From positions 372,001-436,000 of the forward strand of contig NZ_BBWQ01000011.1 in NCBI RefSeq assembly GCF_001463885.1: a DNA stretch of 64,000 nucleotides, in the 5' to 3' direction. Origin of the DNA: Aureimonas altamirensis (lineage in GTDB: Bacteria; Pseudomonadota; Alphaproteobacteria; Rhizobiales; Rhizobiaceae). The notes under the pieces are model-generated. The model did no database searches, was not told the origin of the DNA, and saw nothing but the letters and a program-made list of their open reading frames with translations. A program made the position numbers and the translations under genes. Positions within the stretch are counted from its first letter, which is position 1; the number at the start of each line of letters is the position of its first letter. Below, piece by piece: positions 1-64,000 of the stretch.

Positions 1-464
1 CGAAACAGGAAGATGGCGAAGACCGACAGGAAGAAGGGCAGCATCATCGCGAAATAGCTGTTCAGCATCTGCGTTATCGCCAGGCCGACGAAGAGCGGCA
101 GCGCCAGCGCCTGCATCGGAATGCACAGGGCCGCGATGACCAACGTCATCAGAAGCCGCCGCCCCGGAAACGGCAGCTTTGCCAGCGCATAGGCGGCCGG
201 TACCGCCGTCAGCACCTGAACCACAAGAATGCCGAGGCAGACGATGGCGCCATTGAGCATGAAGCGCGCCATCGGCACCTGCGAAGCGGCACGTACATAA
301 TTGTCCACGGCGTCGAGCGGCGAGACGGTCGGCCACAGCGAAACATCGAAGATCTCGGCCGGCGAGCGCAGCGAGGTCAGCACCATCCAGTAGAAGGGCA
401 GAAGCATGACCGCCGCGCCGACAGCCAGCACGAGGAAGCGGAAGAACTGGCCGGAGCGGGTCAT
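1..464 (-). CDS. Carbohydrate ABC transporter permease, MalG type (3' end outside window)
   Basis: The minus-strand reading frame starts at an ATG at 464 and runs off the left edge, so only about 154 N-terminal residues are visible. They show a first membrane segment after the start, a periplasmic stretch (FYWMVLTSLRSPAEIF), then several hydrophobic segments, as in the second permease of CUT1 sugar importers. The coupling EAA loop would lie beyond the edge. Its start overlaps the stop of the preceding permease (ATGA), so the two are translationally coupled. The substrate cannot be read because no binding protein is in the window. Confidence 0.85.
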   Translation of the reverse strand, partial: MTRSGQFFRFLVLAVGAAVMLLPFYWMVLTSLRSPAEIFDVSLWPTVSPLDAVDNYVRAASQVPMARFMLNGAIVCLGILVVQVLTAVPAAYALAKLPFPGRRLLMTLVIAALCIPMQALALPLFVGLAITQMLNSYFAMMLPFFLSVFAIFLF

Positions 465-1387
465 CAGTAATGCACCTTCCGGTCCATCGAGAGTGTCTGG
501 CCGATGGACAGCACGAGCACCAGCGCCAGGAAGATCAGCGTCAGCGCCGCGGCATATCCGGTGTTGGAATATTCGAAGCCTTCGAGATACAGCGCGTAGA
601 GCACCGTTTCCGAACCCGAACGCCCCTTCGTCAGCACGGCGACGGTTTCGAACACCTTCAGTGCCGATATGGAGGTGGTGACCACGACGAACATCGTGAT
701 CGGCCCCAGCATCGGCCATGTCACCGTCAGAAACCGGTCCACCGGGCTTTTTGCGCCATCCAGCCGTGCGGCCTCGTAAAGATCGCGCGGAATGTTCGTA
801 AGACCCGCAAGAAACAGGACCATGTTGAAGCCGAGCACCTGCCAAATGCCGATCAGCGCCATGGTCGGTATCAGCAGGACGGGGTTGGACAGAAAGTAGA
901 CGGGGTCGAAGCCCAGCGCCCTGATCGCTGCGTTGACCGGCCCGAGCGAGGGGTGCAGCAGGAACTGCCACACCGTCGCCATGGCAACCAGGGTGGCCGT
1001 CACCGGCAGGAAATAGGCGACCTCCCAGAAAGGCCGGCTGCCTTTGGTTCCGTCCACCAGCAGCGCCGCCCCGAGGCCGAGGCCGACCCCGAAGGGAATG
1101 ACGATCAAGGCATAGAGAAGCGTGTTGCCCATGGCCCGCATGAAGACGGGATCGGAAAAGGCGGCAGTGAAGTTGCCTAGGCCGACGAAGCCGAAGGACA
1201 GCGCGCCGAGCTGATAGTCGGTCACGGAAAACAGGCCCAGTGCCGCCATCGGCAGGATGTAGATGCCCAGAAGAAGAAGCACGGCGGGTGCGGCAAAGGC
1301 CAAGCCCACCCAGCGGCGCCGTGACGGACGACGGGCCGCCGTGGCGTGTGCCGTGGCGCCGGAAAGGGCGATGTCGGCGGCGCTCAT
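464..1387 (-). CDS. Carbohydrate ABC transporter permease, MalF/UgpA type
   Basis: A 307-residue inner-membrane permease with about six hydrophobic segments. The cytoplasmic coupling loop EAARLDGAKSPVDRF matches the EAA motif of binding-protein-dependent importers, where it docks on the ATPase. It lies between the ATPase gene (1384-2523, 4-base overlap) and the second permease (ATGA overlap at 464), so the three form one minus-strand operon in the order ATPase-permease-permease. Family membership is clear. The transported sugar or glycerol-phosphate is unknown. Confidence 0.9.
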   Translation of the reverse strand: MSAADIALSGATAHATAARRPSRRRWVGLAFAAPAVLLLLGIYILPMAALGLFSVTDYQLGALSFGFVGLGNFTAAFSDPVFMRAMGNTLLYALIVIPFGVGLGLGAALLVDGTKGSRPFWEVAYFLPVTATLVAMATVWQFLLHPSLGPVNAAIRALGFDPVYFLSNPVLLIPTMALIGIWQVLGFNMVLFLAGLTNIPRDLYEAARLDGAKSPVDRFLTVTWPMLGPITMFVVVTTSISALKVFETVAVLTKGRSGSETVLYALYLEGFEYSNTGYAAALTLIFLALVLVLSIGQTLSMDRKVHY

Positions 1388-2523
1388 GCGGCCACCTTCT
1401 CGCGCGTCCGGACGTCCAGCCGTCTGCCGCCGGCATCGAAAAGATGGATGCGCCGCCGGTCGAACGCGATCCAGGCGGCGCCGTCGCCATCCACGGGCAG
1501 GCTATCGCCGACACGGGTGCGCATGGTGATCTCGACCCCGTCCTCAACCGAAAGGGTCAAATAGCGGTCCGCTCCATGGATTTCGCTGCGGATCAGCCGC
1601 GCCGGCATGCCATCGGTGGCAAAGCGTACGTCTTCCGGGCGGATGCAGACGGTGCAGGAGCCGCGCGCTTCAACGCAGGCGACACCCAGCCTGTAGCCGA
1701 ACACGCCGACCTGCCCGCCGCCGTCGATAGTGGCCGGAACCGCATTGATGGTGGGTGTGCCGATGAAGCGGGCGACGGCAAGGCTGTCCGGACGCTCGTA
1801 CAGCTCGGCCGGCGTGCCCAGTTGCAGGATGCGCCCACCCTCCATCAGTGCGATGCGATCCGACATGGTCATCGCTTCGGTCTGGTCGTGCGTGACATAG
1901 ATGAACGTCGCGCCGAGACGCCGGTGCAGGCCCGCAAGCTCGTCGCGCATATGAGCGCGCAGCTTGGCGTCTAGGTTCGACAAGGGCTCGTCCATCAGGA
2001 AGGCGGCCGGCTGGCGCACCAGCGCACGGGCCAGGGCGACGCGCTGCCGCTGGCCACCCGAAAGCTGGGCCGGACGACGGTCCAGAAGGGCCTCGATCTG
2101 CAGCGTGCGCGCGGCGTCTTCCACCTCGGCGTCGATGGCGCGCATCGCGGCCCGGCGGCCCGGCGCAAGAAGCCCGGCAAGCGGCAGGCGCGCCAGCGCC
2201 GACAACCGGCGCATGCGCAGGGGCGTCGCAATGTTCTGCCGCACCGTCATATGCGGGTACAGCGCGTAGGACTGGAACACCATGGCAAGGTTGCGGTCGC
2301 TCGGATCGCGGTCGGTCACCGTTTCGCCGCCGATGGCGACGGACCCGCTATCCGGCAGCTCCAGCCCTGCGATGAGCCGCAGAAGCGTCGATTTTCCGCA
2401 GCCCGACATGCCGACCAGCGACAGAAACTCGCCGGCGCGTACGCTGAGGTCGATGCCCTTCAGCACCTCGTCCGAGCCGAACCGCTTGCCGATCCCGACA
2501 AGCTCCACCGATTGCGCTGCCAT
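1384..2523 (-). CDS. Sugar ABC transporter ATPase, MalK/UgpC type
   Basis: A 379-residue ATPase that energises the two downstream permeases. Visible parts are Walker A GMSGCGKST (residues 38-46), the Q-loop MVFQSYALYPHM, signature [15 protein letters not shown], Walker B FLMDEPLSNLDAKL, the H-loop YVTHDQTEAM, and a C-terminal regulatory region of the MalK/UgpC kind. The stretch between the Q-loop and the signature (LSALARLPLAGLLAPG) looks about 20-25 residues longer than usual for the family. It is first in the operon; only about 100 bases separate its start from the convergent-side neighbour zntA. Confidence 0.92.
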   Translation of the reverse strand: MAAQSVELVGIGKRFGSDEVLKGIDLSVRAGEFLSLVGMSGCGKSTLLRLIAGLELPDSGSVAIGGETVTDRDPSDRNLAMVFQSYALYPHMTVRQNIATPLRMRRLSALARLPLAGLLAPGRRAAMRAIDAEVEDAARTLQIEALLDRRPAQLSGGQRQRVALARALVRQPAAFLMDEPLSNLDAKLRAHMRDELAGLHRRLGATFIYVTHDQTEAMTMSDRIALMEGGRILQLGTPAELYERPDSLAVARFIGTPTINAVPATIDGGGQVGVFGYRLGVACVEARGSCTVCIRPEDVRFATDGMPARLIRSEIHGADRYLTLSVEDGVEITMRTRVGDSLPVDGDGAAWIAFDRRRIHLFDAGGRRLDVRTREKVAA

Positions 2524-2622
2524 GCCTTGCTCCTAACCTTAGGTGGAGGCATATCGGCTGGTTCCATGACGGGCGCATGAAGCTATTGCTGCGGTTCCAT
2601 GAAAGACGGTTGCCGTCCCGGC

Positions 2623-4911
2623 TTATTGGTGAGAGCGCTCCCGCGTCGGATCGAAGCCCAGAAGACGCAGGGCGTTGAGCGTCACCAGCACGGTCGCGCC
2701 CGTATCCGCCAGGATGGCGATCCACAGGCCTGTGATGCCCAGAACGGAGGTCACCAGAAATACGGCCTTCAACCCCAGGGCAATGGCGACATTCTGGTGA
2801 ATGTTGCCCATGGTGGCGCGCGCCAGCCGGATCAGCGCCGGCACATCCACCACCCTGTCGCGCAGGATGGCCGCATCGGCGGTTTCCAACGCCACGTCGG
2901 TGCCGGAACCCATGGCGACACCGACGGCCGCCTGCTTGAGGGCCGGCGCGTCGTTGATACCGTCGCCGATCATCATGACGCCGCCTTGCGCGCCGATCTC
3001 GCGTACGGTGGCCAGCTTGTCCTCCGGCATCATTCCGGCCTTGAAGTCCACGCCAAGCCCGCCGGCCACCGCCTTGGCCGTACGGGGGTTGTCGCCGGTC
3101 AGCATCACCGCGCCGACGCCCAGCCTCTTCAACTGGGCGATGGCCTCGCGCGCGTCGCCGCGCGCTTCGTCGCGCAGTGCCAGAATCCCAAGCGGACGCC
3201 CCTGCCGGTAGACCGCGACGACCGTCTTGCCTTCGGTTTCCATCGTGCCGGCCAGCTCTGCGCCCTCGGCATCGATGCCGCCTTCGGTCGCCGCATGGCG
3301 CGGCGAAGCGACGACGGCGCGCGCACCGTCCACAATGGCCTCGGCGCCCTTGCCCGGCATGGCCCGTGCGTCGGCGGCGGCCAGCGGAGAGACGCCGTCG
3401 GCGGCCGCGCGCTTCAGCACCGCACGTGCCAGTGGATGGCTCGAGCCGGCCTCGACGGCGGCCGCGACGGCCAGCAGCTCGGCTGCATCCACCCCGGCGG
3501 CGGGGCGGATGTCCACCACCTCCGGCCGGCCATGCGTGAGCGTGCCCGTCTTGTCGAAGGCGACGGTCCGCACCACCGATGTCGCCTCGATCACCGCGCC
3601 GCCCTTCATCAGCAGGCCCTTGCGTGCTCCGGCGGACAGCGACGAGGCGATGGATGCGGGCACGGAGATGACCAGGGCGCAGGGGCAGCCGATCAGAAGC
3701 AGGGCCAGCCCGCGATAGACCCAAATGTCCCAATCTGCACCGAAGGCCAGCGGCGGCACCAGCACCACCAGCGCAGCGACCGCCACGATGGCCGGCATGT
3801 ACCAGCGGCTGAACCGGTCGATGAAGCGCTCGGTGGGCGCCCGCGCCTCCTCCGCATCCTCGACGAGGCGGATGATGCGGGCGATGGTGTTGTCGGAAGG
3901 CTCTTTCGTGACCGTGACGCGCAGGACCGCCTCGGTATTGATGGAGCCGGCGAAGACGGCCTCCCCCGGCCCCTTCGTCACCGGTACGCTTTCGCCCGTT
4001 ACCGGGCTTTCGTCGACGCCGCTGGTGCCGTCGGCGATCTCGCCGTCGGCGGGGATCCGGTCGCCGGGACGCACCAGCACCGTCTGGCCGACGCGCAAGG
4101 TGTCGGCCGCGACTTCGCGCGTCGTGCCGCCATCGTCCAGAAGGGCCGTCTTGGGCACAAGGTCGGCCAGCGCCCGGATGCCGTCCCGAGCCTTGCCGGC
4201 CGCAACGCCTTCCAGCACCTCGCCGACCGCGAACAGGAATACGACGAGCGCGGCTTCCTCGGCGGCGCCGATCCACAGGGCGCCCACCACCGCGATGGTC
4301 ATCAGGCTTTCGATGGTGAAGGGCTGGCCCATGCGTGCCGCCTCGAAGGCCCGCCGCGCAACGGGCGCCACCCCGATGAGGCACGCCGCAAGGAACGCCC
4401 AGTAGCCGTAGCGGGTGCCGGTCAGCATCTCGAAGGCCCAGGCGCAGGCAAGCAGCGCGCCCGTCAGGAGAACGAGCCGGCCCTTGGCGGTGCGGAACCA
4501 GCGCTTGCCCCTGTCGGCGGGGTCGTCGTGGACGTGCCCGCCATGCGCGGCATCCTCCGCCGCGTGGCCATGATCGTGCGGGTCGCCATGATCGTGGTGA
4601 TGCCCGGTCTCGGCGGCGGCGGCATGGCCACCGCAACACGCCCCAGCGTCGCCCTGCTCTTCATGATCGTGCACCGGGCCGCTTTCGCGCGGGGTGATGC
4701 CGTAGCCAAGCCGGCGGACGGCATCTTCCACATCGCCATCCACGCCGACACCGGGGAGAAGGTTGAGCGAAAGACGCTCGCTCATCAGCCCGACCCGGAC
4801 TTCGGAGATGCCCGGCAGCCTGCCAAGCGCATTCTGGACCTTGGTCGCGCACGCGGCACAATCCATGCCCGTGACCGTCCATTCCCGCCGTTGCACGCTA
4901 TCGTCTCTCAT
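2623..4911 (-). CDS. zntA: Zn/Cd/Pb-exporting P1B-type ATPase (ZntA-like)
   Basis: An inner-membrane metal efflux pump of about 762 residues. An N-terminal heavy-metal domain carries GMDCAAC (residues 15-21), followed by a His-rich linker (HHHDHGDPHDHGH). The pump core has the transmembrane CPC motif (GCPCALVIS), phosphorylation loop DKTGTLT and hinge GDGINDAPAL. The last helices carry LGLKAVF and ADTGATVLVTLNALRLL, the Lys and Asp signature of the P1B-2 (Zn/Cd/Pb) group. The frame is open back to an ATG at 4956, but the MerR-type promoter just upstream would make that start nearly leaderless. I therefore prefer the ATG at 4911, preceded by GGGACGGG. Confidence 0.93.
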   Translation of the reverse strand: MRDDSVQRREWTVTGMDCAACATKVQNALGRLPGISEVRVGLMSERLSLNLLPGVGVDGDVEDAVRRLGYGITPRESGPVHDHEEQGDAGACCGGHAAAAETGHHHDHGDPHDHGHAAEDAAHGGHVHDDPADRGKRWFRTAKGRLVLLTGALLACAWAFEMLTGTRYGYWAFLAACLIGVAPVARRAFEAARMGQPFTIESLMTIAVVGALWIGAAEEAALVVFLFAVGEVLEGVAAGKARDGIRALADLVPKTALLDDGGTTREVAADTLRVGQTVLVRPGDRIPADGEIADGTSGVDESPVTGESVPVTKGPGEAVFAGSINTEAVLRVTVTKEPSDNTIARIIRLVEDAEEARAPTERFIDRFSRWYMPAIVAVAALVVLVPPLAFGADWDIWVYRGLALLLIGCPCALVISVPASIASSLSAGARKGLLMKGGAVIEATSVVRTVAFDKTGTLTHGRPEVVDIRPAAGVDAAELLAVAAAVEAGSSHPLARAVLKRAAADGVSPLAAADARAMPGKGAEAIVDGARAVVASPRHAATEGGIDAEGAELAGTMETEGKTVVAVYRQGRPLGILALRDEARGDAREAIAQLKRLGVGAVMLTGDNPRTAKAVAGGLGVDFKAGMMPEDKLATVREIGAQGGVMMIGDGINDAPALKQAAVGVAMGSGTDVALETADAAILRDRVVDVPALIRLARATMGNIHQNVAIALGLKAVFLVTSVLGITGLWIAILADTGATVLVTLNALRLLGFDPTRERSHQ

Positions 4912-4964
4912 CGAACCCGTCCCGAATGCAGGGGCCGCAACGCACGCGGCCATCATGATCCGGG

Positions 4965-4997
4965 AGCTTGCTTCCTCTAGCGACTAGAGGAGCAAGC
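4965..4997 (-). promoter_or_regulatory. MerR-family (ZntR/CadR-type) promoter-operator for zntA
   Basis: The core dyad CCTCTAG-CGA-CTAGAGG (4974-4990, plus-strand reading) sits inside a longer near-perfect inverted repeat (4966-4997). Read on the minus strand, a -35-like TTGCTC (4995-4990) and a -10-like CAAGCT (4970-4965) are separated by 19 bp. A dyad filling an over-long spacer is the hallmark of promoters twisted open by MerR-family metal sensors. No merR-like gene lies in the window, so the regulator would act in trans. Confidence 0.72.
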
Positions 4998-5044
4998 GAA
5001 AAAATCGACGTGCCCGGCACAGGGGCGATGGCAGGGGGTTCGTC

Positions 5045-5635
5045 TCAGGCCGGCGGCCAGGTCCGCATGGTCATTTCCACCACCTGCCGCAGATCTTCCT
5101 TGCTGGCGCCGCTGGCCGCCTGCACGGCGATGCCGTTGGCCACGGTCATGACATAGCGTGCAAGATCCTCCGGATCGGCGCTGTCCGGCAGGTCTCCTGC
5201 GGCTTTCCATTCCTGCATGCGGCGGCAAAGGGCGGCTTCGCTTTCGGCGCGCCGGTCGCACAGTTCCCGCCGGATGGTTTCGCTGGCCTCGCTGCAGACG
5301 AGCGCGCCCTGCACCATCAGGCAACCCTTGGGCTTGTCATCCTCGGCGCCGACACCGGCGAAGCCAAGCAGAAGCATCTCGATCGCACGGCGCGAGGTTG
5401 GCTCGTTCAAGGCATCGCAGGCGGTATCGGAGCGACGCGACGCGTAGCGATCCAGCGCCTTGCGGAACAATTCCTCCTTGTTGCCGAAAACGGCATACAG
5501 GCTTGGCTTGGCGATGCCCATCGCTTCCGTCAGGTCGGACAGCGACGTCCCTTCATAGCCCTGGCGCCAGAAAAGCTCCATTGCCCTGTCGAGGGCCACA
5601 TCGGGATCGAACTCCCGCGGACGGCCGACACCCAT
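5045..5635 (-). CDS. TetR/AcrR-family repressor of the adjacent RND efflux operon
   Basis: A 196-residue regulator. The N-terminal helix-turn-helix reads GYEGTSLSDLTEAMGIAKPSLYAVFGNKEELF, typical of TetR proteins; the C-terminal part is the ligand/dimer domain. A good ribosome site (AGGAAAGGA) precedes the ATG. It is divergent from the adaptor-pump genes starting at 5856. The intergenic region holds one perfect and one near-perfect copy of the same dyad, so it probably represses both directions until a toxic compound binds. The inducer is unknown. Confidence 0.92.
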   Translation of the reverse strand: MGVGRPREFDPDVALDRAMELFWRQGYEGTSLSDLTEAMGIAKPSLYAVFGNKEELFRKALDRYASRRSDTACDALNEPTSRRAIEMLLLGFAGVGAEDDKPKGCLMVQGALVCSEASETIRRELCDRRAESEAALCRRMQEWKAAGDLPDSADPEDLARYVMTVANGIAVQAASGASKEDLRQVVEMTMRTWPPA

Positions 5636-5681
5636 CGCGTTATTCCTTTCCTGCCTGCAAAACCGTTGTCGTCAACTTTTA

Positions 5682-5693
5682 TACCTATCGGTA
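5682..5693. promoter_or_regulatory. Second TetR operator (imperfect copy)
   Basis: TACCTATCGGTA matches the central TACCGATCGGTA of the 5738-5751 palindrome at 11 of 12 positions. It lies about 50 bases upstream of the repressor gene and abuts a TATAAA read on the minus strand, so it is placed for autoregulation. Confidence 0.6.
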
Positions 5694-5703
5694 AATTAAT
5701 CCA

Positions 5704-5732
5704 TTGACACTTCGGTTCCAAGCCCCTAATTC
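5704..5732 (+). promoter_or_regulatory. Sigma-70-type promoter of the RND efflux operon
   Basis: TTGACA (5704-5709) and TAATTC (5727-5732) are separated by exactly 17 bp. Initiation is expected near 5739, inside the palindromic operator. Confidence 0.7.
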
Positions 5733-5737
5733 ATTTC

Positions 5738-5751
5738 TTACCGATCGGTAA
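5738..5751. promoter_or_regulatory. TetR operator covering the efflux transcription start
   Basis: TTACCGATCGGTAA is a perfect 14-bp palindrome directly after the -10 element. A repressor bound here would block initiation. The local TetR protein is the obvious candidate. Confidence 0.75.
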
Positions 5752-5855
5752 TCAACACTTTCACCGGCGCCCGGCCTCGTCTTCCGGGCATGGACTGCTG
5801 TCGCATGGCGTCAGCCGGCCGACACTCGTCTTCACTCCATTATCAGGAAAACGCC

Positions 5856-7076
5856 ATGTCCAGCATCCAGAGAATCGTGAACTGGGTTGTCGGCATTTTC
5901 GCCACGCTCGCAACGGTGGCCTTCTTCGTCGTCCTGCTCGGCATCGGGTTCGTCGGCCGCAACGCCGGAGCCGAAACGCTCCCGAGCGAGCAGCCAGCCG
6001 CGGTCCCCGCCTCGGTAGCGCGCGTCGAGCGGCGGCCGGTAGAGCTGTGGACACGCTTTTCGGGGCGGCTCGAAGCCGTCGAGCGGGTGGACATCCGCTC
6101 GCGCGTGGCAGGCGCCGTCGAGGCCGCCCATTTCCGCGAGGGCAGCCTGGTCGAGAAGGGAGCGCCGCTTCTGACCATCGATCCGGCGCCCTACCAGGCC
6201 GCGGTCTCGCGCGCCGAATCCGAGCTGGAAGCCGCCAAGGCACGCCTTGCCTACGCCCGGGGCGAACTGCAGCGCGGCACGCAGCTTCAGGGCAACCGCA
6301 CGATCGCCGTTTCGGAATACGAGCGGCGCGTCCAGGCAAGCCTCGAGGCGCAGGCCCAGTTGGCCGCGGCAGAGGCAATGCTGCGCAGCGCGCGGCTGGA
6401 CCTTGCCTATACCGACATTCGCGCCCCGGTATCCGGGCGCATCGGGCGGCTGGAGGTGACGGCCGGCAACCTCGTCTCGGCCGGTGCCGGCTCGCCCGTC
6501 CTGGCGCGCATGGTTTCCGTCGATCCCATATATGCCAGCTTCGATGCCGACGAGGGCACGGTCGACGGCCTTCTGGCCGCCACGCAGGGGCTGGATCGGG
6601 TTCCGGTCGAGATGGACCTCGCCAACGGCACCATGGTCAGGGGACATATCCAGTTGATCGACCCCAGCGTCGATCCCGAAAACGGCACGGTCGGCATCCG
6701 CGTCGCGTTCTCCAACAAGAGCGGCGCGCTGCTGCCGGGCCAGTTCGCCCGGATCCGCCTCGGCGAGGCGAACGCGGCGCCGGCCATACTGGTGGCCGAA
6801 CGCGCCGTCGGCACCGACCAGGACCGGCGCTACGTCCTGGTGGTCGGGCCGGACGACACGGTGGAATATCGCAATGTCACGCTGGGTCGCGCTTCCGGCG
6901 ACATGCGCGTGGTGGAAAGCGGCCTTGCCGAAGACGAGCGCATCGTCGTCAACGGCCTGCAGCGCCTGCGCCCCGGCGCACGCGTAGAACCGCGGATGGT
7001 GTCGATGGAAACGGGCCAGCCCCTGTCGACACGCACGGCGCAAGCCGAACCGGCAACAGAGCACCAACAGCCATGA
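5856..7076 (+). CDS. RND efflux periplasmic adaptor (AcrA/MexA family)
   Basis: A 406-residue membrane-fusion protein that bridges the pump to an outer-membrane channel. After an N-terminal anchor (VVGIFATLATVAFFVVLLGIGF) come the first half of the lipoyl domain (VDIRSRVAGAVEAAHFREGSLVEKG), a helical hairpin rich in Ala/Glu/Arg, the second lipoyl half (DIRAPVSGRIGRLEV), and beta-barrel and membrane-proximal domains. The start is set by AGGAAA just before the ATG; an upstream in-frame ATG at 5790 lacks such a site. The stop overlaps the pump start (ATGA). No TolC/OprM-type gene is nearby, so an unlinked channel must be used. Confidence 0.92.
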   Translation: MSSIQRIVNWVVGIFATLATVAFFVVLLGIGFVGRNAGAETLPSEQPAAVPASVARVERRPVELWTRFSGRLEAVERVDIRSRVAGAVEAAHFREGSLVEKGAPLLTIDPAPYQAAVSRAESELEAAKARLAYARGELQRGTQLQGNRTIAVSEYERRVQASLEAQAQLAAAEAMLRSARLDLAYTDIRAPVSGRIGRLEVTAGNLVSAGAGSPVLARMVSVDPIYASFDADEGTVDGLLAATQGLDRVPVEMDLANGTMVRGHIQLIDPSVDPENGTVGIRVAFSNKSGALLPGQFARIRLGEANAAPAILVAERAVGTDQDRRYVLVVGPDDTVEYRNVTLGRASGDMRVVESGLAEDERIVVNGLQRLRPGARVEPRMVSMETGQPLSTRTAQAEPATEHQQP

Positions 7077-10000
7077 ACATGTCCCGTTTCTTCATCGACA
7101 GGCCGGTCTTCGCCGGTGTCCTGTCCTTCATGATCTTCCTTGCCGGCCTTCTGTCCATCTTCGCCCTGCCGGTCAGCGAATATCCGGATGTGGTGCCGCC
7201 ATCCATCGTGGTGCGCGCCACCTACCCCGGCGCCAACCCGGCGGTGATCGCCGAAACGGTGGCGACGCCGCTGGAAGAGCAGGTCAACGGCGTCGAGGAC
7301 ATGCTCTACATGTCCAGCCAGACGACCACGGACGGCGTCATGCAGTTGACCGTCACCTTCCGCATCGGCACCGACCCGGACCAGGCTCAGCAGCTCGTGC
7401 AGAACCGCGTCGCCCAGGCCGAACCGCGCCTGCCCGAGGAAGTGCGCCGCCTCGGCGTCACCGTCGTCAAATCCTCTCCCGACCTGATGCTCGTGGTCCA
7501 CCTGACCTCGCCCAACGGGCGCTACGACCTGACCTACCTTCGCAACTACGCCCTCATCAACGTGCGCGACCGGCTGGCGCGGGTGGAAGGCATGGGGCAG
7601 GTGCAGCTTTTCGGCTCCGGCGACTATTCCATGCGCATCTGGCTCGATCCGGAAAAGACGGCGGCGCGCGGCCTGTCGGCCAGCGACGTGGTGCAGGCCG
7701 TACGCGAGCAGAACATACAGGCGGCCGCCGGCGTCATCGGCGCATCGCCCAGCGTGCCCGGCGTCGAATTCCAGCTTTCGGTCAACGCACAGGGCCGCCT
7801 GAAGGATGTCGAGGAATTTTCCGACATCATCGTACGGACGGACCCGGAAACCGGGGCGCTCACCCGCATCCGCGATATCGGCCGGGTCGAGCTGGGCGCC
7901 AGCGACTATGCGCTGCGCTCGCTTCTGTCCAACGAGCCGGCTGTCGCCATACCGGTCTTCCAGGCTCCCGGCTCCAACGCGATCGCCATCGCGGACGAGG
8001 TCCGTTCCATCATGGCCGAGATCAAGCAGACCATGCCCGAGGGCATCGACTACGAGATCGTCTACGATACGACGCAGTTCGTGCGCGCCTCCATCGAGGC
8101 CGTCGTGGACACGCTGCTGGAGGCCATCCTGCTGGTGGTGATCGTGGTCATCGTCTTCCTGCAGACCTGGCGCGCCTCGATCATCCCCCTTCTGGCCGTG
8201 CCCGTGTCGATCGTCGGCACATTCGCGGTCATGTACTTCCTGGGATTTTCCATCAACGCGCTCAGCCTGTTCGGCCTTGTCCTCGCCATCGGCATCGTCG
8301 TCGACGACGCCATCGTGGTCGTCGAGAATGTCGAGCGCAACATCGAGAACGGCCTTGCCCCGCGCGAGGCCACCTACAAGGCCATGAGCGAGGTGTCGGG
8401 CCCGATCATCGCCATCGCACTGGTGCTGGTGGCCGTCTTCGTGCCGCTGGCCTTCATCTCGGGCCTGACGGGGCAGTTCTACCGTCAGTTCGCGTTGACG
8501 CTCGCCATCTCCACCGTCATCTCGGCCTTCAACTCGCTGACATTGTCGCCGGCGCTGGCGGCTCTGCTGCTGCGTGGCCACGATGCCCCGAAAGACCGCC
8601 TCACGCGGTTCCTGGACCGGACCCTCGGATGGTTCTTCCGCGGCTTCAACCGCTTCTTCGGGGCAAGTTCCAGGCGCTACGGCAACGGGTTGGGCGGCGT
8701 CATATCCCGCAAGGGCATTACGCTGGGGCTCTACGTGCTCATGGTGGCCATGACGGCGGTGCTGTTCAACTCCGTGCCGGGCGGCTTCGTACCGGCGCAG
8801 GACAAACAGTATCTCGTCGGCTTCGCGCAGCTACCCGACGGCGCCTCGCTGGATCGGACGGAAAAGGTGGTGCGGGCCATGGGCGACATCGCGCTGGAGA
8901 CGCCGGGCGTCGAAAGCACGATCGCCTTCCCCGGCCTGTCGATCAACGGCTTCACCAACTCGTCCAATGCCGGCGTCGTGTTTCTCGCGCTCGACGCGTT
9001 CGAGGACAGGAAGACGCCGGAGCTTTCGGCCGGCGCCATCGCACAAAGCCTGAACGGGCGCTTCGCCGGGATCGAGGAGGCCTTCACGGCCATCTTCCCG
9101 CCGCCGCCGGTGCAGGGGCTCGGCACGATCGGCGGCTTCAAGCTGCAGATCGAGGATCGGGCCGGCAACGGGTTCCAGGCCCTCGACGATACGGTGAAGG
9201 CGTTTCTGGCCAGCGCACAGCAGGCGCCCGAGCTTGTCGGCCTGTTCACCGGATACGGCATAGACGTGCCGCAGCTCTTCGCCGATGTGGACAGGGCCCG
9301 TGCCCGCCAGCTTGATGTGCCCATCACCGAGATCTTCAATACGCTGCAAATCTATCTGGGCTCGCTCTACGTCAACGACTTCAACCAGTTCGGCCGCACC
9401 TATTCGGTCCGCGTCCAGGCCGACGCGCCCTACCGCGCACGGGCCGAGGACATAGGCGCCCTGAAGGTGCGGTCCAACACGGGCGAGATGATCCCGCTGT
9501 CGGCCCTCATGAATGTCGATATGGTGTCCGGGCCAGAGCGCGCCTTGCGCTACAACGGCTTCCTGTCGGCCGACGTCAACGGCAACGCCGCGCCCGGCTA
9601 TTCGAGCGGGCAGGCCCAGGAGGCGGTGGAGCGCATCGCGGCGGAAACGCTGCCGCCGGGCTTCTCCTTCGAATGGACGGAACTGACCTACCAGGAGATC
9701 ATCGCCGGCAATTCGGGCCTGATCATCTTCCCGCTCGCGCTGCTGCTGGTCTTCCTGGTGCTGGCCGCCCAGTACGAAAGCCTCACCCTGCCGATCGCGA
9801 TCCTGCTGATCGTGCCGGCCGGGCTGTTCTCGGCGCTTACCGGCATCTGGCTGACCGGCGGCGACAACAACATCTTCACGCAGATCGGCCTGATCGTGCT
9901 TGTCGGACTATCGGCCAAGAACGCCATCCTGATCGTGGAGTTCGCCCGCGAGCTGGAGGCAGAGGGCCGCAACGCCCGCGAGGCGGCCATCGAAGCGGCA

Positions 10001-10258
10001 CGGCTGCGGCTGCGGCCGATCCTGATGACGTCGCTGGCCTTCATCATGGGCGTGCTGCCGCTCGTCCTGTCGACGGGGGCCGGCGCAGAGATGCGCTCGG
10101 CCATGGGTATCGCCGTCTTCGCCGGCATGATCGGCGTCACCTTGATCGGCCTGTTCCTGACGCCGGTCTTCTACGTCCTGGTGCGCCGCCTGGCACCGGT
10201 ACGCCGCCAGGCTATGCCGGCACACGCGCCATCGACGGGTGAGTCAGTGCCGTCATGA
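7073..10258 (+). CDS. RND efflux transporter, HAE1 family (AcrB/MexB-like)
   Basis: A 1061-residue proton-driven multidrug pump of the usual length. It begins MNMSRFFIDRPVFAGVLSF and keeps the proton-relay residues: the Asp pair in TM4 (GIVVDDAIVVVENVERN) and the TM10 Lys (GLSAKNAILIVEFARE). Two large periplasmic loops follow TM1 and TM7. It is coupled to the adaptor by an ATGA overlap. Its last 47 bases overlap the 3' end of the convergent uxuA gene. Drugs, bile-like compounds or solvents are typical substrates; nothing here tells which. Confidence 0.95.
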   Translation: MNMSRFFIDRPVFAGVLSFMIFLAGLLSIFALPVSEYPDVVPPSIVVRATYPGANPAVIAETVATPLEEQVNGVEDMLYMSSQTTTDGVMQLTVTFRIGTDPDQAQQLVQNRVAQAEPRLPEEVRRLGVTVVKSSPDLMLVVHLTSPNGRYDLTYLRNYALINVRDRLARVEGMGQVQLFGSGDYSMRIWLDPEKTAARGLSASDVVQAVREQNIQAAAGVIGASPSVPGVEFQLSVNAQGRLKDVEEFSDIIVRTDPETGALTRIRDIGRVELGASDYALRSLLSNEPAVAIPVFQAPGSNAIAIADEVRSIMAEIKQTMPEGIDYEIVYDTTQFVRASIEAVVDTLLEAILLVVIVVIVFLQTWRASIIPLLAVPVSIVGTFAVMYFLGFSINALSLFGLVLAIGIVVDDAIVVVENVERNIENGLAPREATYKAMSEVSGPIIAIALVLVAVFVPLAFISGLTGQFYRQFALTLAISTVISAFNSLTLSPALAALLLRGHDAPKDRLTRFLDRTLGWFFRGFNRFFGASSRRYGNGLGGVISRKGITLGLYVLMVAMTAVLFNSVPGGFVPAQDKQYLVGFAQLPDGASLDRTEKVVRAMGDIALETPGVESTIAFPGLSINGFTNSSNAGVVFLALDAFEDRKTPELSAGAIAQSLNGRFAGIEEAFTAIFPPPPVQGLGTIGGFKLQIEDRAGNGFQALDDTVKAFLASAQQAPELVGLFTGYGIDVPQLFADVDRARARQLDVPITEIFNTLQIYLGSLYVNDFNQFGRTYSVRVQADAPYRARAEDIGALKVRSNTGEMIPLSALMNVDMVSGPERALRYNGFLSADVNGNAAPGYSSGQAQEAVERIAAETLPPGFSFEWTELTYQEIIAGNSGLIIFPLALLLVFLVLAAQYESLTLPIAILLIVPAGLFSALTGIWLTGGDNNIFTQIGLIVLVGLSAKNAILIVEFARELEAEGRNAREAAIEAARLRLRPILMTSLAFIMGVLPLVLSTGAGAEMRSAMGIAVFAGMIGVTLIGLFLTPVFYVLVRRLAPVRRQAMPAHAPSTGESVPS

Positions 10259-11432
10259 CGCCGCGAAGCTCCGCCAGGCCCTTCAGCCGCCCGATGATCG
10301 GGTAGCCGGGCTGCCCATCGCGGCCGAGATCGTCGACGATGTCCTGTCCATGATCCGGCCGCATGGGTATCTGGTGGTCCGCCCGCCCTTCGGCCTTGCG
10401 GCGGGCCTCTTCCGCGACGATCTCGGCGATCAGGGCCACCATGTCGGTGCCCCCGCCGAGATGCTCCGCTTCATGGAAGGATGCCGGCATGCCCGGCGTT
10501 TCCAGCGTCACGTTGCGCAGATGCAGGAAATGCACGCGCGGCGCAAACTGCCGCATGATCGCCGGGATGTCGTTGTCGGGCCGCGCCCCGAGCGAACCCG
10601 AGCAGAGCGTCATGCCGCTGGCCGGACTGTCCACCGCATCCAGGATGACGGCGTAATCGTCGGCCGTCGACATGATGCGCGGCAGGCCCAGCAGCGGGAA
10701 AGGCGGGTCGTCGGGATGGCAGCAGAGCCGCATGCCCAGTCTTTCGGCCACCGGCGTCACCTCTTCCAGGAAGGCGATGAAGTTCGCCCGCAAGGCATCC
10801 ACGCCGATGGAATCGTACTCGGCAAGGTGCTGCCTCACCTCCTGCGTGGTCATGCTTTCGGTTGAGCCGGGAAGACCGGCCGTGACATTGGCGGCCAGTT
10901 GCTGCTTGCGCTCTTCGCTCATGCCCGCGAAACGCGCGCCGGCTGCTTCCGTGACCTCGGGCCCGAAGCTCTCGGCCGCACCGCCCCGCTGCAGGATGTG
11001 GATATCGAATGCCGCGAAATCGATATGGTCGAAGCGCATGGTCGTGCCGCCATGGCCGACGCGGAAGGCGAGGTCGGTGCGCGTCCAGTCCAGCACGGGC
11101 ATGAAATTGTAGCAGATCGTCTGCAGCCCGGCAGAAGCGAGGTTTTCGAGGCTCACCTTGTAGTTCGCGATATGGGCGCGCCAGTCGCCCTTCTGCTTCT
11201 TGATCGCCTCCGATACAGGCAGGCTTTCGACGACGTCCCAGGACAGGCCGGAAGCGCTGCCGTCCTTCATGCGGGAAATCTCGCTCTGCCGCTTGCGGAT
11301 TTCCTCGTCGGTCCAGACCGCACCGGTCGGCACATGGTGCAAGGCGCTGACGACGCCCTCCACGCCAGCCTGCCGCATATCGTCGACCGAGGTCAGATCA
11401 TGCGGACCGAACCATCGCCAAGTCTGCCTCAT
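10212..11432 (-). CDS. uxuA: Mannonate dehydratase
   Basis: A 406-residue enzyme that dehydrates D-mannonate to 2-keto-3-deoxygluconate in cytoplasmic glucuronate catabolism. The N-terminus MRQTWRWFGP and blocks such as ICYNFMPVLDWTRTDL, LCCHPDDPPFPLLGLPRI and IPMRPDHGQDI are characteristic of UxuA. The ATG at 11432 is preceded by GGGAGTG. It is divergent from a GntR gene of the same pathway type and from a TRAP operon. Its partner isomerase UxaC is 12 kb away at 22612. No uxuB (fructuronate reductase) of the classical type is in the window. Confidence 0.95.
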   Translation of the reverse strand: MRQTWRWFGPHDLTSVDDMRQAGVEGVVSALHHVPTGAVWTDEEIRKRQSEISRMKDGSASGLSWDVVESLPVSEAIKKQKGDWRAHIANYKVSLENLASAGLQTICYNFMPVLDWTRTDLAFRVGHGGTTMRFDHIDFAAFDIHILQRGGAAESFGPEVTEAAGARFAGMSEERKQQLAANVTAGLPGSTESMTTQEVRQHLAEYDSIGVDALRANFIAFLEEVTPVAERLGMRLCCHPDDPPFPLLGLPRIMSTADDYAVILDAVDSPASGMTLCSGSLGARPDNDIPAIMRQFAPRVHFLHLRNVTLETPGMPASFHEAEHLGGGTDMVALIAEIVAEEARRKAEGRADHQIPMRPDHGQDIVDDLGRDGQPGYPIIGRLKGLAELRGVMTALTHPSMARVPA

Positions 11433-11549
11433 TGGGCACTCCCTTATCTTCACCGGCCCCGAACCGTGACCGAACGCACCGATTCTTAAACTAGAGTTGA
11501 CTAGTATGGAAGTATGGAGAGAATAGGCGCGAGGACGAGGGGGATTCGC
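11433..11549. promoter_or_regulatory. Divergent uxuA / gntR promoter region
   Basis: 117 bases between divergent starts. They hold CTAG-AGTTGA-CTAG (11491-11504) and a nearby tandem AGTATGGA (11503-11510 and 11511-11518). These are reasonable targets for the FCD-type GntR protein encoded next to them, but the motif is not repeated convincingly elsewhere. Confidence 0.35.
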
Positions 11550-12248
11550 GTGGGAGCAGGATCTGAGCGACCGGCCGTCGAGCTCGACGCCGACACCGCC
11601 ATCGCGCCGCAGCTTTACGAAAGCTTGCGGGGGCGGATCGTGCGCGCCGAGTTGCGCCCCGGCGAGATCATCTCCGAAACGGAAATCGCAAAGGCCTACT
11701 CCGTTTCGCGGCAACCCGTGCGCGAAGCCTTCATCAAGCTTGCCGAGGCAGGACTTGTGCGGGTTCGGCCGCAACGCGGCACGATGGTCAGTCCGATCAC
11801 GGCGGAGGCGGTTACCGAGGCGCGCTTCGTGCGCGAGGCCATCGAGGCCGATGTCGTACGCGCTGCGGCCACCCGCGCCGACGGCAACGACGCCCGCCGG
11901 TTGCTGGCACAGATCGACGACCAGAAGCGCGTAGCCGAGGATGACGTCGCCGCCTTCATGAAGCTGGACGAGCTGTTCCACCGCACGCTGGCCGAGATCG
12001 CCGGCGTGCCTTTCGCCTGGCGCGTGGTGGAGGACGTCAAGGCGCAGATGGACCGCATCCGCTATCTCAGCGTCGAAGAGATGCATGTGCGCCGGCTGAT
12101 CGCCCAGCACGAGACCATAGCGCGAGCCATCGAGGCGGCCGACGCCGCCGCCGCGGAGGAGGCCATGCGCGGGCACCTGCGCGAAATCCTGCGCTCGCTT
12201 CCGGATATCGCCGCGGCCCATCCCGACCTGTTCGGGAAGGGCGGCTGA
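11550..12248 (+). CDS. GntR-family regulator, FadR subfamily (FCD domain)
   Basis: A regulator of about 232 residues. A winged helix-turn-helix (PQLYESLRGRIVRAELRPGEIISETEIAKAYSVSRQPVREAF, quoted here only as position about residues 20-60) is followed by an all-helical FCD ligand domain with metal-binding-type Asp/His residues (KLDELFHRTL, QHETIARAI). I chose the GTG at 11550 because GAGGGGG sits six bases upstream; an ATG at 11514 is in frame but lacks a site. The position between uxuA and TRAP genes suggests control of uronate uptake and breakdown. Confidence 0.85.
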   Translation: MGAGSERPAVELDADTAIAPQLYESLRGRIVRAELRPGEIISETEIAKAYSVSRQPVREAFIKLAEAGLVRVRPQRGTMVSPITAEAVTEARFVREAIEADVVRAAATRADGNDARRLLAQIDDQKRVAEDDVAAFMKLDELFHRTLAEIAGVPFAWRVVEDVKAQMDRIRYLSVEEMHVRRLIAQHETIARAIEAADAAAAEEAMRGHLREILRSLPDIAAAHPDLFGKGG

Positions 12249-12278
12249 ACTTTCGAACGCATCTTCAGGGAGGATTTC

Positions 12279-13250
12279 ATGACAACGGGTTTCAAGACGG
12301 GTATCGCGGGGCTGATCGTGGCGCTGGCGACAGGTACGGGCGCTTTGGCGCAGGATCTGACGCTCAAGCTCGGCCATCTCGCCAATGAACAGAACTCCTG
12401 GCACAAGGCAGCGCTTCGTTTCGGCGAGGAGGTCAAGGCGCGGACCGACGGGCGCATCGTCGTGGAAGTCTACCCGAACGACTCGCTCGGCCGCGAAATC
12501 GACCTGATCAACGGAATGCAGCTCGGCACGGTGGAAATGACCATCACCGGCGAGAGCCTGCAGAACTGGGCGCCGATGGCCTCCCTGCTGGCCCTGCCCT
12601 ATGCCTACCAGACGCTGGAAGAGATGGACGCGGTCGCCTCCGGCGAAATCGGCGACCAGATCGAGGCGCAGATCGTCGAGCGCGCCCAGGTGCGCCCCCT
12701 CGCCTATTTCGCGCGCGGACCGCGCAACCTGACCGCCAACCGCGCCATCACCACGCCCGACGAACTCCAGCGCATGCGCATGCGCGTACCCAACGTGCCG
12801 CTGTTCGTGGATACGTGGACCGCGCTCGGCGCGCTGCCGACGCCCATGGCCTTCTCGGAGGTGTTCACCTCGCTCCAGAACGGCACCATCGCCGGCCAGG
12901 AAAACCCCCTCGCGCTCATCCAGACGGCATCGTTCAATGAAGTGCAGAGCCATGTGAACATGACGGAGCATGTCCGTTCCTGGATCTATCTGGCGATTGC
13001 CGAGCAGGTCTGGAGCCAGCTCGACGAAGCCGACCAGGCGCACCTGATCGAAGCCGCGCGGATCGCGCAGGAGTTCGAGCGCGAGCAGTTCCTGGCCGAC
13101 GAGGACGCGATCCGCGCCGACCTGGAAGCCAAGGGCATGACCTTCGTCGAGGTCGACAAGGCGGCCTTCGCGGAAAAGGCGCGCCAGCCCGTGATCGACT
13201 CCGTCGATGCGGAAATCCGTCCGACGGTCGAAGAGCTGTTCGCCCGCTGA
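12279..13250 (+). CDS. TRAP transporter periplasmic binding protein, DctP family
   Basis: A 323-residue secreted protein that delivers an organic acid to the DctQM membrane complex. A signal peptide ends near GALAQ-DL. The family core is visible in LKLGHLANEQNSWHKAALRFGEE, the conserved helix region FSEVFTSLQNGTIAGQENP and the Arg-bearing region MRMRVPNVPLF that normally contacts the carboxylate. It is first of a dctP-dctQ-dctM operon. A strong hairpin follows the stop. Neighbouring uxuA makes a hexuronate or aldonate a plausible ligand. Confidence 0.93.
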   Translation: MTTGFKTGIAGLIVALATGTGALAQDLTLKLGHLANEQNSWHKAALRFGEEVKARTDGRIVVEVYPNDSLGREIDLINGMQLGTVEMTITGESLQNWAPMASLLALPYAYQTLEEMDAVASGEIGDQIEAQIVERAQVRPLAYFARGPRNLTANRAITTPDELQRMRMRVPNVPLFVDTWTALGALPTPMAFSEVFTSLQNGTIAGQENPLALIQTASFNEVQSHVNMTEHVRSWIYLAIAEQVWSQLDEADQAHLIEAARIAQEFEREQFLADEDAIRADLEAKGMTFVEVDKAAFAEKARQPVIDSVDAEIRPTVEELFAR

Positions 13251-13257
13251 TCCGAAC

Positions 13258-13294
13258 CGCGCGATGGCCATGACACGCGCATGGCCATCGCGCG
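13258..13294 (+). repeat. Strong intercistronic hairpin after dctP
   Basis: CGCGCGATGGCCATG (13258-13272) pairs perfectly over 15 bp with its complement at 13280-13294 around a 7-base loop. No T-run follows, so it is more likely an mRNA stabiliser or attenuator than a terminator. It would let the binding protein be made in excess over the membrane subunits. The second TRAP operon has a hairpin in the same place. Confidence 0.75.
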
Positions 13295-13313
13295 AAACGC
13301 ATGGGGATCGCCA

Positions 13314-13820
13314 ATGCACTTCCTGAATCTCTTCTCGCGCCTGCTGGTGGCAACCACCCGAAGCCTCGTCGGCCTGGCCTTCTTCGGGCTGATCGTCGTG
13401 GTTACGCTGCAGATCGCCACGCGAACCTTCGGCCTGCCCTCCCCGGTCTGGACGGAAGAGCTGTCGCGCATCCTTCTGCTCTACATGGTCGCCTTCGGCA
13501 TCGGCCTGTCACTGATGACCGGCGAGTTCGTCGCGGTCGATCTTTTGCAGGAAGCGGTGCCCGAACGTGCCTCCTGGTGGATGCGCCTTGTGGCGCTGGC
13601 CGCCACCGCGCTGCTGGCGGCGGTGATGATCTGGCCGGCATGGCGCTTCGTGCAGATCGGCGCCTTCCAGCGGTCGCCCGCCCTTCGCGTCACCATGGAC
13701 ATGGTCCATGCCAGCGTCTTCGTGCTGGCGGTCCTTTTGTTTCTCTTTTCCGCCCTGCGGGTCGTCGGCATGCTGGCCGGCGCCGATGACGGGCGTCCGC
13801 AACGCCCAGAGGAAGCCTGA
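13314..13820 (+). CDS. TRAP transporter small permease, DctQ family
   Basis: A 168-residue inner-membrane protein with four hydrophobic segments, including SLVGLAFFGLIVVVTLQIATR and LLYMVAFGIGLSLM, and the family phrase PVWTEELSRILL. I chose the ATG at 13314 (GGGGAT just upstream) rather than the in-frame ATG at 13281, which lies in the hairpin arm. It stabilises the large permease encoded three bases downstream. Confidence 0.9.
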   Translation: MHFLNLFSRLLVATTRSLVGLAFFGLIVVVTLQIATRTFGLPSPVWTEELSRILLLYMVAFGIGLSLMTGEFVAVDLLQEAVPERASWWMRLVALAATALLAAVMIWPAWRFVQIGAFQRSPALRVTMDMVHASVFVLAVLLFLFSALRVVGMLAGADDGRPQRPEEA

Positions 13821-13823
13821 TCG

Positions 13824-15104
13824 ATGGAACTCGCACTGCTTCTCGTCACCTTCGTGGTGACGCTCGCCCTCGGCGTGCCCGTTGCCATCTGTCTGGCCCT
13901 GTCGTCGCTCGCCTACATGCTGGTCGCCGGCCTGCCCATCGTCATCCTGCCGCAGCGCATGTATGCCGGCATGGATGTCTTCGTGCTGCTGTGCATTCCC
14001 GGCTTCATCCTGGCCGGCAACCTGATGAACTACGGCGGCGTGACGGAACGCATCATCCGTCTGGCCAACGCGCTGGTCGGCTGGATGCGCGGTGGCCTCG
14101 CCATGGCCAACGTGGCCGATTCCATGATGTTCGGCGGCGTGTCCGGCACGGCGGTCGCCGATGTCGCGGCAACCGGTTCGGTCATGATCCCCGGCATGAA
14201 GAAGTCCGGCTATCCGGCCGACTTCTCCGCCGCCATCACGGCGGCCTCCTCCACCGTCGGGCCCATGCTTCCGCCCAGCGTTCCGATGATCATCGTCGGC
14301 GCGCTGTCCGGTATCTCGGTCGGGCAGTTGTTCCTGGCCGGCGCCGTGCCGGGTGTCCTCATGGGCATCGGCATGGGCATCACCTGCTACGTGATTTCCG
14401 TGCGCCGCAACTATCCGCGCATGCCCTGGCAAGGCTGGGGCGAGCTCGTGTCGGCGGCGCTGTCGGCGTCGTGGGCGCTGGCCATGATCGCGCTGATCAT
14501 CGGCGGCCTCATCACCGGCATGGCCACGCCCACAGAAACGGCGGTCGTCGCCTGCATCTACGCCTTCCTTGTGGGCACGCTCGTCTACCGGGAACTGCCC
14601 TTGTCCAAGGTGCCGCGCATCATCATCGACAGCGCGATCTCCTCGGCCGGCATCCTGGCCCTGGTCGGCTTCGCCAATGTGTTCGGATCCATCCTGGCCT
14701 CCGAGCGGATCCCGCAGGCGCTTGCGCAGACCGTCCTGTCGATCACCGACAATCCGCTGCTGGTCATCCTGCTGATCAACATCCTGCTCTTGATCGTCGG
14801 CATGTTCATGGAAACGATCGCGGCGCTGATCATCCTGTTCGTCCCGCTCCTGACGTTGGCAACGAGCGTCGGCATCGATCCGGTCCATTTCGCGACCTTC
14901 GCGGTGCTGAACCTCATGATCGGACTAACGACGCCACCAGTCGGCGTGTGCCTGTTCGTGGCCTGCAACATTGCCCGCATCCCGTTGCTGCCGGTCATCA
15001 AGGCGGTGCTGCCATTCCTTTTGTCCAACATCATCGTGCTGCTGATGGTGTCCTACTACGCGCCCTTCGCAACCTGGCTGCCAAACGCCATGATGGGAAA
15101 TTGA
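13824..15104 (+). CDS. TRAP transporter large permease, DctM family
   Basis: A 426-residue sodium-coupled transport subunit with about twelve membrane segments. Typical stretches are FVLLCIPGFILAGNLMNYGGVTERI, MMFGGVSGTAVADVAATGSVMIP and NLMIGLTTPPVGVCLFVACNIA (given by motif, positions about 50, 95 and 360). It completes the first TRAP operon. The stop lies 13 bases from the 3' end of the convergent C39 exporter gene. Confidence 0.94.
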   Translation: MELALLLVTFVVTLALGVPVAICLALSSLAYMLVAGLPIVILPQRMYAGMDVFVLLCIPGFILAGNLMNYGGVTERIIRLANALVGWMRGGLAMANVADSMMFGGVSGTAVADVAATGSVMIPGMKKSGYPADFSAAITAASSTVGPMLPPSVPMIIVGALSGISVGQLFLAGAVPGVLMGIGMGITCYVISVRRNYPRMPWQGWGELVSAALSASWALAMIALIIGGLITGMATPTETAVVACIYAFLVGTLVYRELPLSKVPRIIIDSAISSAGILALVGFANVFGSILASERIPQALAQTVLSITDNPLLVILLINILLLIVGMFMETIAALIILFVPLLTLATSVGIDPVHFATFAVLNLMIGLTTPPVGVCLFVACNIARIPLLPVIKAVLPFLLSNIIVLLMVSYYAPFATWLPNAMMGN

Positions 15105-15117
15105 GCCCGTAGCCGCA

Positions 15118-17256
15118 TCACTCCGCCGCCTGCGCGGCCGCGCCCGGCGGCGCAAGCGTGACGACGCGATCGGCCATCTGCAGCGTGGATGGCCGATGCG
15201 CAATCAGGATACGCGTCATCGGCAGGTGCCGGACCGCGGCGTTGATCGCCGCTTCGGCATCCGGGTCCAGATGGCTGGTCGCCTCGTCCATCAGCAGCAG
15301 TGCCGGGCGCCGGTAGACGGCCCTTGCCAGGACGACGCGCTGCTTCTGCCCACCCGACAGGGAACTGCCCATGTCTCCGACGAGCGTCTCGTAGCCCATC
15401 GGCATGCGCATGATCTCGTCATGGATATTTGCCATCCTGGCCACCGCCTGTACCCAGGCCGGATCGGGCGCCGGATCGAAGGCGGAAATGTTCTCCGCTA
15501 TGGAGCCGGCAAACAACCTGTCTTCCTGCAACACACAGCCGACCCGTTCGCGATGCGCATTCAGCCCGATCGATGCCAGCGGCACGCCATCCACCAGCAC
15601 CTGCCCCGTCTCCGGCTCGGCCAAACCTGCCATGAGCTTCAGCAGCGTCGATTTTCCGACACCGGACGGCCCGGCAATGCCGACGCACTCCCCGGCCGCC
15701 ACATGCATGTGGAAGCCCGAAAGAATGGGGGCATCGTTTTCGGCATACCGAAAGCCGACGCCCGACAGGGTGATCGCGGCTGGCCGGTTCTCCCCGTCCC
15801 GTACCGGCGCCGCCGCCCCATTACCGACTTTTTCGGGCTCGGCGAAGGCGATGTCGGCAAGGCGTTCGCCATGCAGGGACAGCATCGCGAACTGCAGCAT
15901 CGTGTCGATGAAGCTGGCGACACGCGCCGCGAACTGGTCCTTGTAGGCCAGGAAGGCGACGAGCATTCCGATCGACAGGTCTCCGGCCAGGATCGCCCGT
16001 CCGCCGAGATAGATCATCAGGATGCGGTCGACCCCGAACAGAAAGCCGTTGCCTGCGGAAAACACAGCGTCGAACCGCGATACGGCAAGTTGCGCGTTGA
16101 TCCGCTCGACGAGATGGTTCGACCAGACGCCGCGACGCCGCTCTTCCAGGTTGAGCACCTTGATGCTGCTCATTCCCCGGACGGATTCCATGAAATGGGA
16201 ATTTTCCTGCGCGGCCGCGACGATGGCCTCTTCCGAAAGGCCGCGATAGGGCCGGTAGTAGAGCAGGCGCATGATGGAATAGACCGCGACGCTGGCCAGC
16301 GCGATCCACAGCAGCCAGCCCCCGTAAAGCCACATCATGACGATCAGCGTGACGGACATGATGCCATCCAGTATCGCCTGGATCGCACTTGTGGTCAGCG
16401 TCTGCTGGACGGCATCCACAGATGAGAACCTGGAGACGACATCGCCGACATGCCGCTTCTCGAAGAAGGACAGCGGCAGCCGCTGTAGCTGGTCGAACAG
16501 CGCGACCTTCCACTGAAGCGCCAGGCTGGAGCCGACCAGCATGGTAACCCACGCCCGCGCGAAGGTGGCGGCCACCTGAACGATCAGAAGCAGGAACAAG
16601 CCCAGTGCGATCAGCGTCAGCAGGTCGTAATCGGCGGCAACGACCACTTCGTCGAGCACAAGCTGGAAACCGATGGGCATGGCGATCACCGCCGCCTCGA
16701 TGGCAAGCGATATGGCCAGCACCTGGAATGCCGTGCGCCACAGGCCCGTCGTCCGGGCCAGCATGGTCGTCACACGCAGGCGCGCGGTTTCGTCCCGCCG
16801 CGTGAAACCCTCTGCCGGCCAGGCTTCCAGGGCGACGCCCGTCATCTGGCGCGATACTTCCGCCATGGGCACTGCGCGTCGCCCCTTGGCCGGGTCGTGG
16901 ATGACGATCGAGCCGTTGCGCACCTTCGTCAGGACGACGAAATGATTGTGCCCCCAGTGCAGGATGCACGGCAACCGAAGCTTGCCGAGATCGCCCGGCT
17001 CCAGCCGCAGCGCGCGCGTCGCCAAGCCAAGCCCGGAGCCCACCGACACGAGATCGCGCAGGGTCGTGCCCTTGATCGAGGCTGAGAAGCGGCGGCGGAT
17101 GGCGGCCATGTCCATGCGGTGGCCATGGTGCCCCGCCACCATCGCCATGGCGGCCAGCCCGCACTCCGCCGCCTCGCTCTGCAGGATCAGCGGTGTGCGT
17201 GCGAAGAGGCTGGTGGAAATCCGCCCGGCCAGCGATGCGCCCGTCTCGCCCGTCAT
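15118..17256 (-). CDS. C39-peptidase ABC exporter for double-glycine-leader peptides (PCAT)
   Basis: A 712-residue bifunctional exporter. The N-terminal C39 cysteine protease has its triad intact: Cys32 (LQSEAAECGLA), His105 (GHNHFVVL) and Asp121 (IVIHDPAKG). A six-helix ABC transmembrane domain follows, then an ATPase with Walker A GPSGVGKST, signature [14 protein letters not shown] and Walker B LLLMDEATSHLD. C39 enzymes cut leaders after GG or GA and export the core peptide. The start at 17256 overlaps the HlyD stop (ATGA). The likely cargoes are the two small peptides encoded at 21897-22139 and 22216-22455. Confidence 0.93.
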   Translation of the reverse strand: MTGETGASLAGRISTSLFARTPLILQSEAAECGLAAMAMVAGHHGHRMDMAAIRRRFSASIKGTTLRDLVSVGSGLGLATRALRLEPGDLGKLRLPCILHWGHNHFVVLTKVRNGSIVIHDPAKGRRAVPMAEVSRQMTGVALEAWPAEGFTRRDETARLRVTTMLARTTGLWRTAFQVLAISLAIEAAVIAMPIGFQLVLDEVVVAADYDLLTLIALGLFLLLIVQVAATFARAWVTMLVGSSLALQWKVALFDQLQRLPLSFFEKRHVGDVVSRFSSVDAVQQTLTTSAIQAILDGIMSVTLIVMMWLYGGWLLWIALASVAVYSIMRLLYYRPYRGLSEEAIVAAAQENSHFMESVRGMSSIKVLNLEERRRGVWSNHLVERINAQLAVSRFDAVFSAGNGFLFGVDRILMIYLGGRAILAGDLSIGMLVAFLAYKDQFAARVASFIDTMLQFAMLSLHGERLADIAFAEPEKVGNGAAAPVRDGENRPAAITLSGVGFRYAENDAPILSGFHMHVAAGECVGIAGPSGVGKSTLLKLMAGLAEPETGQVLVDGVPLASIGLNAHRERVGCVLQEDRLFAGSIAENISAFDPAPDPAWVQAVARMANIHDEIMRMPMGYETLVGDMGSSLSGGQKQRVVLARAVYRRPALLLMDEATSHLDPDAEAAINAAVRHLPMTRILIAHRPSTLQMADRVVTLAPPGAAAQAAE

Positions 17257-18575
17257 GGCGCGGCCTCGGCAAGCGGACCGGGCCCCGCGGCGGGACGCCC
17301 CTCGTCGGCGCCTGTCAGGCCGCCACGCAGGCTGTACACCGGTGAAAGGATCCATTGATACAGCGGTCGCGTGTCGGTCAATATGTGGGCCTCCACCTGC
17401 ATTCCGGCCTGCAGCCGGACGTCCTGCCCATAGGCCGCGACATGCTCCTCGTCCGGCGATACGGTGATGCGGTAGACCGAACCCGTGTCCTGGGTTGCCG
17501 TGGCATTGAGCAAGGTCAGTTCCTCCGGCCGCAGCGTCGTGCGGGAAATCGACTCGACCCGGCCGGGATGCTGGCCGAACTTCTGATAGGGAAAGGCTTC
17601 GTAGCGCAGCAGGACGGGGCTGCCCTCGCGCACGAAGCCTATGCCGCTGCTGGGTACGAGCAGCTCCGCCCTCAGCGGCTTGTCTTCCGGCACGATGGTC
17701 AACAGCGGCGTGCCGGCCGATACGGTCTGCCCGGCCAGCGTCAGAAGACCGGTTACCCGGCCGTCGCGCGGGGCCGTCACCTCGATCAACCGCCGCGCCT
17801 CCGCTTCGGAAAGCTGCTGCTCCGTGTCGATGATCTGTCGGCGCATCTCGGAGATCCGCGTCTCTGCGGCGAGATCGAAGCCGGCGATCTGGTTGACGAT
17901 CTCCGCACGCTGGGACTCGAGCTGGATACGCTCCCGCTTCAAACGGGCAAGCTGGCTCCGCTCCGCGTGATAGGCCGACAACCGGGCCTGATACTCGCCG
18001 GCCACGGAGATACCGCGCGAAACATAGTCCTCCTGCCGTTCGGCGAAGGTGCGCGTCTGCTCGACGAATTCGGTCAGGACGACGATCTGTTCGTCCGCTC
18101 CCTCTATTTCCGCCGTCAGGTTGGCGGTCCGCACGTCCAGCCAGCCGCGCTCCTGCGCGTCGAGCTCGACCTGCCTTTCGATGGCGGCGCGTAAATTGTC
18201 CGCCTTGTCGCGCAGAAGCTGCGCCACCGCATCCTGCGTGTCGCCGAGCGCCGTCTGCTGGTCTATGCTGATGCGGTACAGAAGATCGCCGCGCCCGACG
18301 CGTGCGCCGTTGGCCGTCGCCACCTCCGTCACCCAGCCGGATTGCGGCGCGACCATACGGGTCAGCCCTTCCGATGGAAGCAGAACACCGCCGACGCGCA
18401 CCCTCTGCGTATACTCCCCGAACACCAGTCCGACCGCCAGGGCTACCACCAGTACTATGGAGAATATCGCGAAGACGGCCCCCGACGGAGAGGGCATCAG
18501 CATCGGACGTCCCAGCCAGGAATGGCGACGCGATTCCAGCGATTCAGGCCGGAACAGAGGTGCAGGGTCAGCCAT
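17253..18575 (-). CDS. HlyD-family secretion adaptor paired with the C39 exporter
   Basis: A membrane-fusion protein of about 440 residues that links the ABC exporter to an outer-membrane channel. A single N-terminal anchor (VFAIFSIVLVVALAVGLVFG) is followed by a lipoyl half (VAPQSGWVTEVATANGARV), a long coiled coil (about residues 100-250) and the second lipoyl half (VTAPRDGRVTGLLTLAGQTV). The frame is open from a TTG at 18611. A -10-like element at 18623-18628, at the expected distance from the shared operator, would leave that TTG almost without a leader, so I prefer the ATG at 18575. No TolC gene is nearby. Confidence 0.9.
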   Translation of the reverse strand: MADPAPLFRPESLESRRHSWLGRPMLMPSPSGAVFAIFSIVLVVALAVGLVFGEYTQRVRVGGVLLPSEGLTRMVAPQSGWVTEVATANGARVGRGDLLYRISIDQQTALGDTQDAVAQLLRDKADNLRAAIERQVELDAQERGWLDVRTANLTAEIEGADEQIVVLTEFVEQTRTFAERQEDYVSRGISVAGEYQARLSAYHAERSQLARLKRERIQLESQRAEIVNQIAGFDLAAETRISEMRRQIIDTEQQLSEAEARRLIEVTAPRDGRVTGLLTLAGQTVSAGTPLLTIVPEDKPLRAELLVPSSGIGFVREGSPVLLRYEAFPYQKFGQHPGRVESISRTTLRPEELTLLNATATQDTGSVYRITVSPDEEHVAAYGQDVRLQAGMQVEAHILTDTRPLYQWILSPVYSLRGGLTGADEGRPAAGPGPLAEAAP

Positions 18576-18651
18576 CTGGATCGCCGGTCGCCTCTTACCC
18601 TTGAGTTGCAATTGGGCAATAAAGGCTAGATGTCGCGCCGCAAGCCGCTAG

Positions 18652-18667
18652 TCGTACACATGTACTA
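18652..18667. promoter_or_regulatory. GTACA-NN-TGTAC operator in the hlyD / response-regulator divergent promoter
   Basis: TCGTACACATGTACTA contains the perfect arms GTACA (18654-18658) and TGTAC (18661-18665). The site TCGTACAGGTGTACGA at 22563-22578, upstream of the peptide genes, is the same motif. At the same distance from the dyad centre as the TATAAT of the peptide promoter lie TAGCCT on the minus strand (hlyD) and TAAGTC on the plus strand (regulator). Probably a binding site for the response regulator at 18734. Confidence 0.65.
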
Positions 18668-18733
18668 GGGCAGGTGAACGGTCCGCGCCCTAAGTCGCAG
18701 TGCAGGATCGCCGGGAGGGTCGGACGTTTACTC

Positions 18734-19372
18734 ATGGGTGAATTCGAGGATTCCGAGCGCATCGTCATAGCAGACGATCACCCCCTGTTCCGCGATGGCC
18801 TGCGCCGGCTGATGCAGCGCAGCTTTCCGCTGGCGCGCATCGCCGAGTGCGGCAGCTTCGACGAAGCGCTGGCCTGTGCGCGCGACGGCCAGCCGCCCGG
18901 CATGATGATGCTGGATCTCCGCTTCCCGGGCTTCGACGCGGAAACCTGCCTGCCGGCCTTGCGCGCCGAGTTCAAGGGCATGGCGATCGTGGTCGTCTCG
19001 ATGGTCGAAGACCAGACCGAAATCCAGGCCGTGATGCGCAACGGCGCCGACGGCTTCATCTGCAAGTCGGTGCCGCCGACGGCACTGGTCGAGGCGGTAG
19101 AGGCGATCCTGGCCGGCGAACCGGTCATCGTGACGGAAGCGCCTTCGGGCGAGCCGACGGACGAGGCTCCCGGTGTGTGCCTGGACGCCCTCACGCCGCG
19201 TCAGCGCGAGGTGCTTGCCCTCTTGGCGCAAGGCAAGACGAACAAGGAAATCGCCTGGGATCTTGCCATCTCTCCCTTTACCGCCCGCGTGCACGTTTCG
19301 GCGCTGCTGAGGGCGCTGGACGTGTCGTCCCGAAGCGCGGCTGCCTTCCGGGCTGCCGAGCTGGGCCTTTGA
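18734..19372 (+). CDS. LuxR/NarL-type response regulator of the peptide locus
   Basis: A 212-residue two-domain regulator. The receiver has the acidic pair Asp14-Asp15 (IADDHPLF), phosphoacceptor Asp61 ([10 protein letters not shown]) and Lys111 (FICKSVPP). The C-terminal helix-turn-helix reads [20 protein letters not shown], a GerE/LuxR domain. The start is at [15 protein letters not shown]; an in-frame ATG at 18674 would add 20 residues unlike a receiver. Its stop overlaps the kinase start (TTGA). It is divergent from hlyD and embedded among the peptide genes, so it most likely activates production and export. Confidence 0.92.
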
Positions 19373-21069
19373 CGGAACTGGCCGATCCCGTCGGCAGCCG
19401 TTCGGAGCGGCTTGCCCTCATCCGGTCGCTGGGCAGTGCATCGGACAGCCTGCCCTTTGCGCGGCACGAACGCGAGCAGGCCGACATCCGCGTTGCCATC
19501 GTTCTTGTCGCCAATGCCTATCTCTTGCTCGGGCGCGCGTTCTCTTTGCTGTCGCCGACGCTCGGCAATCTATATCTCTGGATGTTCATCGGCGCACTGG
19601 CCTTCTCGCTCGTGATCCGCGCATCGATTCGGCTGTGGCCCCACGCGTCACGGCTGCGCCGCATCACGACGCTGATCTTCGACTATTCCATCCTGACCGC
19701 CACGATCGCCATCGGCGCGCAGTTCGCCGCGCCGATCTATGCCATCCTCATCTGGGTCACGGTGGGCTACGGCATGCGCTTCGGCCAGTGGTATCTTCTG
19801 GCCGGCACGGCCGCATCGCTGGCCAGCGTGCTGGTGATCGGTCTTACCTCGCCGTTCTGGCGGCAGCATCCAAGCCTTGTCGGCATGCTGTTCCTGACCG
19901 CGATGATCGTGCCGCTCTACGCCAACCTCCTGCTGCGGGAAACGCGGCGCTCGCGCGATGCGGCACTGGCTGCCGATATCGCAAAATCGCGCTTCCTGGC
20001 CCAGGCCAGCCACGATCTGCGCCAGCCGATCCATGCCATCAGCCTGTTCACGGCCTGCCTGCGCGAGGAAGGGTTGAACGGCGCCCAAAGCCAGATGACC
20101 GACAATATCGACCGCGCGCTCGACAGCGTGTCGAACCTGTTCCGCTCGCTTCTCGATGTCTCCATGCTGGACAGCGGCAAGATCGAGGTGCGACCGTCCA
20201 CTGTCGACATCGGCCGGCTTCTCAAGGGCGTTGCGGCGCGCAACGGCGAAGCGGCACGCGCCGGCGGCGTTCGGATAAGGGTGGTCGAAACGGCGTTGCG
20301 CGTCCGCACGGACGGCGCCCTGATGGAGACGATGGTGCAGAACCTCGTCTCCAATGCCCTCAAGCACGCTCCCGGCTCGGACATTCTGATCGGCTGCCGC
20401 CGCAATGGCGGGACCGCGGCAATCTGGGTGATCGATCGCGGACCGGGCATTGCGCCGCACGAACAGGCCAACATTTTCGTCGAGTTCTATCGTATCCCGC
20501 AACCCGGCCGCGACGTGGAGGGCATCGGCCTCGGCCTGTCCATCCTGCAGCGCATGGCGCGCCTTCTGGAATGCTCGGTGCAGGTGCGGTCCACGCCCGG
20601 GCGCGGCGCCGGCTTCGCCATCACCGGGCTGCGCATCGCCAGCGCCGCGGAAGCGCGGCACCAGACCACGGAGCGGTCCGGCCCCGTTGCGTACGAGCCG
20701 TTGGCCGGCCTGCGGGTCCTTCTGGTGGAGGACAACAGGCAGGTTCTCGACGCGACCTCGCTGCTGCTGCGCCGTTGGGGATGCGTCGTCCAGGCGGAAG
20801 CCTCGGCCGATTTCGAACCCCAACCGGTGGACGTGGTGCTGACCGATTTCGATCTGGACGGGCCGGTCTCCGGCGTCGACATCGTCGACAGGGTTCGCCT
20901 CAGGCTGGGCGCCGAGGTACCGGCGCTGCTGATGACAGGTCACGACGACGGGCGGGTGCAACAGGCGGTCATGGGGCGGGATATTCCCGTCATGCAGAAG
21001 CCGTTGCGCCCCATCGAGCTTCGCTCGTCGCTGATCGTGCTGGCGCGGCGTCGAGAAGACGGTCGATGA
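19369..21069 (+). CDS. Hybrid sensor histidine kinase with C-terminal receiver
   Basis: A membrane kinase of about 566 residues. Roughly six hydrophobic segments occupy residues 42-190. The dimerisation domain carries His215 ([16 protein letters not shown]); the catalytic domain has the N box ([13 protein letters not shown]), G1 ([10 protein letters not shown]) and G2 (GIGLGLSIL). A receiver follows from about residue 448 with Asp493 (LTDFDLDG) and a late Lys (MQKPLRP). The start is a TTG overlapping the regulator stop, since no ATG lies near the family N-terminus. The last 80 bases overlap the convergent ATP-grasp gene. The membrane sensor could detect an exported peptide. Confidence 0.88.
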
Positions 21070-21892
21070 TCGCGTCGGCAAGACGCCCCTCGACGACACG
21101 GTCGAACGCGGCAAACATGGGTTGCGAATTCACCTCCAGAAAGTGGAGGGTGCCATCGGCATCGGCCATGAAGTCGGCGGCCGCGAATTCGAGCCCCAGC
21201 CTATCGCAGAGCGCCAGAAGCTTGGCGCCCAGCTCGGCCGGCACCTCAGCCTCGGACAGTAGAGCACTCTGCGTCTCTCGATAGTCGAGGTCCGGCGACG
21301 CCAGCCAGAAGCCCATCAAAATCCGGTCGATCTTGTAGATGCGCATTTCCGGCCGCTCCAGCCGGGGCTGGAAAAAGCTTGGATACGGCGCACCATCCGC
21401 ATCCGTGACCTCGTCCACCAGCCTTGTATAGGCGCCCCCGGCAACCGGCTTGGTGATCCAGGCGCCGACGGCCGCCGCTTCCGGCACAGCCGTCGATACC
21501 AGTGTTTCCGGCACGCGAAGCCCCGCCTTCAGGGCCTCGACCAGATTCTGGATCTTGTTGTTTTCGCGCAGGCTCGTCTGTCTGTTGAACATGCGTATGT
21601 CCGGCCGGCCGAGGGCCCAGCCACGTACGGCGCTATACCAGTTCGACGCGCCGGCATGCGCGGCGGCGATATCCTGCGTCGGATACAGAAAGACGTCCTG
21701 CCGAACGAACATCGCCGTCGGCTCCAGCACCTCCCCATCTATCTCCAGCCTGTTGGCCGCGATGTCGATGCGCAGGCCTGGCCCGCCTTCCGGACCGACG
21801 CGGATTTCGCGGTGCGGCAGCTCTCGCTGCCGCAGCCGGTCCAGCAGCACCGTCAGGTTGGTATCGTGAAGGCCGCCGGCAATGACGATCAT
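20990..21892 (-). CDS. Graspetide-type ATP-grasp ligase (ester/amide macrocyclase)
   Basis: A 300-residue ATP-grasp enzyme. Visible features are MFVRQDVFLYP (about 61-71), NRQTSLRENNKIQNLVEALKAGL at about 103-125, the ATP-contacting Lys148 (WITKPVAGG), and the metal-binding set Asp240, Glu253 and Asn255 (FAAADFMADADG, LHFLEVNSQP). This arrangement and length fit microviridin/plesiocin ligases, which activate Glu or Asp side chains with ATP and join them to Thr/Ser or Lys in a precursor. The start is four bases after the precursor stop, which nearly dictates its substrate. An upstream-extended frame exists but runs through the precursor gene. Confidence 0.9.
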   Translation of the reverse strand: MIVIAGGLHDTNLTVLLDRLRQRELPHREIRVGPEGGPGLRIDIAANRLEIDGEVLEPTAMFVRQDVFLYPTQDIAAAHAGASNWYSAVRGWALGRPDIRMFNRQTSLRENNKIQNLVEALKAGLRVPETLVSTAVPEAAAVGAWITKPVAGGAYTRLVDEVTDADGAPYPSFFQPRLERPEMRIYKIDRILMGFWLASPDLDYRETQSALLSEAEVPAELGAKLLALCDRLGLEFAAADFMADADGTLHFLEVNSQPMFAAFDRVVEGRLADAIIDRLLDAAPARSATSEARWGATASA

Positions 21893-21896
21893 CGTC

Positions 21897-22139
21897 TTAC
21901 CGATGGATCTTGGCGTCGAGCGCGATGGGCGACAGGCCGCCGCCATCCTCTTCGCCGACCGCCATCGTGGTTGCCCAGCCACCATCTTCCTCGCCGAGCG
22001 CCTTGGTGGTGGCAAAGCCGCCGCCGCCGTCTTCCTCGCCCACCGCAAGGGTCGTTACCAACTCGGCACTGGCACCGGAGACGCGTTCCTGTTCACCATC
22101 GGTCAGAGTCCGCATGGTTCCGTCGTTCAGATTGGTCAT
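21897..22139 (-). CDS. Plesiocin-like (group 2) graspetide precursor with three core repeats
   Basis: An 80-residue precursor. Three repeats TTLAVGEEDGG (from Thr29), TTKALGEEDGG (Thr44) and TTMAVGEEDGG (Thr57) each contain the TTxxxxEE motif that, in plesiocin-type graspetides, forms two Thr-Glu ester bonds per repeat. The leader LTDGEQERVSGA (residues 12-23) fits the C39 rule with Leu -12, Glu -8, Val -4, Gly -2 and Ala -1, giving a predicted 57-residue core. GAGG eight bases before the ATG at 22139 supports the start. Six dehydrations are expected if all repeats are modified (inference). Confidence 0.87.
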   Translation of the reverse strand: MTNLNDGTMRTLTDGEQERVSGASAELVTTLAVGEEDGGGGFATTKALGEEDGGWATTMAVGEEDGGGLSPIALDAKIHR

Positions 22140-22165
22140 CGTCTTACCTCGTCGTTTGCTTTTCC

Positions 22166-22201
22166 CGGGCGCGGAAACGCGCGAGCAATCCCGCGCGCCC
22201 G
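22166..22201 (-). repeat. Hairpin between the two precursor genes
   Basis: Arms CGGGCGCG (22166-22173) and CGCGCCCG (22194-22201) pair perfectly over 8 bp, with a smaller GC hairpin inside. No T-run follows in the direction of transcription. It may stabilise the upstream peptide message or partly attenuate read-through to the graspetide genes. Confidence 0.5.
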
Positions 22202-22215
22202 CAGAGGCTGGCCGT

Positions 22216-22455
22216 CTAGAGCAGCATGACGACTTCATAGACGCCGTAGGTGATGCCCCCGGCCAGGGCACCGGCCAGCGCGCCAGGCGCGGCCCCGATG
22301 CCGCCGAGCGCCATGCCGCCCAGGCCCCCGGCTACGCCGCCGGCAACCATCGACGCACCCGCCGCCTGCCAGGAAAAATCAGCGCCGCCAACCATATTCA
22401 TTTCGTCGAAATTCAATTCTCTCATTGAATTGATTTCCATTTGTGCAGTGGACAT
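22216..22455 (-). CDS. Class II microcin/bacteriocin-like peptide with double-glycine leader
   Basis: A 79-residue peptide. The leader segment MRELNFDEMNMVGG (residues 11-24) ends in Gly23-Gly24, the C39 cut site. The predicted 55-residue core begins ADFSWQ and is dominated by Gly/Ala with repeated GxxxG-like spacing (AGGVAGGLGG, LAGALAGG), then ITYGVYEVVMLL. It has no Cys. This pattern is typical of membrane-active, unmodified class II microcins. AGGAGA five bases before the ATG at 22455 fixes the start; an in-frame ATG at 22473 lacks a site. It is first in the peptide operon. A role as a signal peptide is possible. Confidence 0.82.
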   Translation of the reverse strand: MSTAQMEINSMRELNFDEMNMVGGADFSWQAAGASMVAGGVAGGLGGMALGGIGAAPGALAGALAGGITYGVYEVVMLL

Positions 22456-22533
22456 CAGTATCTCCTGTTTCAATGGAACATCGATATAGCCTTTGAAAAT
22501 TCTGGATACTTTGTTTGGCTATATCTGGGAGAA

Positions 22534-22539
22534 ATTATA
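22534..22539 (-). promoter_or_regulatory. -10 element of the peptide operon
   Basis: A perfect TATAAT on the minus strand. The 17-bp-spaced -35 position reads ATGATC, which is poor, so activation is expected. Initiation near 22527 would give a leader of about 72 bases before the first peptide gene. Confidence 0.6.
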
Positions 22540-22562
22540 AGCTCCCACCGCGAGACGATCAT

Positions 22563-22578
22563 TCGTACAGGTGTACGA
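22563..22578. promoter_or_regulatory. GTACA-NN-TGTAC operator upstream of the peptide genes
   Basis: TCGTACAGGTGTACGA is a perfect 7-2-7 inverted repeat, matching the site at 18652-18667. Its centre lies about 43-44 bases upstream of the predicted transcription start, adjacent to the weak -35. This is the geometry of class II activation. The rest of the 156-base gap (22456-22611) is notably AT-richer than its surroundings and holds only leader sequence and the uxaC 3' flank. Confidence 0.65.
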
Positions 22579-22611
22579 TGCGGCACTTTATGCTGTTATC
22601 GCTCTCTGTTC

Positions 22612-24012
22612 TCAAAGCTTGTAGGCTTCCTTGGCCAGCCTACCGGCAAGGTCCAAAGCCAACTGTGCGGCCTCGTCCTCGTCCAGCCTGCCATCCGAAA
22701 CGAGGCGCGCCAGGAAGGCGCAATCCACCCGGCGTGCCATGTCGTGCCGCGCCGGAATGGACAGGAAGGCGCGCGTATCGTCGTTGAAGCCGACCGTGTT
22801 GTAGAAGCCTGCCGTTTCCGTGGTCATTTCCCGAAAGCGGCGCATGCCTTCCGGGCTGTCGTGAAACCACCAGGCCGGGCCGAGCCTGAGGGCCGGATAA
22901 TGTCCGGCGAGCGGCGCCAGCTCGCGCGCATAGGCGGTTTCATCCAGGGTGAACAGGATCACCGTCAGGCCGATTTCATTGCCGACGGCCGACAGAAGCG
23001 GCCGCAGGGAATGGACATAGTCCGTCCGTGTGGGGATATCGGCTCCCTTGTCGAAGCCGAAGACATCGAAGACCGCCTTGTTATGGTTGCGCAGCGAACC
23101 GGGATGGATCTGCATCACCATTCCGTCGTCCAGGCTCATGCGCGCCATCTCCGTCAACATCTGCGCACGGAACAGCGCACGCGCTTCGGCATCGGCCGTT
23201 CCGGCAAGGATGTCCGCAAACAACGCTTCGGCATCGGCGGTCGACAGGTCGGCCGTATCGGCGGTCGGGTGGCCATGGTCGGTGGCGGTGGCGCCACGCT
23301 CCTGGAAATACGCTCTCCGGGTGCGGTGCGCCGTCAGGTAGCCGGCAAAGGTCGCCGCCTCGCCCGACATCTCGACAAAGCGCCGAAGCGCCGTTCGGAA
23401 ACCCGGCCGGTCGGGGTCGACGACCGCATCCGGCCGATAGGTGGGAACGACACGGCCGCTCCAGCCGGATGCCCTGATCGCATCGTGGTAGGCCAGGGTG
23501 TCGTCGGCGGAGTCCGTCGTGGCAATGACATCGATGCCGAACCGTTCGAAAAGCGCGCGAGGGCGCATGGCATCCTGCGTCAAGGTCTCCGAGATCGTAT
23601 CGAACATGCGGTCGGCATTGGACGCAGACAGCCGTTCCGTGATGTCGAACACGGTTTGAAGGGCATGCTCGAACCACAGCCGCGACGGCGTACCGCGAAA
23701 CAAATGGTAGTGCGCGGCGAAAAGGCGCCAGATCGCACGCGGATCCTGTTCCACCGGTGCTCCGTCGAAGCGGGGAACGCCGAGCGCCTCCAACGGCACC
23801 CCTTGCGAGTAGAGCATGCGGAAAATGTAGTGGTCGGGGATCACGAACAGCGATGCCGGGTCGCGGAACGGCGCATTCTCGGCATACCAGACGGGTTCGG
23901 TGTGGCCGTGCGGCGATATGATGGGGCGATGCTCAACCTCCGCGAAAAGGCGCCGTGCGATGGCGCGCGCGTCGGGCTCGATCGGCAGCAGGCGATCCGG
24001 ATTGAGGCTCAT
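22612..24012 (-). CDS. uxaC: Glucuronate isomerase
   Basis: A 466-residue cytoplasmic enzyme converting D-glucuronate to D-fructuronate (or galacturonate to tagaturonate). The sequence shows the UxaC hallmarks: ISPHGHTEPVWYAENAPF near the N-terminus (metal-site histidines), MQIHPGSLRNHN, and the tail region GFNDDTRAFLSIPARHD with RRVDCAFLARLV. Length matches the family. It lies three bases downstream of the oxidoreductase gene and is the second gene of that minus-strand operon. Confidence 0.95.
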   Translation of the reverse strand: MSLNPDRLLPIEPDARAIARRLFAEVEHRPIISPHGHTEPVWYAENAPFRDPASLFVIPDHYIFRMLYSQGVPLEALGVPRFDGAPVEQDPRAIWRLFAAHYHLFRGTPSRLWFEHALQTVFDITERLSASNADRMFDTISETLTQDAMRPRALFERFGIDVIATTDSADDTLAYHDAIRASGWSGRVVPTYRPDAVVDPDRPGFRTALRRFVEMSGEAATFAGYLTAHRTRRAYFQERGATATDHGHPTADTADLSTADAEALFADILAGTADAEARALFRAQMLTEMARMSLDDGMVMQIHPGSLRNHNKAVFDVFGFDKGADIPTRTDYVHSLRPLLSAVGNEIGLTVILFTLDETAYARELAPLAGHYPALRLGPAWWFHDSPEGMRRFREMTTETAGFYNTVGFNDDTRAFLSIPARHDMARRVDCAFLARLVSDGRLDEDEAAQLALDLAGRLAKEAYKL

Positions 24013-24015
24013 TCT

Positions 24016-25053
24016 CTACTCTCCCTGTGATTGCGCGACGGGCCTGCCGCCATCCGCCGCGGATGCCAGCAGCATGTCGATCAACCGGTGGACGCGCAGG
24101 GCATCCCGGCCGCTGACGCGCGGCTGCCTCCCCGTTTCCACCGCCGTCAGGAAATCCTCCAGGACGGCGCGGTGGTTGGCGTGCGAGAATGCCATCGGAT
24201 CGGCGCCCGATCCGCCATCGGCGCCGTCGTCGTCGATTCGGCGCTCCGTACCGTCCATCAAGGCGATCCGCGCACCGTTTGCCTGCAAGCGGATCGAGCC
24301 CTTCGTCGCCAGGATTTCGATCTCATCCTCGAAACCCGGATAGGCGGCGGTCGTCGCCGATATGGACCCCAAGGCGCCGCTATCGTAGTGCAACACCGCC
24401 TGGACGAGATCTTCCGTTTCCATTCGATGCATAAGACTGGTCGTCGCGAAGGCAGCGACCCGGCCCGGCATGCCAGCCAGTGCGATCAATTGGTCCAGGG
24501 TATGGATTGCCTGCGTCAGCAGGACGCCGCCCCCATCGCGCGCAAGCGTGCCGCGGCCCGGCTCGTCGTAATAGGATTGCGGCCGCCAATTGGCGATGCG
24601 AGCCGAAGCGGAGACGATCTCTCCCAACTCTCCTTGCGAAAGCATGGCCTGCGCCTCGACAAGGGATCTGCGATGCCGGCGCTGCAGCACGACGGCCAGG
24701 GTGATCGATGCCGCCTCCGCAGTTGCAACCAGCTCCTGCGCCCGTTGCAGGCTCGTTTCCAGCGGCTTCTCCAGAAGGATGTGCTGACCGGCGCCCGCTG
24801 CGCGGCGGACGAGTTCGAGGTGGGTGGAGGGAGGGGTCAGAAGCAAGAGCGCATCGATATCGGGCGCGCCGATCAGATCGTCGATGTCATCGACCGTTGG
24901 AAAGCCATGACGGGCCGCGAAGGCCTCCCGCCGCGCCGCCGAGGGCGAATACACCCCTGCTACCGTCACGCGATGCGCAAGCTCCTTCAAGCTGGCTGCA
25001 TGCGGGGCAGAGGCCATACCCAACCCGACAAGCCCCAACCGCACCTTCGACAT
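24016..25053 (-). CDS. Gfo/Idh/MocA-family NAD(P)-dependent sugar oxidoreductase
   Basis: A 345-residue enzyme with an N-terminal Rossmann fold (VRLGLVGLGMASAPHAASL) and the family's catalytic-lobe phrase LLEKPLETSLQRAQEL containing the EKP motif. The C-terminal sheet domain has LTQAIHTLDQLI with the conserved His. GGGAGGG precedes the ATG at 25053. It is the first gene of an operon with uxaC and divergent from the second TRAP operon, so it probably acts on a uronate or aldonate. A role as a replacement for fructuronate reductase (UxuB) is possible but unproven. Confidence 0.88.
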   Translation of the reverse strand: MSKVRLGLVGLGMASAPHAASLKELAHRVTVAGVYSPSAARREAFAARHGFPTVDDIDDLIGAPDIDALLLLTPPSTHLELVRRAAGAGQHILLEKPLETSLQRAQELVATAEAASITLAVVLQRRHRRSLVEAQAMLSQGELGEIVSASARIANWRPQSYYDEPGRGTLARDGGGVLLTQAIHTLDQLIALAGMPGRVAAFATTSLMHRMETEDLVQAVLHYDSGALGSISATTAAYPGFEDEIEILATKGSIRLQANGARIALMDGTERRIDDDGADGGSGADPMAFSHANHRAVLEDFLTAVETGRQPRVSGRDALRVHRLIDMLLASAADGGRPVAQSQGE

Positions 25054-25079
25054 CCGCACCCTCCCCGGCGCCAGAACCA

Positions 25080-25126
25080 TCATATGCATAGTCAGCATAT
25101 GAATTTTCAACTTGTATGTTGACATA
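25080..25126. promoter_or_regulatory. Palindromic operators between the oxidoreductase and TRAP operons
   Basis: TCATATGC (25080-25087) and GCATATGA (25095-25102) are perfect 8-bp arms around a 7-base spacer. A second dyad TATGT-TG-ACATA lies at 25115-25126, and a lone TCATATGA at 25209-25216. The sites lie in a 189-base AT-rich divergent promoter region. The FadR-type GntR protein at 28174 is the likely ligand-responsive binder. Confidence 0.5.
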
Positions 25127-25242
25127 GCTAAAAGCATTCAACAACATCACAATCATAAGCAAAGGTCGCCAGATTCCGGACCGGACAGAATGCGACCACC
25201 CCGTGAAGTCATATGATCTCTTTTGATTTGGGAGGAAACGGC

Positions 25243-26217
25243 ATGTCTTTTACCGGCATCGCGGCGCGCATGGCGCTTGCGTCCTGGCTGATGATCGGAG
25301 CGGCTGGCGCACAGACGGTTCTGCGCTCCTCGGACACCCATCCGGATGGCTATCCGACGGTCGAGGGCGTCAAGTATTTCGGCGAGCTCATCGGCGAGCG
25401 CACCAATGGGCGCTATGCGGTAGAGGTCTATCATTCCGCGCAGCTCGGCGAAGAGAAGGACACGATCGAGCAGGTCCGATCCGGCGTCATCGAGTTGAAC
25501 CGCGTTTCCATGGCGCCGTTCAACGGCACGGTGCGGGAAACGATCGTGCCTGCCCTGCCCTACATCTTCCGGTCCGAAGACCATATGCACGCCGTGATGG
25601 ACGGCCCAATCGGCGACCAGATCAAGGCGGCGTTCGAGCCGGCCGGACTGGTGGTCCTGGCCTTCTACGACGCCGGCGCGCGTTCTTTCTATAATTCGAA
25701 GAAGCCGATCACCACGGTTGCCGATCTTGCCGGAATGAAGTTCCGCGTCATCCAGTCGGACATTTTCGTCGACATGGCATCGGCCCTGGGCGCCAACGCG
25801 ACACCGATGCCCTACGGCGAGGTCTATTCATCCATCGAAACCGGCGTCATCGACGGTGCCGAGAACAATTTCCCGAGCTTCGACACGGCCCGTCACGTCG
25901 AGGTGGCGAAATACTTCTCGATGGACGAGCACACGATCCTTCCGGAAGTCTTCGTGATGAACAAGGCGGCCTTCGATGCTCTTTCGGGGGAAGACCAGGA
26001 GATTTTCCGGCAGGCCGCGGCAGACAGCGTCGCGCGGCAACGGGAGTTGTGGGCAGCCAAGAACGCGGAGTCGCGTGCAGCGGTGGAAGCTGCGGGCGCC
26101 GAGATCAACGAGGTCGACAAGCAACCCTTCATCGACGCGATGAAGCCCGTCTACGACAAGCATGTGACGGACCCGGTGCTTCAGAAAATGGTGGACGAGG
26201 TGCAGGCGACGCAGTGA
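25243..26217 (+). CDS. TRAP transporter periplasmic binding protein, DctP family (uronate operon)
   Basis: A 324-residue protein. The signal peptide ends near GAAGAQ-TV. The mature part shows [23 protein letters not shown], the Arg-bearing strand [13 protein letters not shown] and the helix [21 protein letters not shown], typical of DctP proteins for sugar acids. TTGGGAGGAAACGGC places the start at 25243 rather than the in-frame ATG at 25213. It is first of a TRAP operon continuing into gntR and the kdu genes, so an unsaturated or saturated hexuronate is the likely ligand (inference from context). Confidence 0.93.
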
Positions 26218-26234
26218 CGACGCGCGATCCGCAG

Positions 26235-26255
26235 GGGCGGCGCAGGCCGCCGCCC
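26235..26255 (+). repeat. Intercistronic hairpin after the second dctP
   Basis: GGGCGGCG (26235-26242) pairs perfectly with CGCCGCCC (26248-26255) around CAGGC. There is no T-run. It sits in the 70-base gap between binding-protein and small-permease genes, the same position as the 13258-13294 hairpin. Confidence 0.65.
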
Positions 26256-26287
26256 TCAGACGACGAGCCAATCGAACGGACGCTACG

Positions 26288-26878
26288 ATGCACAGCCCGC
26301 CCCAACCTCACGTTCCGGTTCTGACCCGGGTCAACACTCTTGCGCTCTACGTGGCCGGCGTCGGCCTGGTGGCGATGACCTGCATCGTCGGCTGGCAGGT
26401 CTTCTGTCGGTACGTGCTCAACGATTCTCCAAGCTGGACCGAACCCGGCGCCGTCATGCTGATGAGCTGGTTCATCATGCTGGGTGCGGCCGTGGGCGTC
26501 CGCGAGAACAATCATCTCGGCTTCGACGTCCTGCTTTATGTCGTGCCGCCATCCGGCAAGGCCTGGCTGCGGATGATCTCCGATATCGCCATCCTGCTCT
26601 TCGGCGCGGGCATGGTCTGGTACGGCGGCAAGCTGGTCGGCCTGACATGGGCGACCACGCTTCCCTCGCTCGGCATTTCCGGGGGCTGGGATTATGTGCC
26701 GCTGGTGGGCGGCGGCGCGCTGGTGGTGCTGTTTGCCCTGGAGCGCATCGTGCTGCGCCTGCGCGGTGCACCGATAGACGACGCCCTGGACAAGGCCGCC
26801 CCCGCCGAGATCGCGGTGGAGCTCGAAAGCATCGAAGACGTGCGCCGCGACGCGGCAGAACTCGACAGGACACGCTGA
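26288..26878 (+). CDS. TRAP transporter small permease, DctQ family
   Basis: A 196-residue protein with four membrane segments (for example LALYVAGVGLVAMTCIVGWQ and VPLVGGGALVVLFALERIVL) and the family phrase SPSWTEPGAVMLMSWFIMLG. The C-terminal 40 residues are acidic and cytoplasmic. Only two bases separate it from the large permease. It completes the membrane complex of the uronate TRAP system. Confidence 0.9.
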   Translation: MHSPPQPHVPVLTRVNTLALYVAGVGLVAMTCIVGWQVFCRYVLNDSPSWTEPGAVMLMSWFIMLGAAVGVRENNHLGFDVLLYVVPPSGKAWLRMISDIAILLFGAGMVWYGGKLVGLTWATTLPSLGISGGWDYVPLVGGGALVVLFALERIVLRLRGAPIDDALDKAAPAEIAVELESIEDVRRDAAELDRTR

Positions 26879-26880
26879 CC

Positions 26881-28161
26881 ATGGAGCTCTGGATTCTCTT
26901 CGGCGTGTTCACGGTGCTGATGCTGATCGGCACGCCCATCGCCTTCTGTCTTGGAATTTCCAGCCTGGCCACCGTCGCCTATCTGGGCCTGCCGCCGCTC
27001 GTCGTTTTCCAGCGGCTGAATTCCGGCATGAGCGTGTTCTCCATGCTGGCCATCCCCTTCTTCATCTATGCCGGGGACCTGATGGTGCGCGGCGGGATCG
27101 CCGGGCGCATCGTGGCGTTCGCGGCGGCGCTGGTAGGGCATCTTCGCGGCGGCCTCGGCCAGGTGAACATCTTGACCTCGACGCTGTTCGGCGGCATTTC
27201 CGGCTCTGCCGTGGCCGAGGCCGCCGCCGTCGGCGGCATCATGATCCCGCAGATGAAGGCGCGCGGCTACGGTGCCGACTACGCCGTCAACGTTACGTCC
27301 ATGGCGGCCCTGATCGCATTGCTGCTGCCGCCGTCGCACAACATGATCATCTATTCCATCTCGGCAGGCGGGCGGATCTCCATCGCCGACCTGTTCACGG
27401 CCGGCATCATCCCCGGCCTGCTGCTGGCCGCCGCGCTCATGGTCACGGCCTATTTCGTTGCCCGCCGCAGAGGTTATCCGACCGACCGGTTCCAGGGCAT
27501 CGCGGTTGCTGCGCAGCTTCTGGCGGTGGCCATGCCGGGCCTGCTGCTGATCGGCATCATCTTCGGCGGCGTGCGCCTCGGCATCTTCACCGCCACCGAA
27601 AGCTCGTGCATCGCCGTCATCTACGCGTTGCTCGTCACCGTCTTCGTCTATCGCCAGCTCACCTGGAACGACTTCATCCATGCAACGATGGGCGCCGTGC
27701 GCACGACTGCGATGGTGTTGCTGATCATCGGATGCGCCGCCGCCTTCTCGTGGCTGATGGCCTTCCTGCGCGTTCCGGCGGAGCTGGTCGGCTGGATGCA
27801 GTCTTTGTCCGACAACCCCATCGTCATCCTGCTTCTTCTGAACGTCCTGATGCTGCTTCTCGGCACATTCATGGACATGGGTCCGACGATCATCATCACC
27901 ACGCCCATTTTTTTGCCGATCGCCGTTGCCTATGGCGTGGACCCGGTGCATTTCGGCGTCATCATGATCCTCAACTACGGCATCGGCCTCAATACGCCGC
28001 CCGTAGGCGGGGTCCAGTTCGTCGCCTGCGCCGTGGGAAAGATCTCGGTCTGGGAAGCGATGCGCTCGATCTGGCCCTTTTACGGCGCCGGCGTCGTCGT
28101 CTTGCTGCTCGTCACCTACATCCCGGCGATTTCCCTGTGGCTTCCGGCGGCATTTCGATAG
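26881..28161 (+). CDS. TRAP transporter large permease, DctM family
   Basis: A 426-residue polytopic permease. Typical blocks are FSMLAIPFFIYAGDLMVRGG, TLFGGISGSAVAEAAAVGGI and LNYGIGLNTPPVGGVQFVAC. It begins with an ATG two bases after the small-permease stop. Together with the DctP and DctQ subunits it forms a sodium-driven importer. The closely following gntR gene suggests regulator and transporter are co-transcribed. Confidence 0.94.
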   Translation: MELWILFGVFTVLMLIGTPIAFCLGISSLATVAYLGLPPLVVFQRLNSGMSVFSMLAIPFFIYAGDLMVRGGIAGRIVAFAAALVGHLRGGLGQVNILTSTLFGGISGSAVAEAAAVGGIMIPQMKARGYGADYAVNVTSMAALIALLLPPSHNMIIYSISAGGRISIADLFTAGIIPGLLLAAALMVTAYFVARRRGYPTDRFQGIAVAAQLLAVAMPGLLLIGIIFGGVRLGIFTATESSCIAVIYALLVTVFVYRQLTWNDFIHATMGAVRTTAMVLLIIGCAAAFSWLMAFLRVPAELVGWMQSLSDNPIVILLLLNVLMLLLGTFMDMGPTIIITTPIFLPIAVAYGVDPVHFGVIMILNYGIGLNTPPVGGVQFVACAVGKISVWEAMRSIWPFYGAGVVVLLLVTYIPAISLWLPAAFR

Positions 28162-28173
28162 GAAGGATGCCCC

Positions 28174-28980
28174 ATGGCCAACGGGATCGCGGAACCAAAG
28201 CCGGGGCGCGCGGCGCAACCGTCGGAGAACGGGCGCAAGCCGCGGCTTTCGGAAACCGTCGCACGCAAGCTGCGCGGCCAGATCCTGGCGGGCGAGTTCG
28301 AGGCCGGCGCCCGCCTGCCCAGCGAGAGCCGTTTGACCGAACTGTTCGGCGTCAGCCGCACCGTGATCCGCGAGGCGGTGGCCGTGCTGGCGGCGGACGG
28401 CCTGCTGGAGCCGCGCCACGGCGCCGGCGTCTTCGTGCTGGACAATCGCAGCCGGATCATGGGCCCGATCTCCTCCGATGTGGGCAATCGGATCAGCCAG
28501 GCGATCAACGTGCTGGAAGTGCGCATGGGCATCGAGATCGAAAGTGCCGGCCTGGCCGCAGAGCGGCGCAACACCTCTCAGGAGGCACGTATCCACGAGG
28601 CCTTCTTCGACTTCGACAACGCCCTTCGGCAGGGCACCGATACCGGCAAGGCGGACTTCGCCTTCCACCGCGAGATCGCGTCGGCAACCAACAACCCCTT
28701 TTATGTAGAGGTTCTGGACGCGCTCGGCGACAGGACCATCCCCTGTGACCGGACCTCTCCCTTCTATTCGCCGGAGCTTCTGTCGGCCGACTATCTCGCC
28801 GGTCTGCAGCGCGAGCATCTTGCGATCCTGCAGGCGATTTCCGCCGGCGATCCGGGGGCGGCCCGGCGCGCCATGCGCGCCCATCTCGGCGCCGCGCAGA
28901 ACCGCTACCGCCAGCGCCTTGCCGGGCAGCAGGCCAACTACCTCACCACGCTGCCGGCCTCATCCGGCGGCGGCACCTGA
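28174..28980 (+). CDS. GntR-family regulator, FadR subfamily (uronate operon)
   Basis: A 268-residue regulator. The winged helix-turn-helix includes LPSESRLTELFGVSRTVIRE at about residues 49-68. The FCD domain has the metal/ligand pattern DFAFHREIASATNN and REHLAILQAISAGD. It sits between the TRAP permease and kduI, and candidate palindromic operators lie at 25080-25126 upstream of the operon. It is probably a repressor released by a uronate-derived intermediate. KdgR/UxuR-like function is an inference from context. Confidence 0.88.
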   Translation: MANGIAEPKPGRAAQPSENGRKPRLSETVARKLRGQILAGEFEAGARLPSESRLTELFGVSRTVIREAVAVLAADGLLEPRHGAGVFVLDNRSRIMGPISSDVGNRISQAINVLEVRMGIEIESAGLAAERRNTSQEARIHEAFFDFDNALRQGTDTGKADFAFHREIASATNNPFYVEVLDALGDRTIPCDRTSPFYSPELLSADYLAGLQREHLAILQAISAGDPGAARRAMRAHLGAAQNRYRQRLAGQQANYLTTLPASSGGGT

Positions 28981-29001
28981 CAATCGAACATCGGAAGCGC
29001 C

Positions 29002-29835
29002 ATGACACTCGACTTCACCAGCCGCAACGCCATAGACCCGCAAGCGGCCGCCGCAATGGATACGGAACGGCTGCGCGCCAATTTCCATATCGGCGGCCTG
29101 TTCCGCCCCGGTCGCGTATCGCTGACCTATACCCATTACGACCGCATGGTTGTCGGCGGCGCGATGCCGGACGGAGGCACGCTGGAGTTGCCGGCCGTAA
29201 AGCCCATGGGCACCGCCGGCTTCCTCGACCGGCGCGAGCTTGTCGTGGTCAATGTCGGCGGGGCCGGCACCGTGACGGTTTCGGGCGAAGCGCACCGCCT
29301 CGGCACGCGGGACATGCTTTATGTCGGCCTCGGCGAGACGGTGTCCTTCGCCTCCGACGATGCGGCGATGCCGGCCAAATTCTACCTTCTGTCGGCTCCG
29401 GCGCACCGCAAATGCCCGACGGTGCGGATCGGCATCGACCAGGCGAAGCGACTGGACCTCGGCAGCGCCGAAACGTCCAACGAGCGCTCGATCTTCCAGT
29501 TCACCACGACCATCGAAACATGCCAGCTCGTTGCGGGCATGACCCAGTTGGCGAAGGGATCCGTCTGGAACACCATGCCCGCCCATGTCCACGACCGGCG
29601 GATGGAAGCCTATCTTTATTTCGACCTGCCGGACGATGCGCGCGTCTTCCATTTCATGGGCGAGCCGGCCGAAACGCGGCATCTGGTGATCGCCAACGAG
29701 GAGGCGATCCTGTCGCCGCCATGGTCTATCCATTCCGGCTGCGGGACGGCCAGTTACGCCTTCATCTGGGCGATGGCCGGCGACAATGTCGATTACACCG
29801 ATGTCGACAAGGTGCACCTCGGAGACATGCGTTGA
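29002..29835 (+). CDS. kduI: 5-dehydro-4-deoxy-D-glucuronate isomerase
   Basis: A 277-residue cytoplasmic isomerase that interconverts 4-deoxy-L-threo-5-hexosulose uronate and 3-deoxy-D-glycero-2,5-hexodiulosonate. The N-terminus (DTERLRANFHIGGLF) and the zinc-binding region WNTMPAHVHDRRMEAYLYFD, with its HxH and Glu ligands, are diagnostic of KduI, and the length matches. Its stop overlaps the start of kduD (TTGA), so the two consecutive enzymes are translationally coupled. Confidence 0.96.
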   Translation: MTLDFTSRNAIDPQAAAAMDTERLRANFHIGGLFRPGRVSLTYTHYDRMVVGGAMPDGGTLELPAVKPMGTAGFLDRRELVVVNVGGAGTVTVSGEAHRLGTRDMLYVGLGETVSFASDDAAMPAKFYLLSAPAHRKCPTVRIGIDQAKRLDLGSAETSNERSIFQFTTTIETCQLVAGMTQLAKGSVWNTMPAHVHDRRMEAYLYFDLPDDARVFHFMGEPAETRHLVIANEEAILSPPWSIHSGCGTASYAFIWAMAGDNVDYTDVDKVHLGDMR

Positions 29836-30593
29836 GCCGCCCCGACGCCTTCAGCCTGGCGGGCCGCCGCATTGCCGTCACGGGCGCCAACACCGGCATC
29901 GGACAGGGCATCGCGGTTGCCGTCGCGCGCGCAGGCGCTTCCGTCATCGGCATCGGGCGATCGTCGATGGACGAAACCGCGCAACTGGTGGACAGCGCGG
30001 GAGGAAGTTTCACCACGGCAATAGTCGATCTTGCCGACATCCCGGCCGGCGTCGCCTGTATCGAAGCCCTGATGCAGGATGGGCCCCTGGACGGTCTCGT
30101 CAACAATGCGGGCATCATCCGTCGGGCCGATGCGGTGGATCTTTCGCAGGCGGATTGGGACGATGTCATCGACATCAACCTGAAATCGGTTTTTCGTCTC
30201 TCGCAGGCCTATGGCCGCACGCTGCTGTCGCTTGGCCAGGCGGGCCGCATCGTCAACATCGCCTCCCTTCTGTCGTTTCAGGGCGGCATTCGCGTTGCAT
30301 CCTACACGGCTTCCAAGCACGGCGTCCTCGGCCTGACCCGGCTTCTGGCGAATGAGTGGGCATCGCGCGGGATCAACGTGAACGCGATCGCGCCCGGCTA
30401 TATCGAGACGAACAATACCGAAGCGCTCCGCCAGGATGCGGCGCGCAGCAAGTCCATCCTGGAGCGCATACCGGCTGCCCGCTGGGGACGCCCCGACGAT
30501 ATCGGCGATGCCGTCGTCTTTCTGCTGGCGCCGGCATCATCCTATGTGCACGGCGCGGTCCTTCCGGTGGATGGCGGATGGTTGGCGAGGTGA
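29832..30593 (+). CDS. kduD: 2-deoxy-D-gluconate 3-dehydrogenase / 2-keto-3-deoxygluconate oxidoreductase
   Basis: A 253-residue short-chain dehydrogenase, the usual KduD length. It reduces the KduI product to 2-keto-3-deoxygluconate. It shows the cofactor motif TGANTGIGQG, NNAG, and the catalytic Ser plus YTASK. APGYIETNNTEALR is characteristic of KduD. The start is a TTG overlapping the kduI stop. The frame is open further upstream, but that part is the kduI gene read in another phase. 2-keto-3-deoxygluconate kinase and aldolase are not in the window. Confidence 0.94.
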   Translation: MSRPDAFSLAGRRIAVTGANTGIGQGIAVAVARAGASVIGIGRSSMDETAQLVDSAGGSFTTAIVDLADIPAGVACIEALMQDGPLDGLVNNAGIIRRADAVDLSQADWDDVIDINLKSVFRLSQAYGRTLLSLGQAGRIVNIASLLSFQGGIRVASYTASKHGVLGLTRLLANEWASRGINVNAIAPGYIETNNTEALRQDAARSKSILERIPAARWGRPDDIGDAVVFLLAPASSYVHGAVLPVDGGWLAR

Positions 30594-30597
30594 TGTC

Positions 30598-30951
30598 ATG
30601 AGCAAGAATGGATTCGTGTCCCGCGAGGGCGATGGCGGGTGGGAACCGACGCCCGATGGCAACCGACGCCGCATCCGGTGCCATACGCCGGAACTGATGT
30701 TGGTGGAATTCGCCTTCGAGAAGGGGGGCGAAGGCTGGCTGCACGCCCATCCCCATGTCCAATCCAGCTATATTGCGGAAGGCGTCTTCGACGTCACCAT
30801 AGACGGGCATACCGAACGGCTGCAGGTCGGCGACACCTTCGTCGTGCCATCCGGCGTGCAGCATGGCGTGAAGGCCATAGAGAAGGGGCGCCTGATCGAC
30901 AATTTCACGCCGATGCGGGAAGACTTCCTGGCTGCGAAAAAGCCGGGCTGA
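30598..30951 (+). CDS. kdgF: KdgF-like cupin, uronate linearisation
   Basis: A 117-residue single-domain cupin. The metal site is visible as WLHAHPHVQSSYIAEG with three His and, later, VPSGVQHGV. The tail GRLIDNFTPMREDFL matches KdgF proteins, which speed the opening of 4,5-unsaturated monouronates released from pectin or alginate into the linear ketone used by KduI. GAGGTG lies just before the ATG. Its place directly after kduI-kduD supports this over a generic cupin. Confidence 0.88.
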   Translation: MSKNGFVSREGDGGWEPTPDGNRRRIRCHTPELMLVEFAFEKGGEGWLHAHPHVQSSYIAEGVFDVTIDGHTERLQVGDTFVVPSGVQHGVKAIEKGRLIDNFTPMREDFLAAKKPG

Positions 30952-30979
30952 TCTGATGCCTGGAATGACGGGGTGAACC

Positions 30980-31002
30980 AGGTAGGCCTGAGGCCTGCTT
31001 AC
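30980..31002. terminator. Possible bidirectional stem-loop between convergent genes
   Basis: AGGTAGGCC and GGCCTGCTT can pair over about 9 bp (two G-T pairs) around TGA. It separates kdgF from the convergent DUF1127 gene. No T-run follows, so this is only a weak candidate. Confidence 0.3.
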
Positions 31003-31217
31003 CGCCAGAATGGCTTTGCGCATTCACGTGCGACGTCCGCCCGGCTGAGGCCGAGATCCAGCAAATGCGCGTCGCTCAGTTCCGACAGCGCCGAGCGCTG
31101 CCGAGAGCGTTCGATCCAGCGGTGGATACAGCGTGCGAACCGGCGTGCGGCCGCATGAAGGGACAATGGCTGTCGCAACGGCAAAGCGTTGCGCAGGAAA
31201 ATCGAAGCGTCGGTCAT
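30999..31217 (-). CDS. DUF1127 domain small protein
   Basis: A 72-residue basic protein. Its second half, WIERSRQRSALSELSDAHLL followed by DLGLSRADVARECAKPFW, is the DUF1127 motif with its Arg-rich turn. Such proteins are abundant in alphaproteobacteria; some affect phosphate, carbon or RNA metabolism through RNA contacts. GAGGTACCG precedes the ATG. It is divergent from an AraC-type gene, with a palindrome between them. The specific role is unknown. Confidence 0.85.
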   Translation of the reverse strand: MTDASIFLRNALPLRQPLSLHAAARRFARCIHRWIERSRQRSALSELSDAHLLDLGLSRADVARECAKPFWR

Positions 31218-31242
31218 CGGTACCTCGCAAAACAGGTTGAGC

Positions 31243-31258
31243 GAACGCCTCGGCGTTC
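31243..31258. promoter_or_regulatory. Palindrome between the DUF1127 and AraC genes
   Basis: GAACGCC (31243-31249) and GGCGTTC (31252-31258) are perfect 7-bp arms around TC, 26 bases upstream of the DUF1127 start and 60 upstream of araC. A regulator site is likely. A small hairpin in the DUF1127 leader is the alternative. Confidence 0.4.
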
Positions 31259-31317
31259 CTTGCCTGTAAACTGCGCCTCTTGCGGTTGGCCCGCCACCGC
31301 TGGTAGGCTTAACCCTT

Positions 31318-32106
31318 ATGCAAGTGGGCCAAGTTCCTCCATCCGAAAGCCAATTGGCCGATCGCGACGTCGATCGGCCCGTTCTGGTGCTGGGGATCGA
31401 TTACCCGGACGGTTATGAGGCCGCCCCACACAAGCATCGACGTGCGCAATTTCTCTACGGCTCCTCAGGCGTCGTCCTGGTATCGACGTCCGAGGGCTCG
31501 TGGATGATGCCACCGGAGCGAGGGCTTTGGATTCCGCCGGGCACGGAGCACAGTGTCAGGATGCTGGGGCAGGTGGCGATGTGCAGCGTCTACATCGACG
31601 AGGCCGCCTTCCCCGCGCCCTTCGACCGTTGCGAGGTGGTCGGCGTATCCGGCCTGCTGCGCAGCATCCTGATCGCCGCGCCCGCCATCGCGGCGCAGTA
31701 TGACGAGGCAGGGCGCGATGGCGCCCTGGTGAATTTGCTGCTGCATGAATTGCGAGGGCTGTCACCCCTGCCCCTGTCTCTCCCACTGCCTCGACATCCG
31801 CGGCTTGCCGGAAAGTGCCGGCGGTTCATCGAAAGCCCGTCGCCGCATGACACGATCGACATTTGGAGCGACGACGTCGGAATGAGCCGAAGAACCTTTA
31901 CGAGGCTATTCAAGCAGGAAACCGGATGCACCTTCGTGGAATGGCGGCAGAAGGCATGCCTCATGTCGGCACTCCCGCAGCTTGCCGAGGGGCGAAGCGT
32001 TACCAGCATCGCGCTTGCACTCGGCTATGAAAACCCGGCCTCGTTTACGGCGATGTTCAACCGGCTGCTCGGAGCTGCGCCAACCGAGTATCGCACACAG
32101 CGATAG
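31318..32106 (+). CDS. AraC-family regulator with N-terminal cupin
   Basis: A 262-residue regulator. The N-terminal sensor is a cupin (HKHRRAQFLYGSSGVVLVST, WIPPGTEHSVRM). The C-terminal double helix-turn-helix includes DDVGMSRRTFTRLFKQETGC and VTSIALALGYENPASFTAMF. Such one-gene AraC proteins often control a neighbouring exporter or oxidoreductase. Here the next genes are a TetR regulator and an EamA transporter in the same orientation. The effector is unknown. Confidence 0.9.
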   Translation: MQVGQVPPSESQLADRDVDRPVLVLGIDYPDGYEAAPHKHRRAQFLYGSSGVVLVSTSEGSWMMPPERGLWIPPGTEHSVRMLGQVAMCSVYIDEAAFPAPFDRCEVVGVSGLLRSILIAAPAIAAQYDEAGRDGALVNLLLHELRGLSPLPLSLPLPRHPRLAGKCRRFIESPSPHDTIDIWSDDVGMSRRTFTRLFKQETGCTFVEWRQKACLMSALPQLAEGRSVTSIALALGYENPASFTAMFNRLLGAAPTEYRTQR

Positions 32107-32123
32107 GTCCGTGAGACCTGCAG

Positions 32124-32163
32124 TTGCCACAGTGCGTACGCGATGATACAGACCTGTCTCATC
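32124..32163 (+). promoter_or_regulatory. Promoter and operator of the tetR-eamA pair
   Basis: TTGCCA (32124-32129), a 17-bp spacer and TACAGA (32147-32152). The -10 lies inside an imperfect 22-bp dyad (32142-32163) built from GATGA/TCATC outer arms and ACAG/CTGT inner arms. Autorepression by the TetR protein starting at 32182 is likely. Confidence 0.55.
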
Positions 32164-32181
32164 ACTTACTGAGAGTGCTCG

Positions 32182-32748
32182 ATGATCAGCGACAAGCGGC
32201 AGGATATCGTGTCGACAGCGTACCGCCTGTTCCGATCGGACGGCTACCATGCTGTCGGCATAGACCGGATCATCGCCGAGGCCGGCGTCGCGAAGATGAC
32301 GATGTATCGACACTTCCGCGCCAAGGACGACCTCATCGCCGAAGTCCTGCGATCCAGGGCCACGCGCTTCGACACGCAGTTGGACAAGCTCACGGCATCG
32401 CAGCCGAACGCACGCGCGCGCATCGGTGCGATCATCGGCTGGTACAAGCGGTGGTTCGCGCGGGCCGACTTCCACGGCTGCGCCTTCGCAAATGCCATCG
32501 CCGAGTTCGGCGATCCGGACCATCCCGTCTTTCAGGCGGCAGCGGCGCAGAAAAGCGCCTTCGTCGCGCGGCTTCGATCGATCCTGTCTCAGGAATTGCA
32601 CGACGCAGAGGCGAAACGGTTGGCAATGATGGTCGCGATGATGTTCGAGGGGGCAGTCATGCAGGCGCGGATTTCCGGCACGGACGAAGCCGTTGCCGCC
32701 CTTGAGGCCGGAACGAACGCCCTTCTTGCGCAAGCCGCAATCGCGTGA
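32182..32748 (+). CDS. TetR-family regulator of the EamA transporter
   Basis: A 188-residue TetR protein. The N-terminal helix-turn-helix region is GYHAVGIDRIIAEAGVAKMT followed by MYRHFRAKDDL. The C-terminal domain contains HGCAFANAIAEFGDPDHPVF, a pattern common in TetR proteins near small exporters. Its TGA overlaps the GTG start of the EamA gene (GTGA), so the pair forms a coupled operon. A dyad overlaps its own promoter. Confidence 0.9.
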   Translation: MISDKRQDIVSTAYRLFRSDGYHAVGIDRIIAEAGVAKMTMYRHFRAKDDLIAEVLRSRATRFDTQLDKLTASQPNARARIGAIIGWYKRWFARADFHGCAFANAIAEFGDPDHPVFQAAAAQKSAFVARLRSILSQELHDAEAKRLAMMVAMMFEGAVMQARISGTDEAVAALEAGTNALLAQAAIA

Positions 32749-33581
32749 GCGCGCTCGTCGTCGCCCTCGCCCTTTCGGCGGCCCTGGCGCATGCATCCTG
32801 GAACGCGTTTCTGCGCTCCGGCGCGGATCGCCTCTGGGTCGTCACCGTCATGAGCCTGACGATGGTTCTGGTGGCCCTTCCCTTTGCCGTCCTGTTGCCT
32901 TTCCCGCCGGCGCACGCCTGGCCCTACATCCTGCTGTCGTCGCTGCTGCAGGCAGGCTACGCCTTCGTTCTGGTCGCGGCCTACCGCCATGGGGAGCTTG
33001 GGCAGGTCTATCCGGTCGTGCGAGGCACCATACCCGTGCTGGCGACTGTCGGCGGCTTCGTCTTCGCCAACGAGGTTCTGCCCATCGCCTCTCTTGCAGG
33101 CATCGCGCTGATCGTCGGCGGCATCATGGGGCTGACGGTGGGCAGCGCGCGGATGAGCGGACGAGCCCTGCTGTGGGCGCTTGCAACCGGCGCCCTCGTT
33201 GCACTCTACGCCACCGTGGACGCATTGGGCGTGCGCCATGCCGGTAACCCCATCGCCTACTCGGCGTGGATATGCCTCGTCTACGGGGCGCTGCTGATGG
33301 GCGCCTTTCTTGCGGTCCGCGGGCGCCTGTCGATCAATCCGCGCTCGCTAGAGACGCGCAAGGCCGCCGGCGGGGGCATCGTATCCCTGATATCCTATGT
33401 CCTCGTCGTCACGGCGTTTTCACTTGGCCCGACAGGGCCGGTGATGGCCCTGCGGGAAACCAGCGTCGTCTTCGCCGCGCTGATCGGCGCCGTGTTTTTG
33501 AATGAAGCACTGACGCGGCAGAGGATCGCCTCGTGCATTCTGGTTACCGTCGGCGCGGTGCTCATAGGCCTTGGCAACTAG
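32745..33581 (+). CDS. EamA/DMT-family transporter
   Basis: A 278-residue inner-membrane protein with about ten hydrophobic segments and two EamA halves: ALSAALAHASWNAFLRSG begins the first, ALLWALATGALVALYATVDA the second. RETSVVFAALIGAVFLNEAL is the classic end-of-repeat motif. EamA proteins usually export amino acids, nucleobases or other small metabolites. The GTG start overlaps the tetR stop. The substrate is unknown. Confidence 0.9.
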   Translation: MSALVVALALSAALAHASWNAFLRSGADRLWVVTVMSLTMVLVALPFAVLLPFPPAHAWPYILLSSLLQAGYAFVLVAAYRHGELGQVYPVVRGTIPVLATVGGFVFANEVLPIASLAGIALIVGGIMGLTVGSARMSGRALLWALATGALVALYATVDALGVRHAGNPIAYSAWICLVYGALLMGAFLAVRGRLSINPRSLETRKAAGGGIVSLISYVLVVTAFSLGPTGPVMALRETSVVFAALIGAVFLNEALTRQRIASCILVTVGAVLIGLGN

Positions 33582-33590
33582 AAAAGGCCG

Positions 33591-34262
33591 TTACGCCCTC
33601 GCATATCCCAAGAGCGCCTCGCGCTCTTGCCGAGAGCCGGCCATGCGGGACTTCGCCGCCCGGACGACAGCCTCCGATGCCGTTTCGGGCTGCCCCGCGT
33701 CGAAGGGCGGCGCGGGCGCGTATTCGAGCGCGAGCTGGATCGTCTCGGCCTCGGCACGGCCGAGAAGTTCGGCGACGACCGCAAGGCCGAAGTCGATGCC
33801 CGAGGTTACGCCGCCGGCGGTGATGATCGATCCATCCTGCACGAAGCGCTCCGATACGGGGATCGCTCCGAAGGCAGGCAGGAAGTCCATCGCGTTCCAG
33901 TGCGTCGCCGCGCGCTTGCCGGACAACAGCCCCGCCTTGCCGAGCACCAGCGCGCCCGTGCACACCGATGTGACGAACCGCGCTTTCGCCGCCTTGTCAC
34001 GAATGAAGGCAAGCACCGTCTCGTCGGTCAGGAGCGCGTTCACCCCGCCGCCGCCGGGAATGCACAGAACGTCGAAATCCGGCGCCTCGGACAGCAGCGT
34101 ATCGGGCGTCAGCATCAGGCCCGTGGCCGAGCGCACGGGCTGAAGATCCTTCCAGATAAGATGCACGGTGGAGCCCGTGGCGGAGGCGAAAACCTCGTAG
34201 GGGCCGGTAAGGTCGAGCTGCTGGACGCCGGGAAAGCAGAGAAGGCCGAAGCGAAGGGTCAT
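33591..34262 (-). CDS. inhA: DJ-1/PfpI-family protein, isonitrile hydratase-like
   Basis: A 223-residue cytoplasmic enzyme candidate. The nucleophile elbow is SVCTGALVLGKAGLL with Cys101-Thr102, and Asp17 lies in LDLTGPYEVF. As I recall, these match by number the residues reported as essential in Pseudomonas putida isonitrile hydratase (Asp17, Cys101, Thr102). Later blocks (THWNAMDFLPAFGAIPVSER, GGVTSGIDFGLAVVAELLG, QLALEYAPAPPFDAG) also resemble that enzyme, which hydrates isonitriles to N-formamides. It is divergent from a GlxA-type regulator of the same fold. Confidence 0.78.
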   Translation of the reverse strand: MTLRFGLLCFPGVQQLDLTGPYEVFASATGSTVHLIWKDLQPVRSATGLMLTPDTLLSEAPDFDVLCIPGGGGVNALLTDETVLAFIRDKAAKARFVTSVCTGALVLGKAGLLSGKRAATHWNAMDFLPAFGAIPVSERFVQDGSIITAGGVTSGIDFGLAVVAELLGRAEAETIQLALEYAPAPPFDAGQPETASEAVVRAAKSRMAGSRQEREALLGYARA

Positions 34263-34336
34263 GGGTCTGGTCCTGTCTTGACACCAGACACCTAGCACGG
34301 GACCTTCTGGCCATTGTGCCAATCATCGCTCGGATC

Positions 34337-35305
34337 ATGCCAAACGCAGCCTCGCCTCATCATATCGAAATCCTTGCCTTCGCCGGCGCCCAGATCCTCG
34401 ACGTGACGGGGCCCGCGCAGGTCTTCGCCAAGGCCAACGACCTGGCGAGCCCCGGCACGCCCCGCCCCTACGAGATTACCGTCGTCTCGCTGGATGACGC
34501 GGTCGTCACCAGCTCGGGCCTCACTTTGATGGCGGTGCCTGCGGCAAGCCGGGCGGGCGCGTTCGGCACGCTGATCGTCTCGGGCGGCTACGGAGTGGAT
34601 GCGGCGCGGCGCGATACGGCGTTGATCGACTGGGTGCGGCGGCGGTCATCCCTGGCGGAACGCACCGCCTCGGTTTGCAGCGGGGCGCTGCTGCTTGCCG
34701 AAGCGGGCCTTCTCGATGGGCGGCGGGCGGTAACGCACTGGCAGCGCTGCGCCGAGTTCGCGGCACGCTACCCCCTGGTCCATCTCGATCCCGACCCGAT
34801 CTTCGTGCGCGACGGCACGGTCTGGACATCGGCCGGCGTCACGGCGGGCATCGATCTGGCGCTCGCCATGGTGGAGGCGGATCACGGGCGCAAGCTGGCG
34901 CTGGCCGTGGCGCGCCAGCTTGTCGTGTTCCTGAAGCGGCCGGGCGGCCAGTCCCAGTTCAGCGCGACGCTTGCGCTGCAGTCGGCCGACGAGGGGTTCG
35001 AAGAGCTGCATGGCTGGATCGCCGCTCATCTCGATAACGACCTGTCATTGAGCGTTCTCGCGGACCGCGCGGGCATGAGCCTTCGCACCTTCTGCCGACG
35101 CTACCGGGCTGGAACGGGCCGAACACCGGCGGAGGGCGTCGAGACGATCCGCCTGGACGGCGCACGTCGGCTTCTGGAAGACGGCGCAAGCGTAACAAGA
35201 GCCGCCGCGCGATGCGGCTTCGGCTCGACAGAGACGATGCGCCGCGTGTTTCTGCGCCATCTGGGCGTCGGCCCGCGCGCCTACCGGGATCGCTTTCATG
35301 GGTGA
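34337..35305 (+). CDS. GlxA-type regulator: DJ-1/PfpI domain fused to AraC helix-turn-helix
   Basis: A protein of about 322 residues. Residues 1-185 form a DJ-1/PfpI fold (ILAFAGAQILDVTGPAQVFA, SVCSGALLLAEAGLLDG); the C-terminal part is an AraC DNA-binding domain (VLADRAGMSLRTFCRRYRAG, AARCGFGSTETMRRVFLRHL). An in-frame GTG at 34316 is a possible longer start. It is divergent from the isonitrile-hydratase-like gene with about 75 bases between, including TGGC-CATTGT-GCCA, so it probably regulates that gene in response to a related ligand. Confidence 0.9.
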   Translation: MPNAASPHHIEILAFAGAQILDVTGPAQVFAKANDLASPGTPRPYEITVVSLDDAVVTSSGLTLMAVPAASRAGAFGTLIVSGGYGVDAARRDTALIDWVRRRSSLAERTASVCSGALLLAEAGLLDGRRAVTHWQRCAEFAARYPLVHLDPDPIFVRDGTVWTSAGVTAGIDLALAMVEADHGRKLALAVARQLVVFLKRPGGQSQFSATLALQSADEGFEELHGWIAAHLDNDLSLSVLADRAGMSLRTFCRRYRAGTGRTPAEGVETIRLDGARRLLEDGASVTRAAARCGFGSTETMRRVFLRHLGVGPRAYRDRFHG

Positions 35306-35325
35306 CGAGACGCCGTTCGTCGACT

Positions 35326-36897
35326 TCACACACCGATCGCCGCACCGTCGCTTCGGGGGTCGTGGGCGCCGCGCATCGCGCCGTTGCCGTCGATCTGGAT
35401 CATTCCCGCCTGGCCCGCAAGCGGGCTGAATGCCGGGATGGGCGCGACTTCGTGGCCGCGCTGCGACAATTGCGCGATGGTCGCCTCCCCCGCCGACACC
35501 TCCAGCTTAAGGCTGTCCCGCGTATCGGAAAAGGTCCGTCCAAGCAGGAAGCGGGGTGCGGCCAGCGCCTCGGCCGGCGAGAGGCCGAAATCCAGCATAT
35601 TGGACAGGACGAGCGACAGCGTCTGCGGCTGGCCGTCGGCCCCTTGCGTGCCGTAGAGCAGCGACGGACGACCGTCTTTCAGGCCGATCCCGGGATTGAG
35701 CGTGTAGAAGGGCCGCTTCCCCGGCCGAAGACGGTTGGCATCGCCCGTGTCTGTGGAAAAGGCGGCGCCCCGGTTCTGCCACAGGATGCCGGTGTCGCCT
35801 GCAACCACGCCGCTGCCCCAGTCGAAATACAGGCTCTGCAGCACGCTGGCGCAGCGCCCCTGCGCATCGCACGCGGCAAGAAAGACGGTGTCGCCGGTCT
35901 GGAAGCGGTGCGGCCAGGCCATGGCGCTCCCGGCATCGATCGAGGCGGCGTGCGCATCGAGACGGTCGGCGCTCAACCATTCGTCGGTGCGCTGTGCCAC
36001 GGCATCCGGGTCTGCGATGCCGCGCCGATCCAGAAAGGCACGCTTCACGGCCTCGACCAGCAGATGAAGGTGATCCGGTCCGCCTGCGGTGAGCGCGCCC
36101 GGATCGAGGCGCGACAGGATGCCCATGATGGCCAGCGTCGTCACGCCCTGCGTCGGCGGCGGCGGGGCAAGAAGCGTGGTGCCTCGATAGTCGAGCGACA
36201 GCGGCTCGGCGTGCCGCGTGCGCGTCGCAGCCAGATCGGCGGCGCGCAGGGGCGAGCCCGCCGCCTGAAGGCCGCGCGCGATGTCGGCGGCAAGCGCGCC
36301 CTCGTAAAAATCCCGCGACCCGTCCCGCTGGATGCGCCGCAGGGTTTTGGCCAGTTGCGGCTGGCGGAACGGCATGCCTGCCCGGTCCGCGTCGAAGAGT
36401 GACAGGAAGCCGGGCCAGTTTGTAATGTCCTTGGCGCGATAGTCGCGCCACCATGCCTGCGAGGCGGTCAGCGGGAAGCCATCTTCCGCAAGCCGCACCG
36501 CCGGCTCCAGCAGGTCGGCCAGCGTGCCTGTGCCGCCCCACGCCTGCCGGGAAAAGGCAAGCGCCGTGTCCCAGCTATCGACGAGGCAGGCGCTGGTGAT
36601 CGCCGACAAGGGGCCGCGCGGTGGAATGCCGTCCGGATAGGCAGGTAGTTCGGCGGCAGCCTGCCCGATGCCGAGCAGGCAGTCGCGCTGCCCCTTCCCA
36701 TCCGCGAGAAGCCAGACGGCGTCGCCACCCAGGCCGCAAAAATGCGGGTAGGTGACGGCCAGCACCGCGCCGGCCGCCACCACTGCCTCCACGGCAGTTC
36801 CACCGGCGGCAAGGACATCGCGCCCTGCCGCGCTGGCACTAAGGTCCGGGCTTGTCACCATTCCCCGGCGCGAATGCGCCTCGCCGCCCGTGTGCAT
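35326..36897 (-). CDS. Gamma-glutamyltransferase-family protein (Ntn hydrolase)
   Basis: A 523-residue protein of the GGT fold. Motifs are ATYPHFCGLGGDAVWLL-like LAVTYPHFCGLGGDAVW near residue 50, PPPPTQGVTTLAIMG mid-protein, and FQTGDTVFLAACDAQGRCAS, where the Thr of GDT is the expected autoprocessing nucleophile. The C-terminal subunit contains NRLRPGKRPFYTLNPGIGLK. No clear signal peptide is visible, so it may be cytoplasmic, like YwrD-type proteins. It is last in an operon with an ABC importer, suggesting hydrolysis of an imported gamma-glutamyl or amide compound. Confidence 0.85.
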   Translation of the reverse strand: MHTGGEAHSRRGMVTSPDLSASAAGRDVLAAGGTAVEAVVAAGAVLAVTYPHFCGLGGDAVWLLADGKGQRDCLLGIGQAAAELPAYPDGIPPRGPLSAITSACLVDSWDTALAFSRQAWGGTGTLADLLEPAVRLAEDGFPLTASQAWWRDYRAKDITNWPGFLSLFDADRAGMPFRQPQLAKTLRRIQRDGSRDFYEGALAADIARGLQAAGSPLRAADLAATRTRHAEPLSLDYRGTTLLAPPPPTQGVTTLAIMGILSRLDPGALTAGGPDHLHLLVEAVKRAFLDRRGIADPDAVAQRTDEWLSADRLDAHAASIDAGSAMAWPHRFQTGDTVFLAACDAQGRCASVLQSLYFDWGSGVVAGDTGILWQNRGAAFSTDTGDANRLRPGKRPFYTLNPGIGLKDGRPSLLYGTQGADGQPQTLSLVLSNMLDFGLSPAEALAAPRFLLGRTFSDTRDSLKLEVSAGEATIAQLSQRGHEVAPIPAFSPLAGQAGMIQIDGNGAMRGAHDPRSDGAAIGV

Positions 36898-36914
36898 GCT
36901 GCCGCGCCCCGCTG

Positions 36915-37937
36915 TCAGTCGTTCTTGTAGACCAGCTCGCGCTCTTCGCGCGCCGGCAGAAACTCGCGGCTGAAGATCTGGGAGGCTTCCGGCGTCGTCT
37001 GAAGGTCGTAGCCCTCGACGACGATCCCGATCGCCTTGGTCAGACGCGCGTCGTCGAGATCGCCCATGCCGAGTTTGGCATTCTCGTCCGAGACGATGAG
37101 GTTCTCGTAGGCGTAGCGCAGGCGCTGCATCTCGATATCGCGATTGGCTAGGTTGTCGTAGGCGATGACGGCGTCGCCGCCGACCTCCTGGTCGAGGCCG
37201 ATCTCCACCGCCGCGCGGTTGATCGCCCGCACCAGGCCCCGGACCGCATCGGGATTGTCGCGGATCATTGCCTGCGAGACCATGACGCCGTTGGAATAGA
37301 GGTCCAGTCCGTATTCTCCGAAGTTCAGCCAGTTGAAGTCCGCTTCGGGATCCTGGCGATTCTGCAGGAGATTAAAGTAGCTGGTGATGTTGAAGACAAG
37401 CGCGCCGTCGATATCGCCGCGGATCAGCATCGGCTCTTGCAGGTTCGGGGCCATGTTGTCGACGCGGATCGTCTCCAGGTCGACCTCGTTGAAGCGTGCC
37501 AGAACCGGCAGCAGGCGCGTCGTCGGCGTACCCTGCGCACCGCCGAGCGTCTTGCCCTCGAGGTCGGCCGGCGTCTCGATACCCGTCTCTTTCCTGGAGA
37601 CGATGGTGAAGGGCGGCTTGCTCCACATGTTGTAGACCATCACCGGCGCCGCATCCGGGCGGGCGGCGGCGTTCTGGATGATGGCGTTGATGTCGCCGAA
37701 GCCGGCGTCGTAGGTGCCCGACATGATCCGCGTGACCGTCGCGCCGGAGCCCTCGCCCTGGTCGATCGTCACGTTCAGCCCCTCTTGCGTGAAATAGCCC
37801 TTGTCGAGCGCCAGAAGCATGGCGGCGTCCGAGCCTTGCGTCTTCCAGCCGAGGGTGAAGCGGATGTCCGTGTCGGCGAAGGCCGCGCCGGACAGAAGAA
37901 GTGTCAGGGCAAAAGCAGTCAGGCCAGTCTTGCGCAT
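36915..37937 (-). CDS. ABC transporter substrate-binding protein, NMT1/TauA/SsuA type
   Basis: A 340-residue periplasmic protein with signal peptide MRKTGLTAFALTLLLSGAAFA. The mature part reads like the NMT1/nitrate-sulfonate-thiamine-precursor class (FTLGWKTQGSDAAMLLALDK, GYFTQEGLNVTIDQGEGS, MSGTYDAGFGDINAIIQNAA). Nearby enzymes (cytosine-deaminase-like and GGT-like) suggest a nitrogen-containing ligand such as a pyrimidine-like or glutamylated compound rather than a sulfonate. The ligand itself is not readable. Confidence 0.88.
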   Translation of the reverse strand: MRKTGLTAFALTLLLSGAAFADTDIRFTLGWKTQGSDAAMLLALDKGYFTQEGLNVTIDQGEGSGATVTRIMSGTYDAGFGDINAIIQNAAARPDAAPVMVYNMWSKPPFTIVSRKETGIETPADLEGKTLGGAQGTPTTRLLPVLARFNEVDLETIRVDNMAPNLQEPMLIRGDIDGALVFNITSYFNLLQNRQDPEADFNWLNFGEYGLDLYSNGVMVSQAMIRDNPDAVRGLVRAINRAAVEIGLDQEVGGDAVIAYDNLANRDIEMQRLRYAYENLIVSDENAKLGMGDLDDARLTKAIGIVVEGYDLQTTPEASQIFSREFLPAREERELVYKND

Positions 37938-37983
37938 GGGATCATGATCCTTAGGGTTGATTGAACGAGGCCGGGAAGAAAGG

Positions 37984-38760
37984 TCAGGCGGTTGCCGCGA
38001 CGTCGGTGCGGCGGGTGGCCCATCCCGCGACGCGATGCTCGACGAGGGAAAACAGGACGTAGAGAAGCACGCCGAGCGTCGCGAGGATGAAGAGGCCGGC
38101 GAAAACCAGCGGCACGTCGAAATTCGACGAGGCGCTCATCATGACGTTGCCGATGCCCCTGTTGGAGGCGACCGTCTCGGCCAGCACCGTGCCGACGAAG
38201 GCGAAGGTGACGGCGATCTTCAGCGACGCGAAGAAGAACGGCATGGTGCGCGGCAGGCCGACATTCCAGAGAATGTCGAGCTTGCTTGCACCGAGCGCCT
38301 TCAACACATCCTCAAGCTCGGGCTCGGTGGTCGCGAGGCCCGTGGCGATGTTGACCACGATGGGAAAGAAGCACATGGCGAGCGCGGTCAGCACCGCGGG
38401 CACCGTGCCTGCGCCGAACCACAGAACGAAGATCGGCACCACCGCCACCTTGGGGATCGACGAAAAGCCGATCAGCAGCGGATATACCGTGTCGTAGGCG
38501 GTGCGCGAGACGCCGATACACGCCCCGATCGCAACGCCGACCGCCACGCCCAGCGCAAAGCCGATCATGGTGGTGTAGACGGTCTGCACGATATGGGGCC
38601 AAAGCACGGGGAAGCGCGCAACCAGCGTCGCCATTACCTGGCTCGGGCGCGGCAGGACCAGGTCGGAGACGTTCAGCGCGATGCACAACGCCTCCCATGT
38701 CAGGAAGAAACCGAGGATCAGAAGCACGGCCCAGATGCGGCGGCGGATTTCGTAGCTCAT
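37984..38760 (-). CDS. ABC transporter permease, SsuC/TauC type
   Basis: A 258-residue permease with about six membrane segments. The coupling loop is VLKALGASKLDILWNVGLPR and the segment YPLLIGFSSIPKVAVVPIFV is characteristic of the TauC/SsuC/ThiX class. The start at 38760 overlaps the ATPase stop (ATGA). The frame is open upstream, but that part is a shadow of the ATPase gene. It works with the ATPase at 38757 and the binding protein at 36915. Confidence 0.92.
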   Translation of the reverse strand: MSYEIRRRIWAVLLILGFFLTWEALCIALNVSDLVLPRPSQVMATLVARFPVLWPHIVQTVYTTMIGFALGVAVGVAIGACIGVSRTAYDTVYPLLIGFSSIPKVAVVPIFVLWFGAGTVPAVLTALAMCFFPIVVNIATGLATTEPELEDVLKALGASKLDILWNVGLPRTMPFFFASLKIAVTFAFVGTVLAETVASNRGIGNVMMSASSNFDVPLVFAGLFILATLGVLLYVLFSLVEHRVAGWATRRTDVAATA

Positions 38761-39638
38761 CGTTCCGCTCCTTCGGTGGCGGTCATGCGCGCCTCCTCGA
38801 TCTGCGCGCGCAGGCGCTGGTTGAGGGCGACGAAGTCGGGTTCGAAGGTCATCGGCACGGTGCGCGGACGCGCGAAGTCGACCGGACTGTCGTCGACGAT
38901 GCGCCCGGGGCGCGCGCTCATCACGCAGATGCGCGAGGCCAGGAAGCCGGCTTCCTTCAGATCGTGCGTCACCAGAAGCACGGTCGGCTTGAGCTTCATC
39001 CAGAGGGTCTGGAGCGCGCCCCACAATTCCTCTCGGGTGAACTGGTCGAGTGCGCCGAACGGCTCGTCGAGCAGCAGGAGCCGCGGCTCGTGCACGAGCG
39101 CGCGGCACAGATTGGCGCGCTGCAGCATGCCGCCCGAAAGCTGCCACGGGTAATGGCCGGCGAACCGCGCCAGCCCGACCTCGGCAAGCAGCGCGTGCAC
39201 CCGCTCGCGGAATTCGCCCTTACGTTTGGCACGGAACTCGGAACGGAAGGGCTGCACGATCTTCAGCGGCAGCATGACGTTGCGCTCGATGGTCAACCAC
39301 GGCAGCATCGTCGGGTTCTGGAACGCCATGCCGATGCGGAGCGCCTTGGCGGACACCTCGCGGCCGCCAACCAGCACGACGCCTTCGGACGGGGTCAGAA
39401 GCCCGCTGGCCAGCTTCAGGATGGTGGACTTGCCGCAACCCGACGGCCCAACCAGCGCGACGAACTCGCCTTCGGAAATCCGAAAGTCCGTCGGGCGAAG
39501 CGCCGTGACCGGGTCGGGGCCCTTGCCGAAGGCGACGCCCGCGCGCGACAACTCGATTGCGTGCGGTGGGCGCCCGTCGGCCGTGCCGCCGGCGCGCATG
39601 GGCAAAATATCATCAGGCATCAAGCGTCCAATCTGCAT
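38757..39638 (-). CDS. ABC transporter ATPase, SsuB/TauB type
   Basis: A 293-residue ATPase. Walker A is GPSGCGKST, Q-loop AFQNPTMLPWLT, signature LSGGMLQRANLCRAL (Met replaces the more common Gln after the glycines), Walker [16 protein letters not shown]-loop LVTHDLKEAGF. It is the first gene of the operon ATPase-permease-binding protein-GGT. The extra 20 residues at the N-terminus may be a start mis-choice; an ATG at 39620 is the alternative. Confidence 0.92.
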   Translation of the reverse strand: MQIGRLMPDDILPMRAGGTADGRPPHAIELSRAGVAFGKGPDPVTALRPTDFRISEGEFVALVGPSGCGKSTILKLASGLLTPSEGVVLVGGREVSAKALRIGMAFQNPTMLPWLTIERNVMLPLKIVQPFRSEFRAKRKGEFRERVHALLAEVGLARFAGHYPWQLSGGMLQRANLCRALVHEPRLLLLDEPFGALDQFTREELWGALQTLWMKLKPTVLLVTHDLKEAGFLASRICVMSARPGRIVDDSPVDFARPRTVPMTFEPDFVALNQRLRAQIEEARMTATEGAER

Positions 39639-39860
39639 GCGTCCTCACCAGAAAATGCATGCAATACCCGTGCCAAACTCGCCACACGCCGTAGCGTAAG
39701 GGATGCCGTCCTGGTGGAGCCCTGGCAGCGGCCATAGGGCAGATCGCCCGGTGAGCAGCGATTGTGCGACGTGCCGAAATTACATGCGCCCCGCGCCATT
39801 GCGCGATGCATGGCGGGCGACTAATCCTTGCCCGGAAGGGTCGACGGGGCGAGGAAGGAC
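39639..39860. promoter_or_regulatory. Divergent promoter region, ABC operon / gntR
   Basis: 222 bases without a gene. They hold an ATGCATGCA run (about 39656-39664) close to the ABC operon start. A related spaced TGCA pair lies at 41039-41055 before the amidohydrolase. These may be GntR sites, but the match is weak. No terminator or RNA is seen. Confidence 0.3.
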
Positions 39861-40580
39861 ATGGGTGCGGCAGACAAGGGGGGCGACCGGACGCGGCTGA
39901 TCTGCCAGGCGATCCGCCGCGCGGTGATCGAGCGGGCGCTGGTGCCCGGCGATCGTCTGCCGGAAGATGCGCTGGGCGAACGCTTCGGCGTCAGCCGGAC
40001 CATCGCACGCCATGCGCTTGGCCAGCTTGCGGCGGAGGGCCTGGTGGACCTGCGCCGCAACCGCATCGCCGTGGTGGCGACGCCCTCCTTCGAGGACGCT
40101 CGCGACGTGTTCGACATCCGTGTCGAGCTGGAGCGGCTGGTCATGCGCCGGCTGGCGGGCCGCCTGACGGCCGCGCAGGTAGCCGAGCTGCGCGCCATGG
40201 TAGCCGAGGAAGACGCCGCGCGGGACGGCGCGGCCGGCAACGCCATTCGGCTCGCCACCGAGTTTCATGTCCGCCTTGCCGAGATGACGGGCAAGCCGAC
40301 CCTTATCCGCTACGTGTCGGAGATCAGTTACCGGGCGGGCTTGTCGCTGTCATCGTTCGGCCGGCCGCATTCCTCGGAATGCGCGGTCAACGAGCATCTT
40401 GCCTTGATCGATGCCCTCGTGGAGGGGGATGCCGGCAAGGCTGCGGACCTGATGGCGCATCATCTCGACGCGGTTGCCGAACGGGCGCTTCTACAGGCGC
40501 CCGGGTCGCCGGCACGCGATCTCATGAACATCCTTGCACCCTACGCATCCGCGCCTTCCGGGCGCGCCGCAAAGCGCTGA
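39861..40580 (+). CDS. GntR-family regulator, FCD domain
   Basis: A regulator of about 239 residues. The winged helix-turn-helix includes LPEDALGERFGVSRTIARHA at about residues 33-52; the FCD domain has LATEFHVRLAEMTGKPTLIR and NEHLALIDALVEGDAGKAAD. GAGGAAGGAC directly before the ATG at 39861 fixes the start; a TTG at 39828 is in frame but unsupported. It is divergent from the ABC-GGT operon and probably controls it and the amidohydrolase. Confidence 0.9.
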   Translation: MGAADKGGDRTRLICQAIRRAVIERALVPGDRLPEDALGERFGVSRTIARHALGQLAAEGLVDLRRNRIAVVATPSFEDARDVFDIRVELERLVMRRLAGRLTAAQVAELRAMVAEEDAARDGAAGNAIRLATEFHVRLAEMTGKPTLIRYVSEISYRAGLSLSSFGRPHSSECAVNEHLALIDALVEGDAGKAADLMAHHLDAVAERALLQAPGSPARDLMNILAPYASAPSGRAAKR

Positions 40581-40586
40581 TACGGA

Positions 40587-41003
40587 TCAGCCTTTCTGCG
40601 CCGCCTCGACGGCTTTCTGGCACGCCGGGTCGAGGATCCATTCGGCACTGTCGTTCCAGACATCGGTTTCCACGATCAGCCCGTCCTTGACCACGAAGCG
40701 GTCGACATAGCGGTTGTTGTCGAACGGCGTTCCGTCCGGCCATTCCCCGAAGAGATAGCCGAGGCTGTAGATCACCGTTCCGTCTGCCCCGGCCGGCATC
40801 ACGTCATAGCGCAGGATGCGCTTCTTCACCCATTTGTAGCGCGCGGCATTGAAGCCAGTTGGCCCGTCCGGCGCGTCGAAGGCCCGCCCGCCCGTGAAGC
40901 GCACCTTGAAGCCCGGCGCCACATAGCGGGCAGCGCGCGCGGGGTCCTGCGCCATGGTCGCATCCAGATACGCCTTCACCGCTTCGAGGTCGCGATCCTG
41001 CAT
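40587..41003 (-). CDS. SnoaL/NTF2-like fold protein
   Basis: A 138-residue protein with the cone-shaped NTF2/SnoaL pattern: helix EAVKAYLDATMAQDPARAAR, then YVAPGFKVRFTGG, and the C-terminal sheet VDRFVVKDGLIVETDVWNDS. GAAGGGAAG precedes the ATG at 41003. Such proteins are small isomerases, hydrolases or binding domains. Here it lies between gntR and the amidohydrolase, divergent from the latter by 80 bases, so it may act on an intermediate of that pathway. The reaction is unknown. Confidence 0.8.
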   Translation of the reverse strand: MQDRDLEAVKAYLDATMAQDPARAARYVAPGFKVRFTGGRAFDAPDGPTGFNAARYKWVKKRILRYDVMPAGADGTVIYSLGYLFGEWPDGTPFDNNRYVDRFVVKDGLIVETDVWNDSAEWILDPACQKAVEAAQKG

Positions 41004-41083
41004 CCGTCTTCCCTTCGACTTTTCCGGTGGCAATGGAATGCAATTACTGTATGCACTATCACATCTCAAGTGCGGGTAGGACG

Positions 41084-42352
41084 ATGGGGCAGTACGATCT
41101 GCTGGTAAGGGGTGCGGCGCTGCGCGGGCAGCCGGGGCGGCACGACATTGCCGTGACGGCGGGGCGGATCGCCGTGATCAAGCCGCATACGGCCGGGCCG
41201 GGTATCGCCGCCAGGGTGGTCGAGGAAGCGGGCGGGCGTCTTGTGATGCCCGGTTTCGTGGACAGTCATGTCCACCTCGACAAATCCTGCCTGATGGGCT
41301 GCGCCTGCGGCGGGGCCGGCGGGTTGAAGGGCGCCATCGCGGCCGTCTCGGCCGCCAAGCGTGGCTTTACGACCGACGATGTCTACGCCCGAGGCGCACG
41401 CACGCTGGAAAAGGCGATCCTCAAGGGCACCACGCATATGCGCACCCATGTGGAGGTGGATCCGCGCGTCGGGCTTCGCTCCTTCGAGGCGATCCTGGAG
41501 CTGAAGCGCCGATATGCCTTCGCGGTCGACCTGTCCGTCTGCGTCTTTCCGCAGGAGGGGCTGACCAACGATCCGGGAACGGAAGCACTGCTTATGCAGG
41601 CGCTGGATGCCGGCGCCGACCTTCTCGGCGGCTGTCCCTATACCGACACCGACCCGCAGGCGCAGATCGAGCGCCTTTTCGCCATTGCGGTCGAGCGCGA
41701 TCTCGACCTCGACATCCATCTCGACTTCGACCTCGACCCGGAGGGTGCCCTGCTGTTCGACATCTGCCGGCAGGCGACGCGTCACGCCTGGCAGGGGCGC
41801 GTCGCGATCGGCCATGTCACCAAGCTTTCGTCGATGGACGAAGGCGCGTTTTCGCAGGCAGGCACGGCGCTCGCCGATGCAGGCGTTGCCGTCACCGCCC
41901 TGCCGGCAACCGACCTATACCTGAACGGGCGTGACCGGGGTTTCGATGTGCCGCGCGGCATCGCGCCGGTGCATCGCCTTCATGCAGAGCAAGGCGTCCT
42001 TGCATCGCTTGCCACGAACAACGTCCTGAACCCCTTCACGCCGTTCGGCGATGGCTCGCTGCTGCGCATGGCCCAGCTTTATGCCAACGTGATGCATGTC
42101 GGGCCGGATGATTTCGAGCTGTGCCTCGACCTCATAACGCGGCTGCCTGCCCAGTTGATGCGGCTTGAGGGGTATGGCCTTCACGCCGGTTCGCCAGCCG
42201 ACTTCGTCATCCTCGATGCCCCGGATGCGATCAGCGCGCTCGCAGAGCTGCCGACGGTGGTTTCGGCTTACAAGAATGGCAGGCGCTCGTTCCGATGCGA
42301 TCCCGCGACGCTGGATGTCCCGCCCGAAGGCGTGCCGGCGTTCAACCGGTAG
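41084..42352 (+). CDS. Amidohydrolase, cytosine-deaminase/AtzC-like
   Basis: A 422-residue metal-dependent hydrolase of the amidohydrolase superfamily. The metal site is visible as GFVDSHVHLDKSC (HxH), HLDFDLDPEG, GHVTKLSSMD and the Asp-containing FTPFGDGSLLRMA, in the order seen in cytosine deaminase and N-isopropylammelide hydrolase. It therefore probably deaminates or ring-opens a cyclic amidine or pyrimidine-like compound. I start it at the ATG at 41084, where the family N-terminus begins. Linkage to an NMT1-type importer suggests that compound is imported. Confidence 0.88.
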   Translation: MGQYDLLVRGAALRGQPGRHDIAVTAGRIAVIKPHTAGPGIAARVVEEAGGRLVMPGFVDSHVHLDKSCLMGCACGGAGGLKGAIAAVSAAKRGFTTDDVYARGARTLEKAILKGTTHMRTHVEVDPRVGLRSFEAILELKRRYAFAVDLSVCVFPQEGLTNDPGTEALLMQALDAGADLLGGCPYTDTDPQAQIERLFAIAVERDLDLDIHLDFDLDPEGALLFDICRQATRHAWQGRVAIGHVTKLSSMDEGAFSQAGTALADAGVAVTALPATDLYLNGRDRGFDVPRGIAPVHRLHAEQGVLASLATNNVLNPFTPFGDGSLLRMAQLYANVMHVGPDDFELCLDLITRLPAQLMRLEGYGLHAGSPADFVILDAPDAISALAELPTVVSAYKNGRRSFRCDPATLDVPPEGVPAFNR

Positions 42353-42355
42353 TCG

Positions 42356-43222
42356 TCAGAAGAACTCCCCCGTCGTCTCGACCAGCAGCTTCGAAAAATG
42401 CCGGACCGAATATGACGGGGCATCGGCGGTGTACAGTCGCAGCGCCGCGTCTCCGAGGTCGGGCATCGACGGGTGCGATAGGGGAACCAGCCCCGCCGGA
42501 ATGACGGATGGTGTCCGTATGGCGATGCCAAGGCCCGCGGCGGCGGCAGCCCAAAGACCGGCCAGGCTGGAACTGGTGAACGCGATGCGATACGCGATCC
42601 CGGCTTCGCCCAGCGTCTCCAGACCCTGCGCCCGGAACAGGCAGGGCTCTCCCATCATGATCAGAGGCAGGCTTTCCGAAGACGGGATTTCATACCCTTC
42701 CGCGGCAATCCATACGATAGGCACGGTCGCGATGGTCGACGCGTTGGAGCCTGCGGGCACGGCGCCGCGCTCCCACACCAGCGCAAGATCGAGACTGCCC
42801 TTGGCGATATCCTCGACAAGGGTCGCGGTCCGATCCACGCGCGCCTCTATGAAGACCCCCGGATGCGAGCGCCCGAACCGCGCCAGCATGCGGGGCAGCC
42901 ACGTCTCTGCCAGGTCCGGCGGAATGCCGAGACGGACCTCGCCCTCGACCTGCCGGCGCTGCACCACTTCCAGCGCCTCGTCGTTCAGCTCCAGCAGCCG
43001 CACCGCATAGGCATGGAAGATCTCTCCTGCCGGGGTCAGCCTCAGGCCCTTGCCCTCGCGTTTCAGCAGCGTGGCGCCGATCTGCGCGTCCAGCCGGCGC
43101 AACTGCAGGCTGACCGCCGACTGCGAACGCCCCACCCGCACGGCAGCTTTGGAAAAACTTCCAAGGCGCACGCCGGTAACGAATGTGCGCAGGAGATCGA
43201 GATCGAGGTTGATTGTGCTCAT
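42356..43222 (-). CDS. LysR-family regulator, divergent from tctC
   Basis: A 288-residue regulator. The N-terminal helix-turn-helix is LRTFVTGVRLGSFSKAAVRV with GRSQSAVSLQLRRLD; the C-terminal effector domain starts at about residue 90. I use the ATG at 43222 (MSTINLDLD); an in-frame ATG at 43261 is possible. It is divergent from the TctCBA-sulfur operon, with a perfect inverted repeat in the 142-base gap, and is the probable regulator of that operon. Confidence 0.9.
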   Translation of the reverse strand: MSTINLDLDLLRTFVTGVRLGSFSKAAVRVGRSQSAVSLQLRRLDAQIGATLLKREGKGLRLTPAGEIFHAYAVRLLELNDEALEVVQRRQVEGEVRLGIPPDLAETWLPRMLARFGRSHPGVFIEARVDRTATLVEDIAKGSLDLALVWERGAVPAGSNASTIATVPIVWIAAEGYEIPSSESLPLIMMGEPCLFRAQGLETLGEAGIAYRIAFTSSSLAGLWAAAAAGLGIAIRTPSVIPAGLVPLSHPSMPDLGDAALRLYTADAPSYSVRHFSKLLVETTGEFF

Positions 43223-43293
43223 GACCGACCACGCTTGAGAACGGTGTGCTTCATCGTCCAACAGTTCAGTTTTGCAAATGTACGGCGGCGAAA

Positions 43294-43314
43294 AATCAAT
43301 TTGCCAAATTGATT
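43294..43314. promoter_or_regulatory. LysR-type operator between lysR and tctC
   Basis: AATCAATTT (43294-43302) and AAATTGATT (43306-43314) are perfect 9-bp arms around GCC and include the T-N11-A geometry of LysR sites. It lies about 50 bases before tctC and 72 before lysR. Confidence 0.65.
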
Positions 43315-43364
43315 ACGGCTCCTCAGTCTAGCGATCAAGTAGATAAAAAGGACGGTCGCAAGAC

Positions 43365-44390
43365 ATGGCTATTGGAAGCATTTTCACCGCTGCACGGCGT
43401 TCCGCATACGCCGTTGCGATCGGGCTCGTGGCCGGCGCTGCCATGCCCGCGCTGGCACAGGATTGGAAGCCCGAGAAGCGCGTGGAGATCGTTCTGGGGA
43501 CGAACGCCGCCGAGGGCGGATTGAACCGGAATGCACGCTTGATCCTGGATTGGCTGACAAAGGCCGGAAAGATCCCGTCCAACAGCATCGTCCTGAACAA
43601 GCCGGGCGGTGGCCATGCGCTGGCGCTGACCTACACGGCCGGTCATGTCGGTTCGGGCGAGATCATCCAGCTCGTGAATACGCCTCTGATCACCAACAAT
43701 CTTCTGGGCCGAAGCCCGATCACCTACAGGGACTTCACCCCGATCGCGTTGCTGTACGACGAGAATGTCATCTTCTCGGTGCCGACCTCGTCCAGCATTT
43801 CCTCCGCACAGGATCTGCTCGATCGGCTGAAGACCGATCCGGCTTCGGTGGTCTTTTCGACGGCCACCGGCCTCGGCACCGTCCAGCACATCGCCACCCT
43901 GATGCTGGCGCGGGACGCCGGGGTCGACGTCAAGGGCGGCCAGTTGAAGACGGTCAACTTCTCCAACGGAAACTCCGAGGCGATCACCGCGGCACTTGGC
44001 GGGCGGATCGACGTGGTCGTATCCTCGCCCCAGCCGATCCTGCCTTTCGTCGAATCCGGCGACATGAAGATCATCGCCGTCTCTTCGGCAGAGCGTGCGG
44101 GCGGGGTGCTGGCCGACGTGCCCACCTGGAAAGAGCTGGGCATCGACTCGGAAATCTACGCCTGGCGCGGGATCGTGGCCCCGAAGGGCCTGACCGAGGA
44201 ACAGATCCGCTTCTGGGACACCACCTTCGCCGATCTCGTGGAAACGCCGGAATGGAAGGCCGAGGTGGAGAGAAGCGACCTGAACGAGCGCTACCTCGAC
44301 AGCGAGGCCGCGGCGCGCTTCTACGCTGCCGAAAACGAGCGATATGCGGCGATCTACAAGGAGCTCGGCCTCAATGTCGCAGGACATTGA
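43365..44390 (+). CDS. tctC: Tripartite tricarboxylate transporter binding protein, TctC family
   Basis: A 341-residue periplasmic protein. The signal peptide ends near MPALAQ-DW. The mature part shows the TctC pattern (IVLGTNAAEGGLNRNARLIL, TPIALLYDENVIFSVPTSSS, AGGVLADVPTWKELGIDSEI). It captures a carboxylate or sulfonate-carboxylate for the TctAB membrane complex. The 3' end overlaps tctB by 17 bases. Downstream monooxygenases point to an organosulfur ligand, which is inference. Confidence 0.92.
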   Translation: MAIGSIFTAARRSAYAVAIGLVAGAAMPALAQDWKPEKRVEIVLGTNAAEGGLNRNARLILDWLTKAGKIPSNSIVLNKPGGGHALALTYTAGHVGSGEIIQLVNTPLITNNLLGRSPITYRDFTPIALLYDENVIFSVPTSSSISSAQDLLDRLKTDPASVVFSTATGLGTVQHIATLMLARDAGVDVKGGQLKTVNFSNGNSEAITAALGGRIDVVVSSPQPILPFVESGDMKIIAVSSAERAGGVLADVPTWKELGIDSEIYAWRGIVAPKGLTEEQIRFWDTTFADLVETPEWKAEVERSDLNERYLDSEAAARFYAAENERYAAIYKELGLNVAGH

Positions 44391-44898
44391 GCAGCGGGCC
44401 GGCCCGGCGGCGCGCGCCCGGCTGCCTTTCCAGGCCAAGGCCAGCTTCTGGCTGGCGGCGCTGTCCGCCATCTTCGCCGTGGCCTATATCAGGGCCGCAT
44501 CGCAGATCGTAACGCCGCAACTCAGCGACCCCGTGGGTCCGAAGGCTTTCCCCTACCTGATCGGGGCGGCCCTGCTTGCCTGCGCGGTCGGCTTGTTCTT
44601 CGAGGGGCTGCTGCTGTTTCGCGGCACGGAACCCGGCAAGGAGCGCTTCGATATCCGCGACCCGCGTTGGCGCATCGCGGCCGGCGTGATGGGCTGGACG
44701 CTGCTCTACTTCCTCGTTTTCGATGTCGCAGGCTACATCGTGGCAACCACGCTGTTTCTGTTCGGGCTGATCGTCGTGTTCGACGGTCGGCGGCTTGTTC
44801 GAAGCGCCATCGTTGCGGTCACCTTCTCGGCCGCCACCTTCGTGCTGTTCGATCACTACCTGGAAGTATTCCTTCCGGGCGTACCGTTTCTGAATTGA
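44374..44898 (+). CDS. tctB: Tripartite tricarboxylate transporter small subunit, TctB family
   Basis: A 174-residue membrane protein with four hydrophobic segments and the TctB phrase SDPVGPKAFPYLIGAALLAC. AAGGAG ten bases upstream supports the ATG at 44374, inside the tctC 3' end. It pairs with TctA encoded eight bases downstream. Confidence 0.9.
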   Translation: MSQDIEQRAGPAARARLPFQAKASFWLAALSAIFAVAYIRAASQIVTPQLSDPVGPKAFPYLIGAALLACAVGLFFEGLLLFRGTEPGKERFDIRDPRWRIAAGVMGWTLLYFLVFDVAGYIVATTLFLFGLIVVFDGRRLVRSAIVAVTFSAATFVLFDHYLEVFLPGVPFLN

Positions 44899-44905
44899 GA
44901 GCGCG

Positions 44906-46426
44906 ATGAACGCCTCCACCATGCTTGACGGGCTACTCGTCGCCTTGCAGCCGGGCAATCTGATGCATGTGGTGATCGGATGCCTGCTCGGCACCATCGT
45001 CGGCATCCTGCCCGGGCTTGGTCCCTCTGCCGGGATGGCGCTTCTGATACCGATCGTCTTCGGCATGGAGCCCGTCAGCGCGCTCATCATGATCGCGGCC
45101 ATCTATTACGGGGCCATGTACGGCGGTTCGGCCACCTCCATCCTGATCAACACGCCCGGCGAGGCATCGTCGGTCATGACGACGCTCGATGGTTACCAAA
45201 TGGCGCGGAAAGGCCGCGCAGGCGCCGCACTGGCGGTTTCGGCAATCGGCTCGTTCATCGCCGGCACGATCGGCATCATCCTGCTCAGCCTGCTGGCGCG
45301 GCCCCTTGCCCAGCTTGCGCTGCAGTTCGGGCCGCCAGAATATTTCACGCTGATGGTCTTCTCGATGCTGTCGGCAGCCTCGCTCGGGGGGCGTACGGTT
45401 GCGCGCGGCATGCTCTCGATGCTGCTCGGACTGGCTATCGCCACGGTGGGCATCGACCTGCAAAGCGGCATGCCGCGCTTTACGGGCGGCTATGCGCAAC
45501 TGCTCGACGGGGTCGATTTCATTCTGGCGGCGGTTGGCCTGTTTGCCCTGGCCGAAGTGTTCACCGGCCTGGAAAACCATTTCCGCAACCCCGTTCGCAT
45601 GGTGCCGATTTCCGGCCGGCTGTGGCTCACCGCTGACGAATGGCGACGCTCCATCTTTCCGATCCTGCGCGGAACGGCGATCGGGTTCGTCAAGGGCGTG
45701 CTGCCCGGCGGCGGAGCCACCATCTCGACGATGCTCTCCTACAATCTGGAACGGGCGATATCGAAGGAGAAGGATAAGTTCGGCACCGGGATGATCGAGG
45801 GCGTCGCCGGCCCGGAGGCGGCCAACAACGCCGCCTCGGCGGGATCGATGGTGCCGCTTCTGGCGCTCGGCCTGCCCGGCTCGGGCGCGACGGCGGTGCT
45901 TCTGGGGGCGTTCGTGATCCTCGGTATCCAGCCGGGTCCGCTGCTGATCAACCAGCATAGCGAGCTGTTCTGGGGCTTGGTGAACAGCATGTATCTCGGC
46001 AACATCGTCCTGTTCGTGCTCAACCTGCCCCTGATCTTCCTGTTCGTTCAGCTGCTGCGTGTCCCGACGGGGATCCTGTTCCCCCTCATCATCGCCATCG
46101 CCTCCATCGGTGTGTTCGCCGTCAACAGCAGCGTCTTCGATCTCTATATCGTCTTCGGCTTCGGGCTGATGGGCTACGCGTTCAGGAAGCTCGACATACC
46201 CACCGCACCGCTGGTCCTGGCGGTCGTCCTGGGCGGGATGATGGAGCAGTCCTTTCGCCAGTCCATGACGATTTCCGGCGGCTCGCTTTCGATCTTCGTC
46301 TCGAGCGGGATCACCATCCTGTTCCTGGCCCTCAGCGTGCTGGCGCTTTTCGCTTCGCTGCTCCTGCCGGCACTCACCAAAGCCCGGGCCAAGGGCCAAC
46401 TGGTGGAGGACGCGGTCGATGCCTGA
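44906..46426 (+). CDS. tctA: Tripartite tricarboxylate transporter large subunit, TctA family
   Basis: A 506-residue permease with about twelve membrane segments. GTIVGILPGLGPSAGMALLI near the N-terminus and IGFVKGVLPGGGATISTMLS mid-protein are the paired TctA motifs; YYGAMYGGSATSILINTPGE is also characteristic. The 3' end overlaps the next gene by eight bases, binding the transporter to the sulfur catabolic genes in one operon. Confidence 0.95.
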   Translation: MNASTMLDGLLVALQPGNLMHVVIGCLLGTIVGILPGLGPSAGMALLIPIVFGMEPVSALIMIAAIYYGAMYGGSATSILINTPGEASSVMTTLDGYQMARKGRAGAALAVSAIGSFIAGTIGIILLSLLARPLAQLALQFGPPEYFTLMVFSMLSAASLGGRTVARGMLSMLLGLAIATVGIDLQSGMPRFTGGYAQLLDGVDFILAAVGLFALAEVFTGLENHFRNPVRMVPISGRLWLTADEWRRSIFPILRGTAIGFVKGVLPGGGATISTMLSYNLERAISKEKDKFGTGMIEGVAGPEAANNAASAGSMVPLLALGLPGSGATAVLLGAFVILGIQPGPLLINQHSELFWGLVNSMYLGNIVLFVLNLPLIFLFVQLLRVPTGILFPLIIAIASIGVFAVNSSVFDLYIVFGFGLMGYAFRKLDIPTAPLVLAVVLGGMMEQSFRQSMTISGGSLSIFVSSGITILFLALSVLALFASLLLPALTKARAKGQLVEDAVDA

Positions 46427-47600
46427 GACCCTCAGCCTCTTCCGTCCCGCCCCGGCAGGCAATCCCGTCGAAACGGCGCTCTCTTTGGCCCGGGCCTTTG
46501 CCCGGACCGCCGCACTGCACGACCGGACGGCGGAACTGCCCGTCGCCAATTTCAAGGCGCTGCGGCAGGCCGGCCTCATGGGCCTGACGGCGCCGGGCCC
46601 GCTCGGCGGGCGGGGCGCCGGCCTGGCAGAGGCGGCGGCGGTAATCGGCGCCATTGCCGGGGGCGAGCCGTCCACCGCGCTGATCCTTTTCATGCACTAC
46701 ACCAATCTGGCCGCCATTCCGCGCGGCCGCTGGGACCCTGCTCTGGTGGACGAGGTGGTCGGATCGGGGGCAACGCAAGGCGCGCTCATCAACTCGCTGC
46801 GTGTCGAGCCCGAACTCGGCTCGCCCGCGCGTGGCGGCCTGCCGCTCACGACCGCCAGGGCCACCGGCTCAGGATGGGAAATCAGCGGGCACAAGATCTA
46901 TTCGACGGGGTCTACCGCGCTTGGATGGATGCTCGTCTGGGCAAAGACCGACGAGGCGGTTCCGCGCGTCGGGCGTTTCGTCGTGCCGGCGGGAAGCCCC
47001 GGCACGCATATCAAGCAAAGCTGGAACGCGCTCGGCATGCGCGCGACCGCCAGCCACGACGTCATCTTCGACAAGGTCACCGTGCCCGCCCGCTACGCTG
47101 CCGATCTCCGGACGCCAGACCAGTGGAAGGGAAAGGAACCCATAGAGGCCGCCTGGCATGGGACGCTTCTTGCTGCCGTCTACGATGCGATCGCGCGGTC
47201 CGCCAGAGACTGGCTGGTTACCTTCCTGAATGAACGCAAGCCGGCAAGCCTTGGAGCGCCGCTTGCCACCCTGCCCCGCTTTCAGGAGGCCGTCGGCGAA
47301 ATCGAAAAGCGCCTCCTGGTCAACCGCAGCCTCATCGAGCGCACCGGAAGGGATGTCGATAACGGCCTGGCGCCGCCCGCCGAGGATTCGGCCCTGTTGA
47401 AGGTGATCGTCACCGAGAATGCGATTGCCGTGGTGGAACAGTGCGTGAAGCTGAGCAGCAATCACGGCATCAATCGAGACAACCCGCTGGAACGGCATTT
47501 CCGCGACGTCCTGTGCGGGCGGATCCACACGCCCCAGGACGATTCCGCCCTTGCCGCATCCGGTCGGCAAGCGCTTTCCCGTTGGAGTGCAGAACCATGA
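46419..47600 (+). CDS. Acyl-CoA-dehydrogenase-fold flavoprotein (SfnB/DszC-like)
   Basis: A 393-residue protein of the acyl-CoA dehydrogenase superfamily. SGHKIYSTGSTALGWMLVWAK, the FAD region SWNALGMRATASHDVIFDKV and VKLSSNHGINRDNPLERHFR mark the group used as flavin monooxygenases or desulfurisation partners (SfnB/DszC type) in sulfur-scavenging operons. It ends in an ATGA overlap with an SsuD-like gene, supporting such a role over fatty-acid oxidation. It probably uses reduced flavin from an unlinked reductase. Confidence 0.85.
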   Translation: MPETLSLFRPAPAGNPVETALSLARAFARTAALHDRTAELPVANFKALRQAGLMGLTAPGPLGGRGAGLAEAAAVIGAIAGGEPSTALILFMHYTNLAAIPRGRWDPALVDEVVGSGATQGALINSLRVEPELGSPARGGLPLTTARATGSGWEISGHKIYSTGSTALGWMLVWAKTDEAVPRVGRFVVPAGSPGTHIKQSWNALGMRATASHDVIFDKVTVPARYAADLRTPDQWKGKEPIEAAWHGTLLAAVYDAIARSARDWLVTFLNERKPASLGAPLATLPRFQEAVGEIEKRLLVNRSLIERTGRDVDNGLAPPAEDSALLKVIVTENAIAVVEQCVKLSSNHGINRDNPLERHFRDVLCGRIHTPQDDSALAASGRQALSRWSAEP

Positions 47601-48721
47601 GCATCGAGCTGATCGGCTATGTCGGCGCCTTCAATTCTTCCGAGGTCGCGCGGCGCACCGGCCCCGCGGTCGACATCGACCATATCGAGGCGGTGGCCAA
47701 GGCCCACGAGTATGTCGGCTTCGACCGGGCGCTCGTCGCCTTCAACTCCAATTCCGCCGACAGCATCCTCGTGGGCCAGCATGTCGCCTCCGTCACAGAG
47801 CGGCTGAAGCTGATGATCGCCCATCGGCCGGGCTTTACCGCGCCGACGCTGGCCGCCCGGCAACTGGCGACGCTGGACCAGTTCTCCAGAGGGCGCGTCG
47901 CCGTCCACATCATCACCGGCGGCAACGATGCCGAGCTGGCGCAGGACGGAGACCATCTGACCAAGGACGAGCGCTACGCCCGCACCGCCGAATATATCGA
48001 CATCCTGCGCCGCGAATGGTCCAGCGAGACGCCCTTCGACCATGATGGCGCCTATTACCGCGTCCGGCAGGGCTTCGGCGACGTGAAGCCGAGGCAGCCG
48101 GGTGGCATTCCGGTGTTCTTTGGCGGGGCGTCCGACGCCGCCATAGCGGTTGCCGGCCAGCATGCCGACACATATGCGCTCTACGGCGAAAGCCTCGACC
48201 AGGTGGCCGAGCTCATTGCGCGGGTTCGCGCCGCCGCCGCCCCTTTCGGACGCTCTCCCGCCTTCAGCGTCTCGATCCGCGCGGTGCTGGCCGATACCGA
48301 AGCCAAGGCCTGGGCGAAGGCCGACGACATCCTGGCGCGGGCCACGGCCCTGCGCACCGCCGGTGGCGACGGCAAGTCGCCGCACAACATCCGCCAGAAG
48401 CGCAAGACCGGCGAAATCCCGCCCAACGAAGGGTCGCGCCGCCTTCTGGCGGCCGCCGCAAAGGGGACGCGCCTCGATACGTGCCTGTGGACCGGGATCG
48501 CCCAACTCACGGCGGCGCAAGGCAACACCACGGCCCTCGTCGGCACACCCGATCAGGTGGCCGATGCGCTGGCCGCCTATCACGAACTGGGCGTCACCCG
48601 CTTTCTTATCCGCGGCTTCGACCCGTTGGTCGACGCCATTCAGTATGGCCGCGAATTACTGCCGCGCATTCGGGCCCTGGCCGCCGCACGGGACACGGCC
48701 CGCGGCATCGCTGCCGAGTAG
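47597..48721 (+). CDS. Flavin-dependent monooxygenase, alkanesulfonate (SsuD) type, copy 1
   Basis: A 374-residue luciferase-like monooxygenase. IDHIEAVAKAHEYVGFDRAL, MIAHRPGFTAPTLAARQLAT, DQFSRGRVAVHIITGGNDAE and RTAEYIDILRREW are SsuD-class blocks, including the Arg-rich phosphate/sulfonate region. It would cleave a C-S bond with FMNH2 and oxygen, releasing sulfite. It overlaps the preceding flavoprotein gene and is followed ten bases later by a close, frameshifted paralogue. No flavin reductase (SsuE) is seen. Confidence 0.9.
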   Translation: MSIELIGYVGAFNSSEVARRTGPAVDIDHIEAVAKAHEYVGFDRALVAFNSNSADSILVGQHVASVTERLKLMIAHRPGFTAPTLAARQLATLDQFSRGRVAVHIITGGNDAELAQDGDHLTKDERYARTAEYIDILRREWSSETPFDHDGAYYRVRQGFGDVKPRQPGGIPVFFGGASDAAIAVAGQHADTYALYGESLDQVAELIARVRAAAAPFGRSPAFSVSIRAVLADTEAKAWAKADDILARATALRTAGGDGKSPHNIRQKRKTGEIPPNEGSRRLLAAAAKGTRLDTCLWTGIAQLTAAQGNTTALVGTPDQVADALAAYHELGVTRFLIRGFDPLVDAIQYGRELLPRIRALAAARDTARGIAAE

Positions 48722-48731
48722 GAGACCACCC

Positions 48732-49851
48732 ATGAGTATCGAATTTATCGGCTATGTCGGCCATTTCAATTCGTCCGAATCTGTCCGTCGCACCGGCCCC
48801 GCAGTCGATATCGACCATATCGAGACGGTGGCGAAGGCCCACGAGTATGTCGGTTTCGACCGGGCGCTCGTCGCCTTCCATTCGACGTCGGCCGAAAGCA
48901 TCCTGATCGGCCAGCATGTCGCCTCCGTCACACAGCGGCTGAAGCTGATGATCGCGCATCGGCCGGGCTTTACCGCGCCGACGCTGGCCGCCCGGCAACT
49001 GGCGACGCTGGACCAGTTTTCCAGAGGGCGTGTCGCCGTCCACATCATCACCGGCGGCAACGATGCCGAGCTGGCGCAGGACGGGGACCATCTGACCAAG
49101 GACGAGCGCTACGCCCGCACCGCCGAATATATCGACATCCTGCGCCGCGAATGGTCCAGCGAAACGCCCTTCGACTATGACGGCGCCTATTACCGCGTCC
49201 GGCAGGGCTTCGGCGACGTGAAGCCGAACCAGCCGGGTGGCATTCCGGTGTTCTTTGGCGGGGCGTCCGACGCCGCCATAGCGGTTGCGGGCCAGCATGC
49301 CGACATCTATGCGCTGTGGGGCGAAACCTATGCGCAGGTGGGCGAGCTTGCCGGCCGGGTTCGGACGGCGGCGGCCAAATTCAACCGGAAGCCCGCATTC
49401 AGCCTGTCGCTGCGGCCGGTGCTTGCGGACACGGAAGAAAAGGCGTGGGCCAAGGCGGAGGCCATCCTGGAACGGGCGAAAGCCCTGCGGCAGGCAGGCG
49501 GGGATGGACGCGCACCCCAACAATGCCCGCAAGGCACGGGACCCGAGCGTTTTGCCGCAGAACGAAGGGTCCCGCCGCCTGCTGGAAGCGGCAGCGAAGG
49601 GGCCGCGCCTGGACAAATGCCTGTGGACGGGTATTGCAGCCCTGACGGGCGCCAGCGGCAATTCGACCGGGCTCGTCGGCACGCCCGACCAGGTGGCCGA
49701 AGCCCTGGCCGACTATTACGAGATCGGTATCAGCAAGTTCTTGCTGCGCGGGTTCGATCCACTCGTCGACGCGGTGCAATACGGCCGCGAACTGCTGCCG
49801 CGTGCCCGGCAGATCATTGCCGAGCGCCGGCAAAAAGCCGCGGCCGAGTGA
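48732..49851 (+). pseudogene. SsuD-type monooxygenase copy 2, frameshifted
   Basis: A tandem paralogue of the preceding gene, nearly identical at the DNA level over its middle third. The frame is intact to about residue 260 (ending AGGDGRAP), then continues one base later as NNARKARDPSVLPQNEGSRR to a normal C-terminus ending RRQKAAAE. The CCCC run at 49515-49518 appears to hold one extra C; removing it gives a 372-residue protein matching copy 1. This is either a real inactivating mutation or a sequencing error. The intact remainder suggests a very recent event or an error. Confidence 0.85.
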
Positions 49852-49882
49852 GCGCCAGACCCTGAGCAACGGAGACGCAACC

Positions 49883-50506
49883 GTGAAGCTGTATCATTCC
49901 GCCACCTCGCCCTATGCCCGCAAGGTCATGATCGTCGCGCATGAAACGGGACAGGCAGGCGATATCGAGATCATCCCCGCGGCCCCGCATCCCATCGATC
50001 GGGACAGCGCCATCGTTTCGCACAACCCGCTCGGCAAAGTGCCGACGCTGATCACGTCGGAAGGGTTGGTTCTGTTCGACAGCCGCGTCATCGCGGAATA
50101 TCTTGCGGCACGCTCGGGGGATCAGCGGATTTTCCCCACCGCCGGAAAAGGCCGCTGGCAGGCACTGGCCCGGCAGGCGCTCGGCGATGGCCTGCTCGAT
50201 GCTGCCTTGCTGATCCGCTATGAAGCCACCGCCCGCCCCGCCGAGCTGCGCTGGGCACTCTGGCAGGAGCGCCAGTTCGACAAGATCCGGTCCGCGCTCG
50301 CGGCAATCGATGCCGCCGCCCCGGCCTTCGACACGGCATTGGATATAGGCACCATCACCCTGGCCTGCGCGCTCCTTTATCTGGACCTGCGCTTCCGCGA
50401 GTTGGACTGGCGTTCGGAGCATCCCCATGCCGCCGCATGGTTCGCCACAATCGAAAATCATGAGAGTATCCGCCAGACGGGGGCGGAAGCTCCGGTACCG
50501 GCATGA
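49883..50506 (+). CDS. Glutathione S-transferase family protein
   Basis: A 207-residue protein. The thioredoxin-like N-terminal domain has KLYHSATSPYARKVMIVAHE (Ser/Tyr active-site region), NPLGKVPTLI with the cis-Pro, and FDSRVIAEYLAA with the glutathione-binding Asp-Ser pair. The helical C-terminal domain has DIGTITLACALLYLDLRF. GGAGA eight bases before supports the GTG start. In this sulfur operon it may conjugate or release thiol-linked intermediates. Confidence 0.9.
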   Translation: MKLYHSATSPYARKVMIVAHETGQAGDIEIIPAAPHPIDRDSAIVSHNPLGKVPTLITSEGLVLFDSRVIAEYLAARSGDQRIFPTAGKGRWQALARQALGDGLLDAALLIRYEATARPAELRWALWQERQFDKIRSALAAIDAAAPAFDTALDIGTITLACALLYLDLRFRELDWRSEHPHAAAWFATIENHESIRQTGAEAPVPA

Positions 50507-51015
50507 CCGAGGAGGCATCATTGACCCACGACCACACCCATCCACACACGGATGACGAGCCACGTTGGAAGCATGACGGCATCCGGGTCATCAAGGGCGA
50601 CGCGCTGGATTCGAACACCCCGCAGACACCCGGCATGTTCCGCCAGGCGGCCATCAACGCCGCGCGCGTCGGTGCACAGAAAATCTGGGCGGGCACGGTA
50701 AGCATCGCGCCCGACGCCAAGACCGGCGTGCATCACCATGGCGAGCTGGAAAGCGTCATCTACGTCGTCAGCGGCCGTGCGCGTTTGCGGTGGGGCGACC
50801 GGCTCGAATTCGTGGCAGAGGCAGAGCCCGGCGATTTCATCTTCGTGCCGCCCTTCGTGCCGCACCAGGAAATCAATGCCGATCCCACCCAACCGCTGCA
50901 ATGCGTGCTGGTCCGCTCGGACAACGAGGCGGTCGTGGTCAACATCACCGATGTCGACCCGGTCGAGAAGCCGGAAGAGGTCTACTGGGTAGACCCGATC
51001 CACCGCCATCCATAG
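50503..51015 (+). CDS. Cupin-domain protein
   Basis: A 170-residue protein with a His-rich N-terminus (HDHTHPHTDDEP) and one cupin barrel (KTGVHHHGELESVIYVVSGR, EPGDFIFVPPFVPHQEINAD) carrying the usual metal-site histidines and Glu. It starts in an ATGA overlap with the GST gene and is the last gene of the TctCBA-sulfur operon. It is probably a metal-dependent dioxygenase, isomerase or sensor; the reaction is unknown. Confidence 0.85.
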   Translation: MTEEASLTHDHTHPHTDDEPRWKHDGIRVIKGDALDSNTPQTPGMFRQAAINAARVGAQKIWAGTVSIAPDAKTGVHHHGELESVIYVVSGRARLRWGDRLEFVAEAEPGDFIFVPPFVPHQEINADPTQPLQCVLVRSDNEAVVVNITDVDPVEKPEEVYWVDPIHRHP

Positions 51016-51036
51016 CGGTGTCTGCGCGTCATAAGA

Positions 51037-52266
51037 TCAGCGACGACTGAGGGCGCGTGCGCGCAGCAGCACGATGCCCGCGAGCATGGATAGGGCAAAC
51101 ACCCAGCCCGACAGCGCACCAGCATGAATGCCGGACATCAGGGTACCGACCGAGCAGCCGAGCGCGGTCGTCGCCCCCCATCCGAGCAGGATGCCGCCGC
51201 CCAACCCTCTTGCGACATGGGCCATGCGAGGCCGTTGCGGCGTGAACTGCCCACTCGATATCGCCGCCGCGAAGCTGGCCGAAACGAGACCCAGGATGAA
51301 CAGGCCATTGTTGGACAAAAGGGCGTCTGCAACGATGGAAATGCAGCCGCGCAGGCGGTCCAGGCCAAGCAATTGCCCCGGAACAAGGCCGACATCCGTG
51401 CCCACCGCGCGTGCACGCGCCGAAAGTTCGGCCGTCACGCCCAGTGGCGCGACGCGCAGATAGGCGACCATGCCCAGCACGCCCACGGCGATGCCGCCGA
51501 TCCAGCCTGGCCACCGCCCGATAAACAGCACCTTGACCGGCTTCAGCCGATCGTCGGCAAGCCGGGCCAGGCCAGCCCGCGTCTGCGTTCGCCTGTTGGA
51601 GTGCCAGAACACCAGCGGCCACGCGACGACAGCAAGAAGCGCCAGAGACGCCATAAGCCAGCCGGCATATCCAAGATGCGCGGGCAGCCATACGGTCGGC
51701 GCATCCACCACCATGGCGAGGTAAAGGCTGTTCCAGCTTGCCAGACCCAGGATAAAGCCGAGGAAGGCTCCCGCCAGCGCAAAGGGAGCGGTCGGCGACC
51801 CCTCGCCCAGCCGATACAGATGCGCCGAGAGGCACGAGCCGGAAATCGCCATGCCGGCACCGAAGGCAAGCCCGCCAAGGACGAGGCTCCAGGCAACCGG
51901 GCCGATAAAGGCGTCCGGCGGCAGACGGCCCGTTGCCGGGTCGGGCATCCAGGCGCCGAAGACGACGGCATAGCCCGCCATCCCGACAGCCAGCGCCACC
52001 AGGATGCCGAGCACGCCGTCAGGCTCTTTCTCTTCGATGCACTCGCGGATCGAGCAATAGAAACAGAAGCGGGCACGCTGGAGCACCAGGCCGAAGATCG
52101 CGCCGAATGTCAGCGACAGTGCCAGGCCGTCGCCCGCGCCGCTCCATGACAGGGCAAGCCCTGCGGCGATGAGCGCCACAGCGATGCCGACGGGAACGAG
52201 GCGACGCCCGGCAACCACAAGGCTGCCGGGCGTCGCGTAATCTGCTTTCTGCGAACGAGTCGTCAT
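51037..52266 (-). CDS. YeeE/YedE-family sulfur transporter (TsuA-like)
   Basis: A 409-residue polytopic membrane protein. It has the conserved Cys motifs of YeeE/YedE proteins: RARFCFYCSIREC, MAISGSCLSAHLYRLGEGS and TALGCSVGTLMSGIHAGALS. Such cysteines relay thiosulfate through the membrane in TsuA. It lies nine bases after a secreted rhodanese gene, so the two probably handle thiosulfate or sulfane sulfur together. It is convergent with the cupin gene. Confidence 0.92.
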   Translation of the reverse strand: MTTRSQKADYATPGSLVVAGRRLVPVGIAVALIAAGLALSWSGAGDGLALSLTFGAIFGLVLQRARFCFYCSIRECIEEKEPDGVLGILVALAVGMAGYAVVFGAWMPDPATGRLPPDAFIGPVAWSLVLGGLAFGAGMAISGSCLSAHLYRLGEGSPTAPFALAGAFLGFILGLASWNSLYLAMVVDAPTVWLPAHLGYAGWLMASLALLAVVAWPLVFWHSNRRTQTRAGLARLADDRLKPVKVLFIGRWPGWIGGIAVGVLGMVAYLRVAPLGVTAELSARARAVGTDVGLVPGQLLGLDRLRGCISIVADALLSNNGLFILGLVSASFAAAISSGQFTPQRPRMAHVARGLGGGILLGWGATTALGCSVGTLMSGIHAGALSGWVFALSMLAGIVLLRARALSRR

Positions 52267-52275
52267 CGCCCGGTT

Positions 52276-53208
52276 TTACTTTCCGGTCCACACCGTGTTC
52301 GAGACATTGACGATCGGCGATCCGACCGAGTTGCCATACTCTGTCCATGAGCCATCGTAATTGCGCACATCGTAGCCGAGAATCTTGCTCAGCAGAAACC
52401 ATGTGTGGCTGGAGCGTTCTCCGATGCGGCAATAGACGATGATGGGCTTCGAACCGTCGATCCCCTTCTCGGCATAGATTCTGCGCAGCTCTTCCGCCGG
52501 CTTGAACGTGCCGTCCTCGGCAACGGCCGTGCCCCACGGAACGTTGATCGCCTCTGGCACGTGGCCGGCGCGGATCGTCAATTCCTGCGAGCCTTCGGGC
52601 GCAAAGATGCGGCCCGAATATTCGTCGGCCGAGCGGATATCCACGATTGTTGCGTCTTCCTCGCCGTTCACGACATCCAGCACCTGCGACAGGCGCGCGC
52701 GCAGCGCCTCGTTGCGCTCGGGAAGCTCGACGCTCGTTGCGGCCACCGAAGCGACGCGGGTCGATAGCGGAAGGTTTTCGGCCTCCCATTTCTTGCGGCC
52801 GCCATCCAGCAGTTTCACGTCGATGCCATAGGTATCGAACACCCAGGCGCCCCAGGCCGCGAACCAGTTGTTGTTGTCGCCGTACAGCACGACGGTCTTT
52901 TGCTCGTCGATGCCGAGCTTGCGCACCAGGGCCTCGAAATCCTCGCGGCTGGCGATGTCGCGCTTGACCGGATCCACCAGGTCCGTGTGCCAGACGACGT
53001 TCTGCGCGCCTTCGATATGCCCGCGCTCGAAGACACCGGGCTCTACGGAAACCTCGACGAGGCGAAGCGCGTCATCGCCCAGATTGGCCTCCAGCCATTC
53101 GGTGGTGACGAGCGGCCCGTCCGGCACGTCCAGGGCCAGCGCCGAGGTTGAGCCCGCATAAAGCGAAAATGCAAAAGCGACGGCCGCAACGGCCCCATTG
53201 TGTCTCAT
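52276..53208 (-). CDS. Periplasmic tandem-rhodanese sulfurtransferase
   Basis: A 310-residue protein. The signal peptide ends near STSALA-LD. The first rhodanese domain (residues about 30-160) has VVLYGDNNNWFAAW with no Cys and is inactive; the second has Cys260 in YCRIGERSSH, the active CRxGxR loop. It would move sulfane sulfur from thiosulfate or 3-mercaptopyruvate in the periplasm. GGAGAG precedes the ATG at 53208. It is in an operon with the YeeE-type transporter. Confidence 0.9.
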   Translation of the reverse strand: MRHNGAVAAVAFAFSLYAGSTSALALDVPDGPLVTTEWLEANLGDDALRLVEVSVEPGVFERGHIEGAQNVVWHTDLVDPVKRDIASREDFEALVRKLGIDEQKTVVLYGDNNNWFAAWGAWVFDTYGIDVKLLDGGRKKWEAENLPLSTRVASVAATSVELPERNEALRARLSQVLDVVNGEEDATIVDIRSADEYSGRIFAPEGSQELTIRAGHVPEAINVPWGTAVAEDGTFKPAEELRRIYAEKGIDGSKPIIVYCRIGERSSHTWFLLSKILGYDVRNYDGSWTEYGNSVGSPIVNVSNTVWTGK

Positions 53209-53417
53209 TCTGTCTCTCCGAGGTTGCGCTTGGGAGGAACAGGCTAGGGCGCTTGGCCGACAGGCCGCGAGGCAAAATATACCAAAGCACTGGAGATTTT
53301 TGGTCAGCCATGGCCAAGGGGCGCTCACGATTCATCACAAACGCGTGGGCGGCGAGATCGCTGCTCTGCCTGGCTTTGCGGCCTCCCGAGCCAATAAGGG
53401 ATGCCTTTCCCTAAAAA

Positions 53418-53470
53418 TCTATAAGATCGATAGATTATTCTTTTCCAGGCGGGCCGATCCCGCCTAGCCT
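53418..53470. promoter_or_regulatory. Sulfur-type promoter block A, before the MetQ-like gene
   Basis: The 329-base gap 53209-53537 holds no gene. At 53418-53470 lies an AT-rich block with TCTAT-N7-ATAGA and GATTATT, ending CGCCTAGCCT. It matches block B at 54402-54457 at 17 of 22 aligned core positions, and both end in CTAGCCT. Two binding-protein genes thus share one upstream element, probably a sulfur-starvation regulator site. The rhodanese gene upstream may also be served. Confidence 0.55.
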
Positions 53471-53537
53471 TCTTGTCCAGCGTCGCCGGATGGGACCGGC
53501 GATGCCTGCCCGCCCTCCAAGCTCAAGAGTAGTCAAG

Positions 53538-54368
53538 ATGATCAGAATTATACGGCCGGCCCGACCGGCACTGCGAAGCGCCCTGGTTGCGGCCATGCTC
53601 AGCGTGCCGATGGGCGCGATGGCCGATGAGCTCGTGATCGGCGTGACGCCGGGCGCCCTTGCCGATTCCATCGAGGTGGCGGCAGACGAGGCGCGGGGCG
53701 CCGGGCTCGACGTACGGGTGGTGGAGTTCAGCGACTGGACCACGCCAAACCTCGCGCTCGACGCCGGCGATCTCGATCTCAACTATTTCCAGCACAAGGC
53801 CTTTCTGGACAATGCCATTGCCGAGACGGGCTATGAGCTGGTCAGCGTCGGGCTGGGGCTGCTGCCCAATATCGGTCTGTATTCCACGCGCTACCCAAGC
53901 TTCGACGCACTCCCCGAGGGTGCGCGTGTCGGCGTGGCCAGCGATCCGGTCAACCAGGGGCGTGGCCTGCTGCTGCTGGCACAGGCCGGGCTGATCACGC
54001 TGCGGGACGGTGTCGCCTCTCGTGGAACGCTGGACGACATCGTCGCCAACCCCCGGAACATCGAGTTGATCGAGATCGAGGGTCCGCAGCTCGTTCGTGC
54101 GCTCGACGACGTCGATCTGGCGCAGGGCTACCCCGCCCATTACGTCAACGCGGGCAAGCCTGAGATCGCCGGCTCTGCCCTGCTTTATTCCGGCGTGGCT
54201 GACAGCGATTTCGCCATTCGTTTCGTATCGCGCAAGGACAATGCCGACGACGCCGACATCGCGCGCTTCATACAGATCTACCAGCAGTCGCCGGCCGTCC
54301 GCGCCGAGATCAGCCGGGCCTATGCCGACAATGACGCCCTTTATTCCCTGCCATGGGAAAACCGCTAG
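53538..54368 (+). CDS. NlpA/MetQ-family ABC substrate-binding protein, without its own permease
   Basis: A 276-residue secreted protein. The signal peptide ends near MGAMA-DE and has no lipobox Cys, unlike many MetQ proteins. The mature part shows NYFQHKAFLDNAIAETGYEL, GVASDPVNQGRGLLLLAQAG and DDVDLAQGYPAHYVNAGKPE, typical of D/L-methionine-type binding proteins. No MetI/MetN partner is adjacent; the nearby permeases are SsuC-type. It could feed an unlinked transporter or bind a different sulfur compound. Confidence 0.87.
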   Translation: MIRIIRPARPALRSALVAAMLSVPMGAMADELVIGVTPGALADSIEVAADEARGAGLDVRVVEFSDWTTPNLALDAGDLDLNYFQHKAFLDNAIAETGYELVSVGLGLLPNIGLYSTRYPSFDALPEGARVGVASDPVNQGRGLLLLAQAGLITLRDGVASRGTLDDIVANPRNIELIEIEGPQLVRALDDVDLAQGYPAHYVNAGKPEIAGSALLYSGVADSDFAIRFVSRKDNADDADIARFIQIYQQSPAVRAEISRAYADNDALYSLPWENR

Positions 54369-54401
54369 CCGCACCTGCAGCGAGGCAAGAATTGTTCTGA
54401 A

Positions 54402-54457
54402 AGTCGATAAAATTAATAGACTATTTCTAGGCGAGGTCTCGTCGCCGCGGCTAGCCT
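54402..54457 (+). promoter_or_regulatory. Sulfur-type promoter block B, before the first sulfonate ABC cassette
   Basis: Contains TCGATAAAATTAATAGACTA (54404-54423), the dyad AATAG-A-CTATT, and ends GGCTAGCCT. It is 35 bases before the binding-protein ATG at 54492 and is the partner of block A. Confidence 0.55.
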
Positions 54458-54491
54458 GAGGGCTCATTGACGACGAAGGGGGCCCGCCATC

Positions 54492-55450
54492 ATGAAACGC
54501 CTAGGAACCATGCTCGCCGGGCTAGCCGCCCTTTTCGCGGCGACGACGGCGCAGGCCGCCGACGTGGAAGAGATCCGCATCGATTGGGCCACCTACAACC
54601 CGGTCTCCATCCTTCTCAAGGAAAAGGGCCTTCTCGAAAAGGAGTTCGAGGCGGACGGCATATCGATCCGCTGGGTGCAGTCTGCCGGCAGCAACAAGGC
54701 GCTGGAGTTCCTGAACGCGCAATCCATCGACTTCGGCTCGACTGCCGGTTCGGCAGCCTTCCTGGCGCGGATCAACGGCAATCCCGTCAAGTCGATCTAT
54801 GTCTACTCCAAGCCCGAATGGACCGCGCTCGTCACCAAGGGCGACAGCGATATTTCCGCCGTGGCGGACCTGAAGGGCAAGACCGTCGCGGTAACGCGCG
54901 GCACCGACCCGCACATCTTCCTGGTACGGGCCCTGTCGGATGCCGGCCTTTCCGAGCGCGACCTCAACCTCGTGCTGCTTCAGCACGCCGACGGCAAGAC
55001 GGCACTTCTGCGCGGTGACGTCGACGCATGGGCCGGCCTCGATCCGCTGATGGCTTCGGCAGAGGTGGAGGACGGCGCCGGCTCTTCTTCCGCAACGCCG
55101 ACGCCAATACCTGGGGCGTCCTCAACACGCGGGAGGATTTCGCAGAAGAGCATCCGGCGCTCGTGCAGCGCGTCCTTGCCGTCTACGAGCAGGCGCGGCA
55201 GGAAGCTTTGGCCAACCCGGCAGATCTGCAGGCGCTGCTTGTCGCCGCAACAGGCCTGCCCGACGCGGTGATCGAACGCCAGCTCGAGCGCACCGACCTG
55301 TCCCACTCCACCATCGGCGACGCACAGGCGCAGACCATTTCAGAGGCAGGCAAGGCGCTGCAATCGGCCGGGGTGATCGCCGCCGACGTCGATGTCGATG
55401 GCACGGTGGCCGACCTGATCGACAGGCGCTTCGACAATCTGGGCCAGTGA
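54492..55450 (+). pseudogene. SsuA-type sulfonate-binding protein, frameshifted
   Basis: A secreted binding protein with signal peptide MKRLGTMLAGLAALFAATTAQA. It is intact to about residue 195 (PLMASAEVEDGA). The frame then shifts at about 55075-55081 (GCGCCGG), where one base seems to be missing, and resumes as RLFFRNADANTWGVLNTRED to DRRFDNLGQ, ending in a GTGA overlap with the permease. The restored protein would be about 319 residues, normal for SsuA. This is either a real lesion or an error in a GC-rich run. Confidence 0.85.
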
Positions 55451-56295
55451 GCGCACCCATGACGCTTGTCGCCGACACTGCGCCGCACGACACGGCAAAC
55501 CTTGCCGATGCGCCACGCTCCGGCGTCGGCTGGCCGCGACGGTTGGCCATTGCCCTTGTCCTGCCGGTGGTGGTTGCACTGGCGTGGGAGGCGGCGGTTG
55601 CCGCCGGGCTTTCCAGCGGTCGCCTGCTGCCGCCGCCGTCGCGCATATGGGCGGAACTGGTTTCGCTTTCGGCTGACGGCGCGCTTGCGCACCATGCAGG
55701 CATCACGCTTTGGCGCGTTGCCACCGGCTTTCTTGCCGGCGCGGCAGCCGGCACCGTGCTCGGCGCGACCGCCGGCTATTGGCGCCTTGCGCGAGAGGCG
55801 GTGGACCCGACATTGCAGGCGCTGCGCTCCATCCCCTCGATCGCCTGGGTGCCGCTGTTCATTCTCTGGTTCGGCATTTTCGAGGCATCGAAAGTCACGT
55901 TGATCGCCGTCGGTGTCTTTTTCCCGGTCTATCTGGGTGTCAGTTCGGCGCTCCTGACGGTGGACCGGAAGATCGTCGAGGTTGGCCGCATCCACCGGCT
56001 GACGCCGCTGCAAACCATCGTTCGCATTCTGCTTCCGTCCACCCTTCCGGCCTTCGTGACCGCGTTGCGGACGGGCCTCGGCCTTGGCTGGATGTTCGTC
56101 GTCGCGGCCGAGTTCATGGGGGCGTCCGCCGGGTTGGGCTACCTGCTCATCGACGGCCAGCAGCTTGGCAAGCCGACACAGATCGTGGCGGCCATCATCG
56201 CCTTCGCCGTGCTCGGCAAGGCAACGGACGCGCTGCTTGCCGCTGCCTTCACGCCGCTGTTGCGCTGGCAGGACACACACGGACAGGGGGCATGA
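55447..56295 (+). CDS. Sulfonate-type ABC permease (SsuC family), first cassette
   Basis: A 282-residue permease with about six membrane segments. LQALRSIPSIAWVPLFILWF and the coupling loop VGRIHRLTPLQTIVRILLPS are SsuC-class. The GTG at 55447 overlaps the binding-protein stop; an ATG at 55459 is an alternative. It is intact although its binding protein is frameshifted, and overlaps the ATPase gene (ATGA). Confidence 0.92.
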   Translation: MSAPMTLVADTAPHDTANLADAPRSGVGWPRRLAIALVLPVVVALAWEAAVAAGLSSGRLLPPPSRIWAELVSLSADGALAHHAGITLWRVATGFLAGAAAGTVLGATAGYWRLAREAVDPTLQALRSIPSIAWVPLFILWFGIFEASKVTLIAVGVFFPVYLGVSSALLTVDRKIVEVGRIHRLTPLQTIVRILLPSTLPAFVTALRTGLGLGWMFVVAAEFMGASAGLGYLLIDGQQLGKPTQIVAAIIAFAVLGKATDALLAAAFTPLLRWQDTHGQGA

Positions 56296-57038
56296 CGATG
56301 CTTTCGATCGAGCAGCTTTCGAAAGTATATCCCAACGGCACGACGGCATTGGCCGGGCTGGACCTGGACGTCGCGGAGGGGGAGATCGTCGCCATCGTGG
56401 GCGGCTCCGGCTGTGGCAAGTCCACGCTGCTGCGCCTCATATCGGGGCTCGACGGGGCAAGCCGTGGCGCGGTGCGGCTGATGGGCAATGCGGTGACCCG
56501 GCCGGTCGAAGAGATCGGCATGGTTTTCCAGGAGCCGCGTCTGCTGCCGTGGCTTACCGTTGCCGACAATGTCGGGTTCGGGCTGCGGCACCTGCCGGCC
56601 GGGCAGCGCCGCGCGAGGGTATCGGCGCTTCTGGACGCCGTGCAACTGGGAAGCTACGCGCAGCGCTGGCCGAAAGAGCTGTCCGGCGGGCAGGCCCAAC
56701 GCGTCGCCATTGCACGGGCGCTGGCACCCGAGCCATCGGTGCTCTTGATGGACGAGCCCTTCTCGGCACTCGATGCGATCACCCGCACCGAGTTGCAGGA
56801 CCACCTCGTCGCCTTGTGGCAGCGAGACAAGCGCACCTTCATCATCGTGACGCACGACATCGACGAGGCCGTCGCCCTGGCCAACCGCGTCCTTGTCATG
56901 CGCTCCCACCCCGGGCGTGTATCCGCCGAAATCGCCATCGACGTCCCGCGTCCGCGCCAGCGCATCTCGCCGCAATTCGAGGCCGCCGTACGACGGGTGC
57001 GCCTTGCGCTGGACGAAGCCATTGGCCGCCCGCATTGA
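56292..57038 (+). CDS. Sulfonate-type ABC ATPase (SsuB family), first cassette
   Basis: A 248-residue ATPase. Walker A GGSGCGKST, Q-loop VFQEPRLLPWLTV, signature LSGGQAQRVAIARAL, Walker B LLMDEPFSALDAIT, H-loop IVTHDIDEAVALA. FQEPRLLPW is typical of SsuB/TauB. The start lies in an ATGA overlap with the permease; an ATG six bases on is the alternative. About 30 bases separate it from the second cassette. Confidence 0.93.
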   Translation: MTMLSIEQLSKVYPNGTTALAGLDLDVAEGEIVAIVGGSGCGKSTLLRLISGLDGASRGAVRLMGNAVTRPVEEIGMVFQEPRLLPWLTVADNVGFGLRHLPAGQRRARVSALLDAVQLGSYAQRWPKELSGGQAQRVAIARALAPEPSVLLMDEPFSALDAITRTELQDHLVALWQRDKRTFIIVTHDIDEAVALANRVLVMRSHPGRVSAEIAIDVPRPRQRISPQFEAAVRRVRLALDEAIGRPH

Positions 57039-57068
57039 GCGGCAGCCGTTCAAAGGAGAAGACAGGCA

Positions 57069-58025
57069 ATGAGCATCACACGACGCACCTTCTCGATCCT
57101 GACGGCGGCCGCCATCGCCAATCCGATCATGGGCTTCGGCGCCCCGGCGCGCGCGCAGGAGAAAACCCTGCGTATCGGCTACCAGAAATACGGCACGCTC
57201 GTGCTGTTGAAGGGCAGCGGCCTGTTGGAAAAGAAACTCGCCGGCACAGGCTACCAGGTGACATGGACCGAGTTTCCGGGCGGGCCGCAACTGCTTGAAG
57301 CCCTCAATGTCGGGGCGATCGACTTCGGCTCCACCGGCGAGGCGCCGCCGATCTTCGCCCAGGCAGCCGGCGCGCCGCTGGTCTATGTCGCGCACGAGCC
57401 GCCGGCCCCGCGCGGCGAGGCAATCCTTGTTCCTAAGGACAGCCCGTTGCAGACGGTGGCCGACCTGAAGGGCAAGACGGTGGCGCTCAATCGCGGCTCG
57501 AACGTCCATTATCTTCTGGTCAAGGCGCTGGAAGATGCCGGCCTGTCCTACAGCGACGTCACCACCGTTTTCCTGCCGCCGGCAGATGGCCGCGCCGCCT
57601 TCGAGCGCGGCTCCGTGGATGCATGGGCCATATGGGATCCATTCCAGGCGGCGGCGGAAGTGGCCATCGAGGCACGCGAACTGCGCAATGGCGAAGGGAT
57701 CGTACCCAACCACCAGTTCTACCTTGGCACACGAGACCTCGTCGACGACCACCGCGAGGCGGTGCAGCAGCTTCTGGCCGCGATCGGCGAAACGGATGTC
57801 TGGGTCAGCGCCAATACCGGAGAGGCTGCAGCGCAGCTTGCGCCCAATGTCGGAATACCGGCGGATGTGCTGGCCGTAGCGCTGGCGCGGCAATCCTACG
57901 GCGTCACGCCGCTGACCGACGCGGTCGTGGCCCAGCAGCAGGCCATAGCCGACACGTTTCATGAGCTGGGGCTTATCCCTTCCGCCATCTCCATCGCAGA
58001 TGCGGTCGCGGATCTCGGTGCATGA
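57069..58025 (+). CDS. ssuA: Aliphatic sulfonate-binding protein, second cassette
   Basis: A 318-residue protein. It begins SITRRTFSILTAAAIANPIM with a Tat-like RR, and a signal peptide ends near ARAQ-EK. YQKYGTLVLLKGSGLLEKKL, WTEFPGGPQLLEALNVGAID and FGSTGEAPPIFAQAAGAPLV are textbook SsuA. It binds alkanesulfonates in the periplasm. It overlaps the permease gene at its 3' end. It is intact, so this cassette could cover for the damaged first one. Confidence 0.94.
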   Translation: MSITRRTFSILTAAAIANPIMGFGAPARAQEKTLRIGYQKYGTLVLLKGSGLLEKKLAGTGYQVTWTEFPGGPQLLEALNVGAIDFGSTGEAPPIFAQAAGAPLVYVAHEPPAPRGEAILVPKDSPLQTVADLKGKTVALNRGSNVHYLLVKALEDAGLSYSDVTTVFLPPADGRAAFERGSVDAWAIWDPFQAAAEVAIEARELRNGEGIVPNHQFYLGTRDLVDDHREAVQQLLAAIGETDVWVSANTGEAAAQLAPNVGIPADVLAVALARQSYGVTPLTDAVVAQQQAIADTFHELGLIPSAISIADAVADLGA

Positions 58026-58858
58026 CGAGCGTGGCACAGACGCCCTCCCGGGTGGTCGGCGGCCGGCGCCATGCCTGGCGCACATGGCTGCGCTGGCTGG
58101 CCCCATGGGCATTGCCCCTTGCCATACTGGTCGCATGGGAAGTCGCGGCGCAAGCGGGTTTCGTCAATGCCCGCCTTCTGCCGGCGCCTTCCACCATCGC
58201 CCTCGCCTTCTGGCGAACGCTCATGGATGGCAGCCTCATCCTCAACACAGCGGCATCGGCAGAGCGCGCTTTCATCGGCCTTATTATCGGCGGCGGGCTC
58301 GGCTTTGCGGCCGGGCTTGCAACCGGGCTCTGGAAGCCGGCCGAGGTGTTTCTGGACAGTACGGTCCAGATGCTGCGCAATATCCCGCATCTGGCTTTGA
58401 TACCGCTGGTCATCCTATGGTTCGGCATCGGCGAGACGGCCAAGATATTCCTGGTTTCCATCGGTGTGTTCTTCCCCATCTACATCAACACGTTTCATGG
58501 GGTGCGCACCGTGGACGATCAGGTCGTCGAGATGGCCGAAGTCTACGGGCTGTCTCGACGGGCGATCCTGACCCGGATTGTGCTGCCCGGCGCCCTGCCC
58601 TCCATACTCGTCGGCCTGCGCTATGCGCTGGGTTTCATGTGGCTGACGCTGATCGTGGCTGAAACGATCTCGGCCTCTACCGGGCTCGGCTTCATGACCA
58701 TGAATGCGCGCGAGTTCCTGCAGACCGACATCGTCATTCTCGGCATCCTCATCTACGCCCTGCTCGGCAAGGCGGCCGACGCGGCCACGCGTTCCATCGA
58801 GCGGCGTGTTCTTGCCTGGCACCCCGCCTACGCATCAAAGCAGGGGGATCGGCCATGA
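58022..58858 (+). CDS. ssuC: Aliphatic sulfonate ABC permease, second cassette
   Basis: A 278-residue permease. [20 protein letters not shown], the coupling loop [20 protein letters not shown] and [20 protein letters not shown] are diagnostic of SsuC. It starts and ends in 4-base overlaps with ssuA and ssuB. It imports sulfonates whose C-S bond the SsuD-type enzymes at 47597 could cleave. Confidence 0.94.
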
Positions 58859-59598
58859 GCGCAGCCGCTGAAAGACCTTTGTCGCAGCAGGGCGGTTTCA
58901 ATATCCGGCTGGCCGGGCTTACCAAATCCTTCGACGACAGGCCGGTCCTGCGGCGTCTGGATCTGCATGTGCCGGCCGGCCAGTTTCTGGCCGTCGTCGG
59001 GCGGTCCGGCGGTGGAAAATCGACGCTCATGCGGTTGCTGGCCGGCCTTGACGTGCCGACGGCGGGCAAGGCGGAGATCGATGGTGTGCCGGCGACTGCC
59101 CGCCGCGCCAGCACGCGGCTGCTTTTTCAGGAGCCGCGCCTGGTGCCATGGGCCAGGGTGCTGGACAATGTCGGCATTGCCCGTGGCGAGGGCTGGCGCG
59201 CCCGCGCGCAAGGCTGCCTTGCCGATGTCGGGCTTCTCGACCGTGCGATGGACTGGCCACGCGTTTTGTCCGGCGGGCAGAAGCAGAGGGTGGCGCTGGC
59301 GCGCGCGCTGGCAAGCGACCCGCATGTCCTGCTGCTGGACGAGCCCTTCGGCGCGCTCGACGCCCTCACCCGGCTCGAGATGCACGCCCTGCTGGAAGGT
59401 CTGTGGTTGCGGAGCGGCTTTACCACCGTTCTCATCACCCACGACGTCGCCGAGGCGGTTGCCCTGGCAGGCCGTGTCATCGTACTGCGCGATGGTGTCA
59501 TCGCCCTCGACATCGCCATCGACCTTCCGCGACCACGCCGCGAATTGACCGACGCGGACGCAGTCGCCTTACAGGCCGAGGTGCTGGCCGCCGTATAA
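58855..59598 (+). CDS. ssuB: Aliphatic sulfonate ABC ATPase, second cassette
   Basis: A 247-residue ATPase. Walker [11 protein letters not shown]-loop [13 protein letters not shown], signature [15 protein letters not shown], Walker [16 protein letters not shown]-loop [24 protein letters not shown]-type phrasing and length fit SsuB. It is the last gene of the organosulfur region on this strand, and its stop is nine bases from the convergent helicase gene. Confidence 0.94.
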
Positions 59599-59607
59599 GC
59601 GGAGCGC

Positions 59608-61038
59608 TCAGGCCTGGAGTTCCAGCGCTATCGCGTCGAGCAGCGCGGTGTCGTCCCCCGCCATTCCGTCCATCGACGCCATCCGGGCGATGACGATGGC
59701 GGCGATCCGCTCTTCGACCGTGCCCTCGGCAAAGGTGTAATAGATCACCGCGCGCTGCCCATCGCGGTGGCAGCGGCCCTCGATCTGCTGAAGCTGAATC
59801 GCGCTGTGGCGCATGTCATGCACGACGAGCGAGCGCTCCCGGTCACCGCCTTCCATCTCACCACGATGCAGCGAGATCGACTCCGTCACCGTGAGGATGA
59901 CGACATCGAGCTGCCCCGTCTGGAACGCCACACGCGTCTTCTCATTCGCGTCGCCGGCACCATTGCCGTTGATCTCGCCGACGCTCCACCCCCGGCCGCG
60001 AAGGCTGTCTGCCAGGATCGCGCTGGTCTCCAGGAAGGCGACCGAGATCGCCACCTGCTGGCCCACCTCCAGAAGATCGCAGACGAAGTCGGCGGTGCCC
60101 TTCACGCGGATCAGGCTGGCCTTCTGCCGAAAGCGCAGGTCCGCCGCCCAGCCTGTCGGCCGCCGGGTGGATCCGCCGGCAAGGCCGAGCTCGCGCCGGA
60201 ACTCCCGCCAGGTGGAATCGTAAAGCCGTGTGGCTTCGGCATCCAGCGCCGTGGGCGCCAGTTCCCGCTGCACTTCGGGCCAGCCGGCGATCTGTTCGGG
60301 CCGCCGACGCAAGCCGATCGCGTTGTCGCCGCGATACAGGAGCCCGGACATCACCTGCCGGTCGGTTTCGTTCGGCTCCCAGCTCCAGTTCTTCCACCGT
60401 CCGCGTGGCCGGCCGATTTTCAGGCGCTTCATCAGGGCACGAAATTCGTTCATGTCGCCGGTGTGTCCTCCGGTGGCAAAGGCAAGCAGCCTGCCGAGAT
60501 AGGACAGTTCGTGCGGAGACTGGCCCGCCGTCGCGCTCATGTAGATCGCGAAGTCGGCCGCAGCGGCCAGATGCCGACAGACCAGCCCTTGCTGCGATGA
60601 CGGGTTGCGAATGCGATGGCTCTCGTCGATCACCACCAGCGGCCAGCGCCGCTTGAGCGTTCCGAGCTTGGCGAGTTCGTTGTTCTTTGCCCGCGTCGAG
60701 CGCCGGGTGCTGGAGCTTGGCGGCGCCATCAGGGACTTCGTCTTCTCGAAGTTCATGATGGTCACTCTCTTGCCACTGGCAGGCGAGCCGGCGATCGTGC
60801 GTTGCCACTGCGGGATCGCGCCCTTCGGGCAGATGATCAGCACTTCCGGGTCCGGCATTGCGCAAATGGCGCTCCACGCCGACAGTGTCTTTCCCAACCC
60901 CGTCAGATCGCCGAGCAGAAAACCCGGCCGGCCGCGCGCTCTGGCTGCCAGGATAGAATCGCGCGCCTCGATCTGGTGCGGGCGCGGGACGAATAGCGGC
61001 TCATTCGCTGCGGAAGACGCTGCTTTCGACACGTTCAC
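59608..61038 (-). CDS. SNF2/DEAD-like helicase, phage-type, isolated
   Basis: A 476-residue superfamily 2 ATPase. Motif I is GDLTGLGKT (residues 43-51; Leu-Thr in place of the usual Gly-plus-polar residues before GLGKT), motif II IDESH, motif III SATAG, and motif VI QQIEGRCHRDGQRAVIYY, the SNF2/RapA-like QxxGRxHRxGQ. There is no extra nuclease or targeting domain. The GTG start is weakly supported. It stands alone between sulfonate and nitrilase genes. Related compact helicases occur in phages and mobile islands, so acquisition by transfer is plausible. Confidence 0.85.
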   Translation of the reverse strand: MNVSKAASSAANEPLFVPRPHQIEARDSILAARARGRPGFLLGDLTGLGKTLSAWSAICAMPDPEVLIICPKGAIPQWQRTIAGSPASGKRVTIMNFEKTKSLMAPPSSSTRRSTRAKNNELAKLGTLKRRWPLVVIDESHRIRNPSSQQGLVCRHLAAAADFAIYMSATAGQSPHELSYLGRLLAFATGGHTGDMNEFRALMKRLKIGRPRGRWKNWSWEPNETDRQVMSGLLYRGDNAIGLRRRPEQIAGWPEVQRELAPTALDAEATRLYDSTWREFRRELGLAGGSTRRPTGWAADLRFRQKASLIRVKGTADFVCDLLEVGQQVAISVAFLETSAILADSLRGRGWSVGEINGNGAGDANEKTRVAFQTGQLDVVILTVTESISLHRGEMEGGDRERSLVVHDMRHSAIQLQQIEGRCHRDGQRAVIYYTFAEGTVEERIAAIVIARMASMDGMAGDDTALLDAIALELQA

Positions 61039-61200
61039 TCCGGTTATTGATGATCTGCCTGGATGAGGCGTGTGCTCTGGTCGCCTTATACGCGCTCATT
61101 GGCAAGCACCGATCCATTTCGGCTGGACATATCGCATCTTCCCAAGCGGTTTCCACGATAGTCACTCATCACAGGCTGAACCCCGGAGGTATGGGATCGC
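61039..61200. other. 162-base gap between helicase and nitrilase genes
   Basis: No gene, tRNA or repeat is visible. It probably contains the helicase promoter and the 3' flank of the nitrilase gene. CCCGGAGG at about 61180 is not followed by a useful frame. Confidence 0.3.
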
Positions 61201-62943
61201 TTATGATCCTTCGGCTCGAGGGGCAACGAGATCGCCGTAGTGATGCGGCTGGCGCATCAGCACGAGGTCCTTCCGACGCGCAACATGCGTCGGGTAAGGC
61301 CCGCCCAGGCTGCTCGTGTCGATCTCGGCAAGCGCGTAGCTCTCGTTGTCGAGTACAACCGCCTCCTGCCGAGGGAACAGGAACGTGTCGGGCCCGAAGA
61401 CGCCGGACAGGCCCGGATAGCCGTCGAGAGGCGCGCGCACATTGGCAAAGGCGAGCCAGCAATTGTTCTCGCCCGCGCGGACCCGGTACTGGTGCCAATG
61501 CAGCGGATCGGCACCGGTGGGGATCGGTGCAGGCTGGGCGATGCTGGTGCCGTCATGGGAGGCATGGAACCGGTCCCGGACGGCAGCGGGACAGGCGATG
61601 AGGTCACAGCCCTTCAACGCCAGTATCCGCCCTGCTTCCGGAAAGCTCATGTCATGCCCGATCAGGAGGCCAAGGCGCCCGAAAGGCAGGTCGAAGACGG
61701 CCCAGGAATCCCCTGCCCGAGCCCAGCCCCTCTCGGCCTCGGTCAGATGGATCTTGCGATAGGTGCCGACAATGCTCTCCGGTCCGGCAAGAACGGCGCT
61801 GTTGTAGCAGTCTTCTCCGTCGCGCTCCGCAAAGCCCGCGACAAGATGGATGCCGAGGTCGGCGGCAATGCGCTGGAGATGCACCAGCGTGGGTGCATCG
61901 GTGGCGACCGCCGTCTCGGCCGGCCGAGAAAGACCCGTCAGCGCCAGTTCGGGAAATACGATAAGCTCCGCACCCTCCAGTGCAATTTCTTTTGCGGTCT
62001 CGGCAATCGTCTGCAGGTTTGCGGCCGGGTCGTCCGCCGGCTCCATCTCCGCCACTGCGACCTTGGCTTTGCGGCCTTCGGGCAGCGGTCGGTGACCGTA
62101 GAGACGGAAGAAGTCGCTAGGATTCCAGGCGAAAGTGTTGGTCATCAGCTCCATGTAGAGGTCCGGCCGACGCTGCTTCAAAATCGGCTCGCCCCAGACG
62201 GTGCGCGCTCGCGCACGGGCCGGATCGATTTCGGCATAGGCGATGCCGTCGCCACCATCCACGACGGCCAGGATATCCGCGTCGGGCGAAATGATGCAGG
62301 AGCCACCCGAAAACTGAACACCCCGCTCGAGCCCCCAGCGGTTCGCCTCGATCAGATAGCAGCCGTTCTCGAAGGCGCGGTTGATCCAGTAGGGCGCGGG
62401 CGTGCGCTCGGCGAGCCAGTTCGATACGTGGCAGATGACGTCGGCCCCCTTCAGGGCCGCCAGGCGCGCCGTCTCGACGAAGTGAATGTCCATGCAGATC
62501 AGAAGCGCGATGCGCCCGATCTCCGTCTCGAAGACCTCGTGTCCGAGATCGCCAGACACCGCCCATTTCGGCTCCGATATATAGGGGTGCGTCTTGCGGT
62601 GCGTTCCGACAATGCCTTCGGGGCCGATAAGCACGGCGGAATTGTAGTAAAGGTTCGTCGCCGGATCGACCTCCGGCATGCCGATGACAAGGAAGCAGTT
62701 TCGTTCGTGCGCAAGTTGCGCGAAGCGCCGGGTGGTCGGGCCGGGGATCGGTTCGACGAAGGGCGCGACCTCCGATCGCTCGTGCCAGCAGTAGCCGGTC
62801 GTGCCCATCTCGGGCGTCACGATCAACCGCGCACCCGCATCCGCCGCCTCGCCGACCAGGGCCAGCAAAGTCTCGATATTGCGCTCCTTATCGAACATTG
62901 TGGGTTCGAACTGGACGGCCGCAGCCTTGAAGGGGACGGGCAT
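61201..62943 (-). CDS. Tandem nitrilase-superfamily protein, second domain lacking the catalytic Cys
   Basis: A 580-residue protein with two carbon-nitrogen hydrolase domains. The first (residues about 5-280) has the full triad Glu45 (VTPEMGTTGY), Lys117 (THRKTHPY) and Cys150 (LLICMDIHF). The second (about 293-570) keeps Glu332 (FPELALTG) and Lys397 (TYRKIHLT), but the Cys position is Gly429 (LLIGHDMSFPE). It probably hydrolyses a nitrile or amide with the first domain only. The ATG at 62943 follows GCGGAG. The formamidase gene lies just upstream in the same direction. Confidence 0.88.
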   Translation of the reverse strand: MPVPFKAAAVQFEPTMFDKERNIETLLALVGEAADAGARLIVTPEMGTTGYCWHERSEVAPFVEPIPGPTTRRFAQLAHERNCFLVIGMPEVDPATNLYYNSAVLIGPEGIVGTHRKTHPYISEPKWAVSGDLGHEVFETEIGRIALLICMDIHFVETARLAALKGADVICHVSNWLAERTPAPYWINRAFENGCYLIEANRWGLERGVQFSGGSCIISPDADILAVVDGGDGIAYAEIDPARARARTVWGEPILKQRRPDLYMELMTNTFAWNPSDFFRLYGHRPLPEGRKAKVAVAEMEPADDPAANLQTIAETAKEIALEGAELIVFPELALTGLSRPAETAVATDAPTLVHLQRIAADLGIHLVAGFAERDGEDCYNSAVLAGPESIVGTYRKIHLTEAERGWARAGDSWAVFDLPFGRLGLLIGHDMSFPEAGRILALKGCDLIACPAAVRDRFHASHDGTSIAQPAPIPTGADPLHWHQYRVRAGENNCWLAFANVRAPLDGYPGLSGVFGPDTFLFPRQEAVVLDNESYALAEIDTSSLGGPYPTHVARRKDLVLMRQPHHYGDLVAPRAEGS

Positions 62944-63012
62944 GGTCTGGCTCCGCGGGAATGCTGACGAAGGAAAGGCCCGGCCGCCGCGTCGCGTCGG
63001 CCGGTCGGTCAA

Positions 63013-63987
63013 TCAGCGCGGCGTGCCGGCGATCGACTTCAGGATGGAGGCGCCGACCGTGTATTTCGGATCGACCATGTTGCCGAGGCGGATACGCCCG
63101 CACTGAGTGAGCAGCATGTAGGCGTCGAGCTCGTCGAAGCCGAAATCCTTGGCCAGCCAGCGGATCAGCTCGCGATAAGCGCCGCGCGCCGCGTCCTCCA
63201 TCGGCCGCGACGAGCCGACCGTCATGTAGAAGGACTCGTTCTCGAGGCGCGGGGTCCGGATCGTCCAGCCCTTGATCAGGTCGATCTGGACGGTCGTCAC
63301 GGTCGGGTGCTCGACGGCAACGCCGCACAATTCGCCGTCCCCCTGCGCCGCGTGACAATCGCCGAGATAGAGATAGGCGCCCTTGGTGTTGACGGGCAGG
63401 TAGACGACCGCACCCGGCGCGACATCGGGCAGATCCATGTTGCCGCCGTAGTAGTCGGGCACCAACGAAGAGATCGCTTCGATCTCGGGCGCCGTGCCGA
63501 TCGTGCCGATGAAGGGCTCGTAAGGCAGCGTGATCCGCTCGTTCCAGACAACGCCCGTCTCGGCATCCACATGAAGCTTCTTCACACGCTCGGGCAATGG
63601 CTCGGTAAGAAGCGCCGTGTCGGCCGTCGGCACGAGGCCGCCGAACTCGGGCATGATCACCGTGGTGCCGCGCGGTTGGGCCCCCCGCGGCACGATGCTC
63701 TTGATGTAGACGGCAAGACAGTCCCCCTTCTCCGCGCCATTGACGTAGATCGGGCCGTTCTGCGGGTTGAGATACGGGAAGTTCAGCTTCTCGCTGGGCA
63801 TGTCCTGTTCGGTCTGGATCGCCCCCTCGAAGGCGTCGTGCGTTTCGGCCGAGACGACCGCGCCCGGATCGACGGTCAGGACGGGTTCGACGAAGGCGCC
63901 GTAGACGTAGTGATACTTGCCCTGCGTCTCTTCGGTGATGGCGTGCTCGCTGCGCGCTTCGCCCTTGGCGACGGCCCGGCGGGCCAT
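63013..63987 (-). CDS. fmdA: Acetamidase/formamidase family protein
   Basis: A 324-residue enzyme of the FmdA/AmdA family. IGTIGTAPEIEAISSLVPDYYGGNMDLPDV and YLGDCHAAQGDGELCGVAVE (given by region, about residues 160-230) are the family signature with its metal-binding His/Asp. It hydrolyses formamide or short amides to acid and ammonia. It is the first visible gene of a minus-strand unit with the tandem nitrilase; the operon may begin beyond the right edge. Nitrile, then amide, then acid plus ammonia is the probable logic. Confidence 0.92.
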   Translation of the reverse strand: MARRAVAKGEARSEHAITEETQGKYHYVYGAFVEPVLTVDPGAVVSAETHDAFEGAIQTEQDMPSEKLNFPYLNPQNGPIYVNGAEKGDCLAVYIKSIVPRGAQPRGTTVIMPEFGGLVPTADTALLTEPLPERVKKLHVDAETGVVWNERITLPYEPFIGTIGTAPEIEAISSLVPDYYGGNMDLPDVAPGAVVYLPVNTKGAYLYLGDCHAAQGDGELCGVAVEHPTVTTVQIDLIKGWTIRTPRLENESFYMTVGSSRPMEDAARGAYRELIRWLAKDFGFDELDAYMLLTQCGRIRLGNMVDPKYTVGASILKSIAGTPR

Positions 63988-64000
63988 GAGGGAATCCTGA

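What the first reader, a model, noticed from the sequence alone, without database searches (positions are those of the whole stretch)
15118..22455. Combined graspetide and class II microcin locus with one C39 exporter
A three-repeat TTxxxxEE precursor, its ATP-grasp ligase, a second double-glycine peptide, a C39-peptidase ABC exporter with intact Cys-His-Asp, a HlyD adaptor and a two-component system lie together. Both peptides have leaders that fit C39 processing. Plesiocin-type graspetides are established; pairing one with an unmodified microcin-like peptide under a shared exporter and dedicated sensor is, as far as I can tell, unusual and may be undescribed. Joint processing is inference.
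Basis: partly seen in the sequence, partly recalled or inferred. Interest (0 to 1): 0.95.

Follow-up and report, generated by a model that had tools for sequence, protein, structure and literature searches.

The report
Graspetide riding a bacteriocin export locus
A bacterium encodes, beside one exporter and one sensor system, a peptide predicted to be cross-linked by a dedicated enzyme and a plain bacteriocin-like peptide; related bacteria repeat the layout with much the same cross-linked peptide but changing companions, which offers a way to find out what such cross-linked peptides are for.

Summary
15118-22455 holds a C39 exporter, HlyD adaptor, LuxR-type regulator, hybrid kinase, PsnB-like ATP-grasp ligase, a precursor with three TTxAxGEED repeats and a glycine-rich double-glycine peptide. 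Corrections: the second peptide is best cleaved after GGA (54-residue core); kinase and ligase genes overlap tail to tail. GTACANNTGTAC occurs only twice in 64 kb, once in each promoter region.

It is not a fixed pair. In 16 loci whose ligases form one supported clade, the graspetide (mostly two repeats, leader ending [VI]xG[GA], tail L[DE]xxxH) changes little, while 12 of 16 carry 1-6 further double-glycine peptides (32 hits in 252 kb, in 20 sequence groups; 2 hits in 400 kb elsewhere in four of the same genomes). All ten loci with a C39 exporter in the held DNA have them. The window's second peptide has no homologue in what I searched. The nearest exporters found lie on plasmids, with HlyD, mostly with a related two-component system and double-glycine peptides, but without the ligase. 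So the graspetide module looks added to a bacteriocin chassis, beside two exporter lineages. Shared export, regulation and cross-linking are inferred; activity is untested; no immunity gene was seen. New variant of known kinds.

The parts
15118..17256 (-). C39-peptidase ABC exporter (712 aa)
   Evidence: Peptidase_C39, ABC_membrane, ABC_tran; PCAT1 and ComA among solved relatives; Cys/His/Asp motifs intact; 67.9% to a Phyllobacterium plasmid exporter
17253..18575 (-). HlyD-type adaptor (open frame reaches 18611 at a TTG)
   Evidence: HlyD_3 E 3.5e-18; TIGR01843 E 4.8e-40, below its cut-off
18654..18665 (.). Palindrome GTACA-CA-TGTAC between the divergent HlyD and regulator genes; candidate operator
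   Evidence: one of only 2 exact GTACANNTGTAC in the window, expected 0.00; only palindrome kind with 5-base arms shared by the two promoter regions
18734..19372 (+). LuxR-type response regulator (open frame from GTG 18674)
   Evidence: Response_reg E 7.1e-16 and GerE E 1.3e-15; 66% to same-genus L027
19369..21069 (+). Hybrid sensor histidine kinase with several hydrophobic segments at the N-terminus
   Evidence: HisKA, HATPase_c, receiver; hydropathy peaks; 63% to L027
20990..21892 (-). Graspetide-type ATP-grasp ligase (300 aa)
   Evidence: TIGR04187 E 6.8e-15, below cut-off; PsnB 7drm phmmer E 5.8e-13; AF2 model pLDDT 86.6, best Foldseek match PsnB E 5.1e-20, TM 0.73; K148, D240, E253, N255 invariant in 20 aligned sequences
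21897..22139 (-). Graspetide precursor, 80 aa: leader ends ERVSGA, three TTxAxGEED repeats, C-terminal LDAKIH tail
   Evidence: alignment A1 of 14 precursors; leader pattern
22216..22455 (-). Glycine-rich double-glycine peptide, 79 aa (leader to MVGGA, 54-residue core)
   Evidence: Bacteriocin_IIc E 8.5e-5 and DUF6861 E 3.2e-6, both below cut-off; leader pattern; leader part 43% over 28 aa to a Paracoccus versutus peptide, E 6e-4; AGGAG seven bases before ATG
22565..22576 (.). Palindrome GTACA-GG-TGTAC upstream of the peptide-precursor-ligase genes; candidate operator

Best explanation
This is a bacteriocin-type secretion locus into which a plesiocin-like graspetide module has been added. The response regulator, driven by the hybrid kinase, most likely binds the shared palindrome and switches on both the exporter genes and the genes for glycine-rich peptide, precursor and ligase. 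The ligase would join the Thr-Thr and Glu-Glu side chains of each repeat as two esters (six in all). The C39 exporter would then cut both leaders (after VSGA and VGGA) and, with HlyD and a TolC supplied elsewhere, release a triple-hairpin graspetide together with an unmodified membrane-active peptide. Shown: gene content, motif conservation, recurrence in relatives, the shared promoter palindrome. Inferred: cross-linking, joint cleavage and export, regulation, antibacterial action of the linear peptide, protease inhibition by the graspetide.
For: Domain calls; PsnB as nearest solved relative by sequence and fold. 12 of 16 loci with this graspetide type carry 1-6 further double-glycine peptides, and all 10 with a C39 exporter in the held DNA do. 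32 non-precursor leader hits in 252 kb (50, recounted 108), against 1 in 117.5 kb (rest of window and four leaderless graspetide loci), 2 in 400 kb from other places in four of the same genomes and 4-8 per shuffled set. Curated models pass their cut-offs for 2 of 10 such peptides scanned: TIGR03949 class IIb bacteriocin for L027:17886-18071 (28.1 of 21.5 bits needed) and TIGR01847 for L007:1266-1394 (19.5 of 15.7 needed). The two leaders of the window fit positions -12 and -4 of the C39 motif. GTACANNTGTAC only in the two promoter regions. Most exporter relatives without the ligase that I looked at have double-glycine peptides.
Against: No immunity gene fits into the window cluster (gaps between its genes are at most about 160 bases), so a classical bacteriocin would harm its producer unless protection lies elsewhere, which I did not search. 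The second peptide was found nowhere else (8 weak hits besides itself among 61 genomes, in frames of 149-788 codons; none in plasmids) and all its family hits are below cut-off. Eight of ten scanned companion peptides also stay below cut-off. -7 of the precursor leader is Gln, not hydrophobic. L009, L010 and L011 show no C39 exporter near the precursor; for L009 one lies on another contig of the same genome, with its own peptide. The palindrome is not in the other loci and I noticed it by eye before testing it. TolC not sought.
Confidence: 0.72

Rival explanations
1. The graspetide is a protective partner: a protease inhibitor exported with linear bacteriocins to keep them from being digested, which is why it stays constant while the bacteriocins change.
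For: TT[LMK]A[VILM]GEE core and L[DE]xxxH tail conserved across Rhizobium-type, Paracoccus and Halomonas loci beside companions that fall into 20 sequence groups and differ in part even among the closely similar loci L003, L005, L008; plesiocin and microviridins are serine protease inhibitors, and plesiocin's potency rises with repeat number (PMC13097080, passages).
Against: No activity known for this subgroup; target protease unknown; constancy would also be expected of a dedicated toxin or signal.
Confidence: 0.3
2. The graspetide is simply one more antibacterial peptide of a cocktail.
For: Same leader type as the other peptides of the locus.
Against: It is far more conserved than its companions, whereas toxins of such systems vary more than their exporters (PMC5380434, passages).
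Confidence: 0.3
3. One of the exported peptides is the signal for the kinase (autoinduction), as in lactic acid bacteria (recalled).
For: Kinase and regulator in the locus; candidate operator at both promoters; a 19-20-residue core VHLGG..[DN]R.AQYLWS.SL is kept in L003, L005, L008 and L027 next to HlyD.
Against: That short peptide was not found in the window, although the window's kinase is 63% identical to that of L027; the best NCBIfam model of the kinase is NahK/ErcS-like and below cut-off, not a known peptide receptor.
Confidence: 0.2
4. The graspetide and the linear peptide merely lie side by side and use separate exporters or none.
For: In the genome of L009 the graspetide and the C39 exporter with its peptide are on different contigs; relatives L015-L018 have leaderless graspetides and no C39 exporter in the held DNA.
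Against: A double-glycine leader is seen in all 16 loci of the clade (L012 partly hidden by N), and the module lies beside exporters of two lineages.
Confidence: 0.13

Closest known systems
Plesiocin (group 2) graspetides, ligase PsnB
   Same: TTxxxxEE repeats; ligase nearest to PsnB by sequence and fold among solved proteins; high co-occurrence of group 2 with a peptidase-type transporter is already reported (PMC13097080, section 7)
   Different: Loop kept as xAxG, conserved L[DE]xxxH tail; lies with linear bacteriocin-like peptides and, in 5 of 16 loci, a two-component system like the window's; only about 25% identity to PsnB; leaderless relatives exist
Cdz-like glycine-zipper bacteriocins (Caulobacter CdzABCDI)
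   Same: Small glycine-rich hydrophobic peptide with G[GAS] leader near ABC and adaptor genes (PMC5380434, passages)
   Different: Hydrophobic C-terminus, no room for a CdzI-like gene in the cluster, presence of a graspetide module
Class II microcins (microcin V type)
   Same: Double-glycine leader, C39 exporter plus HlyD; plasmid exporters with colicin V names match at about 43-44%
   Different: MccV model E 0.077 only; no immunity gene seen
Alphaproteobacterial plasmid loci with C39 exporter, HlyD, two-component system and double-glycine peptides (Phyllobacterium zundukense L070, Paracoccus versutus L071, Rhizobium sp. L51/94 L073)
   Same: Exporter 55-68%, HlyD 44-55%, regulator 48-54%, kinase 44-48% identical
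   Different: No ATP-grasp relative: none in 72,556 plasmid records at 1e-10

Membership tests
Graspetides (ATP-grasp-made RiPPs) | ATP-grasp ligase of the graspetide kind beside its precursor | tested here: met
   precursor gene ends 4 bases before the ligase start. NCBIfam cut-offs are not reached
Graspetides (ATP-grasp-made RiPPs) | Ester or amide cross-links in the product | not testable with these tools
   needs mass spectrometry
Plesiocin group (group 2) | Repeated TTxxxxEE core | tested here: met
   three repeats in the window; two in most relatives, one intact and one decayed in L009 and L010
Plesiocin group (group 2) | Ligase falls in the group 2 similarity cluster | tested here: inconclusive
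   PsnB is the nearest solved protein but the founding classification papers are not held
Plesiocin group (group 2) | Serine protease inhibition | not testable with these tools
   bench test
Cdz-like systems | 60-151 residues, leader ending G[GAS], secretion system within 10 kb | tested here: met
   79 aa, VGGA, exporter 5 kb away; criteria from PMC5380434
Cdz-like systems | Glycine zipper flanked but not interrupted by proline or charge | tested here: inconclusive
   two glycine-rich runs on either side of one Pro, read from the sequence
Cdz-like systems | Short charged or polar C-terminus | tested here: not met
   ends EVVMLL
Class II microcins | Double-glycine leader with C39 exporter and adaptor | tested here: met
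Class II microcins | Match to a curated microcin or bacteriocin model above cut-off | tested here: not met
   Bacteriocin_IIc 22.9 of 27.1 bits; MccV 14.0 of 27; no NCBIfam hit at E 1
Class II microcins | Dedicated immunity gene | tested here: inconclusive
   no room between the genes of the window cluster; elsewhere in the genome not sought

The most novel reading that the evidence does not exclude
A family of loci in alpha- and gammaproteobacteria in which a little-changing triple- or double-hairpin graspetide is a constant, protease-inhibiting escort for a fast-changing set of linear bacteriocins, sharing their exporter and, in part, their two-component control; the graspetide gained a double-glycine leader when its module was captured by the bacteriocin chassis, since the nearest ligases found outside the clade go with leaderless repeat precursors.
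Probability: 0.25. Interest if true: 0.85.

Novelty: new variant of a known kind. Interest (0 to 1): 0.64.

Why it matters
The natural role of most graspetides is unknown (recalled). Here one graspetide type is tied, across two classes of bacteria, to linear bacteriocin-like peptides and mostly to their exporter, so its role can be tested genetically in a single cluster: does the linear peptide need it? It would also be a clear case of one C39 exporter carrying a cross-linked RiPP and unmodified peptides, and it points to a set of uncharacterised double-glycine peptides, some with Pro/Trp-rich or very short cores.

Tried and rejected
Thought unlikely: that the second peptide is itself a ligase substrate; its core has no TTxxxxEE motif and one Thr, one Glu and one Asp. 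Rejected: a family built on the window's second peptide. In 61 relatives 9 genomes gave a match, one being itself and eight weak (E 0.001-0.009) in frames of 149-788 codons (query four residues short at the N-terminus); 72,556 plasmids gave none at 0.01; the fetched loci gave only one leader match, in L071. Other genomes were not searched with it. No sign of spread of the ligase by plasmids or phages: none in plasmids at 1e-10, none in viral contigs by pattern scan. Led nowhere: the palindrome in other loci; a genome-wide survey of the exporter (one search failed, cap reached); exporters of the L027 lineage on plasmids, best 48.9%, not followed. Not pursued: TolC, immunity genes elsewhere, the six weaker ATP-grasp relatives (35-39% identical).

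Caveats on counts: the loci are not independent. By eye they fall into nine groups, seven with at least one further peptide; the two without are L009/L010 and L012 (7.2 kb only). L011 belongs with L006, which has two, but itself has one doubtful hit, which is counted in the 32. L068 is the same contig as L014 and was dropped. The leader pattern was written after seeing the first peptides; it missed the precursors of L012 and L067 and one short peptide of L003.
Full report
What is there. On the minus strand, from 22455 downwards, lie a 79-residue glycine-rich peptide, an 80-residue precursor with three TTxAxGEED repeats and a 300-residue ATP-grasp ligase. Further down, also on the minus strand, come HlyD and a C39-peptidase ABC exporter. 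Between the two blocks, on the plus strand, lie a LuxR-type response regulator and a hybrid histidine kinase. The ligase and kinase genes overlap tail to tail by 80 bases. The neighbours are metabolic: a TRAP transporter (DctP, DctQ, DctM) on one side, glucuronate isomerase and a GFO/IDH/MocA oxidoreductase on the other.

The ligase. By sequence the nearest solved protein is PsnB, the plesiocin ligase (phmmer E 5.8e-13). The AlphaFold2 model from 20 sequences (pLDDT 86.6, pTM 0.85) matches PsnB best (E 5.1e-20, TM-score 0.73, 25% identity), ahead of PruB, MdnC and the Chryseobacterium ligase. K148, D240, E253 and N255 are invariant in the 20 sequences; that these bind nucleotide and magnesium is recalled family knowledge.

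Relatives. A scan of genome contigs gave 16 loci. Same-genus G220 gave L027; genus searches around Paracoccus sphaerophysae and Halomonas caseinilytica gave L067 and L069 as new loci. Frequencies of a ligase match, the query's own genome always counted: 2 of 21 in the own genus at 1e-40; 8 of 394 in the family at 1e-20, of which only the window and G220 are close; 1 of 397 in the order at 1e-55 and 1 of 385 in the class at 1e-40, each being the window itself; 7 of 125 in the Paracoccus genus, 4 of 90 in the Halomonas genus and 3 of 57 in the genus of Rhizobium wenxiniae, all at 1e-40. So it is rare and patchy.

Two kinds of precursor. The ligase tree (20 rows, midpoint root) separates, with 98/98 support, 16 rows from four (L015-L018). 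In those 16 loci precursors bear a leader ending [VI]xG[GA], mostly two repeats, and a tail LDxxxH (LExxxH in L003, L005, L008). Fourteen were aligned; L067 and L012 were read by translation, L012 being partly hidden by N. In the four others the first repeat begins 4-19 residues from the start, there are 4-8 repeats, no such leader, and no C39 exporter in the held DNA. I infer that the double-glycine leader serves export and was gained or lost once.

Further peptides. A leader pattern (hydrophobic -12 and -4, hydrophobic or C, Q, T, Y at -7, G at -2, G, A or S at -1) in frames of 30-130 codons gave 46 hits in 252 kb of the 16 loci, 14 precursors and 32 others. Controls: 1 in 117.5 kb (rest of the window and L015-L018), 4, 5, 8, 4 and 4 in five block-shuffles, and 2, both unconvincing, in 400 kb from other places in G220, G1259, G1303 and the window's genome. 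By locus: window 1, L003 3, L004 1, L005 2, L006 2, L007 6, L008 3, L013 3, L014 2, L027 5, L067 2, L069 1; L011 1 doubtful; L009, L010, L012 none. One more in L003 was missed by the pattern. Ten loci show a C39 exporter in the held DNA (window, L003-L006, L008, L014, L027, L067, L069) and all ten have such peptides. In L007, L012 and L013 the held contig ends near the ligase, so an exporter may lie beyond. L009, L010 and L011 show none nearby; L009 has one, with a double-glycine peptide, on another contig of its genome. Of ten peptides scanned, two pass curated cut-offs for bacteriocin models and eight do not.

The peptides turn over. The 32 cores fall into 20 groups at BLAST E 1e-3, 11 of them single. 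L003, L005 and L008 have almost the same graspetide but partly different companions. One short core, VHLGG..[DN]R.AQYLWS.SL, is kept in L003, L005, L008 and L027 beside HlyD. L006 and L007 have Pro/Trp-rich cores. The window's peptide stands alone.

Where the chassis comes from. The window's exporter is 67.9% identical to one on a Phyllobacterium zundukense plasmid and 64% to Paracoccus plasmid exporters. I looked at eight such plasmid loci of the 926 records matched. By the pattern, six of eight (L070-L074, L077) have double-glycine hits, the one in L072 unconvincing, some others doubtful; L075 and L076 have none. Four of eight (L070-L073) have a regulator and kinase close to the window's. 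None matches the ligase. The exporter tree (19 rows, midpoint root) has two deep groups: window, Halomonas and these plasmids on one side; L003, L005, L006, L008, L014, L027 and L067 on the other. The window's exporter is only about 43% identical to that of same-genus L027, while regulator and kinase are 66% and 63% identical. So parts were probably exchanged, and the graspetide module lies beside two exporter lineages. The tree tool warns of long branches meeting. I did not survey exporters in whole genomes.

Control. The palindrome GTACANNTGTAC occurs exactly twice in 64 kb, at 18654 (between the divergent HlyD and regulator genes) and at 22565 (upstream of the peptide genes); 100 shuffles give 0.00. 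Of all palindromes with 5-base arms and gaps of 0-8 it is the only kind shared by the two promoter regions. Random interval pairs of like size share some kind in 0.7% of trials and a kind with just two sites in 0.2%. I noticed it by eye before testing. Among 77 loci only duplicates of the window have it, and seven other loci share no palindrome kind among their own promoters. Regulator and kinase like the window's are in 5 of 16 loci (window, L003, L005, L008, L027).

Reading. Shared regulation and shared export of a cross-linked and a linear peptide is the best account. The graspetide is the constant part and the linear peptides the changing part. Given that plesiocin and microviridins inhibit serine proteases (PMC13097080, passages), an escort role is attractive and testable, but nothing here shows it.

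Literature. C39 exporters and HlyD are among the commonest neighbours of graspetide ligases (PMC8939145: sections 5 and 7 read, section 6 in its first part) and group 2 co-occurs with a peptidase-type transporter (PMC13097080, section 7 read), so that part is known. Searches for graspetide (37 papers, 31 listed), plesiocin (9), graspetide with bacteriocin (11, 10 listed), ATP-grasp with class II microcin (0), microviridin with bacteriocin and double-glycine (4) and ATP-grasp with bacteriocin, Paracoccus and ABC transporter (1) listed nothing on mixed graspetide and bacteriocin loci. I saw listings, and of six papers passages or sections (PMC8939145, PMC13097080, PMC5380434, PMC10885120, PMC12291112, PMC9576775). 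The two main classification papers are not held and may mention it.

Noticed in passing
A1 alignment; window 21903-21920: The graspetide precursors of this clade end in a conserved LDxxxH (LExxxH in L003, L005, L008) tail after the last repeat; it could be a recognition element for the ligase or part of the active product.
   Followed up: partly
L003:3866, L005:3866, L008:3919, L027:17414: A 19-20-residue double-glycine peptide core VHLGG..[DN]R.AQYLWS.SL is kept next to HlyD in four loci while other peptides change; candidate signal peptide.
   Followed up: partly
L006:13340-13495, L007:1266-1394: Double-glycine peptides with Pro/Trp-rich cores in Paracoccus graspetide loci; the two cores group together.
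   Followed up: no
L015:7641, L016:7574, L017:7712, L018:7500: Leaderless graspetide precursors with 4-8 TTxxxxEE repeats, one in Bradyrhizobium stylosanthis, without C39 exporter in the held DNA; their ligases are 42-47% identical to the window's.
   Followed up: partly
window 20990-21069: Kinase and ligase genes overlap tail to tail by 80 bases on opposite strands.
   Followed up: no
L009:7609-7851, L010:7610-7852: First repeat decayed (for example SATLSLDELGGG) in two Halomonas precursors while the second stays intact.
   Followed up: no
L070-L074, L077: Alphaproteobacterial plasmid loci with C39 exporter and double-glycine peptides, mostly annotated as hypothetical proteins or not at all; four of the eight loci viewed have a two-component system like the window's.
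   Followed up: partly
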